From Stentor roeselii (Eukaryota > Ciliophora > Heterotrichea > Heterotrichida > Stentoridae): 64,000 nucleotides of DNA. The stretch is taken from the NCBI GenBank assembly GCA_006503475.1, contig RSEH01000001.1:124001-188000 (forward strand), written 5' to 3'. A program made the translations under genes and the position numbers. A model generated the notes under the pieces. It was not told the DNA's origin, searched no databases, and was given only the letters and a program-made list of their open reading frames with translations. Every line of letters starts with the position of its first letter. Positions within the stretch are counted from its first letter, which is position 1. Positions 1 to 64,000 of this stretch are shown here, one piece after another.

Positions 1-11
1 AAAATCTCAAA

Positions 12-1052
12 TTACTTATTATCAATCAATACCAAGTTCAACATTGGTACCCAGTGCTCAGACTCATCATGTTGTTTATTTTCCTCACTTCGATGATTCG
101 AAGAGTTCCTGACACAATACTCAATACTCCTATTAGGAGACCTAGTCCTGCAGGCAGTTCCATCCAAGCCATTCAAATGACTCCAATCAAACCTTCTATG
201 AGCCAAACATTCCATTTTCTGATTAAGCTCTGAAAACATTCTAATATAAAGAGCATAATCCGGCCTTTCATCAAACTTCAATCCTCTTGCCATCATCAAA
301 AACGATTTAAACTCAAAAGGAAGTTCCGCACAAAGTACATCTAAACTAGTACCAATTTTAGTCTGCGTGATATTCAAGTACTTCTCCCTCTGAGTATTGC
401 CCTGAAGTCCCTGCCACGGCAGACTTCCCTTCAACAGGTAGACCAAGACATACCCGAGACATTCCAAGTCGTCTCTTCTGCTTTGCTGCATTCCTCGATG
501 TGTGAAAATCGAGGCGTACCGGGCAGTGCCAGTCAAGCTTTTCCCTTCACAGAACTCGATATGAGTCCCTGTCTTCGGGTCTCTAAACCTTTTGGCCAGT
601 CCGAAGTCAATCAAATAAACCAAGTCGCAATGCGAGTCTCGGCCTATTAAAAAGTTCTCAGGTTTTATGTCGCGATGAATCAAGTCTTTACTGTGAAGAT
701 ACTCGATTCGTGCCAACATCTGCTCGGCTAATGTAAGGACTGTCTTCAGCGACATTGAATAAGAAAGATGACGCAAAAGGTCCTCTAATGATGCACCGAG
801 TAACTCCAACACCATTATTGAAAAGTCGCCTTCTGCACCGAACCAGTGAAGAGTCGGAATTCCGACTCCACCTTGAATTGACTTCAGGATTCGGGCTTCT
901 GGGATCAGTTTCGGGTTACGAGTGCGGATTTTTTCTAGTTTTATTGCGACTTCTTCACCTGTTTTTAAGTTTTGACCATGGTAAATGTCTCCGAAGGACC
1001 CGTGGCCGAGTTTTCGGCCGACTTTGAACTTGTTTGCGACTTTAATTTCCAT
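12..1052 (-). CDS. Casein kinase 1-like Ser/Thr protein kinase
   Basis: A 346-residue protein kinase of the CK1 group, which phosphorylates serine and threonine in acidic or pre-phosphorylated contexts. Visible motifs in order: glycine loop GHGSFG (residues 16-21), the ATP-binding lysine in VAIK (K38), the CK1 hallmark LLGASLEDLL, the catalytic loop HRDIKPEN (D128), DFG (149-151) and the CK1-specific GTARYASI with QSRRDDLE in place of the usual APE segment. The catalytic residues are all present, so it should be active. About 60 residues of polar tail follow the kinase core and show no membrane anchor. The frame is open 13 codons further upstream, but the ATG at 1052 sits directly before the kinase domain and follows an AT-rich TAATA leader as other starts here do, so I chose it. 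The stop is TAA. Which CK1 paralogue it is cannot be told. Confidence 0.93.
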   Translation of the reverse strand: MEIKVANKFKVGRKLGHGSFGDIYHGQNLKTGEEVAIKLEKIRTRNPKLIPEARILKSIQGGVGIPTLHWFGAEGDFSIMVLELLGASLEDLLRHLSYSMSLKTVLTLAEQMLARIEYLHSKDLIHRDIKPENFLIGRDSHCDLVYLIDFGLAKRFRDPKTGTHIEFCEGKSLTGTARYASIFTHRGMQQSRRDDLECLGYVLVYLLKGSLPWQGLQGNTQREKYLNITQTKIGTSLDVLCAELPFEFKSFLMMARGLKFDERPDYALYIRMFSELNQKMECLAHRRFDWSHLNGLDGTACRTRSPNRSIEYCVRNSSNHRSEENKQHDESEHWVPMLNLVLIDNK

Positions 1053-1250
1053 TATTAGTGAATAGTAAGGAATTTTCGCATTGGCCATCAATTTGAATTA
1101 TTCGATGATTTTCTTTGAGTTGATGAGAGTTCTGAAGGAGAAGATGTAGAAGTGTTTAAAGTGATTTTCTTGGAAGTACTGAAAAGGTAAAAGTTTATTT
1201 TTCGAGGTTTCGTTAAATTTTTAGGTTTATGATTATCATTCTAAAATAAC

Positions 1251-1652
1251 TTATTTATGTTTACCTCGAACTATTGAAGGTAAGCTTATCTCGATTCCCA
1301 CATTTCTTTCAGCTTCATCAAGCCGAGTACCGAGCAACAAGCAATTTTGTTCAAGTTTCATTTTCTCCTGAGTAAGTGCAGCGAGTTGCTGTTTCAAGAA
1401 GCTAGACTCACTTTTTTCTTCACTCATGAGAGTTTTAAAGTCCTTTTCAAGTTTTTCCACGTCATCTAAAATGCGGTTGGTGATATCATTAGTGTCTTCT
1501 TGGTTACGAGATTCTAAATTTCTGGACTCAGTTCTGATATTTTCATACTCCTGCTTGCTCAAATACATAATTTTCTCGAAATTTTCCAGTTCTCCATGCA
1601 AGTACCTGATGAATTCCTTGATATCCGGCTGTTTCTCCACAGAGTCTTCCAT
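1251..1652 (-). CDS. Small coiled-coil protein, unknown function
   Basis: A 133-residue, highly charged protein that is almost entirely predicted helix, with heptad-like spacing from about residue 10 to 115. No known domain was recognised. It starts 24 bp from the divergent coiled-coil gene at 1677, and both N-termini contain the pentapeptide PDIKE a few residues from the start, which hints at a shared ancestry or a shared partner. The last four residues before the stop lie inside a sequence that fits a 15-nt intron (1250-1264, GTAAACATAAATAAG on the minus strand). If spliced, the protein would end in VILE and stop at 1236 instead of ending in GKHK. Both versions are possible. The reading frame and composition look genuine; the function is unknown. 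Confidence 0.72.
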   Translation of the reverse strand: MEDSVEKQPDIKEFIRYLHGELENFEKIMYLSKQEYENIRTESRNLESRNQEDTNDITNRILDDVEKLEKDFKTLMSEEKSESSFLKQQLAALTQEKMKLEQNCLLLGTRLDEAERNVGIEISLPSIVRGKHK

Positions 1653-1676
1653 TAACTATATGCGCTCTGAATAATT
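1653..1676. promoter_or_regulatory. 24-bp divergent spacer between two start codons
   Basis: The start codon of the minus-strand gene (1652) and that of the plus-strand gene (1677) are only 24 bp apart. Both 5' UTRs and all core promoter function must lie in this stretch or inside the neighbouring coding sequences. No TATA-like motif clearer than the general AT-richness is visible. That it acts as a bidirectional promoter is an inference from gene orientation. Confidence 0.6.
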
Positions 1677-3317
1677 ATGGAAGAAGACCTGCATCCTGAC
1701 ATCAAAGAAGTACTTTTTAATTAGCTTCGATCTCAACTTGCATTGGAAAGACAAACTTCTTATACTTTAGAACAAAAACTCAAGTCTTTTCAAAGGGATG
1801 CCAGTCTTGAAGCTCAACAACTCAAACTTAAGCTTCAAGTTGAACAGGAAAAAAATTTGGAATTGGAGAAACTTTTGAATAGTTTGTCGGATGCTGACTC
1901 GACTCTTCTGCAGATACAAAACTCGGTTCTTACTAGTAAACTCAATGGACTTGAGAAGGATTATGAAGAACTCAAAGGGAAACTTTTTGAGGACTTCTCG
2001 AATAAGGCTTCACATATTAATAGTTTGGCTGAAACTAATCAGGTACTTGAGGAAGAGTTGAAAAGTTTTCAGGAATTGTCGCTTTCGAAGAATAAGGCAC
2101 AAAGTCAAAAGGTTTTTGATTTGGAGGAAATGGTTAGACAGGTAGCGAAAAGAAACGAAGAACTTCTGGACCAAATAGCCCGTCAAGCCGAAAGTTTCGA
2201 AGAAGAAATCGACCATCTCCGACATGACCTCGAAACAAGCCAATCCTCTCTCGAGATAAAAAAAAAAGACCTGATCCGTACATCCGAAAAGCTCTCAGAA
2301 GAGCGATCCTTAAACGAAAAGCTAAGAATCGACTTATCAGACTTAGAAGAAAAGCTGCGAACCATGGAAAACGAGAACGATCAGCTTTTAAAAGACATCT
2401 CAACCCGTGAAAAGAAGATAAAAAGCTTATCTCAAGACCTAAACACAATGAACGAGGACATCCAAGACACAAAAGACCACGAAATCGAGAAGTTATCACG
2501 AGAAGTGCTCATTTTAACAAAATCTTTAAAATCCTCAAAAGAAAACATTTTAACTCTAACCAGTTCAAAAGACGAGCTTCAAGACAAAATAAGCGAACTT
2601 CGAGCAGAAATGCAGAAAAAGGGAGACCAAGCCGAAAAAGACAAAAAGTCTTTAAACGATTCCAACTTTTTACTCAAACAAAAAATCGAGCAACTGGAAA
2701 AATCCTTCGAAACGAAAGAAGAAAACCTTCGCAAAGCGAAAGATGAAATCATTCAAGATTTACAAGGTCGTTTATTGGCTTTAAAACAAGAAAAAGTGGA
2801 TTTGGAAAACACTTTGCAAGAACTTCAGGACCAGATCCAGGTTTCAAGAGTGTCATTTGGCAATGAAGTCTCTCTTAATGATGAACTGGCACAGCTTAGA
2901 GAAAGTTACAACTCGCGATGCTCGACACCTCGAAACATGACTTTGGAAATGAAGAAATCAGAAAAGTTGCATGGAGAAATGAGTGAAAAAGAACTGCAGA
3001 TACAAATTTTAAAGGCTGAAAATAACTCGCTTAAAAACCAGATGGAAAATTTGGTACCTACTTTGTTGTCCAAACACCCTGAACATCAAACTCTTCTTGC
3101 AGAGAAGAAAAGACTGGAAAGTGAATTTGCACTTGCTAAGGAATGCTGGGCTAATGAAAACTCGAATTTGAGGAACTTGATTGAAGAAACTGAAGCTATT
3201 GCTATCAATGCCAATTTGAGGTATGCTCAGGCTGCCACTGATAGAGATTTATATTATAAAATGTTTCTGGATTTCAAGAAAAATAATACTAAAAAGTCCT
3301 GGTTTAAGAAGAATTAA
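1677..3317 (+). CDS. Long coiled-coil protein with one 15-nt intron
   Basis: A spliced protein of about 541 residues. Exon 1 (1677-1709) encodes MEEDLHPDIKE, then a phase-0 15-nt intron (1710-1724), then exon 2 continues LRSQLALERQ and stays open to the TAA at 3317. Without the intron there is no ATG for the long frame. Nearly the whole chain from residue 15 to 500 is heptad-rich coiled coil with abundant E, K, L and S, followed by a short basic end. No head domain is visible, so it resembles cytoskeletal or centrosomal scaffold proteins in general and cannot be assigned further. The gene is divergent from the small coiled-coil gene at 1251-1652 and converges on a small gene 8 bp downstream. 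Confidence 0.85.
1710..1724 (+). other. 15-nt spliceosomal intron
   Basis: GTACTTTTTAATTAG. It has GT...AG ends and lies in phase 0. Removing it joins an ATG-headed 11-codon exon to the long coiled-coil frame and removes an in-frame TAA-like block. It shares the AATTAG 3' end with the introns at 8918-8932 and 61470-61484. Confidence 0.9.
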
Positions 3318-3325
3318 TAAGCTAA

Positions 3326-3583
3326 CTATGATTTTGAAGCTGTTTTCGAGTGGATAACACGTCTCGGTGACGAGGTTAGAGGAATTTTCACCTTTATGTC
3401 GATGTGGTCTTTTGTTAGTATGCTTGTAATCTCATTTGCCGTTATTTGCATGAATTTCGGAAGTTGAGCATTTTTAAGATTCAAAGGATTCGCAAATCGT
3501 GTTGAAGGACTAACCGTCAAAGGTTTTTTATTTAAAGATCTTCCATTCTTGTAACACGATTTATTCCTTCTATGTCTTTGCAT
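3326..3583 (-). CDS. Small basic hypothetical protein
   Basis: An 85-residue basic polar protein rich in K, R, S and T, with no recognised domain and no membrane segment. The ATG at 3583 follows a TTTATAA leader, which resembles the start context of other genes here. Its start lies inside the 3' end of the membrane ORF at 3570-3770, and its stop lies 8 bp from the stop of the convergent coiled-coil gene. No 14- to 16-nt intron that would join it to the upstream ORF in frame was found. A genuine short gene is likely but not certain. Confidence 0.5.
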   Translation of the reverse strand: MQRHRRNKSCYKNGRSLNKKPLTVSPSTRFANPLNLKNAQLPKFMQITANEITSILTKDHIDIKVKIPLTSSPRRVIHSKTASKS

Positions 3584-3770
3584 TTATAAACCAGACAAAG
3601 TAGTAAAGATATGCTAATTGTCCAGCAAATAAACCATACTTAAAAACATTAAGAATCCAGCCAGCATAAAAACCCGCAAAAATTAGAAGAAAACAAAAAC
3701 AATAAAAAATTTCCTCTCTTCCCAAATCTCGACTCCACCATAATAAATCAATGGGATGTGGAGGTAGCAA
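3570..3770 (-). other. Open frame for a small two-helix membrane protein, no ATG
   Basis: The frame is open on the minus strand from about 3800 to the stop at 3570 and encodes a strongly hydrophobic chain with two or three membrane-length segments (for example IFYCFCFLLIFAGFYAGW). This is unlikely in random AT-rich DNA. No in-frame ATG exists before an upstream stop at 3801-3803, and no 14- to 16-nt intron supplies one. The listed start at 3770 is a TTG codon. It overlaps the start of the 85-residue gene by 14 nt. It may be a gene whose first exon I cannot see, a decayed gene, or chance. The composition resembles small TM2-like proteins only loosely. Confidence 0.35.
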
Positions 3771-3810
3771 CCAGTTAAAAAAGTCATATCCGGGTACAAT
3801 CTACTAAGCA

Positions 3811-5832
3811 ATGATTCCAATCGAAGGCACTGAAAACGGAGACGAAGTAGCTCGTTCCACAATTCGCCAAATGAACGAAGACTTCGAATTAATGTCAGCC
3901 GTAGAAGTCTCCTTCAAACTGACCCTTCCCTGCCCAATGGAGTGCATGATTGTCTTCTACTCGGACGACGACGTTCTTCAAGAAGTCGGTCGAACTGAAG
4001 TTCAAAAGCCGAGTCAAAACGTTCAATTCTTAACAACCTTCCGAGTGACTTACTCATTCGAACAACAAGCGAAATACCGATGCGACGCCTACGAAATGAA
4101 AAGCTCGAATCACAAAAGTCTTTTCGGCCAAAACAACCTGGGCTGTGCAAAGTTCGCGATTCACGAAATAGTTGCTTGTCCCAGCAAGTCAATTACCCGA
4201 AACCTGCTGAAAGGAGGGACTGTGAGTGTTTACGCTGAAGAAATGAGTAAATTGCAGCACAAGCTTAAATTTAACCTTGCCGTTGAATGTAAGAAAAAAA
4301 GCTCTGGGTTTTATAGTGTCCGAGTCAGTCGAATAGGCAACGACCGGAATGTACCTGTCTATGTCACTGAAGGCGTTGAAGGCCTGCCTTGTGGTAAGAA
4401 ATAAAAAGCTTGGGAACAGTTCAGTATTTCTGTTAACCGCTTTTGCAATGGAGAGTCAAACAGGCCTTCTCTGTTTGAACTCATCAGGCATGACCCGGTT
4501 CAAAAGGTCCTGGGCTCTGTCAAGTTAACTGTTGAAGAACTGAAAGCTGAGAAGTCACTTGTAAGGACTTTTGAAGGTTCCAAGTTTCTCGGAAGTCTCA
4601 AAGTTATCAAGTTTAAATATGCGAAAGAAGCTACTTTTCTTGATTATGTTTATGGAGGATGTGAAATTTCACTTATGATTGCAGTTGACTTCTCGAAAAG
4701 TAATGGAATACTTAATAGCAAAAAGTCGTATCATGGGATCAGTGATGATAAGCCGAATGACTACATGCTTGCTATCAAAGTCGTTGGAGAGATCCTTCAA
4801 TATTACGACACTGATAAACTCATCCCTGTCTACGGCTTCGGAGCGAAACTTCCTCCAGGTAATAACGTGGTTTCTCATTGTTTCGCCTTAAACGGCGACA
4901 TTTTCAACCCAGAGATAAAAGGAATACCCGCTGTGATTGAAATGTACAAAAAAGTAGTAAACGAAATCACTTTTCACGGTCCTTCAATTTTCCATGAAAT
5001 AATCGACGAAGTCATAAAATACGCATCAGGGAACGAAGTGACTCAACAAGACCAGAAGTACTTTTTACTGTTAATGTTAACTGACGGAGGAATCAGTGAC
5101 TTAAAAACCACGACAAACTCGATAGTCCAGGCAAGTAACTTGCCAATCAGCATCATCATTATTGGCATCGGCGATGAGGACTTCGACAAAATGGAACTTC
5201 TTGATGGCGACGAAATCGCCCTAGTCAACCAAAAAACAGGCCAAACAATGGCGCGTGACATTGTCCAGTTCGTTCAGTTCAGCAAGTTCAAATCAGAACT
5301 TCAAGCCCTGGCAAAGGAAGTCCTCGGCGAAGTCCCTGATCAAGTCGTTGAGTTCATGAAATCCAAGAAAATCAAACCAAACATGCCTGAAACAAAAGTC
5401 ACCATCGGGAACTTCGGCTCTTGGGCAAAGAAAAGCGCAGGGAAAAAGTCTTTTGAAAGAGCATCGTCTTTCGCTGAAGCTACAAGTGAAGTTGTTGAGT
5501 TTTACGCGAAAGAAAAGGCGGAGTTCGTGGAAAGACTTACTCGTGTTGGGTTTAAAAGAGAACTGACGGAACATGCACTTCGAAATGGAATTTCTTGTAA
5601 AAGTGTTGAACTTGCTATTGAGTTGATTAACTTGGAACTCAACTCAGGAATGAAAAAAGTGATAAAAGATAAGAAGAATGAAATGTGTAAAAATTGCAAT
5701 ATGAAAAAAATCAACGCTTTTAATAGTGAATGTGGACATCTTATTTGTTGTGAAGACTGTATCAGTGATTTTGAAAGGTGCAATGTTTGTAGGTTGTTTG
5801 TTTTTGAATGGAAAATTATTGCGGAAAGTTGA
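3811..5832 (+). CDS. Copine with C-terminal UBA-like and RING domains
   Basis: A spliced protein of 668 residues: exon 1 is 3811-4393 and exon 2 is 4409-5832. Copines bind membranes in a calcium- and phospholipid-dependent way. Two C2-like domains fill about residues 20-285. The copine/vWA domain follows, opening with IAVDFSKSNG, the counterpart of the family's DFTxSNG, and covering about 285-510. After a linker come a UBA-like three-helix segment (about 575-615, including RVGFKRELTEHALRNG) and a C3HC4-type RING (CKNCNMKKI, CGHLICC, CNVCR) at the C-terminus. Plant RGLG ubiquitin ligases combine vWA and RING but lack the C2 pair, so this looks like a copine-type ubiquitin ligase recruited to membranes. 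The function is inferred. The stop is TGA. Its stop lies 11 bp from that of the convergent ABC transporter. Confidence 0.92.
4394..4408 (+). other. 15-nt intron in the copine gene
   Basis: GTAAGAAATAAAAAG in phase 1. The unspliced frame stops inside it at a TAA (4402-4404). Removal continues the second C2 domain in frame into the vWA domain, which confirms the intron. Confidence 0.95.
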
Positions 5833-5843
5833 GTGTATATTAA

Positions 5844-8435
5844 CTAATCGAATAAATTTTCAAGTTTTCCTGTTACTTTCATGAATACCTCCTCTAGGCT
5901 TGAGTTGCTTAAACCCCATTCTTGGATTTTTAGTCGCTCGATCACTGAGAAAAAACGAACTGCGTCTTCTGGCTCTGTTTTTGGGATTGATACGAATAAA
6001 CTGTTTCCTGAGATGTCTCCGAGTTTTGCTGAAGGGATTTGTTTTTCTAGGATTTTCCAGAGGTCTTGAGGGTTTTCGTGGATTATCTCGACTTTGAAAC
6101 CTTCTCCGTATGAGTTTTTGAGGAAGAGACAGGTACCTGAACATTTTATGTAACCGTCTGCCATTACTGCAACCCGATCACTTAGTAATTCAGCCTCTTC
6201 CATAGAATGAGTAGTCAAAATAATAACCCTATCTTTTTTCAGCTTCTGAATGAGTTTCCAAACTTCCCTCCTCGTAATAGGATCCATTCCAGTTGTAGGT
6301 TCATCCATAAAAATAACACTAGGATTTCCAACACTGCTAATAATAACCGAAAGTCTTCTTTTCATCCCTCCAGAAAAAGTACTAGTCAACTTATCCCCAG
6401 CTTGAAGTAAATTAACCAATTTCAACTTTTCACTGATCATTTCTTCCCTATTCTCAACAGGCGTATTCCTCAACTTGGCAAACAAGGCCAAATGTTCACG
6501 AGCAGTGAGTTCATCCCACAAAATATTGAACTGAGGGCAATACCCGATTAATCCCTGCACTTTTTCAAGTTCATATTGAATGTCATATCCACAAACAACA
6601 GCTGTGCCTCCTGAAGGGGTTAAAAGTCCAGTCATCATGCTGAGCAAAGTCGTTTTACCTGCACCGTTATGACCGATTATAGCGAGACACTCATCTTTTT
6701 CTATTGAAAAGTGAAGAGGCTTCACTGCTGTTGACTTACTGCCTCGGTACTTTTTGTAAAGGCCTTCTAGTCGGATACCGTCAGTGATCTCGCTTGGGTT
6801 GTTTCCGGTTATAGGAGTTTTCATTGAATACTTGTTGATACTTGATAATTCTATCTCGCTATTGGTAACCACTGGAGTCAGTTTTGGACCAGAGCAACCC
6901 CAGTAGTCTCTGGTGAACATGAACCAGGGTGGACTTGTCCGCCCTCTATTCCCCGGAAGAACATGATCAAAGTACCAGGTAAGCACACACAAAATAAAAA
7001 AATTCCTAATCAACTCAAGCAAGCCGATATAATCTGCAGGTACTCGATAATACATCCCAGCAAGATGCCCATCTCTATCCTGTATAAAATCACTATAAAA
7101 GTACCCAGGTCCTGCTTCCCACATACGTGTATGATAATTCGGTACACTTCCAGCTTTGATGGCGATATTACAAAAAATCCTAGAAAAGCTATAAGGAGGA
7201 TAAAAGGTAAACCCAAGTCTGACCCAATAAACCCAGTCCGGTAAAAGTTCCAAATGAAAAAGCTTGATCAAAGTCTGACTCATAAAGAAATTCTGAAGCA
7301 CGAGGCCCCCAAGCAAAAAGGTGTAAGAAATCGTATAAGCAAGTCGCACCGAGTTAATCATCGTCGACAGAAAAAAGCCTAAAACCATCATAGTAAGAGT
7401 ATATGTCATGAACAATGCAAACATCACCAAATAAGGAGTCCTTAAAAAAACACTAAACTGAAACATATACCCAGAGAGTATCAAAGAGTTAGTAGTCATA
7501 AAAGAAAAGAAAAAAGCAACCAAAAACCAAGAAAGCCAAAAAGAAGTAGCAGAGACTCCAATGACACTTAAACCATTCCTAAGTTTCAGTTCTTTTTCCT
7601 TCACAATCTCAGAAATCAGGAGTCCAAAAACGAACATGGGAGGAATGAAGAAATAAAAAGGGCCTGTCATGCTAACCGAGTCATACCCCTTCAAAAATCG
7701 ATTGGGTGGTTGAGGAAAGGACTGAATAACAGCTTCTAAAATCACATCCTTCAAGCCTCTCTTCTTACATTCATAGCTTAAAATCGCATTATCAATAGCA
7801 AGCTTCGCTGCAAGAACCTCTGCTTGAATAGGGTCAGGCAAGTTGGTATCAAATAAATTTTTCGAGATCATAGTATAGTTATACATAATGATATACAAAT
7901 GACCATAAGTTTCATCACAAGAAATTTTTTCCAAGTAGTTGTTTTCAGGTAGTTCTGCATAGTTCGTGCAAAGAATCATTCCGACACTTGTCTTGTTTAC
8001 ATGATTTTGAATATACTCGATGAAGGAAGTTGAGTTTGTGTAAGTCACGATTTTCACGTCTTTTTCTTTGTTGAGGCCTGACTTGTGTGAGATGTGGTCG
8101 ACGATGTATTCAGACAACTCGTTTCTCCCTCCTGTAAGGCCGATAGCGAGACTGAGACAATCTTGACCGAAACACTTGGGGATCTTTGAAATATTAACCT
8201 CTTCAGGATAAGGATCAGAAAGACTAGTTGTGTAGATCTCGATAGTGTTCTGAATTCTCTGCAAGTAAAGACAAATAAAAAAGGGACAAATGATCAGCAT
8301 CAAACTCAGGTACTTATTCCTGGAAAATATCAAGTAGTTCTTCTTCGCTAGTGCAGAGGTTTCGTTTGAGATCTGCCTAAGACTCACCTTAAGAAAAACA
8401 CCTAAATTAGACCTTTTTGACTTTTCTCCTTCCAT
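5844..8435 (-). CDS. ABCA-type half ABC transporter
   Basis: An 863-residue half transporter with the order membrane domain then nucleotide-binding domain, as in the ABCA subfamily that moves lipids. TM1 lies near residues 40-58 and is followed by a large extra-cytosolic loop of about 200 residues. A cluster of five or six TM segments follows (about 270-500), then the NBD (about 545-780) with Walker A GHNGAGKTT, Q-loop YCPQFNILWDELT, signature FSGGMKRRLS, Walker B VIFMDEPTTGMDP and switch histidine in LTTHSMEEAE. All catalytic motifs are intact. Full-length ABCA proteins have two such halves, so this one must dimerise if it works in the same way. Its substrate cannot be read from the sequence. 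Its start lies 32 bp after the stop of the PDI-like gene on the same strand. Confidence 0.95.
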   Translation of the reverse strand: MEGEKSKRSNLGVFLKVSLRQISNETSALAKKNYLIFSRNKYLSLMLIICPFFICLYLQRIQNTIEIYTTSLSDPYPEEVNISKIPKCFGQDCLSLAIGLTGGRNELSEYIVDHISHKSGLNKEKDVKIVTYTNSTSFIEYIQNHVNKTSVGMILCTNYAELPENNYLEKISCDETYGHLYIIMYNYTMISKNLFDTNLPDPIQAEVLAAKLAIDNAILSYECKKRGLKDVILEAVIQSFPQPPNRFLKGYDSVSMTGPFYFFIPPMFVFGLLISEIVKEKELKLRNGLSVIGVSATSFWLSWFLVAFFFSFMTTNSLILSGYMFQFSVFLRTPYLVMFALFMTYTLTMMVLGFFLSTMINSVRLAYTISYTFLLGGLVLQNFFMSQTLIKLFHLELLPDWVYWVRLGFTFYPPYSFSRIFCNIAIKAGSVPNYHTRMWEAGPGYFYSDFIQDRDGHLAGMYYRVPADYIGLLELIRNFFILCVLTWYFDHVLPGNRGRTSPPWFMFTRDYWGCSGPKLTPVVTNSEIELSSINKYSMKTPITGNNPSEITDGIRLEGLYKKYRGSKSTAVKPLHFSIEKDECLAIIGHNGAGKTTLLSMMTGLLTPSGGTAVVCGYDIQYELEKVQGLIGYCPQFNILWDELTAREHLALFAKLRNTPVENREEMISEKLKLVNLLQAGDKLTSTFSGGMKRRLSVIISSVGNPSVIFMDEPTTGMDPITRREVWKLIQKLKKDRVIILTTHSMEEAELLSDRVAVMADGYIKCSGTCLFLKNSYGEGFKVEIIHENPQDLWKILEKQIPSAKLGDISGNSLFVSIPKTEPEDAVRFFSVIERLKIQEWGLSNSSLEEVFMKVTGKLENLFD

Positions 8436-8467
8436 TTACTAGCAACCAGTACTGATGCATTACCTAA

Positions 8468-10501
8468 CTACAACTCATCTTTTTTTCCTTTTCGCTTTCG
8501 ACCTCTTCTAGTCTCAGCCTTCTTCTGAAAACTAGGTTTTTCTTCAGCCTTCTGCAAAATTTCATTTAAAATCTCGTCGTCCTCAGAAGTCTCCTGAACT
8601 TTTTCTATTTCCGAACAGTCCCTATCAACATAACTAATTTTTTTCATATCAAGAGTCTCCTGCTTACCCCTTAACAACTCTTCAATAAACGATGTTATAT
8701 CTTCAGAGTTAAACTTTCCCACAAGTCTTTTCCCTTTTTTCTTCGATGAGTGAAAAGCTGCAACATTAGGAAGTGAAATTTCAGAAATTCCAAAAGCTTC
8801 TCTTATTTCATGTTGACATCTTCCGTCAACTGCAACAAAATGAACTGGAAGTTTTTTTGAGTCAATTTGTGCCTTTGCATTTTTAAGTGTTTTATAATGA
8901 GCTGAAGCTTCTGCAGGCTAATTAGAAATTACGTCGCCTTCAAAAAGGCCGATGATGCAAATTCCTGATTTTCTCAGACATTTTGAGTTAAAAGCTGAAG
9001 AAGTGTAAATAATGTCTAGTTCTTCTTGGTCTTCTTCAGCGATTTTCTTTTTCTTTTTCTTGGAAAAGGTGGGGATTGCCATTTCGTCGATAAAGTAATG
9101 CAAGGATCGGTAGTCAGTGAATTTTCCGCTGTACTCGATCACTTGCATTTGGCCTGAGTTGTCTGTCTTGGCGAAGGCGATGAGGGCTGGGTAGTTTTTT
9201 ATGCTGAAAATCGAAAGAGCTACTTCTTTTGGACGGTTAAAGTAACCGAATTTTACGAAGTCTTTGAATGACTCCTCGGAAGCGATTCCTTTTATTTGAA
9301 GTGGAATCACTCCTTCGTTTATCAGAAGAATTCCTACTTTGCCTTCTTCGTGGACTGAGTTTACGAAGGTTTGAACTGTGGCTTCTTGGATTGTCATTAT
9401 GTCGTAACGTAACTCTCTTGAGATTTCTTCTTCGAAGTCTAATTTGTTGTTGATACTCACCTCGAAACTTTTACGTTTACGGTTTACTGGGAATAGACGG
9501 ACGCAGGGGTACTTTTTTACACCTAGGGATTGGCAGATTTCTTGGTCTTCTTTTGTTTTGCAGTGATATGTTCCTAGTTTTAATACTCCGTTGTACTCTG
9601 CTTTAACCTCCTCCCACTCATCAATCTGTCTATCCTTATAAAACTGTACCAAATAAAGTCCAGAATCATCTAAAAGATGTTCTTTATAATTCTTAAATCC
9701 AAGTGCATAAATCGGAATTTCCGAAAGTTTAGCTTCAGGTTGGGGTTCCGGTGTATTCTTAACAACCTTTTTCGCCTTAGGCATTTTTTTTTGACTAGCT
9801 TTAAACCTATCCAAAAACTTCGAAATTTCCTCAAAGTCGATTTTCCCATCATATCTTTCAACATCCTCTCCCTCAACAACAATTAACGAAGGAAAGTCAA
9901 CAACATCATATTGTACAATCAATTCAGTTTGATTTAAAAAAACGACTCCAAAATCAAGAAACCCTCTAAACTTCGAAGTAAGTCCTTTGAAAATAACAGG
10001 AACTTTTTCTTTATTCGTAAAAAGAATCACTTTATTCCCTTCCTCCGACTGAAACCGGTCAATATTATCAAGAGTCAGGTACTCGCCTAGATAAGGCATG
10101 TGTTCAGTGAAAAAGTTCCCGATGTCTTTACTAGAAACTGCGCCTTGATAGCCTTTTTCATGCACAAGTGGCTTGTTTGTGTAAGGGTTGATACCAGCAG
10201 GGACATATCCTTGGAAGATTGGCATCTGAGACCTGACTTCGGGTTTGCAGATATCAGGAACGTCATCACAGTCTAAAGCTACAAATTTCACGTAATTTTC
10301 GTATTTTGGAAGCAATTCTGATATAACCTGGCTCAAGGCTATAGACCCTGCAGTAGATATATCGTAAATAATCGTCATGGTCAGGTAGTCTGGGTTCTCT
10401 ATTATCGGGACCAGTTCCTGAGACGTCACATGCTGAATGCGGGGATCGGAGAACAGTGAGAGTGTCTGTTGAATGATGCAGAAGACCGATAAAAAGAACA
10501 T
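8468..10501 (-). CDS. ER-resident PDIA6-like multi-thioredoxin protein lacking CxxC, KDEL tail
   Basis: A spliced protein of 672 residues: exon 1 is 8933-10501 and exon 2 is 8468-8917. It has an N-terminal signal peptide (about 1-17), at least two thioredoxin-like folds (about 25-130 and 285-390) and a C-terminal region similar to the last domain of PDIA6/P5. A charged tail follows, ending in KDEL, the ER-retrieval signal. The places where the WCGHC active sites should lie read YDISTAGS and FYKDRQID, so the protein appears unable to catalyse dithiol exchange and is more likely a chaperone or scaffold. The intron is required: it joins the thioredoxin part to the C-terminal domain and KDEL. The homology to PDIA6 is from recall of its C-terminal sequence and is fairly strong around ALGIGGFGYP-like EAFGISEISLPNVAA. 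Confidence 0.88.
8918..8932 (-). other. 15-nt intron in the PDI-like gene
   Basis: On the minus strand GTAATTTCTAATTAG, phase 0. It contains an in-frame stop (TAA) when retained. Removal extends the protein by 149 residues, ending in KDEL. Confidence 0.93.
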
Positions 10502-10659
10502 ACGTGTTAAATTTATACAATATGGTCATATCTCAGTAAATGTGGAAGTACCTCAATAGAAACTTATCAACACAAACCTCAAAAAAACCTAATCTTACTG
10601 AAAACCTTCCTTAACTACAAAAAGTCCAACAACTTTTCATATTCCAGTTTTAAATAAAA

Positions 10660-11118
10660 ATGAGCACTTTATATCGAACAGAAGCCTTAAAAAACTCTCA
10701 CTACAACCCCACAGGTGAAGGAAGAGACACTTACATCTACGTGAACAACGGCGGAGTCGAGCGAAACAAGTACCCTTACACCTTCTTCGAGGAAAGTCGC
10801 GTCACTCGCAGGTCCTTCTCTCCTGGAAGCCCGAGACTTGAGCCGAAGCCTCTCAAGTACAAGTCGGACGGAACAGGAAGAGACACTTACATTGGATCTA
10901 ACCATGGAGGACTCTTCGGGAACTACGAAAAACACAGCTTTTACAGCTCGCTTCGAGAACCTTCGCCAGTTACCACGAAAGCTACTTTCTTCAGCTCGCA
11001 AACTGCCTGGTTGCAGAGAAGAAGAGCTCAAGATGCTAGTTATCAAAAGCAACTAAGTAGAAGACTTAGCTTGCCTAAAGAAAGTCGAACTTCGACTGTG
11101 AAGTCTAATAAAAGTTAG
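10660..11118 (+). CDS. Small protein with two GRDTYI repeats
   Basis: A 152-residue, tyrosine- and arginine-rich soluble protein. It contains two copies of a roughly 15-residue module, GEGRDTYIYVNNGG (about 20-33) and GTGRDTYIGSNHGG (about 71-84), each followed by a basic-aromatic stretch. I recall GRDxYI...GG modules in proteins of flagellated protists, which suggests but does not prove a ciliary or cortical structural role. There is no enzyme motif, signal peptide or membrane segment. The gene is divergent from the PDI-like gene (158 bp apart). Codon use is C-rich, like the strongly expressed neighbours. Confidence 0.82.
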   Translation: MSTLYRTEALKNSHYNPTGEGRDTYIYVNNGGVERNKYPYTFFEESRVTRRSFSPGSPRLEPKPLKYKSDGTGRDTYIGSNHGGLFGNYEKHSFYSSLREPSPVTTKATFFSSQTAWLQRRRAQDASYQKQLSRRLSLPKESRTSTVKSNKS

Positions 11119-11234
11119 ATTTTTTGTAAGACATGATTGGGAAAATGAGGCTGAATTTGAAGGGTTTGAGAAGAGAAAAGGGTTTGGATGGGACTTTAAG
11201 GAATTTTTCCCAAAAGGTTAAAACTTAGCTAGGC

Positions 11235-11681
11235 CTAGGCATTGACTTTTTTGGCGACACTGTCAAGTTCTCTTTGTCCCTTCTGAGTGATTCTTCTTCC
11301 CATTGGTCTGTCGCTGTCTTCGTCTTTCACGGTTTCAACAATGCCTTTATCTTCAAGCTCCTTCAGCAGGTACCTGATGATTTTTCCTGAGCCGGTCACG
11401 AAGTGGCAAGGAGTGGTTCCATAGTTCTTGGCTCCTCCAAATTCCTTCTTCAAGGCTCCGATGCCGATATAAGGTCTCAAATACACCTTTCTGGCCAAGG
11501 CAGCAGCTCTGACGTACAGCCAGTCCTTATCATATGGAGCGAGTTGTTTGTTAGGACCTGTCTTGACATAGTCGGCCCAGGCAGGAATAGTGAGCTGATC
11601 AGTCCTTTTGAGATGAGCAGCGTATTCAGAGATGAACCGAGCAGCAGACACGTCTTTGAGAACTTGAACTCTTTTGTCCAT
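11235..11681 (-). CDS. RPS19: 40S ribosomal protein S19 (eS19)
   Basis: A 148-residue protein of the usual eS19 size. Family features are in order: an N-terminal KDV...F segment, IPAWADYVKTG (family: VPEWVDTVK), LAPYDKDWLYVRAAALARKVYLR, the glycine-rich GIGALKKEFGGAKNYG, HF and the RYLLKELEDKGIV helix, and a C-terminal GRRITQKGQRELDSVA. It belongs to the head of the small ribosomal subunit and is needed for 18S rRNA 3' processing in other eukaryotes. It starts 92 bp from the divergent CD36-like gene. No intron is needed. Confidence 0.97.
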   Translation of the reverse strand: MDKRVQVLKDVSAARFISEYAAHLKRTDQLTIPAWADYVKTGPNKQLAPYDKDWLYVRAAALARKVYLRPYIGIGALKKEFGGAKNYGTTPCHFVTGSGKIIRYLLKELEDKGIVETVKDEDSDRPMGRRITQKGQRELDSVAKKVNA

Positions 11682-11773
11682 ATTTTTAAGTCCATTGGGT
11701 GAAAACGAGGGAAGAACAAACTTGAATTCTAACTAAGACAGACTAAAACTAATAAAGATGAGCAGTGTTAATA

Positions 11774-14700
11774 ATGGCTAAAAAACAGTGGATCATCGGC
11801 TCGGTTCTCTTCTTTCTTGGAGTTGTTTTTATCATCATGTCAGCACTGACTCCGATGATCGTTGATAAGCATGTTAGGACTAAGTCTCAGAAAAACGCTG
11901 AACTCACTTCTGATAATCGGCAAGGGTTCTGGGGAGAAATTCCTGGAAGACTTAAGGAAATTGTTTTTATTACTTTTAACTTTTATCATATTGAGAACCC
12001 GCAGGGTGTCATGTGGAAAGGGGCTGTACCTAGCTTGACGGAGAAGAATGGGTATGTTTATCAGGAGTTTAGTGAGTTTGTTGATGTGGATTATGATGGG
12101 AAGGATGTTAAGTATTTTGAGTTTAGCTCGTTGAAGAAGACTGGGAAGTGTGTTTGGAGTAACTCAACTCATCCTAGTGATAAGATTACAACGGTTAATG
12201 TTGGGTCGTTTTATGAATGGACTTTACTGAAAAATATTCCGAGAGAAAGAATGGCTTTGGTCACTTTTTATGATATGTTTTACCTCATTACCGAAGAAAT
12301 GACTCTCGAGATATACACCAGAAACCTATTCAGTAAGTTAAATTCATTCGAGAAGGTCGAATCCTTAATCCTAAGTCCAGCCGGTTTTAATCAAAACGAT
12401 TCACTAAAAATATTCGAAGACCCCTACTTCGGTCTTTCCCAAAAAGAAACAATAAAAATCTGGTTAAAAGCTCTTTTAGAAAACCTTGAAAACGGTAAAT
12501 TCGTAATTCCCTCAAACATGACAGGTTCTCTAAAAGACATAGTTTTTCATTTCACATTTACTAATGCTCAAACAATATCTCTATTCTCTCAAAACTTTGA
12601 GTCAATTCTATTATCAACGATGGGAGAAGTATTCGACTGGTACAGTTGCGAAGGTTCTTTCAATGGAATGAAAGCCTGCGACCCTGTATACCTGGGAAGT
12701 ATTCAATGGTCCTCATCATCAGTGACAAACTGGCCTCTTAACAACCTCTGGAGCGCATCTTTGAGCCTTTCAGAGCTATTTCCTTACCTAACCGGTTACC
12801 TCGAAATAAACAGTTACATAAAAAGCACAACAATAGAAAAAAAGTACCCAAACATCAATTTTTCTCCTCAATTTTTTTACTCGTTATTCAAGTTTGACTG
12901 GTCCTCAGGGTGGCCGATTTACAGCAAGTCAAGTTTAATGGACGTGGGGCGAATGAACAACTTTTTCAAATCCGCATACGCTGAAGATTTCAAATCCATC
13001 AAAAAAACCTTCGACCTCGAAACAACTGACCAGGCAAGAGTCCTTTGGGACTACATAAACGCAATAGTTGACAAAACAGCTCTTCAAGGAAAATACGATC
13101 CAATAGTTTACAACCACTTAAATCGAGGAATCTCAAGTGAGCTCGGCTTGTCATTAGTAGGAAGCCAGTCACTTCAGACCTTTCTACAAATCTTTTCAGT
13201 GAAAATGCCTCTGACAGTCTCATCATTATACACCTTTTCAACAATAGTCTACCAGGAAGGACTTACATGTGACACCCTCATCCACGACACGGCTCCAGAA
13301 GTTTTTTACGTTTGCGAAATGCCAGGCTTGATATGGGAAAACTCGACTGTTGGCTTCCAGAAGTGGCTCGCTGTTCATTGGTACGGCCTTGAAAGTTACC
13401 AGGCTGAAGTTTTCATGAATTTATCAGGACTCAACATGACTCTAATGGCGAAACTTTTCGACCCGGCGGGTTCTTTAGCTTTGAACTTTTCTCGAGCAGA
13501 ACTGGAGTTGAAGGAGTATTATAATTGTCAGAACTACGGAGCGAGATGCTCCGGGGAGTACATGGCGATCGTTCAGTTGGTTAATTCAAGTATTTCTCGA
13601 TTTTTACCGCCAGTCATTGTTGAGTATTTGGGACTTGAAGGGAATTCTTCTACTTTTTACGGGGTTGAATATGTTGACATTGGACTCACCATGCCTTCTG
13701 AGTATTACGTCTTCACCAACGGGGCACCAGGTGCGAATATCACTGTAGACCAGGCGAATCGACTTTTCAGTGATTCAGGTCTTTTCACATATCAGAACTT
13801 TCAGAGGTTTTTCATTGAAATCTACAGCAAAAACTACTCAGCCATAACTGAAGATTATCAAATTTCAGACCCTTTGATGTTCGCGGATTACTTGAGAAGT
13901 GTGATCAACGAGTATTACTTTAATGGTCTGATCACGACGAAGACGGTGCAGGAGATCTTGTTTGACTATCAAGACCCGCTTTTAGAACAAAGGAAAAATA
14001 TGAGTCCTTTGATTGGAGGAGACCCGACATTGGAGAACCAGTTGATTTTACTGGGAAGAAATCAGACCCGGTACCAATGGGAGTACGTTTCAAGTGACTT
14101 TAAACATTCAGTTCATTCAGGAAAACACAGCTCGGCCAAAACTCGCAAGATTCTTGAAATAAATGGAAAAAAGTACCTGAACTACCTCGCACTTCAGTAT
14201 CAAGGTGAAGGCCCTGAAGGACCTAATATCGCTTTAATCAATCAAAACCCTTGGAAGACAAAAACTGACTTCAAAGGCACCAACGGCTGGGCATTCAAAC
14301 CGAACATTGACAGTGACACTGAACTGAGCTTCACTCAAAAAGAGAACTGTTTAGCTTTTGATATGACTTATAAAGAGACGAAAACTAGAAGTGGTTTAAA
14401 ATGTTACAGATTTGGAATAAAAAACTCTTTATTTAAAAATGTGACTGAGGACCCGAAGATGGAAAATTATTACAATGATGCACCGAGTGGGTTGATTAAC
14501 TTGACATCAGTGAAAAATATGCCGGTTTTCTTGTCGCTTCCTTATTTTTTAGATGGGGATAAAAAGATGGCGAAACTTGTGACGTATACCACGCCTCAGT
14601 ATAACTTTCCTGAGAAGTACAAGACGTACTTTGATGTTGAGAAGTACTCAGGAGTCCCGCTTTATCAGAAGCAGCAGTTTCAGTATAACTTTTTGTTGAA

Positions 14701-15004
14701 GCCTGATTTGATGATGCCGAATTTGTCAGCGAAGAGTATTGACTCGGTTGGATATTTTACTTATTTGCCGGTTTACTTTACTCAGAGAAGCTATTTACTT
14801 ACTGATGATCATGTTGATAAACATTTTAAATATATCAAAGATGATCAAATGGCTGGTGAATTGGTTTTTATTGTTGGACTTTCTGTTGGAATCGCTCTTG
14901 TTTTGGCTTCTTTACTTTATGGACTCAAGGTTTGGATTAATAAGAGAAGAGATCAAAGGACTGTTGTTGTTGCTCAGGCTCGACAGCCGATGCTACTTGC
15001 TTAA
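11774..15004 (+). CDS. Giant CD36/LIMP-2 family membrane protein
   Basis: A 1076-residue protein with one TM segment at each end (about 7-27 and 1037-1060) and a large, glycosylation-site-rich ectodomain, the hairpin topology of the CD36/SR-B/LIMP-2 family that binds lipids and lipoproteins. The N-terminal part shows the CD36 signature IENPQGVMWKGAVPSL with NGYVYQEFSE. The C-terminal part shows SLPYFLDGDKKMAKLV and YFDVEKYSGVPLYQKQQFQ, matching the family's SLPHF and FDIEPxTGxPLxAxKRxQ. The cytoplasmic tail is short and basic. Animal members are about 470-500 residues, so roughly 550 extra residues sit in the middle of the ectodomain. The start is the ATG at 11774; an upstream GTG in frame is not used. 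The family assignment is strong, the ligand unknown. Confidence 0.88.
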   Translation: MAKKQWIIGSVLFFLGVVFIIMSALTPMIVDKHVRTKSQKNAELTSDNRQGFWGEIPGRLKEIVFITFNFYHIENPQGVMWKGAVPSLTEKNGYVYQEFSEFVDVDYDGKDVKYFEFSSLKKTGKCVWSNSTHPSDKITTVNVGSFYEWTLLKNIPRERMALVTFYDMFYLITEEMTLEIYTRNLFSKLNSFEKVESLILSPAGFNQNDSLKIFEDPYFGLSQKETIKIWLKALLENLENGKFVIPSNMTGSLKDIVFHFTFTNAQTISLFSQNFESILLSTMGEVFDWYSCEGSFNGMKACDPVYLGSIQWSSSSVTNWPLNNLWSASLSLSELFPYLTGYLEINSYIKSTTIEKKYPNINFSPQFFYSLFKFDWSSGWPIYSKSSLMDVGRMNNFFKSAYAEDFKSIKKTFDLETTDQARVLWDYINAIVDKTALQGKYDPIVYNHLNRGISSELGLSLVGSQSLQTFLQIFSVKMPLTVSSLYTFSTIVYQEGLTCDTLIHDTAPEVFYVCEMPGLIWENSTVGFQKWLAVHWYGLESYQAEVFMNLSGLNMTLMAKLFDPAGSLALNFSRAELELKEYYNCQNYGARCSGEYMAIVQLVNSSISRFLPPVIVEYLGLEGNSSTFYGVEYVDIGLTMPSEYYVFTNGAPGANITVDQANRLFSDSGLFTYQNFQRFFIEIYSKNYSAITEDYQISDPLMFADYLRSVINEYYFNGLITTKTVQEILFDYQDPLLEQRKNMSPLIGGDPTLENQLILLGRNQTRYQWEYVSSDFKHSVHSGKHSSAKTRKILEINGKKYLNYLALQYQGEGPEGPNIALINQNPWKTKTDFKGTNGWAFKPNIDSDTELSFTQKENCLAFDMTYKETKTRSGLKCYRFGIKNSLFKNVTEDPKMENYYNDAPSGLINLTSVKNMPVFLSLPYFLDGDKKMAKLVTYTTPQYNFPEKYKTYFDVEKYSGVPLYQKQQFQYNFLLKPDLMMPNLSAKSIDSVGYFTYLPVYFTQRSYLLTDDHVDKHFKYIKDDQMAGELVFIVGLSVGIALVLASLLYGLKVWINKRRDQRTVVVAQARQPMLLA

Positions 15005-15338
15005 GGATTTTTTAGATAAGTTTAGAGATTGATGAATTTTTTATTGTTGGGAATTAGGATTAATAGAGGGAGATTTAAAGGTTAAATTTGGATATTTTGT
15101 TAATTGTTATTGAATTTTGATGGATTGATTAATATTTTGTTGATTTTTATCGAATTTTGATGGATGAATAATATTTTGTAAATTCAGTTTAGATTTTTTA
15201 GGTTAGCATTGTAAATACAAGTGTTCCTACAAAAATTTTTCCTTTTATTCTAGAATCAATAACAAATTACGAATAAACCTTAGATAATTATTCTCCAATT
15301 AACTAGAAACGATCTTCAATACCTTTATAATACACCAA
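15005..15338. other. Intergenic, imperfect AT-rich direct repeat
   Basis: There is no gene. The first 200 bp are T- and G-rich with almost no C, which is the 3' flank type seen throughout this window. Between about 15100 and 15180 a roughly 40-bp unit occurs twice with small differences; both copies contain GAATTTTGATGGAT followed by AATATTTTGT. Nothing else is recognised. Confidence 0.6.
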
Positions 15339-16637
15339 TCATTTTAAAACTTGTACCATCAAATAAGGAGAAGTGATTTTTTCCCTAGTTTTCAATTTAA
15401 TCCTCTTTTTCTTAACCTTAATCCCTTTCTTCCCTTTTTTCCTTCCCTCATCAAATCCCAAGTCTTCACATTTTTTCAAGCAATTCAATCTTTTACTTTT
15501 CTTGATCAAAATCCTTTCCTGTTCATCCCTTAAAAACTTGCTAAGCGAGTTGCTCGGTTTCAAGCATTCAAAAATGCTTCGATGAGAAATAATTTTAGTA
15601 CTATGCAAATTCCTAACATCTGGTAATTTTCTCGAATCCCCATGAGACAAGTTGAGTCTGAGTCTATCAAAATGAAAAGCAGTAGACCCTCCAAAAGAGT
15701 TCCTATTCGATTCAGATTTTCCATCATCAGCGATTTTTTTATCAGGTCTAAGAAGAGGAGTGACTTGATCAGACAAACTTATTTTTACCGTCTTTTTCCT
15801 TGGTTTTTCTTCCAAGAACTGTTTAATGAAATGCTTGAAAATGCTAGTCTTTAGGTCAAGGTTTATAGGACTAGGACTAGTTGCATCAGGTTCAGGTTCT
15901 TTAACAATCGAAGGGACCAATGGAAAGACAAGAGTTTTAAAGTCATTTTTTATTGGAATGTGTCTTTCAAGTACTTCAACACTGAGTCCTTTGTTCAATG
16001 CGATGATTTTAGGAGATACAAGTTTTATCGAAGTGACAAAAAAAATAACTGGAGTGAAACTAGGGTCGATTACAAAGTCATAGTTCAATCGAAGCACGTT
16101 TTTTAATGAAGCGGACTCGATAAAAGAGACTAAATACCTGCTGAGGTTCATTGCAAGGTGAATATATTTGTGGTCTCTCCAGGAACTCTCAGCATTTGAG
16201 AAGTCTTTGCGGTACAATGATGACACAAGTCCTTCTCCATCGAATTCAAGCTCGACTGAAAAGTACTGAGATGGACTGTGCTGGTAGTCTTGCATTAAAA
16301 TGATTTCTTTCACACTTGTCAACTTCTGCTCTTTTTTAAACAAGTCTTTCACGTCTGATATTGATAGGATTTTCTTGTATGTCGGGTAACAAATGTAAAT
16401 TATTGGTTTTGATGATTCAGGACTTTCGAGACTTGAAAGCTTTTTACTGAAGAGCTTTTCTAACGTCTCTTTTATTGATGTTTGTTTTATTGATTGCTGG
16501 AAAATAACACCTTCTGAGAATTGGAAACTTGACTGGATTAATGAAAGCTTCAAGAAGTATATGTCTAGGATTTTCAGATTTGCTTTTTGCTTTGATAGCT
16601 CTGTAAGAAGCCAGACATATTTTTTGACTTCGAACAT
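15339..16637 (-). CDS. Hypothetical protein with basic C-terminus
   Basis: A 432-residue soluble protein I do not recognise. The first 250 residues look globular with alternating hydrophobic strands and helices. They are followed by a polar linker (about 250-370) and a strongly basic end (about 385-432, containing KKGKKGIKVKKKRIKLK), which could be a nuclear localisation or nucleic-acid/membrane-charge contact. There is no signal peptide or TM segment. The long open frame, the ATG start and the C-rich 5' flank on its own strand support a real gene. It lies upstream of, and on the same strand as, the CNG-type channel. Confidence 0.75.
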   Translation of the reverse strand: MFEVKKYVWLLTELSKQKANLKILDIYFLKLSLIQSSFQFSEGVIFQQSIKQTSIKETLEKLFSKKLSSLESPESSKPIIYICYPTYKKILSISDVKDLFKKEQKLTSVKEIILMQDYQHSPSQYFSVELEFDGEGLVSSLYRKDFSNAESSWRDHKYIHLAMNLSRYLVSFIESASLKNVLRLNYDFVIDPSFTPVIFFVTSIKLVSPKIIALNKGLSVEVLERHIPIKNDFKTLVFPLVPSIVKEPEPDATSPSPINLDLKTSIFKHFIKQFLEEKPRKKTVKISLSDQVTPLLRPDKKIADDGKSESNRNSFGGSTAFHFDRLRLNLSHGDSRKLPDVRNLHSTKIISHRSIFECLKPSNSLSKFLRDEQERILIKKSKRLNCLKKCEDLGFDEGRKKGKKGIKVKKKRIKLKTREKITSPYLMVQVLK

Positions 16638-16763
16638 TTATTTAGTGATCAAATGGAATGAATATTGAGGAGGGTTATGGATTTATTGGGATGATGAATG
16701 GGGAGATGTGGATTTATCTAAAATAAATCTAAAACAACACATGAGCAAACATAAATAAACATA

Positions 16764-18686
16764 TTAAGATAAATCCGATTCTTTTCTCGGTTTATCTAAC
16801 AACAAACTAACATCAAAAGAGTTCTTCCTAATAACATCGACTTCCGACTTAACCGAATCCAAGGAATCTCCAGACTCTTCCGAGCTATCCAAAAACAAAT
16901 TAACATTCGATGAACTTCTTAAAGTAAGCGACGAATTTTCTTCCTTTTTCTTATAATCCTCTTCCCCCAACAAACTTTTCTTATGAGATCGAAACCTTTT
17001 AAACCTGACAGGAATATTCCTAGGTTCAGCTTTATTTTCAATTTTTATTCTTTTCGTTCTATTTTCCTTCCACCTCTCAAAACAAGCATTTTTTCCAAAA
17101 GTAAAAATCGAGCAATTTTTACTTATATGTCCAATTTGCTTACACATAAAACATTCAATATTAAGTTCTAAAAGTGCCTCATCAATGAAAGTATTCGAAA
17201 TCCTTTCCATGAATTCCTTAGCATCAGGTTCTTCCTCAATGCACTTGCTGAAGTTATCCCAAGTGATGATAAAAGTTTCCAAAAAATCATTTGCCAAGAC
17301 CGAGCAACATCTTGGTTTATCTAAAAAAAAAGCGATTTCTCCAAAATAATTCGATTTTCCAAGTTTAAAAATAACGCACTTGGTCCTCGCATCTTCCAAA
17401 ACTACTGACCCTTGGATGATATAAAAAATATCTCTGGCTTTTTCCCCTTCTCCAAAAACGACATCATCAGGAGAGTAACATTTAGTGACTATTCCAATCA
17501 TGATCTTTCTCAGTAGTCGATGATCAAGTCTCGTAAACGCGAAGAAATTCGTGAAAAACATTCCACGGGTGTAAGTGCAGACCATTTCTCTAAGTTCTTT
17601 TGAAAGTAACTCAAAGATCTGGTCCTCATCAACATCTTTTGACTTAGTTTCCCAGATATAGTTTAGATAAAGTTTAGATTTGATTCTGAGCTCTCTAGGA
17701 ATTTCATATTTTTTAAAGAAAGAATTGAGACAAACAAGCATTTCTCGTCTTTTTTCTTTCAAACTGTAGAAGTTCACGACAATTACCTCGATTGTGCCAA
17801 GAACATATCCGAACATGACACAAGAAATAACCATTGAGAAGACCACGAAGATTATTTCATTTGTTGTTTTAGGTTTCACGTCGCCGTAGCCGACAGTGCA
17901 GATAGTTGTGATGCTCCAGTAAAGTGATGTCACATAAAGCTCGTAAGTAGAGGAGTCTTCCAAGTAAACCGTTGAAAGCCACGTCGAAGCATGGTGGGTG
18001 GACTCGCTTCGGCCTACTGAAAAAAAAACACATGCAAGGATGTGACTGAAAAATATCTCGCGAAGGATTATCTCGAAGACCATGAAGGACGAGGAAATAA
18101 AACGATTTGAAATTTGGTCTTGGATTAAATTTATCAGGTTGTCGATTCGGTTTAGACGAAGTAGCTTTAATAGACGGATTATGTTTAAATATGGACTGTA
18201 ACTGGAAAATGATGATGGGTATGAAGGACTTGGGGTCACGCAGTATGAGAGGATTGAGAGAAGGTCGATACTGAAGGTGCTTTTTAAGTAGTGTAGAGAA
18301 ATTTCTCTTCTATCTTTTATTAAATTACCATTTTTATATATCGCCGTGTTAAAAACTAAGAACATGTCTATGATGAAGAATGCTGTGATACTTGTATCTA
18401 TTATATACCAAACAAAGTAATCTTCTAGGTCAAAAGAAAGCACGAATGGAATGTAAATTGATTGAAATAGTATAAGAATTATAGTAATCATGTTCCAGAT
18501 CAACACAAATGTACTTTCTGGTGTTATCAGACGAGATTCAACCTGGCCAAAACTCTCTGAAACATAAGAAGGAAAATAATCGATTTTATTGACACCTCTG
18601 ATATTAAATACGCTTTTCCGAGCAAGTCTACCGTGATTATTTAGCTCCAACAAGGATACTTTGTTCCAAAGTCTGCTTTTAATCAT
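16764..18686 (-). CDS. Cyclic-nucleotide-gated K+ channel with a CCHC zinc knuckle
   Basis: A 640-residue six-TM voltage-gated-like channel of the CNG/HCN/EAG superfamily. S1-S6 occupy about residues 65-330. The pore carries the potassium filter TVGYGD, and S4 contains a run of regularly spaced basic residues (LLKLLRLNRIDNL). A C-linker and a cNMP-binding domain follow, with the phosphate-binding cassette FGEIAFFLDKPRCC; its arginine is kept, so ligand binding is plausible. Just after it lies CFMCKQIGHISKNC, an exact C-x2-C-x4-H-x4-C zinc knuckle, the type usually found in RNA-binding proteins, then a basic and a serine-rich tail. The ATG at 18686 is preferred over one 20 codons upstream because of its leader context. 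Gating ligand and selectivity are inferred. Confidence 0.93.
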   Translation of the reverse strand: MIKSRLWNKVSLLELNNHGRLARKSVFNIRGVNKIDYFPSYVSESFGQVESRLITPESTFVLIWNMITIILILFQSIYIPFVLSFDLEDYFVWYIIDTSITAFFIIDMFLVFNTAIYKNGNLIKDRREISLHYLKSTFSIDLLSILSYCVTPSPSYPSSFSSYSPYLNIIRLLKLLRLNRIDNLINLIQDQISNRFISSSFMVFEIILREIFFSHILACVFFSVGRSESTHHASTWLSTVYLEDSSTYELYVTSLYWSITTICTVGYGDVKPKTTNEIIFVVFSMVISCVMFGYVLGTIEVIVVNFYSLKEKRREMLVCLNSFFKKYEIPRELRIKSKLYLNYIWETKSKDVDEDQIFELLSKELREMVCTYTRGMFFTNFFAFTRLDHRLLRKIMIGIVTKCYSPDDVVFGEGEKARDIFYIIQGSVVLEDARTKCVIFKLGKSNYFGEIAFFLDKPRCCSVLANDFLETFIITWDNFSKCIEEEPDAKEFMERISNTFIDEALLELNIECFMCKQIGHISKNCSIFTFGKNACFERWKENRTKRIKIENKAEPRNIPVRFKRFRSHKKSLLGEEDYKKKEENSSLTLRSSSNVNLFLDSSEESGDSLDSVKSEVDVIRKNSFDVSLLLDKPRKESDLS

Positions 18687-19017
18687 TATAACCAGTTGAT
18701 TAAATGATAAATTTAACCCAAACCATAATCCTCTCAAGATCCTCAAATCCCATCGAAAAAATCTCCATTCAATCCAAGAACAAACATAAAACCTCCTCTA
18801 CTAAATTTCATAAATTTTCATAATCTTCTACTTTCCTCATTTTAATTATTCCCAATCCAAGTCCTCCCAATCCAAAGAATTAAATTCCAAATAATCCCAA
18901 AAAATCATCATAAAACTTCCAAATCTCTTAAAATTTTCCAACTTTTTCCAATATTTTCTTTCCCACCATGCCCAAAACCCAGGTCTTTTTCTTCAGACTC
19001 ACAAAATTTTCATATAA

Positions 19018-19341
19018 ATGGACAATAGGGAAGTTCGTGTCAGTGTCGGCAAACAATACACAAGCTACGTCGGTGTTTCCAAAGAAATCCTCAAAGATCA
19101 GGGACATGTCGAACTTCACGGTCTCGGAGAAGCCAGTGCTAATGTTGTCAGAGCGGCTGAAATGCTTGTTTCTCTCGGATATGCTGAATTGGTCAAGTTC
19201 GAAACCTTGACCCTCAAGGACAAGACTGATGCTGGGGCTGTTAGAAGCAGGGCCAAAGTCATTGTTAAACTTTCCAAAGCTCCAAGTTTCCAGAAGGCCT
19301 ATGATGAATTTAATGCCAAACGAGGAACTAAAAAGCCATAG
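19018..19341 (+). CDS. Alba-family nucleic-acid-binding protein
   Basis: A 107-residue single-domain Alba protein, the usual size. It has the N-terminal VRVSVGKQYTSYV strand, the HVELHGLGEASANVVRAAEML helix region typical of the family (GxGxAI...VxxAExL), and a C-terminal VRSRAKVIVKLSKAP strand pair. In protists Alba proteins bind RNA or DNA and regulate translation or chromatin. The leader (about 18750-19017) is C-rich and almost free of G, and the 3' flank is G-rich and nearly free of C, as for other housekeeping genes here. No intron is needed. Confidence 0.93.
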   Translation: MDNREVRVSVGKQYTSYVGVSKEILKDQGHVELHGLGEASANVVRAAEMLVSLGYAELVKFETLTLKDKTDAGAVRSRAKVIVKLSKAPSFQKAYDEFNAKRGTKKP

Positions 19342-20200
19342 ATTAGATAATACCTCACCCGATGTTGTCTTTGGGTTGTTCATGGGTTGTGAGTTAGAAT
19401 TTTTTTTATGAGGTTTTTGGATTTTTTTTTATGAAAGGGTTTGATGGAGCTTTTTTATTGAATGGAAGATTTGGATTATTGGATTGAGAGGAAGATTTTT
19501 TTAATTGGGGTTATGGAGTTATTAGATTAGAGGAATGAGATTAATTAAAGATTGAAGATAGTGATTTAGACATTTTATACCTTTGCTTATATCAAATAAC
19601 GGGAAATTATTTAATATTAAAGATTTTCTTAACAAAAATACTGTAATCATATCAAAGAATGATTACTTCTAAAATAGATTTTAATTTTTAATATATTGAT
19701 AGTCTTCTTAATGAAGATATCTTATATATCAAGGAATATATTAAAATAATATAGAGTCTATATTCGAGAACAATTCAGCTATTATGAAAATATTCAGTCT
19801 TTATTACTTTACCTTCAATATTAAAAACTTGGTTTATTTATAAGAAAGAATTACAACTTAAAAATATATCATGATTATCCCATTACTTAATATTCAAGAA
19901 CAATTACCATCTATATATAACTTATTATATACTGAGAATTGAATTTCAATTAAACTTTTAATGGAGATGCTACAAACTGGTTCAGACATTAAGACCTTAT
20001 TTATTTCAGATACCAAACAATTTTCATGCTTACAACAAATCGAAATATTTTTCTAGTTTAAACTCACAGTTATTCCAAACTTAATCCAAGAAAATCAAGA
20101 AAAAATCTCTTTTTTTCAACATCACCGAAAAAGATAAACTCTAGAGATTTAAATTCCTTAAAAAAGAAACAAACCTATCCTGAAGAAAGATTAAAACTGT
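19342..20200. other. Intergenic AT-rich DNA
   Basis: There is no supported gene. The first 220 bp after the Alba stop are T/G-rich with almost no C (my count for 19381-19500 is 33 G and 2 C). From about 19600 to 20150 the sequence is AT-rich without strand bias and without any long frame. No tRNA or snRNA signature was found. Confidence 0.6.
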
Positions 20201-20599
20201 TTAATATTGAATATCATAAAATCTTATCGAATTCGATGAAACATTTTGAATTTCAGCATCCATAGATCTTCTGAACAGTTTATTTCGATACAAGCTGTAA
20301 TTTTTTCTTTTATGTGAAAGCCTTTCAAGGTTCTGATCTATTTGCTTTGACAGTCCAGCAGTTTTCATGAAAACTGCGAGTGACAAAGGATGAGGTTCTT
20401 GTTTTGTTTTCCTTAGACAGGCCGAGTGCTGAGAAGTGGCTTTAATCGGAAGTAGGAACTTGTTAAGCATATTTTTTGATGTATCTAAACTTCTGCGAGT
20501 CGCGTACCTTTCAGCTCCCTGGGTCTTTGTTCCGAAGCTCGGCATGAAAAACCTGTTTTTGTGCCCAGCGTATCCTTGAAATATTGTCAGTGGGTCCAT
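20201..20599 (-). CDS. Small basic hypothetical protein
   Basis: A 132-residue soluble basic protein, not recognised. It is rich in R, K, S and N with no TM segment or signal peptide. The N-terminal third contains several F, Y and G residues (for example GYAGHKNRFFMPSF), the rest is helical and charged. The frame has ordinary codon use and is isolated by about 860 and 1100 bp of noncoding DNA, in contrast to the dense packing elsewhere. The start is the ATG at 20599. It is likely a genuine gene of unknown function. Confidence 0.65.
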   Translation of the reverse strand: MDPLTIFQGYAGHKNRFFMPSFGTKTQGAERYATRRSLDTSKNMLNKFLLPIKATSQHSACLRKTKQEPHPLSLAVFMKTAGLSKQIDQNLERLSHKRKNYSLYRNKLFRRSMDAEIQNVSSNSIRFYDIQY

Positions 20600-21696
20600 T
20601 TACTTGATAAGATTTCTTTATTTAGTTCAAGTACTGGTATTTCAATTATTCTATCGATTTCTCTTTGAAAACTTTAAGCTCAGGGATGTTTTCATATGTT
20701 TTTTAATGGATTTTTAATCTGTTCTGATGTGTGATGTCGATATTTTGATTAATGAATTGACTGGGAATAGTTATTGTGTGGAAGGACGATGAACATAGCG
20801 TTGGATGGATTAATGAAGAACTTTTAAATGATTATTGAAGTTTTTTAGTTATTTTTGAGATATTATGATTTAAATAACTGTGATCAAATATTAAAATTAT
20901 TGCTTTGTTATGCAAAACGTATATTCAGAAGTGTTCAATAGGCTTTTGATTAATATTTTTACTAAATAAATTAGGTAAATACTGATTAAGTGTGTGCTAC
21001 TTTTCTATCATTTATATATCTGAATATTTAGATTAATCTATTCAATTGAATGGATAATATCTGCATTCTATAGAAACAAATCTGAAGTGTTATACCTTTA
21101 ATAATAAATATTGCTTTCATTAATCATTTTCCTATTAGTACCTAGATTCAAATTATTTCTGGATAGATGAGCTAGATTTCAAATTTTGATGTCTTCATTG
21201 TAGTCTTTAATAATAGTATCTTAACATTTGAGGAAATCCTTAATCGAGTTGTTTCAAATAGTCTAAAAGAAGACTTAATAAAATAATTATTTAAGTATTT
21301 ATTAAGAAAATAAAAGAAACAACCCATTTACAATTTTTAAGAGATGTGATTATCAAGATGATGATAATTTATATTAGTTTGAAAAATTGCTTACTATAAA
21401 AACTGTAAACAAATGACAAAGTAACACTTTTATGCTTAAGCATTTAATATATTCATTGTAAGCTCTAAAGTATTAAATATACTGAAATACAAAATTAAAT
21501 CCATTTTATTACATTAATCACATAAGATAGATGATAAACTACTGAGTTGAGTATAATCTTAAATGGTTTAAGTTCTTTCTTCAATAAAGCCTACAAATTG
21601 ATTTAATAGTCATTCGAACCATTAACAGCTTGTAATTACACAACCTAACTTGAAAATTTTAAAATAGAGGTGTTTTCCAATCAGTAATTCATTATA
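20600..21696. other. Intergenic AT-rich DNA, about 1.1 kb
   Basis: No coding frame, RNA gene or conspicuous repeat was recognised. The strand next to the minus-strand gene start (20600-20850) is G-rich on the plus strand, which is C-rich on the gene's own strand, the usual 5' flank type. The remainder is uniform AT-rich sequence. Confidence 0.55.
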
Positions 21697-21993
21697 ATGA
21701 ACCTAAATAAACCCAAAAGCGATATCGAGGATTTACTAGAAGGCCAAACATGGAAGACCAGAAAATACTCACTAAGTTCTAAAATAAACCTCTTTAAGAT
21801 CAGAAAAACAAAGCTAAGCCACTGTTCAAGCAGTAAGTTCGAAAAAAATAAATTGAAACAGCCTCCTCCACCAGTTGAAATGCTTTTAAATGAAGAGTCA
21901 CCCGATGATAGAAAAGCCAAAAATGATCTACGTTCATCAAAAAGTCTTTTTCAAGTCCCTTTACCCCAGGATCCGAGAAAGTCAAACTTTTAA
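21697..21993 (+). CDS. Small basic hypothetical protein
   Basis: A 98-residue polar protein with ATG start, basic (many K), with a PPPP stretch near residue 58 and no recognised domain. It ends in SLFQVPLPQDPRKSNF. A second small frame begins 29 bp downstream in another phase, and the 14-base word TTTTTCAAGTCCCT occurs at the end of this one and just before the next start. No 14- or 17-nt intron that would join the two frames was found, so I list them separately. The pair may also be one gene with a frame disruption. Confidence 0.5.
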   Translation: MNLNKPKSDIEDLLEGQTWKTRKYSLSSKINLFKIRKTKLSHCSSSKFEKNKLKQPPPPVEMLLNEESPDDRKAKNDLRSSKSLFQVPLPQDPRKSNF

Positions 21994-22022
21994 CTCAAAT
22001 TTTTCAAGTCCCTGCCTTCCCG

Positions 22023-22241
22023 ATGTCAGACTTTGGAAACAAGAAAAACATGCAAAACATGGACCCAAAGTTTAAACTTCTACCAGCCCAAGCTGGTTTT
22101 GAAGAGTTAAAAGAAGTGAAAAAAAGTGCTGGAAGGGTCAAGAAAAATTCAAAATTTTCAAGTAAAAGATTCTTGTTTTTGAATGATTTCTTAAAGATCA
22201 AAGAGAACGGGTATCTCAGAAGATATACGATGTGTTCTTAA
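22023..22241 (+). CDS. Small lysine-rich hypothetical protein
   Basis: A 72-residue basic protein with ATG start and unknown function. The frame is also open upstream back to 21927 without an ATG, so this may be the downstream part of the gene at 21697-21993 rather than an independent gene. The C-terminal half is a helix rich in K, F and L. Nothing identifies a role. Confidence 0.4.
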   Translation: MSDFGNKKNMQNMDPKFKLLPAQAGFEELKEVKKSAGRVKKNSKFSSKRFLFLNDFLKIKENGYLRRYTMCS

Positions 22242-22622
22242 GTGATTTTTATATCACGACTCTGAAGTAGTTACTGAAGTATATTCTTTGTTATTATAAC
22301 ACAAGGGTCAACGTGATTGCTTTCAATGTTTTTATGTAATGGTTGTTAAGTAACTATTTCAGGAATAGATTGGTTTGAATCTCATAAAAATGAAAATTTT
22401 AAAGATTCTCAAAGTATAAAACCCATCACATTCAAAATAAAAGTGATTCTCCAATTGAAAATATTAAACACTAAAATCCTCAATACTTCTCCTGAAACAT
22501 TAAATTTCCACCTCAAACCAAAAATCATCTTCAAATAAAACCCCGACCTTCCTCAAGCCCTCCAAATCCCTATACTGATCCAAACCTATCCCCTAAAAAA
22601 ATCCATCCCATAAATTAACCAA
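22242..22622. promoter_or_regulatory. 5' flank of the RCC1-BTB gene with G-poor leader
   Basis: There is no gene. The last 120 bp before the ATG (22501-22620) contain 43 C and only 3 G by my count, the clearest example of the G-depleted leaders in this window. No TATA box or other motif stands out. Confidence 0.5.
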
Positions 22623-25037
22623 ATGGAAACACAAGAAGAAATCGGAGGTGAAGTCTTCACCTGGGGTTCCGGAGAGATGGGTCAATTAGGTCTATCGCCA
22701 GAAGAAATCGAGAAATTAAACAAAGACTCCGACGGTTTTCCCTTTCAAAGTATTCCGACGGTAGTTCAATCATTATCCTGTCACAAGATAGTTCAAGTAG
22801 CAGGAGGTGACGGTCACTCTTTAGCAGTGACAACGAACGGTAAGGTCTACGCATGGGGAGCGAGTGCTTGTGGACAGCTAGGTCTCAGCAAGATCGAAGA
22901 AATGCCGAAGGACTCAGAAGGCTACCCTTACCACCCCGAGCCTCGCCTGATCGAGGGCCTGGGCGAGCTGATCATAATCATGGTCGCCTGCGGCGACGCT
23001 CACTCCGCTGCACTGACAAGCGACGGCATCGTCCTCACCTGGGGCGGCGGCGGCTGCGGGCAGCTGGGGCATAAAGAAACGACTTCCATGCCCAAGGACG
23101 AAGACGGGTGCCCTTATCAGCCTGAACCGAGAGTCGTCGATGCTCTGCTTGAGTCGATTAAATACATCTGCTGTGGAAAGGCTCATACTGCTGCAGTCTC
23201 TGAAGAAGGACATCTTTATACTTGGGGAGCTGGAGCCTGTGGACAACTCGGACACCCTGATACTAGCATTTTTCCTTTTGATGATGATGGATATCCTTAT
23301 CATCCTACACCTAAACTTGTTGCTGCTTTGAAATATGTGAAATTGAAAATGGCTGCTTGTGGAGATGTTCATACTTTGGTCTTGTCTGATGATGGTACTA
23401 TTTATTGCTTTGGAGGAGGAAGCTTTGGACAACTTGGACTTGGAATTATTAAAAATTTACCGGTTGATGTTGATGAATGCCCATTCATGCCAGTTCCAAA
23501 AATAATCGAAGGTCTAAAAAAGAAAGAAAAAATAATCAGTGTAGCCTGCGGTGATTCACACAGTGTAGCAATAACAATAACCGGTGAGGTCTACACCTGG
23601 GGAGCAGCAGCTTGCGGTCAACTAGGTCTAGAAGAAATCGATTTTCTTCCTCGAGACGCTGACGAGTCTCCATACCAGCCTCTTCCAACATTAGTAACAA
23701 AGTTAAAAAACAAGCAAATAGTATCCGTATCCTGCGGAGAAGCTCACACCTTAGCCCTAACAAAAACCGGCATTGTTTACAGTTTCGGTGCATCAAACTG
23801 CGGCCAACTAGGTCTTTGCAAGTCGATGCCAGAGCAGCCAAAAGTGGCTTTTCCGCGTTTTCAACGCGACAGTGAATCAAAACTAGTGAGTTTCCAGCCA
23901 GTCCCCAAACTGGTCTCTTCTCTTCTGGGCAAGCGGGTGTTGTCCTTGGCTAGTGGAGGTGTTCACAATATAATCGTCGCTGAAAGTCCTCCGAGACCTC
24001 TCACTTCTGACTTGTTCAGTTTCTTGAAAAAGCCGCAATTCACTGATTTTTCATTGATTGTGAAAAATTCGAGAAAAGAAGAAGTTCTTCCGTGTCATCG
24101 AGTCGTTCTCGCTTGTAGGTCAACGTTTCTTAGAAGTCAGGTGGCGGGAAGTTCGAGTCTTACTTTAGAATACTCGAAAAAAGTGGTTTCTAAACTGCTT
24201 GAGTATTTTTATCTGGATAACTTGGAAGTTTTGATTGAGTCTGTCAGTGATCAGGGATTTAGTCAACTATTGGAGTATATGAGTTTCGCTCATAAGTATC
24301 AGTTGCCTGAAGTTATTGATGTTTGTCAGTCTTTGTTGGTGCAAAAGGTTAGTCCTTTTATTCCTGAACCTTTGCCACCACAACATGAGTGTAACTCGAA
24401 GGGATTGATTTTTTTACCTGATGGAAGAGCTGCTATTTTGAATAATGAAAATTATGACTTGATGCTTGGACAGGCTGTTATTTTAGATGCTAATGAGAAG
24501 ATGAGGAATGTCGTTAAAAAAAATTTTGTACTTGCTGATGCTTTGGCGCAGGAGATTAATAATCAAGAAATGAGTGATGTGGTACTTATGATTGAAGGTA
24601 AACCGATTTATGCTCATAAAGTTGTACTTGCTTGTCGGAGTCAGTATTTTTCAGCTCTTTATTGTCATGGATTTCGAGAAGCGAAGGAAGGGGTTGTTGA
24701 AATCGCTGATGTCGGGTATGAGGAAATGCTGGCAGTAGTCAAACTGCTTTACTCTGACGACGAGAGGATCGACTTAATGAGTATAAATGAGCTCCTCACC
24801 CTATGTGAAAGGTTCAGCCTCAGTTCCTTGAAGTCCCGGTGCGAGCTAGCGATGATCAACAGCATTTCAATAGAAAACGCGGCTCTTCTCTTCAAATACT
24901 CAAAGAACTACCAGTGCTCCAGACTAAAAGAATGCTGCCTCGTGTACATTCAAGAGCATTCCAAAGAGATTTTAAAGACTGCCTCTCTGGAAGAACTAGA
25001 CAAGGAAAGTTTGCTGGAAATTATGAGATTTACTTGA
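22623..25037 (+). CDS. RCC1 seven-bladed propeller fused to two BTB domains
   Basis: An 804-residue protein. Seven RCC1-type blades fill about residues 8-455, each with a core such as VYAWGASACGQLGL or VYTWGAAACGQLGL. Blades are separated by an unusual repeated insert of the form PxDxDGxPYxPxP, which is not part of canonical RCC1. Two BTB domains follow (about 475-590 and 655-760), with HRVVLACRSTFLRSQ and AHKVVLACRSQYFSALY. BTB domains usually recruit Cullin-3, so a substrate adaptor for ubiquitination is plausible by analogy with animal RCBTB1/2, which carry RCC1 plus BTB. The second BTB and the PYxP inserts differ from those. It is presumably cytosolic or nuclear, with no signal or TM segment. 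Confidence 0.93.
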   Translation: METQEEIGGEVFTWGSGEMGQLGLSPEEIEKLNKDSDGFPFQSIPTVVQSLSCHKIVQVAGGDGHSLAVTTNGKVYAWGASACGQLGLSKIEEMPKDSEGYPYHPEPRLIEGLGELIIIMVACGDAHSAALTSDGIVLTWGGGGCGQLGHKETTSMPKDEDGCPYQPEPRVVDALLESIKYICCGKAHTAAVSEEGHLYTWGAGACGQLGHPDTSIFPFDDDGYPYHPTPKLVAALKYVKLKMAACGDVHTLVLSDDGTIYCFGGGSFGQLGLGIIKNLPVDVDECPFMPVPKIIEGLKKKEKIISVACGDSHSVAITITGEVYTWGAAACGQLGLEEIDFLPRDADESPYQPLPTLVTKLKNKQIVSVSCGEAHTLALTKTGIVYSFGASNCGQLGLCKSMPEQPKVAFPRFQRDSESKLVSFQPVPKLVSSLLGKRVLSLASGGVHNIIVAESPPRPLTSDLFSFLKKPQFTDFSLIVKNSRKEEVLPCHRVVLACRSTFLRSQVAGSSSLTLEYSKKVVSKLLEYFYLDNLEVLIESVSDQGFSQLLEYMSFAHKYQLPEVIDVCQSLLVQKVSPFIPEPLPPQHECNSKGLIFLPDGRAAILNNENYDLMLGQAVILDANEKMRNVVKKNFVLADALAQEINNQEMSDVVLMIEGKPIYAHKVVLACRSQYFSALYCHGFREAKEGVVEIADVGYEEMLAVVKLLYSDDERIDLMSINELLTLCERFSLSSLKSRCELAMINSISIENAALLFKYSKNYQCSRLKECCLVYIQEHSKEILKTASLEELDKESLLEIMRFT

Positions 25038-25069
25038 AACATTAGAATAAATTGAAAAATAATTAGAAT

Positions 25070-25294
25070 TTAGAAGACTTGGCAGTGACATGCTTGATCA
25101 CTTGTTTGAGGCTTCAAGGATTTGAAGCTCTTACAACTTTGACTCATGTTTGAATGTCGAGGATTGTACAGCGTTGTTAGACTCACGTTCTCAATTTCGA
25201 CGCTCTGGTAAGCACTCGCTTCTTCGCTTGTGCATTTCGTTGGCATAGAGATTATCGAGTTCATGCTCGACGAGCAGCAGCTTTGGTTCTCCAT
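25070..25294 (-). CDS. Small Cys/Ser-rich protein with possible CaaX end
   Basis: A 74-residue polar protein rich in S, C and T, with no recognised domain. It begins MENQSCC and ends CHCQVF. The last four residues fit a CaaX prenylation box (C-Q-V-F), which would tether it to membranes; this is suggestive only. The start codon follows an AATAA leader. It converges on the RCC1-BTB gene with 32 bp between the stops. Confidence 0.5.
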   Translation of the reverse strand: MENQSCCSSSMNSIISMPTKCTSEEASAYQSVEIENVSLTTLYNPRHSNMSQSCKSFKSLKPQTSDQACHCQVF

Positions 25295-25625
25295 TTATTA
25301 AGATTCAGGTTTTTTAATGAAAAAGTGACTTGGCTGAATTTGAATGTCTGGCTAAAGAAATATAAGAAGAGGATGTTCTGAATCAAAATATCTCGAAAAA
25401 AGCGATATAAATAAGATTTTTTCTAGAAAATTCCTTTTCTCAACTTTTGATATCAAATCAAGAACCAATCCCTTAAAAAAAGTGAAAAACAAGAAAAAAA
25501 CCGATCTTGATAATCCAACAATTTCAAAACAATTCTCCTAAACCCTTCCAATAAAATCTTAAAATCTTCTCACCCAACTACCTTCCAAATCCATCTGACA
25601 GGATCAACCCCATTAACTAATAAAA
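25295..25625. promoter_or_regulatory. Divergent flank with G-poor leader of the bZIP gene
   Basis: There is no gene. From about 25480 to 25625 the plus strand is C- and A-rich and nearly free of G, the leader type of strongly expressed genes here. It must also contain the start region of the small minus-strand gene. No specific motif is recognised. Confidence 0.5.
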
Positions 25626-26837
25626 ATGGACTACTTATCCGAAGAAGAATTTTGTGACATCTTATCCGATACATCCTCAACAGGTTACTCCGACAAGTAC
25701 CCAATGTTCTACCTGAACCCGTCCTCAGACCTGCAGCTTCCAGTTTCAGACTTGGTCGGCGAGCACATCTCAGAGACAGACGACTTTTCAGTGACTTACA
25801 TCTGCGAGATCTGCCACAAAAACATCATAAAACTGGAAGAACCCGGCTCCAAGTTGCGAAAAAAGCGAAAAAGGTCAGAAAACCAGCTCATAACAGCTTC
25901 AATGAAAGTCTGTGACGAGTGCCGCAACTTGAATCTAGAAGACTTAAAAAAACTCTCAGGATCTGCCTCCTGCAAGCGAGTCGTCAAAAGAGAACACGCG
26001 AAACGTCGAGTCCAAGAGACTGAAAACCTGAAGAACTTAAAAGAACAGCAAGAAAAGCAAATTGACGACAATAGCGACTTGACTGATCTAGAAAAAAAAA
26101 AAATGAAACAAGTGATTCGAAATCGCATCTCAGCGCAACAGTCAAGAGACCGGAAAAAGGCTTATATCAAAGAAATGGAGCAAGAAAACAATGAGATCAA
26201 GCAACAGGTTTCTAGTTTAAAGAGAAAGTTACACTTGTTGCATCAGGAGAACCAGTATTTAAAAAACCAACTGGCTCAAATGCATTTTGGAGGCAGTCCT
26301 TCGACAGGAGCGCTGAAAGTCGCGACTTTAGGAATTGCCACCCTATTATCGGTATTTGTCCTGCTTAACTCAATTTCAGACTCGACGGCCACTCCGAGGT
26401 TGAGACAACTTTCAAGTCAACTCGACCTTTCCATGTATAAAACTTCTGAAGGCGTCGACCTGCAGACTGTCGCTGAACAGGTCGTGAATGAAGCGTCGAA
26501 TGAGGGACTTTTAGTACCTTTTCAGGAGAATCACCCGGTTGTTCAGTATCGACAACAACGATTTGAAGCTTTGACGAATCCCGGGTTTTTACAGACTATT
26601 GACCCTTGTAGAGGAAAAATTGAAAGCAAGGCTTTGGCCACTATGGTCTGTCCAAGTGTTCAGACTTATTGGGAGAATGGAAAGGACGATTTGAAACACA
26701 TTCAACTTATCGTGCCTCTGGAAAGTCTGCCCAGCATTGGAGATACTGTTCTGGATACCTCGGGGCAAAAGTATATGATTGAAATTTTGTGTGCTGTCAA
26801 TGAAATCAATGTTTTACCTGTGGCTAGTTCTATTTAA
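25626..26837 (+). CDS. Membrane-anchored bZIP transcription factor, ATF6/CREB3-like
   Basis: A 403-residue protein. An acidic N-terminus (1-50) is followed by two CxxC pairs (CEIC near 60, CDEC near 98), a probable zinc site. The bZIP basic region NRISAQQSRDRKK matches the N-x3-A-x2-S-R consensus (about 165-178), and the leucine zipper runs to about 215. A single TM segment follows (about 231-252), then about 150 residues that would be lumenal. This is the layout of ATF6 and CREB3 factors, which sit in the ER and are released by S1P and S2P proteolysis. About 10 residues after the TM lies RLRQLS, which fits the S1P RxL pattern. An ER-stress or Golgi-cleavage sensor is the likely role by analogy. 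Confidence 0.88.
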   Translation: MDYLSEEEFCDILSDTSSTGYSDKYPMFYLNPSSDLQLPVSDLVGEHISETDDFSVTYICEICHKNIIKLEEPGSKLRKKRKRSENQLITASMKVCDECRNLNLEDLKKLSGSASCKRVVKREHAKRRVQETENLKNLKEQQEKQIDDNSDLTDLEKKKMKQVIRNRISAQQSRDRKKAYIKEMEQENNEIKQQVSSLKRKLHLLHQENQYLKNQLAQMHFGGSPSTGALKVATLGIATLLSVFVLLNSISDSTATPRLRQLSSQLDLSMYKTSEGVDLQTVAEQVVNEASNEGLLVPFQENHPVVQYRQQRFEALTNPGFLQTIDPCRGKIESKALATMVCPSVQTYWENGKDDLKHIQLIVPLESLPSIGDTVLDTSGQKYMIEILCAVNEINVLPVASSI

Positions 26838-26852
26838 TTTTAGGCTAATTAG

Positions 26853-27830
26853 CTAAGAATACCAGGATTTTTTTGGTATTGGCTTTAGGATCTGGGAAAA
26901 GTCGAAGGGTTCCGGATTTGATAGGGATTCTAAGGAGGTTGGTTGGTTTTGAGGATTGGACTTTTCGAAGGGTTCTTGAATGGTAGAAGATTTTTGATCT
27001 GGTGAAGACTTTTGGTGCTCTTTTAAGGTAGGCAGGTCATAATTGAGAGAAACCAAAGTCATGAAACTTCCAATAAGTGACAAGAAAATAAGAAGTGTCC
27101 CTAAAGTAAAACTCAAAATTCGATGCTGCAAAACAAAAAGCCTAAGCCCATTTAACTCAACCTGAAAAACAATAGAAATCGAATTGATTCTCAAATCAGC
27201 CGGATTAATAGAAACTTTAATATCAGAGATCTCATCCGGATTTTCAATAGTATGACTATACTCAATGATAACATCCTGTGCCTCTTCAGCAAGTCCTAGA
27301 ACAATAAGTGGAAACCTGAAAAGTGCTCTTAACACCCTGGTAGTAGGACTATAATATTTCATGATCCCCATATTCCGTAATTCCAGAACTTTATAACTTT
27401 TATACATGAAAGAAAGACTCGTTTGGAAGTTCCCGACAGCGAAATTCGTGTCATCTTCTGGAAGGTTCAGCTTAAGAAAGATTTTATATCTTTCCTTTTC
27501 CAGAACTATATTCGATGAAGCAATTCCTGTCAAAGTTTGATGATCTTTAAACATCTGAACACAAGACTCTTGAACTGTGACAGGCATTATTGTGTAAAAG
27601 AATAAAAAGTAAAGTCCTATTGAACAGAGCCCAAAGATGCAGAATAAAAAAGCGATTATTGCCCAGCTGATTGAAATTTACGTTTTGAGGATGATGTAAC
27701 TTCTAAACACGAAGTCAGTGTAGGACGATGAGACTGAGGACAGGAAGGAAGATAAACGATTTTTAGATGATTCCCTTGGAAGTGGTTTCAATCTTCTGAG
27801 AAGACAGGACTTTAGGTAGCTTAGAAACAT
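26853..27830 (-). CDS. Seipin, ER lipid-droplet assembly protein
   Basis: A spliced protein of 320 residues: exon 1 is 27682-27830 and exon 2 is 26853-27666. Two TM segments (about 48-72 and 230-252) flank a lumenal domain that contains KLNLPEDDTNFAVGNFQ, the counterpart of the seipin LPESxxNxxLGMF signature, followed by the beta-sandwich. Seipin forms ER rings that control triglyceride loading and lipid-droplet budding. The first TM is completed only after intron removal, so the splice is required. The tail after TM2 is cytosolic, S/P/Q-rich and disordered. The ATG at 27830 is the first in frame. Its stop is 15 bp from that of the convergent bZIP gene. Confidence 0.88.
27667..27681 (-). other. 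15-nt intron in the seipin gene
   Basis: On the minus strand GTAAATTTCAATCAG. It splits a threonine codon (phase 2) and is followed by the rest of the first TM segment. Retained, it gives a TAA stop after IILKT. Confidence 0.93.
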
Positions 27831-28046
27831 CGATTTATTAATGACGCATTTTCTGACATAGGGTGATGACGTAAGCAAATGGAAGACCTGAATTTATATC
27901 AAGACCTTGATTCAAATAAAAATAAACCAAAAGTCCTCAACACCAGTATCATTCTTTACTCATAAGTAAAAATTCTTCTAATAAATAACCCCACAAAGCT
28001 TCCAGAAATAAAAAAAACTTAAACCTCAAAAATTCTTTGTTTATAA

Positions 28047-28772
28047 ATGGGAGAACGTAAAGTAGTCAACAAGTACTACCCTCCAGACTTCGACCCAGCA
28101 AGACTAAAAAAGCCAAAAATGCCTGCAGACCGTCAAATAAAAACTCGTATGATGTTGCCCTTCACATGTAAATGCAGTGTTTGTGGAACTTATCTTCACA
28201 TCGGTACCAAGTTCAACATGCGTAAAGAAGTTTTGACTGATGAAACTTACCTAGGAATAGAAATGATTCGTTTTTTCTTCAAGTGCACTCGGTGCACAAC
28301 TGAAATAACGATGAAGTCAGACCCGAAGAATCACGATTATATCTGCGAGTCCAACGCGACGCGCCAATATGAAGAAAAACGCGATTTGGAAGCAGCTGCT
28401 AATGCTTTAAACAATTTAAAGAAACAAGAAGGCCAGGACCCTATGAAATTTTTAGAACTTAGAACTCTTGAATCAAGAAAAGAAATGGCTATTCAGGATG
28501 CACTTGGAAATATTTTAGAAATCAATAAAATTCAGCAGAGAGTCGAATTTGATAAGGTTATGAAAGTCATTTTAGATAAGAGGAATAAGGATGAATTTGA
28601 AAAGGCTAGGGCTGAACTTGTTGGGACTCAGGTGGATCTTAGTAGTGAATTTGTTAAGAGGATTGATGAGGATGATGTGGAGAAGAGAATGGAACAGGTG
28701 GATTTAGGGAGGAAAAGAGAGCCTTTGTTTAGGAAAAAACCGAAGTTTGTTATTAAGAAAGCTCATTTGTAG
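28047..28772 (+). CDS. YJU2: YJU2/CCDC94-type splicing factor (CWC16 family)
   Basis: A 241-residue protein. It opens with MGERKVVNKYYPPDFDP, nearly identical to the family's start, which inserts into the catalytic centre of the spliceosome. A zinc site follows, CKCSVCGTYLHIGTKFN with FKCTRCTTEITMKSDP, and then a helical region. The C-terminus is charged with KKPKFVIKKAHL. Yju2 promotes branching (step one) in the B* complex. Human CCDC94 is longer (323 residues) by a tail. In a genome with 14- to 15-nt introns, where branch site and splice sites almost touch, the step-one factor is of special interest. No intron is needed in the gene itself. Confidence 0.94.
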   Translation: MGERKVVNKYYPPDFDPARLKKPKMPADRQIKTRMMLPFTCKCSVCGTYLHIGTKFNMRKEVLTDETYLGIEMIRFFFKCTRCTTEITMKSDPKNHDYICESNATRQYEEKRDLEAAANALNNLKKQEGQDPMKFLELRTLESRKEMAIQDALGNILEINKIQQRVEFDKVMKVILDKRNKDEFEKARAELVGTQVDLSSEFVKRIDEDDVEKRMEQVDLGRKREPLFRKKPKFVIKKAHL

Positions 28773-28958
28773 TTTAAATTTTGAAGTTTTTTAGGTTTTT
28801 TTCTGGAGAGGTTTAGGATTATATATAAGAATGAGATTAGAAAGGTATTTATGTTTAAAGTTTCTTAATTTATGATGATTCAATTTAATGACTCAACTAT
28901 CAACACCTTACCTAAAAAAAAATCAATTAAATCCTTTAACCCTTCCCTTCTCAAAATT

Positions 28959-30191
28959 CTACTGTTTAAGTGTTTTAACAGACCCAAGCAAGAACCTCTT
29001 ACTCGGTAAATCTCCAGGACTAAGCAATCCAATATGTGTCTCATCAACTTCAACAACATGCACAATTCCAAAAATCGGGCTTTTCATGACATCCTCATCT
29101 ACCAAGACTCCAAGCACAGCATTAAACAAGACTTCCTGCGACGCTCCAATTTCAGTGACAATAAGTCCATCGCCTTGACTCGTATCTCCATAAGTCCTAG
29201 CAGAGAGCGGTGTAGCCGAAATGGTAACTTTATAAACCTTGACTTCACTGATGAGGAGCTTCTGGTAGCTCTGATGTCTTGCAAAGTAAGAATTTAATTT
29301 AAAATTCTGAATCCTGATCTTATCCGGGTCCAAACTGACGACTCCTCCTGACTTTGACAAAGGCATGGGTTTAAAGCCCTGTTCACTTAGACTAGAATAA
29401 AGCCTCTCCTGGTCAATGATCAAAACAATATCAACTTTGAATGACTCAATCACAAAGTTCAGCAAATTTTCATAAACATCCATATCATGAAAAGGCGGCA
29501 AGTTGATAATACTTCCACTGGCATAGGCGTTATTCTGAGGTGCAAAGCTGGTAGAAAAGTTATTCGCACAGTACTCAAGTTCATTTAAAACTCTTAAATT
29601 AACTTGTTTTTGCAGTTCAGAAACCACGTTTTTAAAGAAGTCGATATTATTCTGATTGAAAGTCGTGTGTCCATAAAAATAAGCCAAAATGCTATCCCAG
29701 GAGTTCTGATAATAAGAAGCTGCAGAAACACATCCAGGTAAAAACATTTCATTATTCGTCACATCCAACTCAACCATGACAGGTCTCCATCCACATTTGA
29801 CAGCATAATTCAGCAAAATCTTACAAACTGTTGACTTTCCACAACTCGGACCTCCTGCGACGAGGACTGTAGGGCCAGTCCTTCGATTGCAACAAGCTTC
29901 GTAGCGCATTCGGTTGATTTGCCCATGAGCTGCAAGGTAATAAGGCATGGGGGTCTCTGCTGAACTCACGTAGATCTTTATAAAATGCCCAGAAACTAAG
30001 AGTTTACAGCCGTGCCAAGTGAATATCGCGAACTTGTCAGGACCTTCGAATTGTTTTCGGTAACCCACTGGAAACTCTTGACCGAACTTCTCAGCCCTTC
30101 CGATTTCTAAGACGATTGATACAGTTTGGTCGAAGTCTAACTCGATTCGAAGCTCTTGACCTGATTGCAAGTCGTATTCTTTTGTTTCCAT
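28959..30191 (-). CDS. CLP1: CLP1 polyribonucleotide 5'-hydroxyl kinase family
   Basis: A 410-residue protein of CLP1 size. The N-terminal beta domain (about 1-100, beginning YDLQSGQELRIELDF) is followed by the P-loop GGPSCGKST (about 113-121), the VELDVTNNEMFLPGC segment and the family's C-terminal domain. CLP1 is part of the cleavage and polyadenylation factor CF IIm and, in animals, of tRNA splicing. The Walker A motif is intact. It is convergent with YJU2 and divergent from the C2H2 gene at 30606. The start is the ATG at 30191; its own strand upstream is C-rich and G-poor. Confidence 0.92.
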   Translation of the reverse strand: METKEYDLQSGQELRIELDFDQTVSIVLEIGRAEKFGQEFPVGYRKQFEGPDKFAIFTWHGCKLLVSGHFIKIYVSSAETPMPYYLAAHGQINRMRYEACCNRRTGPTVLVAGGPSCGKSTVCKILLNYAVKCGWRPVMVELDVTNNEMFLPGCVSAASYYQNSWDSILAYFYGHTTFNQNNIDFFKNVVSELQKQVNLRVLNELEYCANNFSTSFAPQNNAYASGSIINLPPFHDMDVYENLLNFVIESFKVDIVLIIDQERLYSSLSEQGFKPMPLSKSGGVVSLDPDKIRIQNFKLNSYFARHQSYQKLLISEVKVYKVTISATPLSARTYGDTSQGDGLIVTEIGASQEVLFNAVLGVLVDEDVMKSPIFGIVHVVEVDETHIGLLSPGDLPSKRFLLGSVKTLKQ

Positions 30192-30605
30192 TTTTAAGAA
30201 GGGAAGATTTTGACACGGTCATTGATTTTTTGGGGGATGGATAGAGATTGGAAAGTGGTCAGCAAAGATCGGTTAATGAAAATGGGAATTTGGGGGAAGA
30301 AAAGTTAGGGTTTTTAAATTTTGTTTAGAAGGATAGGATTTGGGTTGTTTTAATCAATGAGAAAAGAACTAAGTAATCTCAAGTACCACTTAATTAATTA
30401 ATTTTTTTTATAACATTCTGCTGTTCATCAAACCATTTAACCGAAATCACAAACCCCTTGAAACCCACTGATTCAAATCAATCCCTTCCCATCCACAGAA
30501 ACCCCCATAAGTCCTCTCTTAACATAAATTAATTAATAAACCCAAGTAAATCCATTTGCTCTCCGAATTCAGCTCACACGATTTTCCATTTTTCTCCACC
30601 TAATA
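30192..30605. promoter_or_regulatory. Divergent promoter region with a mid-point strand-skew switch
   Basis: There is no gene. The left half belongs to the minus-strand CLP1 gene and is G-rich and C-poor on the plus strand (30241-30300: 21 G, 3 C). The right half precedes the plus-strand C2H2 gene and is C-rich and G-poor (30481-30540: 19 C, 2 G). The switch falls at about 30370-30420, which probably marks the transcription start interval. A TTAATTAATTAATT run lies at about 30390. Confidence 0.6.
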
Positions 30606-31064
30606 ATGCAACACAGAATTCCCTGCGAATACGAAGGCTGTAGTAAAAGCTACTGCAGTAGTTTTAACCTAAAGCGGCACATAGAGAGTACTCACATGGG
30701 CATCCGCAAGTTCAAGTGCGAAACTTGTGGAAAATTTTTGTCCTCCAAGCAAAACTTTGTTGATCACAAAAACACTCACACAGGGGAAAAGCCTTATATT
30801 TGTGATACTTTTGGTTGTAAGGCGACTTTCCGTCAGCTTAGTCAGTTTTATATCCACAAGCAAATGCATGATAAAATCCTGACCATTCTTCAAGGGACTC
30901 TTGAGTCCCAAGAAGCGACTTTGGCTTATTTAGGAAAGAAACTGACTGACTCAGTCCTTTTACCTGAGAAGATTTTAGCTGAGACTTCGAGTTTAGGGTA
31001 TGTTGAACTCCCGAAAATAGATTGTTTGGGTCAGATTTGTGAAGCCGGGGGTGGAGGCGAATGA
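30606..31064 (+). CDS. Three-finger C2H2 zinc finger protein
   Basis: A 152-residue protein with three consecutive C2H2 fingers: C7/C12/H25/H30, C38/C41/H54/H58 and C66/C71/H84/H88. A canonical TGEKPY linker joins fingers two and three, which indicates DNA binding of the TFIIIA type. About 60 residues of helical region follow and a glycine-rich end (AGGGGE). It is most likely a transcription factor. Target and role are unknown. The ATG at 30606 directly precedes the first finger after a C-rich leader. Confidence 0.9.
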   Translation: MQHRIPCEYEGCSKSYCSSFNLKRHIESTHMGIRKFKCETCGKFLSSKQNFVDHKNTHTGEKPYICDTFGCKATFRQLSQFYIHKQMHDKILTILQGTLESQEATLAYLGKKLTDSVLLPEKILAETSSLGYVELPKIDCLGQICEAGGGGE

Positions 31065-31450
31065 ATCTTTAGAGTGATTTTTAGGTTTAGGATAGGTGAA
31101 ATAAATTATTTCAAAATATTTGCTTTTTCTTATCAGGCTATTAATGTCTGACGTCATTAAGCACCATTTTGGCTGAATTGTGGAAAGTCTGGACTTTGGA
31201 ATGTCGAATTAGGATTCTGGGTTATTAGACTGGGAAAACTTGTATGATGATTTATTTGTCAGGTCCTGTTGGAGGATGCTGCCATTGTTGGTTTGGATAA
31301 CAAAGGTCGAGTTACATTATTTGAAGAATGTTCTAAATTATTCCATTGTTCTAAATACAAAGCAGTCAATCTAATAAAATAATGGGATTTTTTGTTCATA
31401 TTATTGTACTAAGTATTACTTTCATAAAAGAATTACTAATACATGAAGTT
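31065..31450. other. Intergenic between convergent genes
   Basis: There is no gene. It is AT-rich, with a short G/T-rich 3' flank after the C2H2 gene. Two copies of ATTGTTCTAAAT-like sequence occur near 31325-31360. No RNA gene is recognised. Confidence 0.5.
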
Positions 31451-31879
31451 CTAACTTCTTGATGAGAACTGAAACTTGTACTGTCTCTGGAAAATGAACA
31501 GCTCTTTTTCCATTGTTAGAGGCATCAGGCTTTCCTTACAGGTTAAATCCACTGATTTCCAGGTTTTTTCCTTCTTTTTTACCTTCTTTGTTTGTTCCCA
31601 GTGCCACTTATAAATTTGAGCGAATTTCATGTCGAGTTTTTCTGCGAGTTCTTGAATGATTTTACGGTCCCATGACTCGTTTTTGTCGAACTCTTCGATA
31701 AGGAATTTTATTTGTTCTGAGTTCTTTCGGTTCCGTTTCTTGGATTTTTTTTTTGACTTGATGAAGAGATCGGCTTCGTTGCAAAGAGTTGAACTGTCTG
31801 TTGAGGCTGAGAGATGATTTTCGTTTGATGTTGAGGATTCTTGTTTTTGTATTGTCAGGTTTAGTTTCAGTCTTTTCAT
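31451..31879 (-). CDS. Homeodomain-like DNA-binding protein
   Basis: A 142-residue protein. The central part (about 48-108) starts in a KKKSKKRNRKN basic arm and has three helices ending in QIYKWHWEQTKKVKKKEK. The third helix resembles the homeodomain recognition helix (QVYKWxWxxKKK), but with H or E where the invariant WFxN asparagine would lie. It is therefore a divergent homeodomain-like fold rather than a classical homeobox. The basic N-terminal arm and the C-terminal basic run fit nuclear DNA binding. The tail is short. The function is inferred. Confidence 0.72.
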   Translation of the reverse strand: MKRLKLNLTIQKQESSTSNENHLSASTDSSTLCNEADLFIKSKKKSKKRNRKNSEQIKFLIEEFDKNESWDRKIIQELAEKLDMKFAQIYKWHWEQTKKVKKKEKTWKSVDLTCKESLMPLTMEKELFIFQRQYKFQFSSRS

Positions 31880-33496
31880 ATTATTAGGAAAAAGGTAAAT
31901 TTTAGGGAATACTGCAATTTCAATGGAATGTTAACTGTAGATTAGGAAAGGATGTTTTTAATATTTTTAGGAATGAAAGATTTGGTGGGGTATTAGATTT
32001 ATTTTGGATTTAGATGAAGAATTTAGTTATTTAGTTGGTTTTAATTTCAGAAATTGGTAGGGAAACAGTTGGAGTTCTTTTTTTATTTTTAACGAATTTA
32101 TTGAAGATGTAGTTTTTATAGGATTTTTAGGTTGATTTAATAATTAAAGATTCATTTACTATGGAAGTTTCAGTTACAGGTGACTTTATGATTTATGATT
32201 TTTTTGTTTTTCCTGATATCCTGAAATTGTTTTTAGGATTATCGATAGCTAGTCTGATGCTGATGACCAATTTTAAACTATTGAATATGTTTTTTTAATG
32301 AAATAGCATCGGATTTTCACAAAGTAAACAGATCTTATATATTAAAACAAACAAGGACTAGATTTTAAATATTTTAAGTGTATTATTATTGGAATGAAAA
32401 CATTCTTGGTATTATTTAGAATTATTAGGAATATATACAATGGATTCATTAATATAAATATATAGTTTTTTCAACAAACCAGATACATAATCTTTTGAAG
32501 CTAGCGCAGTTAAACATAATATCCAAATCTTGTTGTTATTGTAAAAAATTAAACTGCATGTGAAATCCAATTTTAAATAGTTTGAAGAGGCTTTAAAATA
32601 TGAAAGTCATTAGAATTAATTCAGGAGGAATAGATAACTCTGATAGGGTATATTATGAGATCTAATATTAGTCAATTCAGTTAAATTCTTATAGATTATG
32701 ATTTTCCAGGCATTTAACCTGATTATTATCAAATAATATATCAATGTACTTTGAAAACCCAGTAAAGCGATAGATTATATTCGAAGAAATTTAATTTAAA
32801 AACATAAAGAAATCCCTTTCAACAGTCTGGAAGAGAATTCAATAAAAACTAACATCCTAAGGTTAGCATTTCTGAACCAGAAAGGTGCTTTGTTATTATT
32901 TAAACAAAAAAAGATTCTATTATTACAAAATAAAATTTAATATTTTCGAAAAACTATTAATTAATACAACTATCAAAACTGTGAAACCTCTTGCCTTATC
33001 GGGAATCCGAAATCTTTATCACACTTCAGGTATTTAACTCATTCGTAAAACCCGACTGGCTGAGCATGAAAAATTTATCTCTGAGATTTTCGTTTCTAAT
33101 AGATAGATAGATATTTATTATCTCTGTTAACAAATATAAGTAATGAATGCTAAAAGGCTTATTTTTAATCTTCAGATATTTTAATTGGACTAAAGAATTC
33201 AATTGGTATAGTTCCGGGCTAATAAGAAATAATAGGTAACAGAAAAAAGAGTGGAGAAAGAGTCATGGGCCAGAAAATAATCAAGCTGAAATGTTGCATC
33301 GACTGCGAATTACTTCGAAAAAGGTCTTAAAATACGCGACATTGATTACTATATATACATCTTCGTTAGAAATATTTATTTAATTACCATTCCCCTAAAT
33401 AGTCAAATATAAGTAAATTAACTTCATCCAAAGTTATTCAGAAAGCCCAATTCTTAATAAAAAAATTTCTTATACAATTGAATCAAAATCTTATTA
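31880..33496. other. Gene-free stretch of 1.6 kb
   Basis: The left 250 bp are G-rich on the plus strand, which is the C-rich 5' flank of the minus-strand homeodomain-like gene. The rest is AT-rich without long frames. A short (GATA)n run lies at about 33100. A slightly GC-richer island lies at 32980-33330 (with GGGAATCCG and CCCGACTGGCTGAGC); it could hold a small RNA, but I cannot fold it into a known class. Confidence 0.5.
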
Positions 33497-34606
33497 ATGG
33501 AGTTATCCTATTCTATCCTTACCTTGAAAGAAGGAAATTTTCACCTGACTTTCCAAAGTAAAGACAAGCTAGCCGAGGACATTGAACAAGTTTCAGGTAT
33601 CTACATTCCAGACCAAACCTATTTCACCTACGGAAGACTACTAAAGCTAAATGAAATCCTCAACAACGGTATCACAAACTTTCAAGTCACAAGTAAAACA
33701 GATTCAACCTTCAGATACTTCATCAAAACCCCAGAAGGACCTTTAAAACTTTACCTTCCCTCAAATAAGAAAGTTCGAGACCTGGCTCGAGCCTTTACAA
33801 TAACATGCAAGCAGAGGTCACTTCCTTACTCACTAAATCTCTACGCCTTCAAATTCATCAATCAAATCTTACCCTTAGAAAAAAACATCTCAGAAATTCC
33901 TTCAGACAGCGAAATTGACTTAATTCCAGAACCAGTTTACGAAGACATCCCGATAATCAGCGTTACTTTAAACGGTCTGTTAGAAGAAGTAAATGAGTTC
34001 TACCTGGAACCGACTGACCATGTGAAAACCTTGAAAGAGATGATTAAAGAAGAAACTGGAATTTCAACAAAGAAGCAGAAACTCATTTCAGCTAACAGGG
34101 TGTTAGATGATGAAAAAACACTTGATTTTTATGGGCTTACGAATGGATCGGTCATTGAATTTAGAATGTATCTGACCACTGGAGCTATGCTGCCGAGTTA
34201 TTTGTTTGACTCTGTTGATCAGCCTGTTGAAGTCAAGGTTGGTCCTTGTTATCCTTCTTGGAAATCACTCAGTCCTGGATTTTCATCGCTTGGTAGATGT
34301 TCTAATTCTAAATGCAAAGCGTTTCAACAGGAAGTCATATGCAATCAGTATTTTGGTATTTTTGATGTCTTGGATCATGATAATCGTGTTACTTGTCCTA
34401 TGTGTAGTGAAAAAATTATTGAGGTAGATATTTGTGGATTTTTTAAATGTAGATTCAGGTTTTATGGTGCTCAAATTGATGGAATTGTCAGAGAAGGAAG
34501 TGGAGTTGCTGGATGTGAAAAATATATGGTTTTTTTGGATAAGGAGATAGTTCAGTGGAAAATACTTAGGATACAGGTGGATTATCAGCAGGATATTCAG
34601 GATTAA
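33497..34606 (+). CDS. Tandem ubiquitin-like domains plus a Cys-rich module
   Basis: A 369-residue protein. Two ubiquitin-like folds are visible at about 70-145 and 150-225; the second (VTLNGLLEEVNEFYLEPTDHV...LKEMIKEETGI) keeps the ubiquitin helix pattern with KQKLISANRVLDDEKTLDFY, like ubiquitin's [20 protein letters not shown]. The first 65 residues may be a third, degenerate copy. There is no diglycine end at any copy. A Cys-rich module follows (about 265-340), GRCSNSKCKAF and TCPMCSEK, probably a zinc site. It is probably a soluble ubiquitin-pathway adaptor. Similar Ubl plus Cys-rich proteins occur in ciliates from memory, but none is characterised to my knowledge. Confidence 0.78.
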   Translation: MELSYSILTLKEGNFHLTFQSKDKLAEDIEQVSGIYIPDQTYFTYGRLLKLNEILNNGITNFQVTSKTDSTFRYFIKTPEGPLKLYLPSNKKVRDLARAFTITCKQRSLPYSLNLYAFKFINQILPLEKNISEIPSDSEIDLIPEPVYEDIPIISVTLNGLLEEVNEFYLEPTDHVKTLKEMIKEETGISTKKQKLISANRVLDDEKTLDFYGLTNGSVIEFRMYLTTGAMLPSYLFDSVDQPVEVKVGPCYPSWKSLSPGFSSLGRCSNSKCKAFQQEVICNQYFGIFDVLDHDNRVTCPMCSEKIIEVDICGFFKCRFRFYGAQIDGIVREGSGVAGCEKYMVFLDKEIVQWKILRIQVDYQQDIQD

Positions 34607-35319
34607 TTAGATAAATGCAGCTTATAACTATGTTCGAATAATTTTAGATTATTTTATTCATTTGTAAGAAAATTAACATTGAGATTTTAGCTGGTTTGGA
34701 GATTTTTCAACCCATAACTAAAGATTTATCTAAATTTGAGATTCTAGAGCTGTATTTTAATACTTAATTAAATTGAACTCTGAACTTATCTATGTGTTTT
34801 TACCTCCTAGTTGATTGTAACAAGATTAAACTTTCGATTATACAGCTAAAGTGGAAGAAATTTGAATTGATTACTCAATATGATATATTTCAAATATTTG
34901 CAACTTCTGGACACTGATATAAACTAAGTAAGAAAATAGTGCTTATGAACTCATTTTGGTAATTATAGAAAATCTTCTGTTTCTCCTGGCCTTTTCAAGA
35001 TGCAGTCTTTGATCTATAACTGAAACACAAAGACTTTTAAGGTGCAAGATGTTGTAATCAAAATCTGGTTCCTTATACTTGTCATTTCAAAAGAAAAATG
35101 TTAAATAATTTAAGGACTTTATTATGTACTTAAATCTAGTTAGTTCCAAATTCTCTACTCACATGATATCTCTGCTGATATAACCAAAATGAGTTTCAGA
35201 CTTTCAAATAAACTAATATAATATTTTAACTATTTTATTTAGTATACAACATGATCTACATTTTTAAAATGAAGACTTTCCAATTCTTGTAATAATCCAT
35301 CAAAATTAGCTTATAAATC
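34607..35319. other. Intergenic AT-rich DNA
   Basis: A stretch of 713 bp between two plus-strand genes without any gene, RNA signature or repeat that I can support. It lacks the strong C-rich leader seen before other genes. Confidence 0.55.
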
Positions 35320-37698
35320 ATGGAAAACAGAAGCTCATGGAGTTTGATTAATGTTAACATGTGCTTAACTACCAGTCATCATACCTTAGAATTTCACCAA
35401 AACCTTTCATCAAGCTCTAACCTCATTTCCTACATATACAAAAAGCGTGAAAGTTTCTACCTCGTAAAACTTTACATAATTCAAAATCCAGAAAATTCCA
35501 TCGAAAAAGAGATGAAAATGCTTACCCAGTTAAATGAAAAGCATAGTATCTCCCTTCAAGTACTTGAAAAAGTTAAATTTAACGACAGGCACTTCCTAAT
35601 CTACACCTTAAAAGACTTCCTTCCCTTATCCTCTTACTTAAAACAAGAAAAATCGATAGATAAGTCAAATTTGATTCTTTCCCTAATAAACCTCATAAAA
35701 GAAATCCATAAAAAGCACCTGATTCATTCTTGTCTGAACCTCGATACAATCTTCATTAACAAAGACAAAAATTTAAAAATCATAGGATTCGAAGACTCTC
35801 TAAGCCAAGAAGATCTTAATTTAGAAGCATCAGAGCTGAAAAAACGTCTTTCAATGCAACACAAGCTGTTCAAAGCCCCTGAGCTGGTGAAACCAGGTTT
35901 TAACATTTCTGAAGCAATTGACATCTGGAGCTTAGGCTGCATAATATTTAAGATTCTTTACCCTTCAGAAAATTTAGAAAATTTTGATGATGAAAAACAA
36001 ACTTTAATCCAATATGAGAAAAATTCGATTTATCGAAAAGTTTTCAAATTGTGCTTTTTTATCGACCCTGCTATTAGAGGAAATTTAAAAGGAATTAATG
36101 AAGTTCTGACATCTACTCCTCAAAAATACTCGAAAATTTCAAAATTTTCAAAGTTCTTTAATGAATCGACTAATTATTTAGTCAAATCAATAATAAATTC
36201 AAAAGAAATCCTTGATCCTAAATATTTTCAACAACTTCTGGAAGAAGGGAAGGATCCAGAAAAAATTTTTAAAATTTTTAAATGTCTTGCTAAGCAAGAG
36301 TTTAATAATAAGGAAAAAGCATTAAAAGCTGCATGGTTGATTCATGCTCTTTCACTAAAAATTGATCTTTTTAAATATAGGAGACAATTTTTAGATTTTA
36401 AACTGAAGATTGAGAATAACTCAAAAAAATTTAATGGTCAGGACATTTTTTTAAAGAGTTACTTAGAATTAATAGATGATAAGTATGAGTTACTCGGGTT
36501 TTTGGATGAAAATTTAGGAAATTTTGGCACGAATTGGAATTTTTATTGTTTTAATGAGTTCTCAGCTTTGGTTTTAGAGTATTTTGATTATCTTTTACGA
36601 TTTTTATTAAAACTTTTGAATCAAAAAGAAATTTTAAGTGTTTTTAGCTGTATCGCTGAGTCACTTACAAATGAAATACTGGTCATTTACTCTTATTTCC
36701 TGGAAAATATCCAAAACTTAGGTGAAAAAACTGACCACTTCATTGAATCAAGATTAAACTTTTCAAGTAGACTTCAAATAATATACATTAGGTACCCTTT
36801 TATTGATTTTCAGGTTTTTCTTCCTCAAAATTTACAGTTTTGCATTCATCAAATTTCTGTAAAAGCTAAAAAAATAGAACAAATATTTGAAGAATTAAAA
36901 ATCGATCCAGAGAAAATCACAATTTCGACAGATTTACTAGGATATGGAGCAACTTGCAGAGTCTACAAAGCAAATTTAGAACAAGAACAAGTGGCTGTAA
37001 AGGTTTATACTAATAAATTCGCCATGAAGAAATACTCAGAAAGAGAACTAATAATGTGCACGAGATTAAAACATCCTAATATCGTCAACTTTCTAGGATA
37101 CTTCTATAATGATTCAAACCAACTGAACCTTGTATTTGAATACTGCCAAGGAGGTAATTTAAGAAATCTATTATCAAAATATCAACTTCCTCTAACCGCA
37201 AAACTCAAAATCGCGCTAGAAATCGCTACAGCCATGCTTTTTATTCACAGTCAGAGTCCACCCATTCTTCACCGAGATCTTAAACTTGAAAACATTCTCA
37301 TCAGCAAACAAATTATTCGTACGGATGATGAGCCAAAAGCAAAAATCGCTGATTTCGGTTTTGCAAGAATGGAAGATATGAACCAGATGACTAACAATAT
37401 TGGAACCATTGGTTGTATGGCGCCTGAAGTTAAATCTGGAAAATTTTATACTATGGCTTGTGATGTTTTTTCTTTTGCCATTGTTTTATGGGAGATGTTT
37501 GTCGATGATCAAGTAAGAAAATCGAATATAGCCTTATTAAATAAATCAGATGGTCAAAGGCCTAGTGTTGAGTCAATTAAAGGACAATTTTCAGAGGAAT
37601 TAAAAAGTTTGATAACTATGTGTTGGGATGAGAATCCTGGAAATAGACCTGATTTTTATGATATTGTTTCGAGAATGGAAAGCTTAAGAGATTGTTGA
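35320..37698 (+). CDS. Tandem pseudokinase-kinase (TKL-like)
   Basis: A 792-residue protein with two kinase folds. The first (about 30-265) has lost the catalytic residues: HRD is LIHSCLNLDT and DFG is GFED, but KAPEL and DIWSLGC remain, so it is a pseudokinase. A helical linker follows (about 270-530). The second (about 535-790) is complete: glycine loop GYGATCRV, VAVKVY, HRDLKLEN, DFGFAR, the APE motif in GTIGCMAPEV and CWDENPGNRPDF, which is typical of the tyrosine-kinase-like group. Pairing of a dead and a live kinase recalls JAKs, in which the pseudokinase restrains its partner; here the linker is longer. There is no TM or SH2 domain. Substrate and input are unknown. Confidence 0.9.
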   Translation: MENRSSWSLINVNMCLTTSHHTLEFHQNLSSSSNLISYIYKKRESFYLVKLYIIQNPENSIEKEMKMLTQLNEKHSISLQVLEKVKFNDRHFLIYTLKDFLPLSSYLKQEKSIDKSNLILSLINLIKEIHKKHLIHSCLNLDTIFINKDKNLKIIGFEDSLSQEDLNLEASELKKRLSMQHKLFKAPELVKPGFNISEAIDIWSLGCIIFKILYPSENLENFDDEKQTLIQYEKNSIYRKVFKLCFFIDPAIRGNLKGINEVLTSTPQKYSKISKFSKFFNESTNYLVKSIINSKEILDPKYFQQLLEEGKDPEKIFKIFKCLAKQEFNNKEKALKAAWLIHALSLKIDLFKYRRQFLDFKLKIENNSKKFNGQDIFLKSYLELIDDKYELLGFLDENLGNFGTNWNFYCFNEFSALVLEYFDYLLRFLLKLLNQKEILSVFSCIAESLTNEILVIYSYFLENIQNLGEKTDHFIESRLNFSSRLQIIYIRYPFIDFQVFLPQNLQFCIHQISVKAKKIEQIFEELKIDPEKITISTDLLGYGATCRVYKANLEQEQVAVKVYTNKFAMKKYSERELIMCTRLKHPNIVNFLGYFYNDSNQLNLVFEYCQGGNLRNLLSKYQLPLTAKLKIALEIATAMLFIHSQSPPILHRDLKLENILISKQIIRTDDEPKAKIADFGFARMEDMNQMTNNIGTIGCMAPEVKSGKFYTMACDVFSFAIVLWEMFVDDQVRKSNIALLNKSDGQRPSVESIKGQFSEELKSLITMCWDENPGNRPDFYDIVSRMESLRDC

Positions 37699-37961
37699 AT
37701 TAATGTTAGGGTTTTAGGTTTTAAATAATTTTTAGAAGGAAGATTGTATAATTTTTGATAAATAATTAGTTTAGGGATTATTGATTAGTTAAGAATTTAA
37801 GTGAAGTTATTCTAAATTGTATTTTTTAAGGTATTTTACTTGAATCATTACAAAAAATCCTCAACCTTCTCTAAATTCCACTTTCACACAATAAACCACT
37901 ACCAAAACATTCAAAAACTCATTCAATCAAAAAAGCCCATCCTTAAATCTATTCCTTAAAA

Positions 37962-39101
37962 TTATCTTTTAATCGGGTCTTCAGGGGTTCCATCCATGGT
38001 ATTACAAATTTCTCCAAAGGGTCCCTTTGCCTTATAATGAGAATAATGCTGAGCCTCCACAAGTGCAACTTCACAAAGTAAACAAAAAGCATTTTTTCCT
38101 TTACACATAGGAGAATAGCACCTCATAAACTTACACCCACTGATTTTTTCACACATCGACTTGCAATGAGGGCAAGTTTTAAACCCAAGTGCCTTAGCAG
38201 CTTCTTTAAACTCTTCATCAAGTCGATTATCCTCTTCAGCTTTTTTCTTCTGCTGAAAGTTTACTTCACAAGTTAATCCCTTATGAGGAGCATCTCGACA
38301 TTTGGGGCAGTTGATAGTTTTGCAACTTGGGCATTCAAACGACCAAATTTTATCATCAAGGATTTCGAAATACTCGCAGTCGTTTCCAGTGCACTTGTAA
38401 AAAACTCCTTTTTCCGCTGGGGTAAAACCTCTCAACCTGAACTTTTCGAATTTCATGAAACAAGGCTTGTCAACTAAATCTCTGATGATCGGGATTCCGA
38501 TGGGCACCATGCATTCAGGACAGGAAAGGTCATTATCAGTGACACGGCCTTCATCGATAGCAATAGTCAAGTGGAAAGTGATACATTCACGGTTAAACCG
38601 GTGATCACAGTCTAAAGTGATACTTTCATCGACACGATACCGCATAAAACACAAGTTACAAACAAATTTAGCTGCTCTTTCTTCTTCGTAGTCTTTTAGA
38701 ATCTTTTCGAATACTTCTACTCCACCATAAGCGTTAGTTATAAGGTCTTCTTGCATGTAGGATCCACATACTCTGCATTTTGTTTCATTCCAATCGGTCA
38801 AATATTTGTTTGATAGTTTTACAAGGTTTTGAAGGCAGATGTCTTTGCAGCATGTGTGCTTGCAGTTGAGAGTTATTACTTTTGATTGGTTTACTTTCTT
38901 GATATGCTCGCCACATTGATCGCAAGGCTTGGATTGGACTTCAACATTGACGTTTAGGTCTAGGTTGCTTTTTTTTATGTAGAAAGAAAGGCCTTCGATG
39001 AATTTTTTGAATTTTGAGTCATCGCTTATAACTTCACTGTTTTCGATTTTTTTTTTAAGGGACTGTAGATGTCTATCTAGAGTATTTTGAATTGTTTCCA
39101 T
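37962..39101 (-). CDS. RBR-type E3 ubiquitin ligase
   Basis: A 379-residue protein. An N-terminal RING-like zinc module (about 55-120) precedes the RBR set: RING1 (CNLCFMRYRVDESITLDCDHRF ... CPEC, about 145-195), IBR (about 215-275) and RING2 (about 312-345). RING2 reads CPHCKSMCEKISGCKFMRC, with the cysteine in SGC at the position of the catalytic cysteine that forms a thioester with ubiquitin (C431 in parkin). The cysteine is present, so the ligase should be active. No UBL or Ariadne tail is visible. It lies alone on the minus strand between a kinase gene and a channel gene. Confidence 0.9.
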   Translation of the reverse strand: METIQNTLDRHLQSLKKKIENSEVISDDSKFKKFIEGLSFYIKKSNLDLNVNVEVQSKPCDQCGEHIKKVNQSKVITLNCKHTCCKDICLQNLVKLSNKYLTDWNETKCRVCGSYMQEDLITNAYGGVEVFEKILKDYEEERAAKFVCNLCFMRYRVDESITLDCDHRFNRECITFHLTIAIDEGRVTDNDLSCPECMVPIGIPIIRDLVDKPCFMKFEKFRLRGFTPAEKGVFYKCTGNDCEYFEILDDKIWSFECPSCKTINCPKCRDAPHKGLTCEVNFQQKKKAEEDNRLDEEFKEAAKALGFKTCPHCKSMCEKISGCKFMRCYSPMCKGKNAFCLLCEVALVEAQHYSHYKAKGPFGEICNTMDGTPEDPIKR

Positions 39102-39261
39102 TTATAAACTGTCTACAATTGAAATGTAAATATTGAAAGATGGGATATTATTAAATTTTCTGTTCCCAACAAATTTCATTAAAGCGAACCTCTACAAGAC
39201 TCTTTCTTTCAATTTAATAAATTCATGATCTTCCTTAATCTTTAAAGATTCTATTAAAACA

Positions 39262-41490
39262 TCAAACATCCAAAAACTCAGAAATTTTATCGCAAGCTCT
39301 TTTTTGCTGTTCTTCCATTTCATGCAGCATCTCGATGGTATCCACAAGAGTTTTTTCAGCTTCTGCTTCAGAGTAATTCAACTCAACAAGTATCTTCCTG
39401 AGTTCCAAAGGTTCTTCCTGATGAGCTTCAAAGCTTTCATTATAAGTGACATCAGGTGAGTGATTTCCGACTTCAAAGTCATTAACAAGTTTACCCTTCA
39501 CCAAATTTCTTTCCTTCCTGAGCTGAAACTGAGCAGGTGAAAAGATAATAGAAGCGACAGTAGGATTCAAGTTATTTTCTAAATTTTCATCAATTTCTCC
39601 TTTCTTGACAATGCTGGCTCTTTTGATGTCATAGTAAGGGTTGTTGCTATTCATGTATTTGATATTCGCCTTTTTTTCCCATGTCGTGTTTCCAAGACTG
39701 ATTTCAGGAGGAGGGTCTCGGGTGACTGACTGGGCGTAACTCGACCATCCTCGAGTTTCATTCCCGAAGTCTTCCCTTTTACTTTTTATCGTTGTCGACC
39801 TTTTAAACTCCCTGGGCCTTCCGCGGTTCATGTTCAGTGCAAAGACTTTCGCCTCGTGATTTTTCATTTCTCTTATCTTTGCCGTTTCTCTCACTTCACT
39901 AGAAATATTCGGAAATTCTTTCAAAATATTCAAAAAATCTCTCTTTGAAATCACTAAAAACTCCGCATCTCTTGTCGTGATTTGAATAGTGTACTGTCTG
40001 CATTTGTTTAAAAGTACTTCGACTTCTCCAAAGTAGCTACCTTGTTCATAAGTCTTAAAAATGATTCCAGAAGCAACTTTTAAATTAACTCTTCCCTTGA
40101 CTAAAAAGAAGATTTCTTCAGCATAATCTCCTTCTTTACACAAAATTTCCCCTGCCTGCATTCTAACGTTTTTAAGTCGAGGTACGACATAAGAAATAAA
40201 CTGAGGGTCTTTATCTTGAAAAAAAGAGATTTTTTCAACGATTTTCTTATGCATGTGAATAGAAATTTCCCTTCTAAGAGACGCGGGAAGTTCTTTTAAC
40301 AAAGCGTCTTTATCGAACCAAGAGTAAACATTTTCTTGGTGGTTATGATTAAACTGATTTTTTATCTTTTTTTTCAGCAGAGGAGGAAGTTTCGTTGCTC
40401 GGGCGAACTCATCCAAGGACTTGAGTTTTCTTTTCAAGTTAGTAGTCCTCGTGTCAAGAGTCGCCATGATAGTCGAAAGGTTGCTGATCGTGTAAGAGTA
40501 AAACCCGACACCGACTCCCATCAACAACAATGCAAAAATCCTTTCTTTCGCCGAGTAAGGAACAATGTCACCGAATCCGACAGTGGCCAGGGTTTGAATA
40601 ACGTAGTAAATCGAAGCAAGATAAATTTCTTCCTCGTTGAAGTCGAGCATTCCATAACGAAAAACCCAAGTTTCAGGTCCGAAATCATCGAATTTGGCGA
40701 GATAGTACCAGAAACAGCCAATCACGTGAACTACGAGAAGAACTGTAAAGCAAAATTTTACCATTCTCACAAGACCTGTCGCCAATCGGAAGAAATTCAC
40801 GATTTTCGCGATACATGCTTGGGAACGTAAAAGTCGGACCATCTTAAAAAGTCTGACAATTCTTAACACCTTGTAAAGTCTTGGCATTCGTGAAAACCTC
40901 ACAAGTCTGTTGTACCCTCCCATTTCGCCGATGTATTGAAAAGGTAGAATTCCGAAAAAGTCTATTAAAAACCAGCCTTTTAAATAGTTTATCACGATTT
41001 TTTTATGTTCAGTTATCAGTTTTCCTTCAAAGTCAATGTAAGCTGAGAAGAAATTGCAGAATATGTCAATTGTGAACAGTGAGTCAATAAAAAGATCAAT
41101 CACGAACCATGATGTAGAAGTGCTTTCAATGAAGCAGATCTGATAAGGTGTAACAACCGCAGTCCATAGAAGCAAAATAATGTTAATCACTGTCCAGAGT
41201 TTCTTAAATGGAGATGTCGTCAAAATAATATACCTCGTAACGCCACTAGCAGCAGTATCAAGACTTTCCTTTCGAACGACAGTATTATTATAATGATTTC
41301 GACTTCCCCCATAAAGTTTAATATCCTTCCAAACTTTAATGAACCTTCCAAAGGCTCTGCTGAGTCTTCGAGCTTTGACCCACAAGTACTTGATACGTTC
41401 TCGAGAAGGTGTCTTCGAAGGTGTATGGACTGACTTACTCGAAACTCTCGGATTAATAAATGAAAGTTCATTTTCTTCTTCAGGTTCCAT
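39262..41490 (-). CDS. EAG/HCN-like K+ channel with cyclic-nucleotide-binding domain
   Basis: A 742-residue six-TM channel. S1 starts near residue 98. S4 is rich in positive residues (MPRLYKVLRIVRLFKMVRLLR) at about 210-230. The pore filter is TVGFGD within TLATVGFGDIVPYSAKERI; GFG is the HCN/EAG form. A C-linker and a cNMP-binding domain follow, with CKEGDYAEEIFFLVKG and the cassette FGEVEVLLNKCRQYTI, in which the arginine is kept. The long cytosolic tail is polar, ending in a short coiled coil. It differs from the channel at 16764-18686, which has a zinc knuckle. Its start lies 13 bp after the stop of the SAXO gene on the same strand. Confidence 0.94.
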   Translation of the reverse strand: MEPEEENELSFINPRVSSKSVHTPSKTPSRERIKYLWVKARRLSRAFGRFIKVWKDIKLYGGSRNHYNNTVVRKESLDTAASGVTRYIILTTSPFKKLWTVINIILLLWTAVVTPYQICFIESTSTSWFVIDLFIDSLFTIDIFCNFFSAYIDFEGKLITEHKKIVINYLKGWFLIDFFGILPFQYIGEMGGYNRLVRFSRMPRLYKVLRIVRLFKMVRLLRSQACIAKIVNFFRLATGLVRMVKFCFTVLLVVHVIGCFWYYLAKFDDFGPETWVFRYGMLDFNEEEIYLASIYYVIQTLATVGFGDIVPYSAKERIFALLLMGVGVGFYSYTISNLSTIMATLDTRTTNLKRKLKSLDEFARATKLPPLLKKKIKNQFNHNHQENVYSWFDKDALLKELPASLRREISIHMHKKIVEKISFFQDKDPQFISYVVPRLKNVRMQAGEILCKEGDYAEEIFFLVKGRVNLKVASGIIFKTYEQGSYFGEVEVLLNKCRQYTIQITTRDAEFLVISKRDFLNILKEFPNISSEVRETAKIREMKNHEAKVFALNMNRGRPREFKRSTTIKSKREDFGNETRGWSSYAQSVTRDPPPEISLGNTTWEKKANIKYMNSNNPYYDIKRASIVKKGEIDENLENNLNPTVASIIFSPAQFQLRKERNLVKGKLVNDFEVGNHSPDVTYNESFEAHQEEPLELRKILVELNYSEAEAEKTLVDTIEMLHEMEEQQKRACDKISEFLDV

Positions 41491-41503
41491 ATCTTTATTA
41501 CTA

Positions 41504-42424
41504 CTATTTAACAGAATCGCTTCTGCGACGCTTCTCCATCAGTCCATATCTCATGCGTCTTGGGTCTTTGCTACCTGGCGAAGAAGGCTTGAAACTATCC
41601 TGAAAAGTTGTCGTGAAATGACTGCAAGTAGCTGGAGTAGGAGTCGCTGGTGACGGGCGGACTATCACTCGACTGTTCAAGTTCTGCATCGGACTACTCA
41701 TCTTTTCATTATAAGTCGTTTGTGAGGTCATTTTTTCCTTCGGGGCCAGGGAGAACTTCGACTGAAAAGCTCCTAAAGTCGAGTAGTTCGTTTTGTACAT
41801 GTCGACCTGCAGCGGGTCAGGTGACTGAAACTTGTCCTTATAAGAGCTATAAGCGGAAAACGTTAAATCCACTGATCGCACAGGCGGATGCCAGGTCTTT
41901 TCTCGACTAACAACGACAGGTCCCCAGTCAGGGTAGTCTGCGGCGTAAGCCGTGATTTTTGCAATATCTTTCTTGTACGGCTCTGCTGAACCCACCCTCG
42001 TGACTTCCGGAGTCGGGACCCGCTTCTGGTACTCGACTTGATTGGTTGTCACGAAGTCCATTTTCGCTGTGTTGGGCCTGTAAAACTTCTGATCAGGTTT
42101 CAACGGAAGCATCATGACTTTATATGAAACAAGGTCAGTCTTCGAAGAAGACTTTTGATTTTTTTTATTGTCAGTCTTGACGTTGACCAGGTCTTTTTGC
42201 ATCTTTTCAACAGACTGTTGGTCCATCATGTACTTGGTGTTGAAAGTTGACTTGGCGTTGGGGTTAACGTTTTTGGAACATTTGTGCATTCCGCAGTCGC
42301 AGAACCTGCAAAGGCAGAGACCTACTCGATGGTCATTTTCGGAAATGATTCCAATGTTCGGGTCGTTTAGAGGGCAAAGACGCATTTTTTTGTTAGGGTC
42401 TTGGATGACTTTCGAAGAAGACAT
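41504..42424 (-). CDS. SAXO: SAXO-like axonemal microtubule stabiliser
   Basis: A 306-residue protein. Near the N-terminus lies the Cys-rich cap CLCRFCDCGMHKC (about 37-49), closely matching the C-x-C-x2-C-x-C-G-x-H-x-C start of human SAXO1/FAM154A. It is followed by spaced Mn-like modules with conserved aromatic and S/T-Y/F motifs (STFNTKY, SYKVMML, TTNQVEYQKR, TFSAYSSYKDKF, TTYNEKM). SAXO proteins bind inside or along doublet and centriole microtubules. A polar, P/S/T-rich tail follows. The gene sits 10 bp downstream of the hypothetical gene at 42435-43133 and 13 bp upstream of the channel gene, all on the minus strand. Confidence 0.87.
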   Translation of the reverse strand: MSSSKVIQDPNKKMRLCPLNDPNIGIISENDHRVGLCLCRFCDCGMHKCSKNVNPNAKSTFNTKYMMDQQSVEKMQKDLVNVKTDNKKNQKSSSKTDLVSYKVMMLPLKPDQKFYRPNTAKMDFVTTNQVEYQKRVPTPEVTRVGSAEPYKKDIAKITAYAADYPDWGPVVVSREKTWHPPVRSVDLTFSAYSSYKDKFQSPDPLQVDMYKTNYSTLGAFQSKFSLAPKEKMTSQTTYNEKMSSPMQNLNSRVIVRPSPATPTPATCSHFTTTFQDSFKPSSPGSKDPRRMRYGLMEKRRRSDSVK

Positions 42425-42434
42425 TTATTTTAGG

Positions 42435-43133
42435 TTAAAGAGGGATGTTGTCTTCAAGTCTTAGAGATTTGAACTTGAAGAAGATTATTTCGTGCATTTG
42501 AGTCGCTGTGGCTTTTGTGTCTTGAAGGTTTACTGGACTTTTAGATTTCTTTGGACTTTTTTCACCGATAAAAGAAAAATTGTTACGACGCAACACTCGA
42601 TGTGAAGAAATTGATGAGTCTCCTTTTTTTGATAACTCGTAACGATTGATGATGTTTTTGTCCTTTTCAGCTAATAAGACTCCTCCTTTTGTTTTATAAA
42701 TGTAGTGTTTTTTGTTTTGGTTTAAGTCTTGAACCATGTCTGGAGAAACTTGTCTAAATTTGTTTTGTTTCTTTTTAAAGAGTCGAAATTTCTTTACTGC
42801 TTCTGAAAGGTCTTTGTTTTTTTTCTCCAGTTTTTCTATGTCGATGAAGTGCTTTTGGACAAAAGGCTCTTCTGTGTTGTATACCTCGTGTTTACCGAAT
42901 GGAAGTTTTGGAAGTTTTACTATTTGGATTTTCTTTGTGTTGAATTTGTGGTCGCCTTTGAAGGAGTCGTCTGGTGATGAGACATGTTTTTTTACTTTTC
43001 GTTGGGATAATGTCGGATGGTCTGGCAGGTGGGATAGGATCAAACCGATTGGACTGTAATTCTCGAAGCTCCTTTTTCTATTAAAAAGTTTTCTATTTAA
43101 TAGGCTGATCTGCTTGTTAAGATCAAACTCCAT
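42435..43133 (-). CDS. Basic hypothetical protein upstream of SAXO
   Basis: A 232-residue basic polar protein, K- and S-rich, with no domain, signal peptide or TM segment recognised. It is probably mostly disordered with one helical patch (about 98-125, LEKKNKDLSEAVKKFRLFKKKQ). Its stop is only 10 bp before the SAXO start. Neighbouring SAXO suggests a cytoskeletal role, but that is no more than proximity. The start is the ATG at 43133. Confidence 0.75.
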   Translation of the reverse strand: MEFDLNKQISLLNRKLFNRKRSFENYSPIGLILSHLPDHPTLSQRKVKKHVSSPDDSFKGDHKFNTKKIQIVKLPKLPFGKHEVYNTEEPFVQKHFIDIEKLEKKNKDLSEAVKKFRLFKKKQNKFRQVSPDMVQDLNQNKKHYIYKTKGGVLLAEKDKNIINRYELSKKGDSSISSHRVLRRNNFSFIGEKSPKKSKSPVNLQDTKATATQMHEIIFFKFKSLRLEDNIPL

Positions 43134-43308
43134 CAGTTGAAAATTATAATGATTATATCTAAGATGTTAATTTAATTGGTTTTCCTTCAACATAATAAAA
43201 TCAATACAAAATCCTAATCCATCAACCAAAATACCTAGAATCTTCCAAACCCATAATCCCAAACCAAACCAAAAGAAAATCCATTCAAAACAACAATCCT
43301 ACCAATAA

Positions 43309-44037
43309 TTAATAACTAGAAACCGACGATAACTTAGCACAAGTTTCCTCCAACAAACTAAGTAAAGTTTCTTCACTAGATTCCCTTTCCTTCCTCTCCG
43401 CTTCCAAATCACTTTTAATGCGACTAACAACATCCCTAAGCATGGCAAGCATAGCTTCTTCAGTTTCTTCTCTAGTCTTAGTTTCAACAGCAAGTTCATT
43501 TTCCACATCAGCCAAGTTATTTTCCAATTTCTTAACCATAACAGCCTCCACCTCTTCCCTTTCATTCATGCATCCTTGAACAAATTCACAAAGTTTCGGA
43601 ATATCTTGTTCAATATAAGCTTTAGATTCATTTTCCTTTTCTTTCAGCGATTTAATCTCATCAATCATGCGATTTTTCACAGATTCTACCTTATCATCAA
43701 CCATTTTAAGCACTTTAGACTCAGTATCTTTACGGAATCGAAGAGATTTTGAATAGTTTTCTTGAATACGCGCCTGATGTTCCAGAAGTTCCTGAGACTT
43801 GATTTCGAAGAAAGAGTCCCGCATGTGAAGTTCTTCGTCGAGGGTTTTTTCGATTTTTTGGACTTGGTCTTTAAGTGACTGGAACCTTTTGCTGTTATGT
43901 TCTTGGGCTTCTTGGTAAAGAGCTTCTAACTCGTCAAGTTGCTTTTCGAGGTCCAAGTAACGACTTGAACGATCTGATTCTAAGTTTGATTGAATTCCTT
44001 GAAGTTTTTCAGAGAGACGTCGAACGCGTTCGTTCAT
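43309..44037 (-). CDS. SF-assemblin/beta-giardin family coiled-coil protein
   Basis: A 242-residue, almost entirely alpha-helical protein with heptad repeats throughout and a short N-terminal head (MNERVRRLSEKLQGIQSN), the layout of SF-assemblins, which build non-contractile striated fibres at basal bodies. The length is close to the family's (about 280). In heterotrichs, striated rootlets and cortical fibres would be the site of use. The assignment is by coiled-coil pattern, charge periodicity and the REETEEAMLAML and ERKERESSEETLL end motifs, not by search. It is divergent from the gene at 44120 (82 bp apart). Confidence 0.83.
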   Translation of the reverse strand: MNERVRRLSEKLQGIQSNLESDRSSRYLDLEKQLDELEALYQEAQEHNSKRFQSLKDQVQKIEKTLDEELHMRDSFFEIKSQELLEHQARIQENYSKSLRFRKDTESKVLKMVDDKVESVKNRMIDEIKSLKEKENESKAYIEQDIPKLCEFVQGCMNEREEVEAVMVKKLENNLADVENELAVETKTREETEEAMLAMLRDVVSRIKSDLEAERKERESSEETLLSLLEETCAKLSSVSSY

Positions 44038-44119
44038 ATTATTAGAGTTGATTAAAGATCTGCAGGAAGGATGGGTAATGTAAGGAGGTTATGAAAATCT
44101 ACATTTAAAATGATTATAA

Positions 44120-45469
44120 ATGCTGAGAACAGAAATATGTGAAACCTGCTGGTTTCTTAAATATCCTTCTAGTTGCTTATACTGTGAAGAACCTGCTGAG
44201 TCCTTTATAGACACTGAGTGTCTGCATAAATTCTGTGATAAATGCATCAGGGTGCATAAGGACTTCCTTCTTACGAAAAAGAACTTTTTTTATAGAGAAG
44301 TTGAGAAATGTAAAATATGTGGAGAAGACGCCTTCGCCCTTCTCAAAGATCTGGAAAACCAAGAAGTACTTTTATGTATTCAACACTCCAATAGAGATTA
44401 TCAGACTATTAAGGAATTCTCATACGAAAACAACGAAAATTTCAAGAAATTTTTTCGAGAGTACATTAATATCAACATCAATAAACTTGAGAATATCATA
44501 CAAACTCTTTCAGAAACGAAATCTTTGATTTACTCCCAAATCAACCAAGTGGTACAAGACACTGTAAAAAAGTGTTTATTAGAAATTCGCAACCTTACAA
44601 AGCTAAAAAACAAACTACTTGAAGAGAATTATTTCAATGAATTCAACTACAACTTTGTCCAAAAGCTCAGTCTTCAAAAAAACCATCAGATATGTCCTCA
44701 GGTCAAGTCTCACTTAAATAATCTGAAGCGTCTTTTATCAGTCGACGTGATAAGTCAGAACTATCTGAACCACGACCTGTTCTTTTTCGATGAATCCCAG
44801 AAACAACTAATTGCGACGAATTTACTCACTAAGAAAATCTCGAATTTTATTTCAAATGAGAACTTTTTAATTGATTCTTTTTCACAGATTGTGAAGTTTT
44901 CGACGGAAGAGTTTTTGGTCGTTGGAAAAGCTTTGAAAAAGGAAAATAAAGTTTATAAATTGAATCTTGTTGAAAATACCATACAGGAACTAGAACCGAC
45001 TCCTTTTAAAGTTTATTCTCCTGCACTTGTCTATTTGAATCGTTTTGTTTATGTGTTTAATGGAGGTGAAAAGTGTTTAAAGTACTCTGTTGAGGAAGGG
45101 AAATGGTTTACCTTTACTGGGTTTTTAATTGGGAATGAAAGAATTTTCGCGCATTTATTTTTTGAGAATATTTTAGTGACAAGTGAAAAATGTGAAGCTA
45201 TTTTCAAGTTCAATCCTAAAACTGAAGAAACTGGAAAATACTTAAATTTTGTCAAAGGCTCTAAGATCTTTGCTAATGATACCGTCATTGCTGGAAATAC
45301 TGCTATGAATCTAAAGTCAAGAGAAAAATTTTCTGTTTCCAATATTGAAAATCCTAGCAATTTATCATCATCTGCTGAGATTGACAACGAAATCTTTTTT
45401 TATCTAAAAAGTGGTGAATTGGTAAGTGTAAACAAAACCACCTTTATCACAAAGATAAAGTTATTATAG
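44120..45469 (+). CDS. TRIM-like zinc finger, coiled-coil and degenerate kelch protein
   Basis: A 449-residue protein. The N-terminus (about 7-95) has clustered Cys and His: CETCWFLKYPSSCLYC, CLHKFCDKCIRVHKDF and CKICGED, resembling RING or B-box zinc fingers but with irregular spacing. A helical coiled coil follows (about 115-180). The last 250 residues contain beta-strand repeats with ALVYLNRFVYVFNGGEKCLKYSVEEGKW, a kelch-like blade; others are degenerate. Together it looks like a TRIM-type ubiquitin ligase with a propeller, which is common in ciliates. Activity is uncertain because the zinc ligands do not fit one class exactly. Confidence 0.75.
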   Translation: MLRTEICETCWFLKYPSSCLYCEEPAESFIDTECLHKFCDKCIRVHKDFLLTKKNFFYREVEKCKICGEDAFALLKDLENQEVLLCIQHSNRDYQTIKEFSYENNENFKKFFREYINININKLENIIQTLSETKSLIYSQINQVVQDTVKKCLLEIRNLTKLKNKLLEENYFNEFNYNFVQKLSLQKNHQICPQVKSHLNNLKRLLSVDVISQNYLNHDLFFFDESQKQLIATNLLTKKISNFISNENFLIDSFSQIVKFSTEEFLVVGKALKKENKVYKLNLVENTIQELEPTPFKVYSPALVYLNRFVYVFNGGEKCLKYSVEEGKWFTFTGFLIGNERIFAHLFFENILVTSEKCEAIFKFNPKTEETGKYLNFVKGSKIFANDTVIAGNTAMNLKSREKFSVSNIENPSNLSSSAEIDNEIFFYLKSGELVSVNKTTFITKIKLL

Positions 45470-45580
45470 TAAAAATCTCAAGTTTAAAAAAATTCAAAAA
45501 ATTTATAGAACTTAATTTCATCATTAAAAAATCTTCCTAAATTCTTTCCAATCATAAACAATTATCTATCCATAAACATA

Positions 45581-46444
45581 ATGAAAACTCATTTTCTCCT
45601 CATTTTTATCCTTCCTTTGACAGTCCTAAGCGAGTCCTGCCCTTCATTCACCTGCGACGACTGGGTGACAGACATTTGCCTCTACCACTACAAAGACGTG
45701 TTAATCTACTCGAACTGTTCCAATCCAAACATGACCTGCCCCCCAATAACCCAATACACAAAATCCGAAGTGAAGTGCGTTGCCTCCTCAAACTCATCAA
45801 CCACTTCCTCAATCCTCGAATGTGTGGACTACAAAGAACTAAACGAGCTTCAAACCAACAACACCTTCTGCAAGCCAGGCCTGATGACGAACGCTTCAAA
45901 CATCTGCATCGAAGCACCTTTAAAGTACCAGCCATGCGAATCACGATGCGGGGTGGGACTAGTTTGCAACAACTCTCTGTGCATTCCTTACTTTTCAATA
46001 GCAGCAGGTCTTCCAGCAGACAATTCTTTAGCCTGTAGTTCAGGAATCCTTTTGAATAAGACCTGTCAAGAAGCGAGTGTAAGTAAAAGTATTCCTCAAT
46101 CGTGTAGGACTGATAGAATGTGTGGAGATACGATGAATAAGAACTTTAGCACTTGTGTCTGTACTAAAAATGATAAACCCAGGCAGATCTGCAGTCTTCA
46201 CTCAAGTGACGAGCTGGTGATCGAGGCGAAAAAGGCGGCGAGTGACGGGGATATTCATAAAATGAGACTTTTATGGCATAGGGTGTTACACTTTCCTTAT
46301 TTGGAGTACAGTCATCCTTGTCTAGCTTCTGTTGGAGAAGAACAGAAGAAACTTGAGAAGTATCTTCGAGAGTCTGAAGAATGTTCAGCAATTTCTTTGA
46401 AGGGGTCGCTTTTGGCTGGACTTATAGTGTTTTGCCTTAGCTAA
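45581..46444 (+). CDS. GPI-anchored cysteine-rich surface protein
   Basis: A 287-residue secreted protein. It has a cleavable signal peptide (about 1-17), many cysteines and N-x-S/T glycosylation sites, and a C-terminal hydrophobic stretch (about 270-287, GSLLAGLIVFCLS) preceded by small residues, as expected for a GPI signal. The Cys-rich region includes CGVGLVCNNSLCIPY, similar in style to ciliate surface antigens and to Cys-rich adhesins. It is likely displayed on the cell or ciliary surface. No enzymatic domain is seen. Its stop is only 3 bp before the next start codon. Confidence 0.85.
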   Translation: MKTHFLLIFILPLTVLSESCPSFTCDDWVTDICLYHYKDVLIYSNCSNPNMTCPPITQYTKSEVKCVASSNSSTTSSILECVDYKELNELQTNNTFCKPGLMTNASNICIEAPLKYQPCESRCGVGLVCNNSLCIPYFSIAAGLPADNSLACSSGILLNKTCQEASVSKSIPQSCRTDRMCGDTMNKNFSTCVCTKNDKPRQICSLHSSDELVIEAKKAASDGDIHKMRLLWHRVLHFPYLEYSHPCLASVGEEQKKLEKYLRESEECSAISLKGSLLAGLIVFCLS

Positions 46445-46447
46445 TAA

Positions 46448-46789
46448 ATGGAAGAGTTTAAAAGAAAGATAAAGGAAATTAAGAGACTTTCGATATCTTT
46501 GAGTTTAGATGATAGTCAGAGATGTTGGGAACTTTTTCCGAGGAAGAATAAAGGAAGGTATAATGAGTGCGCTTTAGAGGCGACTTTGAGTTTTCATGTT
46601 TTTAATGAAGGCAAAAGGAAACTCAATGAGGCTAAAAATCGAGGATTGGCTGAATGCGAAAAGAAACTTGAACCAGTCGCTTTTAAAACTTGCATGGAAG
46701 ACTTGTATAAAGGACTTACCCAAGAAATACCTGGTCTTGAACAGTGGATTCTCAGAGAAAGGAAGAATATCGACTGGCTGAAGTACTGA
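46448..46789 (+). CDS. Small helical hypothetical protein with paired cysteines
   Basis: A 113-residue protein, charged and helical. It has cysteines at 26, 41, 69 and 81 (approximately), in a CX14C and CX11C arrangement. This recalls twin-CX9C intermembrane-space proteins but with wider spacing, so it is only a hint. The ATG at 46448 follows the TAA of the GPI gene after three bases, so the gene either shares a transcript or has its promoter inside the upstream coding region. Function unknown. Confidence 0.65.
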   Translation: MEEFKRKIKEIKRLSISLSLDDSQRCWELFPRKNKGRYNECALEATLSFHVFNEGKRKLNEAKNRGLAECEKKLEPVAFKTCMEDLYKGLTQEIPGLEQWILRERKNIDWLKY

Positions 46790-46796
46790 TAATTAA

Positions 46797-47270
46797 TTAA
46801 AATAACCAGATTAGCACTAGCAATACAATAATTGTAATCATTTGAACTGATATCACTGAATATAAAAACTTTTGGATACAGTCTGAATTCGAATTCGCTT
46901 TTTTTAAAGCTGCTGCTGTTGACTTCGAGTTTTTTTCTACTTCTTCAAGACTTTTCTCGATTTCAGAAATGTAATTCGCTTGAAAATCAACGAAGTACTC
47001 TGCTTGTGTGTATAAATCTTCTACGTAATGCATTTCTTTCTCGATTTTCACCTTTTCCTCGTCGCGGTTTTCGAGAAGTTTGTAAAAATCGGACTCGGTT
47101 ATTGTTGTTTGGGATAAAGGGGCCATTTCTATAGAAGGGGAGGATTTTAGCTCGTTTTGGTCTTGCTTTGGAGATAAGGATAGCTTGGATTTTAAAGCTG
47201 ATAACATTTTGCCTCTGTCTGATGATTTTGAGTTAGTCTTAAGTTTTTCTAGTAGAGGAATTGTTGACAT
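46797..47270 (-). CDS. Qa-SNARE-like, tail-anchored
   Basis: A 157-residue protein. A polar N-terminus (1-70) precedes a SNARE motif (about 75-130) with the family's central glutamine in VDFQANYISEIEKSL followed by EEVEKNSKSTAAALKKAN, closely following syntaxin order (VxxQGExIDxIExNV). A C-terminal TM segment follows (about 137-157, YSVISVQMITIIVLLVLIWLF), the tail anchor. No Habc domain is visible, so it is much shorter than a typical syntaxin. It probably acts in vesicle fusion. It converges on the hypothetical gene at 46448-46789 with 7 bp between stops. Confidence 0.85.
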   Translation of the reverse strand: MSTIPLLEKLKTNSKSSDRGKMLSALKSKLSLSPKQDQNELKSSPSIEMAPLSQTTITESDFYKLLENRDEEKVKIEKEMHYVEDLYTQAEYFVDFQANYISEIEKSLEEVEKNSKSTAAALKKANSNSDCIQKFLYSVISVQMITIIVLLVLIWLF

Positions 47271-49621
47271 TTGTTATATTTTATAGAGTTTAGAGTTTAT
47301 TTAAGGTGATTTGATTTTTATCGGCTTTTTATTGGAGCAGCTTCTAGGATTCCTGATAAAATTTTTTATCATCGATGATGTGATTAAGGAAGAATCTTTA
47401 AAGAAATAAGGTATTGCAAAGGAGTTTCGAAAGTATCATTAAAAAAACTGAGGTACTGCCTTGCTACAAACAAGTTTATTGTGATAGTAATCAGCTGGGA
47501 ATCGAGCTGATGACATTTGAGCAAAGAGTTGCAATACAGATCTTAAAAAGGTAGATACTCATTTACAAAAGGAAGTAAATAAAAATATTCTGTAAGTGTG
47601 ATAAAGAGTTTTCAACTTATAATTAGTCGAATCTATCACTAGTCTCATAAAAGTCACAACAAAATCAAAATATCTTCTAAAGACTAAACAAAGGTTAAAA
47701 ACTTATCATCGAAGCCGATCTGAAGTCATAAAATTGTGAAGTTGGTGTTAGGAAAATACTAACTAAGAAAAGGCACAAGATGTAAAATTATTTGATTAAA
47801 TGATTCAATTTTAGATCTTTTGATTATTTTTTATGAGACCTTCAAATGAAAATTATGGATGACTTGCATTTTATTTTTTAGATATTCAAAAAACTATGAA
47901 AGCAACAATGAAAATAAGCAAATAATACTTGAAAGTATTAAAAAGCTTATCGAAAGTTTAGAAGTTATTTCACACTCAAATAATACACAACTTTTCCATA
48001 ATCTAATTATTTTATCTAAGCCGATTATTATCAGGATTTCTTATTCAAACTGAGATAAAGTAAAGAAAAGGCTTCAGGAAATGGTTTCCGATGACTATAC
48101 TGTTATCAGTCATCTTTTCACCCGAGATTCATGAAATCACTAGGACAGGCAAGAAGATTACTAATTGGATGTTACAAATTAGGTTTTAAAATAAACATCA
48201 GTCTTGCAAAGAGCAGAAAAATTAATTGCTGTACAGGACTACAAGCAGTCAATATAATAGGACTCATTAAATTCAGATTCGATGAATACTTCTATAATCA
48301 CTCCCATGATCTGGAATGAAAGACTCAAGCGATTCTTGATATATGATAATAGGAGCAATTTCATCATTGATACATTAACACTTTCGTGAATGATAAAAGA
48401 GGCGAGTAATGGATTCAAGCTTCCCATATAGTATATTTTATACATAATTTGCATTTGCCTAGAAAAATTAATCGCTGAGCAGTCGATGATAGTAAAACTT
48501 TAATCATGATTTAGAAATTTTTTTTTAACTTGCATTCTATTTGTTAAGAATGGATTTCAAAATCATTTAAATGAATTTGAGAATTTCGGAATGGAGACAG
48601 AGGTATTGGCCTTTATTTTGACTGAAAAAGAATTAGAAATTTTTATATATAACTAGATTGTTTGCATTTTCTTTGTAATTTCGAGTTAAGATTTAGATCA
48701 TGCATTAACTATCTATTTGATATAGAAGGTAATTCTTATTTAAATCATCATCAACAATTGATATTTTTATAATTTTAGAGAAAATTGATAGTTACAAGAT
48801 TTAAGGAATATCTCAAAATTAATATCAAGCAAGGATTATGGATTAGTCTAAACTTGAAGGTAATGATTTATGATAGTGTAGCAAAATTATTCAGTGTAAC
48901 CTGAACAGAAACGCTGGCTGAATTTCTTTAATCTAACTAGTTTTATTAAATGAATTATCAATTAGTATTTCCTTTAACAAAAATGCTTTAAATCTGAGCT
49001 AAACCAAAAACCTTTGAAAAATAAATAAATCTAGTGATTTAGTAGTATATTTAAAAACTTTGTATCGAAAATGTATTAAATTGAGAACTATTAGTAGAAA
49101 TATTTCCTTAAGTTATAATCATAATAAAAATTTCACTTATATTTTATTCATCTTTTTCAATAAAATATCTTATGATCAAGGCATTATTCTAAAATAATTA
49201 TAATTTTAAATTCAAATTGAGGCGCATCAATTGCACAGTAATCAGACACTATCGGGTTAAATATCTGAATGATTCTTACAAATTTTATTAAGCAGTAGGC
49301 TATTATTATTAGTTGATGATAAGGTAGCATTTTATTCAATTTAATATGATTAAAGAATTTTAGATTATAAATTTAAAGGATTTTCAAATCCAAAAGATTT
49401 ATGATTGAATTTTACAAGAAAAGGTGATTAGATATTATAATATTTACCTAGGATGATTCAAATTTAATTGAAATCAACCATCATAAGTATTGGTGATTGA
49501 CTTTTAGAAATCTAATTTATCTGATATTATAATGACATAAAAATATTTTAAAAAATTCTTATTGACTTCGAGCTGGTATATTTTGAAAGTTCATCATGTC
49601 CTATATTCAAATCTACTATAA
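47271..49621. other. Gene-poor region of 2.35 kb
   Basis: The longest gene-free stretch in the window. It is AT-rich throughout. Two short plus-strand frames (47859-48053, 48131-48319) have no domain, no strong start context and no intron to extend them, so they are not called. A short inverted repeat, CAGCT...AGCTG, flanks GGGAATCG near 47500. No tRNA, snRNA or mobile element signature was recognised. Possible roles, such as a non-coding RNA or replication origin, are untested. Confidence 0.5.
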
Positions 49622-49864
49622 ATGGAAATAAAGTCAAAAATCAACCTAATCAGACAAAAAGTTGAAAAAATTAAACAAGAGATTAGCATTAATGAAAACA
49701 ATTCACAAGTAAAAGACAAAGTTGAAAGTCTAATAGTTACTCTAAGAGCTTTGTATAGCAGACTTTTAATAGATAATTGTATTCTAGATGCGCATATAGT
49801 AAAATCATCCTTTCGAATAAAATCAGAGAGGATTGAATACGTTTCCAAGAGAATCTCAGAATGA
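49622..49864 (+). CDS. Small coiled-coil protein, tentative
   Basis: An 80-residue, K/E/I-rich helical frame with an ATG preceded by CTATAA, like other starts here. It could be a genuine small gene: the chain has a heptad-like pattern over residues 4-45 and no stop. It has no recognised domain and is embedded in otherwise empty AT-rich DNA, where a frame of 80 codons is not extremely unlikely. Function unknown. Confidence 0.45.
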   Translation: MEIKSKINLIRQKVEKIKQEISINENNSQVKDKVESLIVTLRALYSRLLIDNCILDAHIVKSSFRIKSERIEYVSKRISE

Positions 49865-50210
49865 TTTAATAAATCAATCAATTTAAAAACTTCATGATAT
49901 ACCTCTTAGAATGATTATCTAATAATTAACTAGTCTATACCATGTTGAAAACATACTGAAGACATCTAAACCTTATAATTATAAACTTTGATAAAAAAAT
50001 TCAAATTTATTTATTACTCTTCCTTTTCCCCTTATTCACATGCTTAGTTGCATCTCGATTATTTAATTTAAGATTTGATTCAAATTTTTACTTTCAAGCT
50101 ACCCTTTTCAAATTTTTTTCATACTTGCGATGATAAATTTGGCCTAGTCCTTTCTACCCCTTCTAATAAAAGTTAACCCTAATCAACCTACTAACCTCTT
50201 CATAAAAATA
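49865..50210. promoter_or_regulatory. 5' flank of the PKG-like gene
   Basis: There is no gene. The segment close to the start (50080-50205) is C- and T-rich and G-poor, the leader pattern of this genome. No specific element is recognised. Confidence 0.45.
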
Positions 50211-52682
50211 ATGGGAAAATGTATATCTAACCAGATTCCTCCTCTTCCAAAGTTGATTCATAATAAGATAAGTTCAGACCTAATTCAAGAGATAGAATCA
50301 TGTAAGACTCCTTTTTTCAACCTCTCAAAATCAGACCGTAAGCTGATTTCGAAAAGCCTCAAGACTCATTATTTGTTTTCTAGTCTTTTAGAATCAGACA
50401 TGGAAGACTTGTACTCTAATCTTCAAGCTTTTAATCTGAATAAAAATGAAGTGATTTTCAGACAAGGAGACCCTGGAAAGAGGTTTTATATTATCGCATC
50501 AGGAGAGGTTGAGGTAATCCGCGATAATGTCAAAAAGAAGGTACTAAGTGCAGGAGATAACTTTGGAGATATGTCTTTGGTCACTCAGGCTCCTCGAAGG
50601 GCTACACTCATTACGTTAAAGGAAACAAAACTTTGGGGAATGAGTCGATTGGATTTTAATCTTGCTTTAAAAAAGGTATATTCAAGGAATTATGATGAAA
50701 ATAGAAGTTTTATTTCGAAATTGCAGATTTTTTGTGAATTTTCGGAGACTAGCAAAGACCTGCTTACCCGGTCATCAATCCAGCATTCATATGCAGATAA
50801 TTACCGTATACTTTGTGAAGGCGACCCTGGCACAATGCTATTCATCCTAAAGTCCGGAGAAGCCATTGCAAAGCTCTCCAACATAGAAAAATTCCGAATT
50901 AAACCAGGAGAAATTTTCGGAGAGTCTGTGGTATTTAGCCAAGACACAAAAATAAACTATTCAGTGCACTCAGTAGGGCAGGTTGAATGTTTGAGTATCG
51001 ATAAGGAAAGCTTGATTTGCTGTCTTGGGGTTGATTACAAGGAAATCATTTACAGGACAATCGTAAAGCACAGCATCTCGGCTGATGCAACTTTGAAAAT
51101 GATTCCTGAAGAAAACTTGCAAGGAATTCTTAAAGAAATGAAGTGGATTCAGTGTCAGCCACTTGATGTCGTCTGTGATCCTGATTCTAGTAATTCAGTT
51201 GTTTTTTGTATTTGTTTTGGAAAATTCGCTGCTGGGGAACAGGTCTTTGAAATGAATGAATCTTTTGGACTTGGGAATAAAAATATGAAAATTGTTAGGA
51301 AATATGGACTTGTGTGTGAAAGTGAAGGAGTTATTGGATATGCTTCTAGTGAAGTAATTGAGCAGGTGGTTAAAATGCCTTGCAAAGAACTAAAACTACA
51401 ACTGAAAGTTGCTCAATTTCTAAGATCTATCGATTTCTTATCCTCTTTACCCCTTGCCAAACTAAAATACCTCAGTTCCAAAGTCTCTCTAAACGAGTAC
51501 GATCCTCGAGAACTAATCTTCGAAGAGCATCAAAAATCCTCCTCTTTTTTCGTGGTACGTAAAGGAAAAGTGGAGATTTTCGAAAAAGGTAAAAAAACAC
51601 GAGTCCTTTCCCAACTAGAGCACTTCGGCGAGAGCTGTTTCCGAGAAAAAAGAAGAAAAAACCTTGCCAGGACAGTAACATCATGCGAATTAATCGAAAT
51701 TCCAGCAAAGGCCTACCTCAACTTAACCGAGCCCGAAAAGCTACAAAAGATGAATTCCCGTAAATCTCTCTTAGCAATATTTGAGCTGAATCAAGTATTA
51801 AAAATCAGCAAAATCAAGTCAAAATCCTTCGAAACCATCTTAAAAGCAAGTCTCGGTGAAGAAGAAGCGATTTTTTACGTAGTCGTTTTAAATACAAAAA
51901 AAATCGGCTCAATCAAAACCTGTCGAGAAATAGTTCGAATAAAGCAAATCGCAGTGAATACTGAACACCCTCTGATGCCCAAGTATTTAAAAAGTTTTGT
52001 TGATGAGACTTTTGTGTATATTTTTTATGAGTATCAAAACGAGTTCCCCTTTACAAGTATTCCGAAAGGGACTTTCAACGAAGACTACACAAAGTTCATT
52101 GCAGCTTGCTTGATAAGCATTTTGGAATACTTACATTCAAAGGATATCGCTTATCGAGGACTTAACCCGCATTACATCGCTTTGAAACCTTCAGGGTACC
52201 CAGTGCTGACTTCTTATTCACCTGCCGTTATAATAAAACCTGGGATTTTCAGCCTTTCTATGCCGCAGCTTGGAGTTTATTCAGCTCCTGAACTGAGCGA
52301 CCAGAAATACAGTAAAGCTGTTGACTTGTGGTCACTTGGAATCATTATCTATCAGTGCTTGTATGGAACTCTTCCTTTTGAACTCAAAGAAAATGATAGT
52401 TTTGAAACAATTTACAGTAAAACTAATGCAAAAAGACTGATTTTTCCGAATAACACGAATTTCTTTAAAGCTGAAGAACTTTTGAATGTCCTTTTAAGTA
52501 CTGACCCGAAATTAAGGACTACAGTGAAAGATATCAAATATATGAAATGGTTTAGTTCTATTGACTGGCAAAGGATTTCATTGGAAACTTACTCCGCAGC
52601 TTTTATCCCTTCTTTCAAAGAAGAAAAGAAAAAAAAAACTCTAGTTTCACTTAAAAAATACATGCATGTAATAAAAACATAG
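50211..52682 (+). CDS. PKG-like protein with four cNMP-binding domains and a dead kinase
   Basis: An 823-residue protein. It starts MGKCIS, a canonical N-myristoylation site with a palmitoylatable cysteine at position 4. Four cyclic-nucleotide-binding folds follow: cNBD-A (about 60-150; cassette FGDMSLVTQAPRRAT complete), B (about 178-268; FGESVVFSQDTKINY without PRAAT), a degenerate C (about 280-375) and D (about 395-495; FGESCFREKRRKNLART). This is the layout of apicomplexan and other alveolate PKGs (A, B, degenerate C, D). The kinase-like domain (about 525-790) lacks the catalytic loop (YRGLNPHY instead of YRDLKPEN) and DFG (SYSPA), although DLWSLGIIIYQ and the APE-like SAPEL remain. It is therefore a pseudokinase, perhaps a cGMP-responsive scaffold or a competitor of active PKG. 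Confidence 0.92.
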   Translation: MGKCISNQIPPLPKLIHNKISSDLIQEIESCKTPFFNLSKSDRKLISKSLKTHYLFSSLLESDMEDLYSNLQAFNLNKNEVIFRQGDPGKRFYIIASGEVEVIRDNVKKKVLSAGDNFGDMSLVTQAPRRATLITLKETKLWGMSRLDFNLALKKVYSRNYDENRSFISKLQIFCEFSETSKDLLTRSSIQHSYADNYRILCEGDPGTMLFILKSGEAIAKLSNIEKFRIKPGEIFGESVVFSQDTKINYSVHSVGQVECLSIDKESLICCLGVDYKEIIYRTIVKHSISADATLKMIPEENLQGILKEMKWIQCQPLDVVCDPDSSNSVVFCICFGKFAAGEQVFEMNESFGLGNKNMKIVRKYGLVCESEGVIGYASSEVIEQVVKMPCKELKLQLKVAQFLRSIDFLSSLPLAKLKYLSSKVSLNEYDPRELIFEEHQKSSSFFVVRKGKVEIFEKGKKTRVLSQLEHFGESCFREKRRKNLARTVTSCELIEIPAKAYLNLTEPEKLQKMNSRKSLLAIFELNQVLKISKIKSKSFETILKASLGEEEAIFYVVVLNTKKIGSIKTCREIVRIKQIAVNTEHPLMPKYLKSFVDETFVYIFYEYQNEFPFTSIPKGTFNEDYTKFIAACLISILEYLHSKDIAYRGLNPHYIALKPSGYPVLTSYSPAVIIKPGIFSLSMPQLGVYSAPELSDQKYSKAVDLWSLGIIIYQCLYGTLPFELKENDSFETIYSKTNAKRLIFPNNTNFFKAEELLNVLLSTDPKLRTTVKDIKYMKWFSSIDWQRISLETYSAAFIPSFKEEKKKKTLVSLKKYMHVIKT

Positions 52683-52783
52683 GAAAAATTTGATGACTCT
52701 TCAGAATACAAAATCAAGTTTAACTGGAAGCAATACTTTTAATAGAGATAAAGTTAACTGGTATAAATTTATAATTTTGAATA

Positions 52784-53305
52784 ATGAAAAAAAATCTTCC
52801 AAAAACTTTCAAAGCTTCTTATCTTGACTCAAAATCTGCCCCGAGACTGCAGAAAAAGATAAAAAATCAACAAGTTGTCCAGTCTGAATATCTTGCTCAA
52901 CTCGGAGGACTCAGACTTTTAGGACTTTGCAAGTCCAGCTCACCTCGAAGGAAGGAAATCAAAGAAAAACTGATGCCTTCTGCAATGAAAAGTTTGAAAT
53001 CTACTCCTGATAGTTTTAGGGATTCTGAGAAATCTTTTAAGGTACTTAAAAGTGTTGTCGACTCGCAGAGTAACTTTTTGTTTAATTTTGAACTGGGTAA
53101 AAGTGAAGTACCAAAAAAAATTATCATTGTTGGAAATAATGATTTTGGAAGGGAATACACTTTGAAAGGGTCGAAAAGTTTTTCTAATATTTCGAGAGTT
53201 ACTTTAGACTCTTCTGCAATTCCACAGGGAAGGGATGAGGAAAAGTGGGAAAAAATGATCAATTATGCGGAGTTTAAATCTAGGCTTAAAAGTCCTTTTC
53301 GATAG
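52784..53305 (+). CDS. Basic hypothetical protein
   Basis: A 173-residue basic soluble protein with no recognised domain. The first 90 residues are K- and S-rich and contain KSSSPRRKEIKEK, and the rest is more mixed. There is no signal peptide or TM segment. It lies about 100 bp downstream of the PKG-like gene on the same strand. The frame is long for the AT content and has an ATG with AATAATG context, so it is probably real. Function unknown. Confidence 0.7.
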   Translation: MKKNLPKTFKASYLDSKSAPRLQKKIKNQQVVQSEYLAQLGGLRLLGLCKSSSPRRKEIKEKLMPSAMKSLKSTPDSFRDSEKSFKVLKSVVDSQSNFLFNFELGKSEVPKKIIIVGNNDFGREYTLKGSKSFSNISRVTLDSSAIPQGRDEEKWEKMINYAEFKSRLKSPFR

Positions 53306-53530
53306 TTTAAGTAAATTTATGTTTTATCTATTTGGTTATGATAACGCTCAACCAAGTTAATTAAAGTTGAGGAACATTTTAATGCACATCAGCCTAGCAT
53401 TCGATATTTTAATTCTAAATCAAAAACCCGAACCGAATGACAAATATTTCTAAATCTTTCAATTTACCTATAAACCAGCCCCATCAATACCAAAAAAAAA
53501 CAACTAAATTTTCCAAAGATCCCCCTACAA

Positions 53531-55243
53531 ATGGAACCCTTTTCTCACTCAAGCCCAATATCAGTATACCTGCGTTTGCGACCATTATCCCTAAGCGAAA
53601 AGACATCAAACGATTCAGAAGTATGGTCAACAAGTAAAACCTCAGCCTATCTCTCTTCAGAAGCCATAATTTCCGGATCAACCCCTTCCGCAAGTTCCTC
53701 TTTCCTAACAATTCCAAGCATATCCGACCTACGCAAACTGAATTCGATTCCAAAATCATTTACCTTCAGTACTCTCCACTTAGGCGAATGTTTTCCAAGC
53801 ACATCATCAAACGAGTGCATATTCGAAGTGACTTGCCGGCCTTACCTTCCACTGGTATTAGAAGGTTTCAACTTCACATTATTCGCATTCGGCCAAACTG
53901 GTTCTGGAAAGACTTTCACGATGCTTGGTTCAGAGTCAATCGATTTTTTACGTCACAAGCGAAGACGTTCAGCCTCTCCTTGTCGGAACCTCATAGGCCG
54001 TGTGAAGATTCAGCATAAAGGCCTCAGTCTTCTGTTTATCGACGAGATGATGGAGCTGGCAAGAGCCAGCAACAAAGAAATCAGAGTTCTTTGTAGTTAC
54101 TTTGAAATTTATAATGAAAATGTATTTGACCTGCTGGGTAATCAAGACAGTCTCCCTGTTTGTGAAGACCCGGCACGAGGGTTCTTCATCAAAGGACTCA
54201 CTGAAAAACCGGTCAAGACCTTTGAAGAGACTTTGGAGTTGATTTGCTTGGCTGAAGGAAATAGAAGGTTCAGCTCGACTGAGCAGAACTCGCATAGTTC
54301 TCGCTCTCATGTCGTCATCAGACTCGTTGTTTTGACTGGAAATGAAAATTTTGGCTTTGAAAGCGTTATTAACTTTGTCGATCTTGCAGGGTCTGAAAGA
54401 CTCAACTCAAAAAAAGTACTGAATGCTGAGTCTATGAATGAAGGAAAACATATTAATACGTCTTTGTTTTACTTGTGCTCTGTTATACTGAAGCTTTCTG
54501 AGAAAGCTTCACAGGGATCACATGTGCCTTATCGAAATTCAAATTTGACAAAGATTTTAAGGAATTCTTTAGGAGGCAATTCTTTTACTTCTATTATTTG
54601 TACCGCGTCGCCGAGTGCTGCGGCTTGTGACATGACTCTTGGAACTATGACTTTTGCGGACTCAGCGAAAAAAGTGACGAATAAAGTCTTTCAAAACTTT
54701 CGAAGTACTTCTACAAATGATTTGTTAAAATCTCTGCAAAGTGAATTACTTCAGTTAAAGACTTCGAACCTTTCAAGGCAAATTTTAAAGGAAACATGTG
54801 AAAAATCGTCACAAACTTTAGAGCAGGAGAAATCGAGTGTTGAAGAAGATGATCAAAAGAAAGGAATAGTTTTACTTCAAGAGTCTCTCCAAGCTTTAGA
54901 GTTAGAAAACAGGTCTCAGCAGCTGAAACTGCAAGATTCGCTTAAAGAGCAAAACAAGCTAAGGTCAATACAAAGTGACTACGAATCTAAATTAGCATCT
55001 TTAGAAGAAAAAATAAAAGACCTACAGACCAAAAACTCAATTCTCGAAGGAAAAAGTTTACCAAAGATGAAATACGACCAAATCGAAGACCTTGAAAAAT
55101 TCTACAACCGAGCCATTGACCTGGCAAAGGACTTTAAAATTAACAGGTTCAAGTCGCGAGTGGAAGAACGCAAATCTCAATCTTCCCAAAAGCTCCGAAA
55201 GGTCCTTCAGCCGATATTAATCGACAAAGAAAACATTAATTAA
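53531..55243 (+). CDS. Kinesin with N-terminal motor and short coiled-coil
   Basis: A 570-residue kinesin. The motor domain (about 8-400) has the start VYLRLRPL, P-loop GQTGSGKT (121-128), switch I NSHSSRSH, switch II DLAGSE and the neck-proximal YRNSNLTKILRNSLGGNSFT. All nucleotide-binding motifs are intact, so it should be an active ATP-driven motor. A coiled coil follows (about 405-520) and a basic tail. The family closest by pattern is kinesin-7 (INTSLFYLCSVILKLS and NSLGGNSFTSIICT), but the tail is much shorter than CENP-E, so the class is tentative. The next gene starts 19 bp after its stop. Confidence 0.9.
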   Translation: MEPFSHSSPISVYLRLRPLSLSEKTSNDSEVWSTSKTSAYLSSEAIISGSTPSASSSFLTIPSISDLRKLNSIPKSFTFSTLHLGECFPSTSSNECIFEVTCRPYLPLVLEGFNFTLFAFGQTGSGKTFTMLGSESIDFLRHKRRRSASPCRNLIGRVKIQHKGLSLLFIDEMMELARASNKEIRVLCSYFEIYNENVFDLLGNQDSLPVCEDPARGFFIKGLTEKPVKTFEETLELICLAEGNRRFSSTEQNSHSSRSHVVIRLVVLTGNENFGFESVINFVDLAGSERLNSKKVLNAESMNEGKHINTSLFYLCSVILKLSEKASQGSHVPYRNSNLTKILRNSLGGNSFTSIICTASPSAAACDMTLGTMTFADSAKKVTNKVFQNFRSTSTNDLLKSLQSELLQLKTSNLSRQILKETCEKSSQTLEQEKSSVEEDDQKKGIVLLQESLQALELENRSQQLKLQDSLKEQNKLRSIQSDYESKLASLEEKIKDLQTKNSILEGKSLPKMKYDQIEDLEKFYNRAIDLAKDFKINRFKSRVEERKSQSSQKLRKVLQPILIDKENIN

Positions 55244-55262
55244 CTTCCATAATCCAACATAA

Positions 55263-56710
55263 ATGAAAGTCAATTTCAATAAAGTCCTAAACCACTCCCT
55301 TCAAATAAAGTCCTGCAAAGAAATCATTCAAGAGCAAAAAGAAATGAAAAAAGCAACTTACAAGCGAAGTGGATCTGAACTTTTAACTATCGGGATTGTT
55401 AAAGGAAAACAACTCATTCAGGCAAAGATGATTGATGAGAAATATGAAGAGTTTAAGAGAGATGTTGGAAGGATGGAGCAGTATATGATTAGTTATATTC
55501 ATAAATTGTCGGGAAAACTTGTTAGGTTCGCTGATGATCAACGAAAAACTTTGAAACAAACTGCAGCGGATAAAAACTCGGAATTTGTACCTGGAAATAT
55601 GCCAAAATTTGAATATAGCAAAACACGAATTGGAAATTTTAAAAGAGCTACACAGGTTTTGCTTAGTCTTATTCATATCAAACCTGATGAAAAACCTTTG
55701 GATCATGCTTTTGAGGAGATTGAAAGATTAACTGGGGTCATTATCGATTTGGAAAAAGAAATATCTGAGCTAAAAAACGGAAAACCTGAACCACCAGTAG
55801 AAGTCCCTGTAATTGAAGTAGTAGACTTCGGTAAATTGACTTATTACGAGAAAGGAGAATACGTGAAGAATTTAGGTATTGATACCGGCTATTTACGGAA
55901 TATCACAGGATACGTGATGACAAAAGATGGGGGCTATATATTAGTTTGTACTCTCCACTCAGTCTGTGACCTAAAATAGGCAGTAGTCCTTATAAGACAG
56001 TACCCTAAACTCAGAAAGTAAAGGATTTAAAGTCAGTACCTTAAATCCAGTTGGTAAAACCAACAAAGTCAGTATTTTCAAAGAAGAAGGTGAAAAAAAT
56101 CAGTCTGTACCCATTATTCAGGTAAAAAAAAATAGTGAGTCAATTTTATCCAGATAGTAAACCAAAAACAGTCAGTTCAATTCATTCAGTGAGTAACCCA
56201 AACAAAGAAGGTAACAATTATCCAGTCGGTACCCATAAAAAGACTGTAACTCCAAACCAGTTGGTACAACTCACGCAGTTTGTATTCCCAAACAGTTGGT
56301 AGAAATAAAAAGACAGTAAAAACCATCCAGTCAGTACCTCCAAACCAGGTTTTTTCCATTCAGTTCGTATTTTTCATCAAGAAAGTACCAGCCAATCAGT
56401 CAGTCCACTCTAAAAAGATGGTTAAAATAAAAAGACAGTACCCTCTCCACAGAAAGTAACTTCCACTCAGAACGTACTTATTCCCCAGAATGTTCAATTC
56501 AAACAGTCTGTATCCTTAAAAAGTCAGTCATTTTCAACCAGCCTGTATCCTCTAAAAGCAAGTCCTGACTACTTAGAATGTTTTATCCAAAAAGACAGTC
56601 ATTCCTAACAAGTGTTTGTTTATGATGCCAAGTCCGGAAAAGCGCTGACTGCCTTCAACCAGTCTCAACAAGAATGTACAGAATGGCTGAAAAAAATAAA
56701 CTCTAACTAA
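55263..56710 (+). CDS. PH-like domain protein split by 38 mini-introns into one-codon exons
   Basis: The reconstructed protein has 295 residues. Exon 1 (55263-55947) encodes 228 residues plus the first base of the next codon: a helical N-terminal half (about 1-150) and the start of a beta-rich domain. Then 38 introns of 14 or 15 nt (55948-56612) are separated by 35 three-nt exons. Their 36 split codons continue the beta domain (starting FCNKIIVKV, ending TSKYM). The last exon (56613-56710) adds FVYDAKSGKALTAF and a helix with TEWLKKI, like the C-terminal tryptophan helix of PH domains. No stop occurs in the joined frame, and the ends of the array fix the same phase. An alternative ending at the TAG at 55979 would truncate the domain. 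The stop TAA abuts the stop of the minus-strand channel gene. A PH fold is inferred, not searched. Confidence 0.82.
55948..56612 (+). other. Array of 38 tandem mini-introns with 35 three-nucleotide exons
   Basis: Reading from 55948: every unit is GT...AG of 14 or 15 nt followed by exactly three nucleotides, then the next GT. My count is 28 introns of 15 nt and 10 of 14 nt (560 nt) plus 35 x 3 nt of exon (105 nt), which sums to 665 nt, the exact length of the region. Donors are GTA 26 times, GTC 5, GTT 5 and GTG 2. At 56121/56122 and 56348/56349 two introns abut without an exon. Examples: GTACTCTCCACTCAG at 55948, GTAAACCAAAAACAG at 56157, GTACCTCCAAACCAG at 56334, GTCATTCCTAACAAG at 56598. 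Microexons include tct, gca, aca, aaa, tca, ttg, aag. All junctions are phase 1, fixed by both flanking exons; in phase 0 two microexons would be TGA. Confidence 0.85.
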
Positions 56711-59700
56711 TTATTTCAACGTTCTGCTCCTTGTAATGAAAGACTTTAAACTTGCTTCTTCTCTTTTCACTTTTTCGATCAGGTCTATCTCTTGCTTTCG
56801 ATTATCAGTTAAAGTCTTTTCGAACCATTCAAGTTCTTTCTTGCCTGCTTGCACCAGCCCACTTACTTCTTCTTTAATTAAAGTTACTTTTTCGGCTAAT
56901 TGTTGGATTTTTCTTGCTCTTCTGTCATCTTGAGACTCGTCTACACTTTCTTGGGAACAAATTTGGATGAAGTGGCGAGTTGAAGCTGCTCTTCCCCAGA
57001 CTGCCATTGGCTCATGTTCTGATAAAAGTTCTGCCAAAGCTTTAAGATCTTCGATGACCAGGTTGTCCTTCAGTCTTGCAAATGTGTCATTGAAAATAGA
57101 TACTAGAAGGTTCACCATTAACAGTGGGTTTATGAGCGTCGCTAGTAAAAAACAAGCTAAAAGAGTAAAACTCTGTCTATTAGGGTCAGTCGTGCTCGAA
57201 TAATTTTCCAGTTTAAACGCCCCGAAATTGATCGAATACGTCGTAGTAAAAGCATCAAAAAAGTTGAGATTTTCATCTAAAATCATAAAAAGACAAGTAA
57301 AAGCTGAAGTAGTCATAGCCAAAACAAGTAAAAATACCAAAGAGTCCTTAATAATATCTCTAAAAACCTTAATCATGCTGCGCGTTCTATCAAAAAGCTC
57401 AAACAACGATAGACCTCTAAGCAAGAATAGTAAAACGAGACTGATCACAATAATCTGATAAATTTTCTTATGAGTCTCAGTATCAAAGGTAGACTTTTCA
57501 TTCCCATAGAAAAACTGATACTTAACAACTAAAAACATGTAACAACATAAAACTCTTGCCAAATCAATAAAATTCCACAAACTGTTCATATAAGACTTAA
57601 ACCCGATGCAAACTTGCATAATTTCATTGACCAAAAATAAAGAATTTGTAGCGAAAATGATAATCGTGGAGATCCAGTCGAAAGAAACAGAGTATCCGAC
57701 GTAATAAAGAGTAAAAAACGAAATGATCACATAAAAAATATCATGTAGCAAAACAAATTTCTTCACTTGTCTCCACTTGTAAAGAATAATTGACCTGACC
57801 AGTTGGGTTCTAAAGACTTCATTATCTGAACAGTTATTCAAACTATCAATGAATTTTAAACTTTCCAAGCTACCTAGAGCGAGGTTCATTCGAAATGCGC
57901 TGACTCTGAAAACGATGCTGATTTCTTCTAAGGTTTCTCCTTTCAACATAAGAAACTTGTTCTCATCAATCATATAACTGGGACTAGTGATGACCACTCC
58001 TGACTTATCAATCAAATTTCCATAGTTCTTCAAACCACGTTGACTAACAACAGGAAAAGCCAAAGAATAAACCATTGAAAGACTTGGAGGACTAAAATTA
58101 TTCAAATTCGACAAGTCTTCTTCTATAGACGCTAGAATTTTCGGGTTATTTTCAGCGATTTCAACGACCTTTGCTAAAACGATTTCAATTATTTCTCTAT
58201 TTCTGAGTTCTAAAGCTATACTCAAAGGTGACCTTCCGTCAGTCATACGTATGAAAGGGCATCCATCTTCAAAAGCTTTTTCAATAAGAGCTTTGTTTTT
58301 AAGCAGAACGAAAACATGAAGCATATTAATGCAATCAGGAAAAGCGACCCATTGATAGACCCTGTAATTATATCTTGACCTGATGCGTTTATGCGAGATG
58401 CCTTCAATCGCTGCCAGGAAATAAAGAGAAGAAGAACTCGGACCAAGGAGGATGAAAGGAAAATCTTCATCTTGATGCCTTCGAATAAATTTCTGAAGAC
58501 CTGCCTTGACAACTCCTTTAATATTAAACATTTCTCTTGTTTTTTCTAGAGTCTTGGCAATGGAAGGGTCTGAAAAAGACACGATATTTGTAGAGTTTGA
58601 GTAAAAAATCTGATTTGAATTCGTTCTTATCTTTAGGTTTGTTGATCGAAATTTAAACTTCCAGACAAGTACCTCATCTTTCAAGTTCCAGATCTGTAGC
58701 CCGTCGCTTTTCCCAACAATTAGAAACTTTTCATTAGAATTCAAAGAAACCGATGAAATATTTTTGTAAAATCCGATCAAATGACCAGTTCTTCGTTTTT
58801 TCGATTCTGTTGAAAAAGATGAAGAAATTCCTTTTTCAAGTAAAATATTTTCAGGAGTTGACCAAGACAAAGAGATCATGTCGACGATTTCATTATCCCC
58901 AGCACAGACGATAAGAGACACACTCAGATTTATGCAGATCTTGAGACTTCCTTTCGCAAAAGTGAGAACCTGTGTCCTTTCTGTGAGGTCTGGACTAAGA
59001 AAAACGACTTCAGTGTCAGTTGTATAAACCAGATAATCCTTCACCGATCCTATTTGAAAGATATTTTTTTCTTCAATCGGAATCGGCTTAACTTCAAAAT
59101 TTTCCCATATCTGAAAAACGATGATTTTAAAAATAACGATATTTCCAGTGCTACATTCTTCAACATAAACAATAAAATCTTTACTTTTCCCGAAAGTCAT
59201 CAATTTGACAGGATTTTTCGCTTGAATGATAGACTGGACGCGATTTTCAAGTCCCAAGTCAACATAGCAGATATTCCCATCACATTCCCAAGCGATTCTT
59301 TTCTGTAAGCAACAAACAAGTGAAATAGGACTTTTACTTTTATTTCTATGTAAAGTCTTTACTTCCTCTCCAATAAGCAGCACTTCTCCCGCAGTGGCGA
59401 CGACGAGTTGAGACTCATCAGAAAAAAATTCAGTGACTTCATCTTCAAAGTGAAAAGACCTGTTGATAGTCTTTTCTTGCTTTCGGATTCTGACCAGGTC
59501 CGACCCGTGCCCCTCGCAATATAAAAAAAAGTAGTCAGTTTTAATAGGATTCACGAAAAGCACTGGAAGTGAGTTGAACTTAAGCAACATGACGCAAGTC
59601 ATTGAAACTAAATCCCAGAACTTGCAACAAGGACCTTCTTTTTCAGAACTACCGCCGATAACAACGACTCCAGCTTCAAAGACATCTGAGAAGTTCCAAG

Positions 59701-60412
59701 TGCCGTTGGATTCTTGAAGAGTTGAAGAATTTCCAGAAGATAAAGAAACTATTTTCGCTTCTAGTCCTTCTTCAGCGTAAAGAATTGAATTGTTTTCGTG
59801 AATAAAAAGTAAAATAGTGACGTTTTCAGCGTTTATGTTGATGATTTCTTGTTTTTCTGTTAGATTTCTAAAGCAAATTCCGGTGCTGTGGTAAAAAAGC
59901 ATCGCTTTTTTGCCTTGATATGAACAAAACTGGCTTAGTCTCGGATTTTTACAGAGTAAAGGATGGTCAGGGGTGTGTTCAAAGCCTTCAGTTTCAGAAA
60001 ACTCGAAAAGACTGACGGAATCTGAATTATCAGCAACCCAGACCTGATGAGAGTCGATAAAAAAGTGGTCAATCGGGGCTTTACTTTCGATAAAGGCCAC
60101 TTTTTGATTATCTTTCCAGAAAATCAGCTGCGAGTCTTCACCAGATGTAAAAAAAAATAACTCAAGGGCCTTGATGCAAGTGACTCGCCCTTTATGCGCC
60201 TGGTCAATGTGAGTCTCTTCCAATTCAAAGTCATCCACAAAGATTAAACTCCCGTCGCTAGTCCCTATCAAAATACTTCCATCTTCTCTACTTTCCATAC
60301 AAGTAACTTTCCATGAAAGTGCCTTTTCCCATTTCCTTCTTTCAAGTTCACCTGCAATTTTTTTAACCAATTCTTCCACGTCTTTGTTAGAAGAACCTTG
60401 AAATCCTGACAT
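56711..60412 (-). CDS. WD40-ankyrin-ion channel protein (TRP-like)
   Basis: A 1233-residue protein. The first half (about 30-650) is a series of WD40-like beta-propeller repeats (for example IFVDD, LIFWKDNQK, LQIWNLKDE), likely two propellers. Ankyrin-like repeats follow (about 720-800; DGRSPLSIALELRNREIIEIVL), then a six-TM ion-transport domain (about 915-1130) with a pore loop in YSINFGAFKLENYS, and a C-terminal coiled coil. This matches the ciliate family of large WD40- and ankyrin-linked channels related to TRP/polycystin. The filter is not a potassium signature, so cation selectivity is unknown. The ATG at 60412 is preferred over one 27 codons upstream, which would overlap the divergent Yippee gene. 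Its stop directly abuts that of the array-containing gene. Confidence 0.85.
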   Translation of the reverse strand: MSGFQGSSNKDVEELVKKIAGELERRKWEKALSWKVTCMESREDGSILIGTSDGSLIFVDDFELEETHIDQAHKGRVTCIKALELFFFTSGEDSQLIFWKDNQKVAFIESKAPIDHFFIDSHQVWVADNSDSVSLFEFSETEGFEHTPDHPLLCKNPRLSQFCSYQGKKAMLFYHSTGICFRNLTEKQEIININAENVTILLFIHENNSILYAEEGLEAKIVSLSSGNSSTLQESNGTWNFSDVFEAGVVVIGGSSEKEGPCCKFWDLVSMTCVMLLKFNSLPVLFVNPIKTDYFFLYCEGHGSDLVRIRKQEKTINRSFHFEDEVTEFFSDESQLVVATAGEVLLIGEEVKTLHRNKSKSPISLVCCLQKRIAWECDGNICYVDLGLENRVQSIIQAKNPVKLMTFGKSKDFIVYVEECSTGNIVIFKIIVFQIWENFEVKPIPIEEKNIFQIGSVKDYLVYTTDTEVVFLSPDLTERTQVLTFAKGSLKICINLSVSLIVCAGDNEIVDMISLSWSTPENILLEKGISSSFSTESKKRRTGHLIGFYKNISSVSLNSNEKFLIVGKSDGLQIWNLKDEVLVWKFKFRSTNLKIRTNSNQIFYSNSTNIVSFSDPSIAKTLEKTREMFNIKGVVKAGLQKFIRRHQDEDFPFILLGPSSSSLYFLAAIEGISHKRIRSRYNYRVYQWVAFPDCINMLHVFVLLKNKALIEKAFEDGCPFIRMTDGRSPLSIALELRNREIIEIVLAKVVEIAENNPKILASIEEDLSNLNNFSPPSLSMVYSLAFPVVSQRGLKNYGNLIDKSGVVITSPSYMIDENKFLMLKGETLEEISIVFRVSAFRMNLALGSLESLKFIDSLNNCSDNEVFRTQLVRSIILYKWRQVKKFVLLHDIFYVIISFFTLYYVGYSVSFDWISTIIIFATNSLFLVNEIMQVCIGFKSYMNSLWNFIDLARVLCCYMFLVVKYQFFYGNEKSTFDTETHKKIYQIIVISLVLLFLLRGLSLFELFDRTRSMIKVFRDIIKDSLVFLLVLAMTTSAFTCLFMILDENLNFFDAFTTTYSINFGAFKLENYSSTTDPNRQSFTLLACFLLATLINPLLMVNLLVSIFNDTFARLKDNLVIEDLKALAELLSEHEPMAVWGRAASTRHFIQICSQESVDESQDDRRARKIQQLAEKVTLIKEEVSGLVQAGKKELEWFEKTLTDNRKQEIDLIEKVKREEASLKSFITRSRTLK

Positions 60413-60424
60413 TTTTATAATCTG
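60413..60424. promoter_or_regulatory. 12-bp spacer between divergent start codons
   Basis: Only TTTTATAATCTG lies between the start codon of the minus-strand channel gene (60412) and the plus-strand Yippee gene (60425). All core promoter information for both must lie here or inside coding sequence. It includes a TATAA-like word. Confidence 0.6.
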
Positions 60425-60763
60425 ATGGGAAAAGAGTTCTTTCTTTACGAGGACTGCAAAAACGTTTACGTTTGTAAAGAATGCAAAAATCACTTGTCAA
60501 GTAAGTCAAAAGTAATGACCAAGAGTTTCAAAGGAAAACATGGCAGAAGTTTTTTAGTTTCAAGAATGATCAACGTGACTTACGGCGCTGAAGAAGAAAA
60601 AATTTTACTTTCAGGGATTCATTGCGTGAAAGACGTGATGTGTAAAAGATGCACGACGTACATCGGGTGGTTTTACGTGAAAGCCTACGAAGCTACTGAG
60701 AAGTACAAAGAAGGTCACTTCGTATTAGAAAGAAACCTGGTGTTAAAGGCAGACTGGGACTAG
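60425..60763 (+). CDS. Yippee-like zinc-binding protein (YPEL/Moh1 family)
   Basis: A 112-residue protein, the family's size, with nearly the full Yippee consensus: VYVCKECKNHLSSKSKVMTK, then KSFKGKHGRSFLVSRMINV, ILLSGIHCVKDVMCKRC, IGWFYVKAYEATEKYKEGHFVLE. The four zinc ligands are the two CxxC pairs (CKEC and CKRC). Yippee proteins fold like the CRBN thalidomide-binding domain and are associated with cell division, centrosomes or the GID/CTLH ubiquitin ligase in other eukaryotes. It is convergent with the PROPPIN gene 13 bp downstream. Confidence 0.95.
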   Translation: MGKEFFLYEDCKNVYVCKECKNHLSSKSKVMTKSFKGKHGRSFLVSRMINVTYGAEEEKILLSGIHCVKDVMCKRCTTYIGWFYVKAYEATEKYKEGHFVLERNLVLKADWD

Positions 60764-60776
60764 CCTAATTTTTCAT

Positions 60777-61868
60777 CTATTTACTTTCAACAGTATAAAT
60801 TTCTCCCTTCTCCAAATAACTTACACTTTTTTCTATCTCGACATTCGCGTCAATCTTGCAATAATACAAATTTCCATCAAGATGAGCGACAAGGAACTGC
60901 CGATCACTGTAAAAACAAGTTGCAGGCCCTGCGGGTACCTCTTCACTGAAGCTCCATTTTTCACTTACAGTGATGTGCAGCTTGTAGTAGCTCCGAGTGG
61001 GTTGAAAGTACCCTGGAAGGAAGCGTGTGACCATTCCTGCATAAGACTCAGTCACTGTCAAGCTCCACACGTGAATTGTCATCTTGTTGCTGGCAGCTAT
61101 TAAAAAATTATTGCTCGGGCTGAATGAGAGAGAAGTAATCCTCGCAGTTGATGAGCCTCTTCGCAGTTCATGTCGAACAACGAGAGAATTCGTTTCGAAT
61201 ACACGAATAACTGTGCCGAGTTCACTCGCAGTGGCAGCGAGAGTCCCTTCATAGTTGATTTCAAGGAAAACTATTGAATTATCATGCATTTGTCCACGTT
61301 TTACCTCATTTGTGTAAAAGTTCTCGATACGGACATGTCCTCGGTTTATGTCTAAAGTGCCGAGAACGAAGATGTCTGGGTTGTTTGATATCGCTCCTAC
61401 ACCTAAATCGTTTTCAATCGTTGAAATCGACGCGATGGGCTTCAGGGTGTTAAGAAGGTAAATGTAGGTCTAATTAAAGAATACGATTTTTTCTAGGATT
61501 ATCACGATTTTGTCTCGACGGATCAGAACTTTCTTCACTGGGGTCCGGAAACGAACTTCTGCTTTAAATTGAGATTGGTACTCGTCCCAGAAGTATAAAA
61601 TGTTTGAAGTGTGCTTCTCGTTGTTATTGCTGCCTACTAATAGAAGTAACTGAGTTGAAAACATTGAGGATACTGTTGAAAATCCACCTTCGAAGGATGG
61701 GTGTTGTTTAGTGTCTCGTGAAGATGTGCATTTACAGTCTTCTGATCGGATTAGACGGAAACCGGTCGTTGTACCCACGCAAAGTAAAGTGTTTGTTTGG
61801 TTAAAGTTGAGGCTTAGGATTCGGGTTCTGAGATCTTCTGCTGGGTTTGATGGGAGGTCTTTTTCCAT
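60777..61868 (-). CDS. ATG18: PROPPIN (WIPI/Atg18) phosphoinositide-binding propeller
   Basis: A spliced protein of 358 residues: exon 1 is 61485-61868 and exon 2 is 60777-61469. It is a seven-bladed WD40-like propeller. Exon 2 contains HELRRGSSTARI, with the LRRG version of the FRRG motif that binds PI3P and PI(3,5)P2 in Atg18/WIPI proteins. Further family features: the first blade with ILSLNFNQTNTLLCVGTTTGFRL, and ISSLSFSPSNNFLIAASN-like SLSFSPSNNFLIAASNKM around blade five. Atg18/WIPI acts in autophagosome and endolysosome membrane formation. The splice is required, since the unspliced frame ends at TAG inside the intron. It is in tandem with OFD1 (39 bp apart). Confidence 0.93.
61470..61484 (-). 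other. 15-nt intron in the PROPPIN gene
   Basis: On the minus strand GTATTCTTTAATTAG, phase 0. Retention puts a TAG in frame; removal gives a continuous propeller. Confidence 0.95.
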
Positions 61869-61907
61869 TTTATAAAGATTTGATGGGTTATCAGATGTTA
61901 TTTAGAA

Positions 61908-63536
61908 CTAGTCTCTTGAAGACGAACTATCATTTTCGTATTCCATTAAATAATTTGTCACATTAGCCTGAATCTTCTCAGTTCCCTGAGCAATATTTCC
62001 AGTTCCCTGAACAATTTTTCCAGTTTCCTTACCAGGTGATGCAATTTTCGTTGAAGGTTTGATCAAATCAAAGAATTCCCTTTTAATATTCATTTCCTCC
62101 TGATGTATCTTATTCCACTTAAACCTGTGATCAACTAAAAACTCATGAGCATAAAAATTCCCATAATTTCCCGCTTCCATCAAAATTTTTTCCTTTTCAT
62201 TCAGATGATTTTTCTTCTCTTTTTCCAAGCTGGCCTTGAGTTCAGCAGCTAAAGTTTTAAACGACTGAAGTTCACTTTCCAGTATTTGAATTGATCCTTC
62301 CTTCAAATTGATTTGATTAATAAGATGATTCTGAGTATCTGAAATTAACTTCAGCTCATTTCTTAACTGGTCAACCGCCAGGCCTTGATTCGAGTTTTGT
62401 TCTTTAAGGACTCGATTTTCAGTTCTTAACTTCTGGACTTCAAAGCTGTAGCTTTCGAAATGGTCGTTGGACTTCAGTCGATCTGAGTCGATGTCGAGTT
62501 CTTTTTTTAGAGCTTCAAGTTCGACTTTCTGAAGAGCGAGTTTTCGTTTTTCGTCCTCGAATTTGCTTTCGAATTCTAGTTTGAATCTTAGAAACTCTTC
62601 TTTTGCGGCGAGTTGAAGCTCTTTTTCTTTGATTTCAAGAGATTTGTTTTTTTCTTCTAGGTCTTTTACACGGGATTTCCAAGTTTCTTTTAAATTTTGA
62701 ACTTCTTCTTCTTCTAAGACGATTTTTCTTCGGATTTCGAGGGTGTTTTTGTTGTTTTTTTCCATGTTGAGAAGAAAATCTTGTCTTTGAGCGAATGCTT
62801 TATTGTCTAGTTCAGATTCTTTTGCGCGGATCATGTCATTCAACTTTTTTTCTTTATTTTTTAAGTTTTCAAAGTCCTTTAAGTATCTTTTTTCACAGTC
62901 GTCTTTGTATCTTTTGAGGAGCTCTTGGTATTTGTTTGCTTCTTCTAACTTTAAATTGACGATTTCGATTTCTCTTACACGCTTTATTTGATGATCAAGC
63001 TCGAGTTTCATTCGACTTTCGCATTCTTTTTGAATTTTTAGAAGTTTTTCATCGAATGTCGCGTCAAGGTCTGATTTTTTTCCTGCGAATTTCAAGTCCA
63101 AGTCCAAAAGTTGATTTTCAATATCAGAGACTGAGCTGCGTTCGATTGTTTGGCTTGACGAGTCTTTAAAGCTTGAATTGGAATTTGAAAGAGACTTGGT
63201 GAGAAGGTGTTCAAGGAAACTCTGTCCTGAGGTAGACTCAAGTTTGAAATAATCCGCCAGTTCCAAGCATGACAAAAGTGAAGAAACGTCTCCGCATTCA
63301 GGAATAAATACTGATAAAGTGTATTTGAAAGAGTTTCGGTCCAGGTAGTCCAGGATCAAACTGCAAACAACTCGATGGTCTAGTGATGGACTTGAAAGAT
63401 TCGAACCTTGAAGCTTTTGCAGAAGCTTCGAACGCATGTTTGCCTAAGTTTCAAGCACCTTTAAGTCGTTTTCCAGGTTCTGCTTTTTAAAAAGTCCCAA
63501 AACGTGTCCTTTGGTGATTTTGGTATTTTTTCTCAT
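61908..63536 (-). CDS. OFD1: OFD1 homologue, LisH and coiled-coil centriolar protein
   Basis: A spliced protein of 537 residues: exon 1 is 63459-63536 and exon 2 is 61908-63443. The short first exon ending LKKQNLENDLK-like sequence corresponds to the region before the LisH motif of human OFD1. The LisH-like segment (VVCSLILDYLDRNSFKYTLSVFIPECG, about 48-74) and AQRQDFLLNMEKNN (about 245-258) match OFD1's HLQRCGYEYSLSVFFPESG and YAQRQLLLKDMD. The remainder is coiled coil. OFD1 caps distal centrioles and supports ciliary assembly. The start at 63536 is supported by the intron; without it the frame begins only at 63437. Ortholog status is inferred from motif order. Confidence 0.87.
63444..63458 (-). 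other. 15-nt intron in the OFD1 gene
   Basis: On the minus strand GTGCTTGAAACTTAG, phase 0, with an unusual GTG donor as also used at two places in the intron array. Removal adds the 26-residue N-terminus to the LisH part. Confidence 0.9.
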
Positions 63537-63574
63537 TTATTTAAACTATTTAATACTGCTTGGTTTACCATGAG

Positions 63575-64000
63575 CTAATCTTCGTCCATAGCCCTACGAA
63601 TATCATCATTTATTTGAAGATAAACACGACATTTCTTTTTGCGAATCCAATCACACTTTTTGCCGTCGCTGATATCATAAATAGTGGACTTCATATAAGC
63701 TCTTTGATGTTTCAGTTTTTCAGGTTTGAACAAGTCCTGAAAGGGTTGCTCAAGGTCATCGAATAATCGAGGGTTTTTTACGAATTTCTGAGCATATTTA
63801 AGTAAAAACACTCCACAGTCAAAAGAATTATTCTGCAGAGGAAGATTCAAGAAAAATATCGGAACATTAGGTGTTATATCAGTTTTAAACTTTTCCCTCC
63901 ATTCCAAACGAATGAAATCTTCAATATCTCTTTGTGGATCGAAAAATCTTGTATCAAGAGAGTCAAAAAAGAGAATTTTCGTTGAAGGTCTTTTTCCAGA
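63575..64000 (-). CDS. Ulp1/SENP-type SUMO protease, 5' part cut by window edge
   Basis: The 3' part of a C48 cysteine protease, continuing beyond base 64000. About 141 residues are visible. The catalytic cysteine lies in LPLQNNSFDCGVFLLKYA, matching the family's QxxxxDCGVF with the oxyanion glutamine, and ILFFDSL upstream matches the strand before it. The catalytic His-Asp part lies outside the window. Ulp1/SENP proteases mature SUMO and remove it from proteins. The frame is open to the window end (SGKRPSTKILFFDSLDTRFF). It is in tandem with OFD1, 38 bp apart. Confidence 0.9.
   Translation of the reverse strand, partial: SGKRPSTKILFFDSLDTRFFDPQRDIEDFIRLEWREKFKTDITPNVPIFFLNLPLQNNSFDCGVFLLKYAQKFVKNPRLFDDLEQPFQDLFKPEKLKHQRAYMKSTIYDISDGKKCDWIRKKKCRVYLQINDDIRRAMDED

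Follow-up and report, generated by a model that had tools for sequence, protein, structure and literature searches.

Tandem one-codon exons predicted between tiny intron-like units in genes of Stentor roeselii

The locus and its array

The window analysed here is a 64,000-nucleotide stretch of Stentor roeselii DNA (contig RSEH01000001.1, positions 124,001 to 188,000), and coordinates are those of the window unless another locus is named. On the plus strand it carries a gene that opens with an ordinary exon, whose sequence matches five public proteins (P0001–P0005), runs into an array of short GT..AG units and closes with a last exon (Table 1). Directly upstream lies a kinesin motor gene (53531–55243, plus strand), its end separated by 19 bp from the ATG at 55263. 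The neighbour on the other side, a minus-strand gene (56711–60493), is arranged tail to tail with the array gene and has an Ion_trans channel domain as well as WD40-type stretches. A tandem repeat of period 40 and about 2.7 copies is present at 15092–15198.

Table 1. Predicted layout of the array gene, in window coordinates.
Feature	Position	Strand	Description
First exon, ordinary	55263..55947	+	ATG at 55263; 228 codons plus one base; phase-1 end (...GGYILV plus T)
Array	55948..56612	+	38 GT..AG introns of 14–15 nt and 35 exons of 3 nt (exact parse)
Array intron 1	55948–55962	+	15 nt
One-codon exon TCT	55963–55965	+	between array introns 1 and 2
Array intron 2	55966–55979	+	14 nt
Introns 10 and 11	56107..56135	+	abutting AG/GT; zero-length exon at 56121/56122
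Introns 23 and 24	56334..56363	+	abutting AG/GT; zero-length exon at 56348/56349
Last exon	56613..56710	+	...FVYDAKSGKALTAFNQSQQECTEWLKKINSN; stop TAA at 56708–56710

A preliminary description of this DNA had read the array as an exact tiling by GT..AG units always three nucleotides apart. The 665 nt do parse without remainder into units of 14 or 15 nt (28 × 15 nt and 10 × 14 nt of intron plus 35 × 3 nt of exon), a GT start and an AG end in 38/38 units being given by the parse itself. The spacing claim holds in 35 of the 37 gaps, the other two being 0 nt long. Joined in phase 1, the pieces give 36 split codons without a stop (FCNKIIVKVLNIMKVDFVFDIIQINDKKQFFTSKYM) and enter the last exon in its open frame, so that the parse confirms what had been claimed on this point; read in phase 0 or in phase 2, the exon string contains two stops in either case. 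Because the 3-nt exons sum to a multiple of three, skipping the whole array is in frame too, and frame continuity alone is therefore no proof of one-codon exons.

The genome assembly examined comprises 44.4 Mb in 522 contigs, from which a background sample of 264 kb was assembled (the window and 20 sampled 10-kb pieces). No other chain of at least four units with 3-nt exons, or with a mixture of 0- and 3-nt exons, was found in this sample, and with the array masked just nine units lay in chains of at least three. Chance, which had been dismissed as an explanation from the outset, indeed fails, nothing comparable being present in the 264 kb. Tandem Repeats Finder at its default score did not report the window array. 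The letters of its units differ from one another, which makes the array a grammar rather than a fresh repeat; a profile of four units works on the window. Introns of 15 nt with GT–AG ends are also indicated elsewhere in the genome, where 24 candidates contain an in-frame stop and are flanked by 60 open codons both before and after, compared with 1–7 for eight control dinucleotide pairs. A coding-score search for introns found none at a strict threshold, and at a looser one it found eight GT–AG introns of 15 nt against 0–1 for nine controls.

Array loci, codon order and intron geometry

The genome was searched with a pattern of 29 places that spans two one-codon exons, the reversed pattern serving as control. 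It gave 35 matches and the control eight. Twelve of the 35 fell in the window array, four at one place on C98 and two on C30; the remaining 17 were single. Of these, 13 belong to chains of at least four units, two more to three-unit chains and the last two to no chain. A protein search with the joined sequence of locus L049 yielded at least 137 matches in the genome, often several per gene, with 121 of 232 candidates scored. Its C-terminal part had 67 matches in its own genome at E up to 10, and 46 of these (L049 included) begin at residues 22–29, around the array/exon border at 26/27. Twenty places were fetched from the C-terminal search, 18 of which are among the 46 border-starting matches, and all 20 contain chains of at least four units by the grammar alone. 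Arrays were seen at 23 of the 46, these 23 being the ones examined. Of the 40 loci of this genome that were examined, 36 contain chains of at least four units, and the array is consequently not confined to a single gene.

A Viterbi decoder produced a joined reading for 17 of the 20 fragments, with 8–18 introns each when single upstream introns are counted; for eight of the 17 a stop made it necessary to trim one or two 3'-terminal codons. Being a model, the decoder is fallible: it called a false intron downstream of the window array, and some of the zero-length exons that it reports may be errors. In the decoded layouts array loci also carry single introns of the same kind. In L043 (C135:15001–20500), the largest decoded gene, the decoder placed 69 introns together with 24 exons of zero length, almost all of them in some 1.2 kb.

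Codon order was examined in chains of at least five units from 38 loci, which were delimited by the grammar alone without use of the reading frame. L030 and L039, in which no chains were found, were left out of this set, and nine 1.2-kb pieces were swapped for longer ones covering them. The yield was 41 chains with 418 introns in 30 of the 38 loci. Stops make up 2 of 353 joined codons in phase 1, compared with 20 of 394 in phase 0 and 31 of 353 in phase 2, and shuffling the exon order within chains gave a mean of 16.7 stops with a minimum of six (2000 runs). The corresponding figures for the 20 protein-search loci are 0/143, 8/162 and 15/143; as the array loci are related, these tests are not independent. 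Both phase-1 stops sit in L045 (C247), the sole such locus, which may be a decaying copy or may use other exon lengths. We regard the avoidance of stops in the true order and phase as the strongest evidence in the DNA that successive one-codon exons are probably joined and translated in order. For the window array taken by itself, 7.4% of shuffles were free of stops, 1.5% reached its codon-usage score and 50% reached its in-frame/out-of-frame score. Stentor uses the standard genetic code. In the grammar-only chains TGA is absent from phase 1 but common in the other phases (17 in phase 0 and 15 in phase 2), and thus seems to be a stop here; in Blepharisma it encodes Trp (PMC9942806). Taken with the 15-nt introns, this agrees better with a Stentor-like heterotrich than with Blepharisma.

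Introns of Stentor are mostly 15–16 nt long, and their branch-point A occupies position 10 in those of 15 nt and position 11 in those of 16 nt (PMC9505925). In the window array an A stands at position 10 (A10) in 25 of the 28 15-mers and in all ten 14-mers (35/38); among other GT..AG 15-mers of the window the share is 27% (n = 475). G accounts for 2.5% of the 408 inner bases of the array introns. Over the chains of at least five units at 30 loci, A10 is found in 376 of 418 introns: 55 of 56 introns of 14 nt, 192 of 213 of 15 nt and 129 of 149 of 16 nt. Part of these loci were found by the pattern, which demands A10 twice per match; in the 20 protein-search loci, which are free of this bias, A10 is present in 151 of 169 (1/1, 59/64 and 91/104 for 14-, 15- and 16-mers, respectively). 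Since the grammar fixes GT and AG alone, the A at position 10 is independent evidence. The 15-mers of the arrays agree in A10 with the 15-nt introns of Stentor described in PMC9505925, whereas the 16-mers, in which A occurs at position 11 in 44 of 149, differ from the A11 given there for 16-nt introns, and introns of 14 nt (10/38 in the window) lie outside the range that it gives. Intron-like units ending in GG or CG instead of AG occur at L024 1331–1345 and L025 1785–1800, and may reflect a non-canonical acceptor, a sequencing error or decay.

The array start in public proteins and the encoded segment

The five public proteins are 66–100% identical to the query over 77% of its length and stop a few residues past ILVC, where the plain frame enters intron 1. 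All five thus end where the frame meets the array, which is a warning for gene prediction. Their tails were back-translated with all codon choices. That of P0002 has a single solution, in which a 15-nt and then a 14-nt intron flank the 3-nt exon T-N-T; each of the two introns can carry A10, and their lengths are those of introns 1 and 2 of the window. P0003 and P0004 form a close pair whose tails fit 15 + 3 + 15 + 3 + GT, with exons worked out by hand as TNT and GNA (TCT and GCA in the window); a 13 + 17 solution exists for them as well. Two 13-nt alternatives are likewise compatible with the window tail itself, where the DNA shows 15 + 14, and the tail of P0005 is too short for the comparison. 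Random tails fit a 14–16-nt intron with A10, an exon and GT in 2.5% of cases, and a 15-nt intron, an exon and a complete second intron in 0.9%. The residues encoded by intron letters diverge (CTLHS versus CMDYE) beside an exon that is 88% identical. Judged from these tails, the array start is conserved in other species. The comparison of orthologues that had been proposed for the array accordingly turned out in its favour, the protein tails fitting the same array start with different intron letters. No transcript or peptide was found, nor any spliced homologue in the protein collection, and viral contigs and prokaryote contigs yielded no relatives.

Members with short arrays share an approximate layout, ...FSNDGKYxFF followed by 7–14 array residues and then xVWNLETK...W..RYPEC. 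They were compared in 16 of 19 joined sequences, L055, L068 and L071 being dropped because the array part misfits the text pattern. All 16 begin the array with Tyr, encoded by TAT in 13 and by TAC in three, a silent difference at the first split codon and across an intron; the joint after the first array intron is AG/GT in all 16, and 15 have L, M, F, V or I as their last array residue. At seven places fetched from the genome the frame runs uninterrupted through the same segment, with search matches that are individually weak (E of 0.001 to 0.15) but alignments that are plain. Examples are the unsplit DDKYFLYQIHYHYMFIWNIDEK, set against NDDKYIFYylsyddymYVWNLETK, and NDDRFVVSADRFNGISVFSLEKK...KDWLERYPE. 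L079, L080 and L081 were read further, and Pfam was run on L079 and L081. Both have a Cys/His-rich start like that of the array genes, match Pfam WD40 and carry the short-array segment near the C-terminus, and in L079 the best propeller match extends to residue 659 of 689, through the segment. It is therefore most likely, on their flanks and this alignment of sequences, that the short arrays write the strand–turn–strand hairpin of a WD40-type blade. The joined array proteins gave no match when tested against Pfam WD40, and are filed as resembling a WD40 blade and not as WD40 members.

Long-array members, the window gene included, share the layout, with DGGYILV before the array and FVYDAKSGKALTAFNQSQQECTEWLKK after it, and the putative assignment of the window gene to a blade is made by layout only. 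Neither the joined window protein nor its last 107 residues matched Pfam or PDB, and the PH-like domain that the preliminary description had proposed found no backing there. The suggested beta-strand alternation of the 36 residues was not borne out either (lag-2 hydropathy autocorrelation of −0.12, reached by 3513 of 5000 shuffles). Compared with the seven unsplit last blades, the window residues score 46, where shuffles average 43.2 and reach 46 in 166 of 1000 cases, and compared with L079, L080 and L081 all 1000 of 1000 shuffles score as high or higher. For the 16 short arrays, the order of residues relative to the unsplit hairpins is matched by 909 of 2000 shuffles.

Proposed splicing, rival readings and probable array growth

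The reading that we prefer, at a probability of roughly 0.86, is that the arrays are real coding sequence in one-codon exons, interrupted by tiny spliceosomal introns of the heterotrich type that are defined as introns, removed sequentially and multiplied by duplication of units. Of this, the grammar, the phase, the codon order, the A10 geometry, the at least 36 loci and the unsplit relatives are seen in the sequence; we infer the actual splicing and its order, growth by duplication where neighbours differ and the function of the proteins. The distance from GT to A10 is constant and just the last 4–6 nt vary, which would make each intron its own recognition unit, consisting of a 5' splice site, the A at position 10 and an AG 4–6 nt beyond. 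If the intron is recognized as a unit, the length of the exon becomes irrelevant; exon definition would hardly be workable on 3 nt. The introns would probably be removed one by one, mostly 5' to 3', each removal lengthening the upstream exon by one codon and bringing it to the next GT, and the AG/GT joints without an exon could act as ratchet points. A further-reaching version, to which we give slightly less than even odds, is that of a coding minisatellite decoded by splicing in a gene family, with 36 array loci seen and further ones expected. Its repeat unit would consist of an intron with a single codon; the hairpin would be edited residue by residue with the frame kept, and some 7 to 70 introns would be ratcheted out.

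The array might instead be removed as one long intron, from the GT at 55948 to the AG at 56612, with the units a decayed repeat and GGYILV joined to the last exon. The skip product is in frame, the AG/GT sites without an exon would fit, and the joined window residues have no significant domain match; yet stops are avoided just in the true codon order and phase, and A10 is kept in most units, where a decaying repeat would lose it. The first split codon, moreover, encodes Tyr in 16 members despite changes between TAT and TAC, residues fill the interval between the flanks in unsplit relatives, and the Stentor introns described in PMC9505925 are 15–16 nt long, so that a single long intron appears improbable. 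Mixed splicing, in which frequent skipping from any donor to a later acceptor would give in-frame proteins of varied length, is compatible with the preferred reading. With window exons all of 3 or 0 nt and introns in phase 1, every such pairing keeps the frame; but arrays that grow by duplicating units, given some tolerance of errors, would be frame-proof as well, and we think frequent skipping rather unlikely.

Translational bypassing has a known case in yeast mitochondria, and tandem short inserts between codons are formally alike. That ribosomes hop over the units is nevertheless extremely improbable, as the inserts bear GT, A10 and AG like the introns of the host, and array genes also hold single introns of the same kind. 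Excision of the units at the DNA level, as germline-limited inserts, would have a parallel in the short DNA inserts that ciliates remove, as reported in PMC9942806. We consider it very improbable: the units are GT..AG with intron geometry, and P0001–P0004 run straight into the array, which was thus present in the sequenced DNA behind those contigs, whatever kind of sample they came from.

In the micro-exon genes of Schistosoma, short exons of 6–36 nt, for the most part divisible by three, follow one another between long introns; these genes share the exon series with the arrays, which have one-codon exons and 15-nt introns instead. The tiny introns of Stentor and Blepharisma are likewise GT..AG and mostly 15–16 nt (PMC9505925 and PMC9942806), and the arrays differ in the exons between them, mostly of 3 nt, and in the 14-nt introns that are common in some arrays. 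Most intron-bearing Stentor genes have one or few introns (PMC9505925), whereas the array genes have about 7 to 70 in series. Microexons between introns go down to 1 nt, in APC11 of Arabidopsis, and to 3 nt; those treated in PMC4674806 are single, while here a protein segment lies in consecutive one-codon exons (35 predicted in the window). Recursive splicing removes long introns stepwise at ratchet points, where an acceptor and a donor are juxtaposed (PMC8605326 and PMC6110457). That juxtaposition is shared by two places in the window array, but the array joints lie between introns of 14–16 nt and advance in one-codon steps. Introns have also been brought into coding sequence by tandem duplication (PMC4974935) or by introners (PMC4457414); in the arrays, by contrast, the unit comprises an entire intron together with its codon and recurs many times at a single site. 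No description of tandem one-codon exons was found in the open-licence PMC literature searched. Tiny introns, single microexons of 1–3 nt and recursive splicing are already known, and the arrays stand at the far end of these kinds.

Each intron is commonly regarded as a cost to fidelity, and exons of very small size as difficult to include. If 38 removals are indeed made for 36 residues, the window gene would be a direct test of intron definition, of the order of splicing and of the smallest workable exon. A gene family built codon by codon would, if true, show that introns can multiply harmlessly inside a protein. A coding minisatellite, if that is what the arrays are, would be novel both as a gene architecture and as a route by which proteins evolve, and free pairing of donors and acceptors might add sets of in-frame isoforms.

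Under the preferred reading, gain or loss of an intron-plus-codon unit (17–19 bp) would change the protein by one residue and keep the frame. Neighbouring units are identical over the 14 compared places in 3.2% of 377 pairs, compared with 0.5% of 2328 non-neighbouring pairs in the same chain and 0.3% between loci, which indicates that arrays probably grow by duplicating an intron together with its codon. Identical neighbours were found in L025, L044, L058–L062 and L065. In L025 (C30), at 1518–1589, four adjacent intron-plus-codon units are nearly identical (GTAAAATTTATARAG), with the codon ttg three times, and three of the four are alike in all 15 intron letters; on these letters the stretch is likely to be a recent unit duplication. 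L061 contains a run of similar 16-nt introns with codons for ERHEKKKQ. Neighbours in the window array are alike at a mean of 7.4 and at best 10 of 14 places, with no trace of duplication, and this array is probably old. A similar type of 16-nt intron, around GTAACCTACATYGAAG, recurs in L058–L063 and L065 (C481, C288, C124, C221, C36, C349 and C409), and the arrays of these loci end similarly in a 15-nt intron (with a TAG or AAG end), an AG/GT joint and then GTAARGGATRTAGAAG. The recurrence of both the intron type and the ending suggests, at the level of sequence, conversion or spread between loci.
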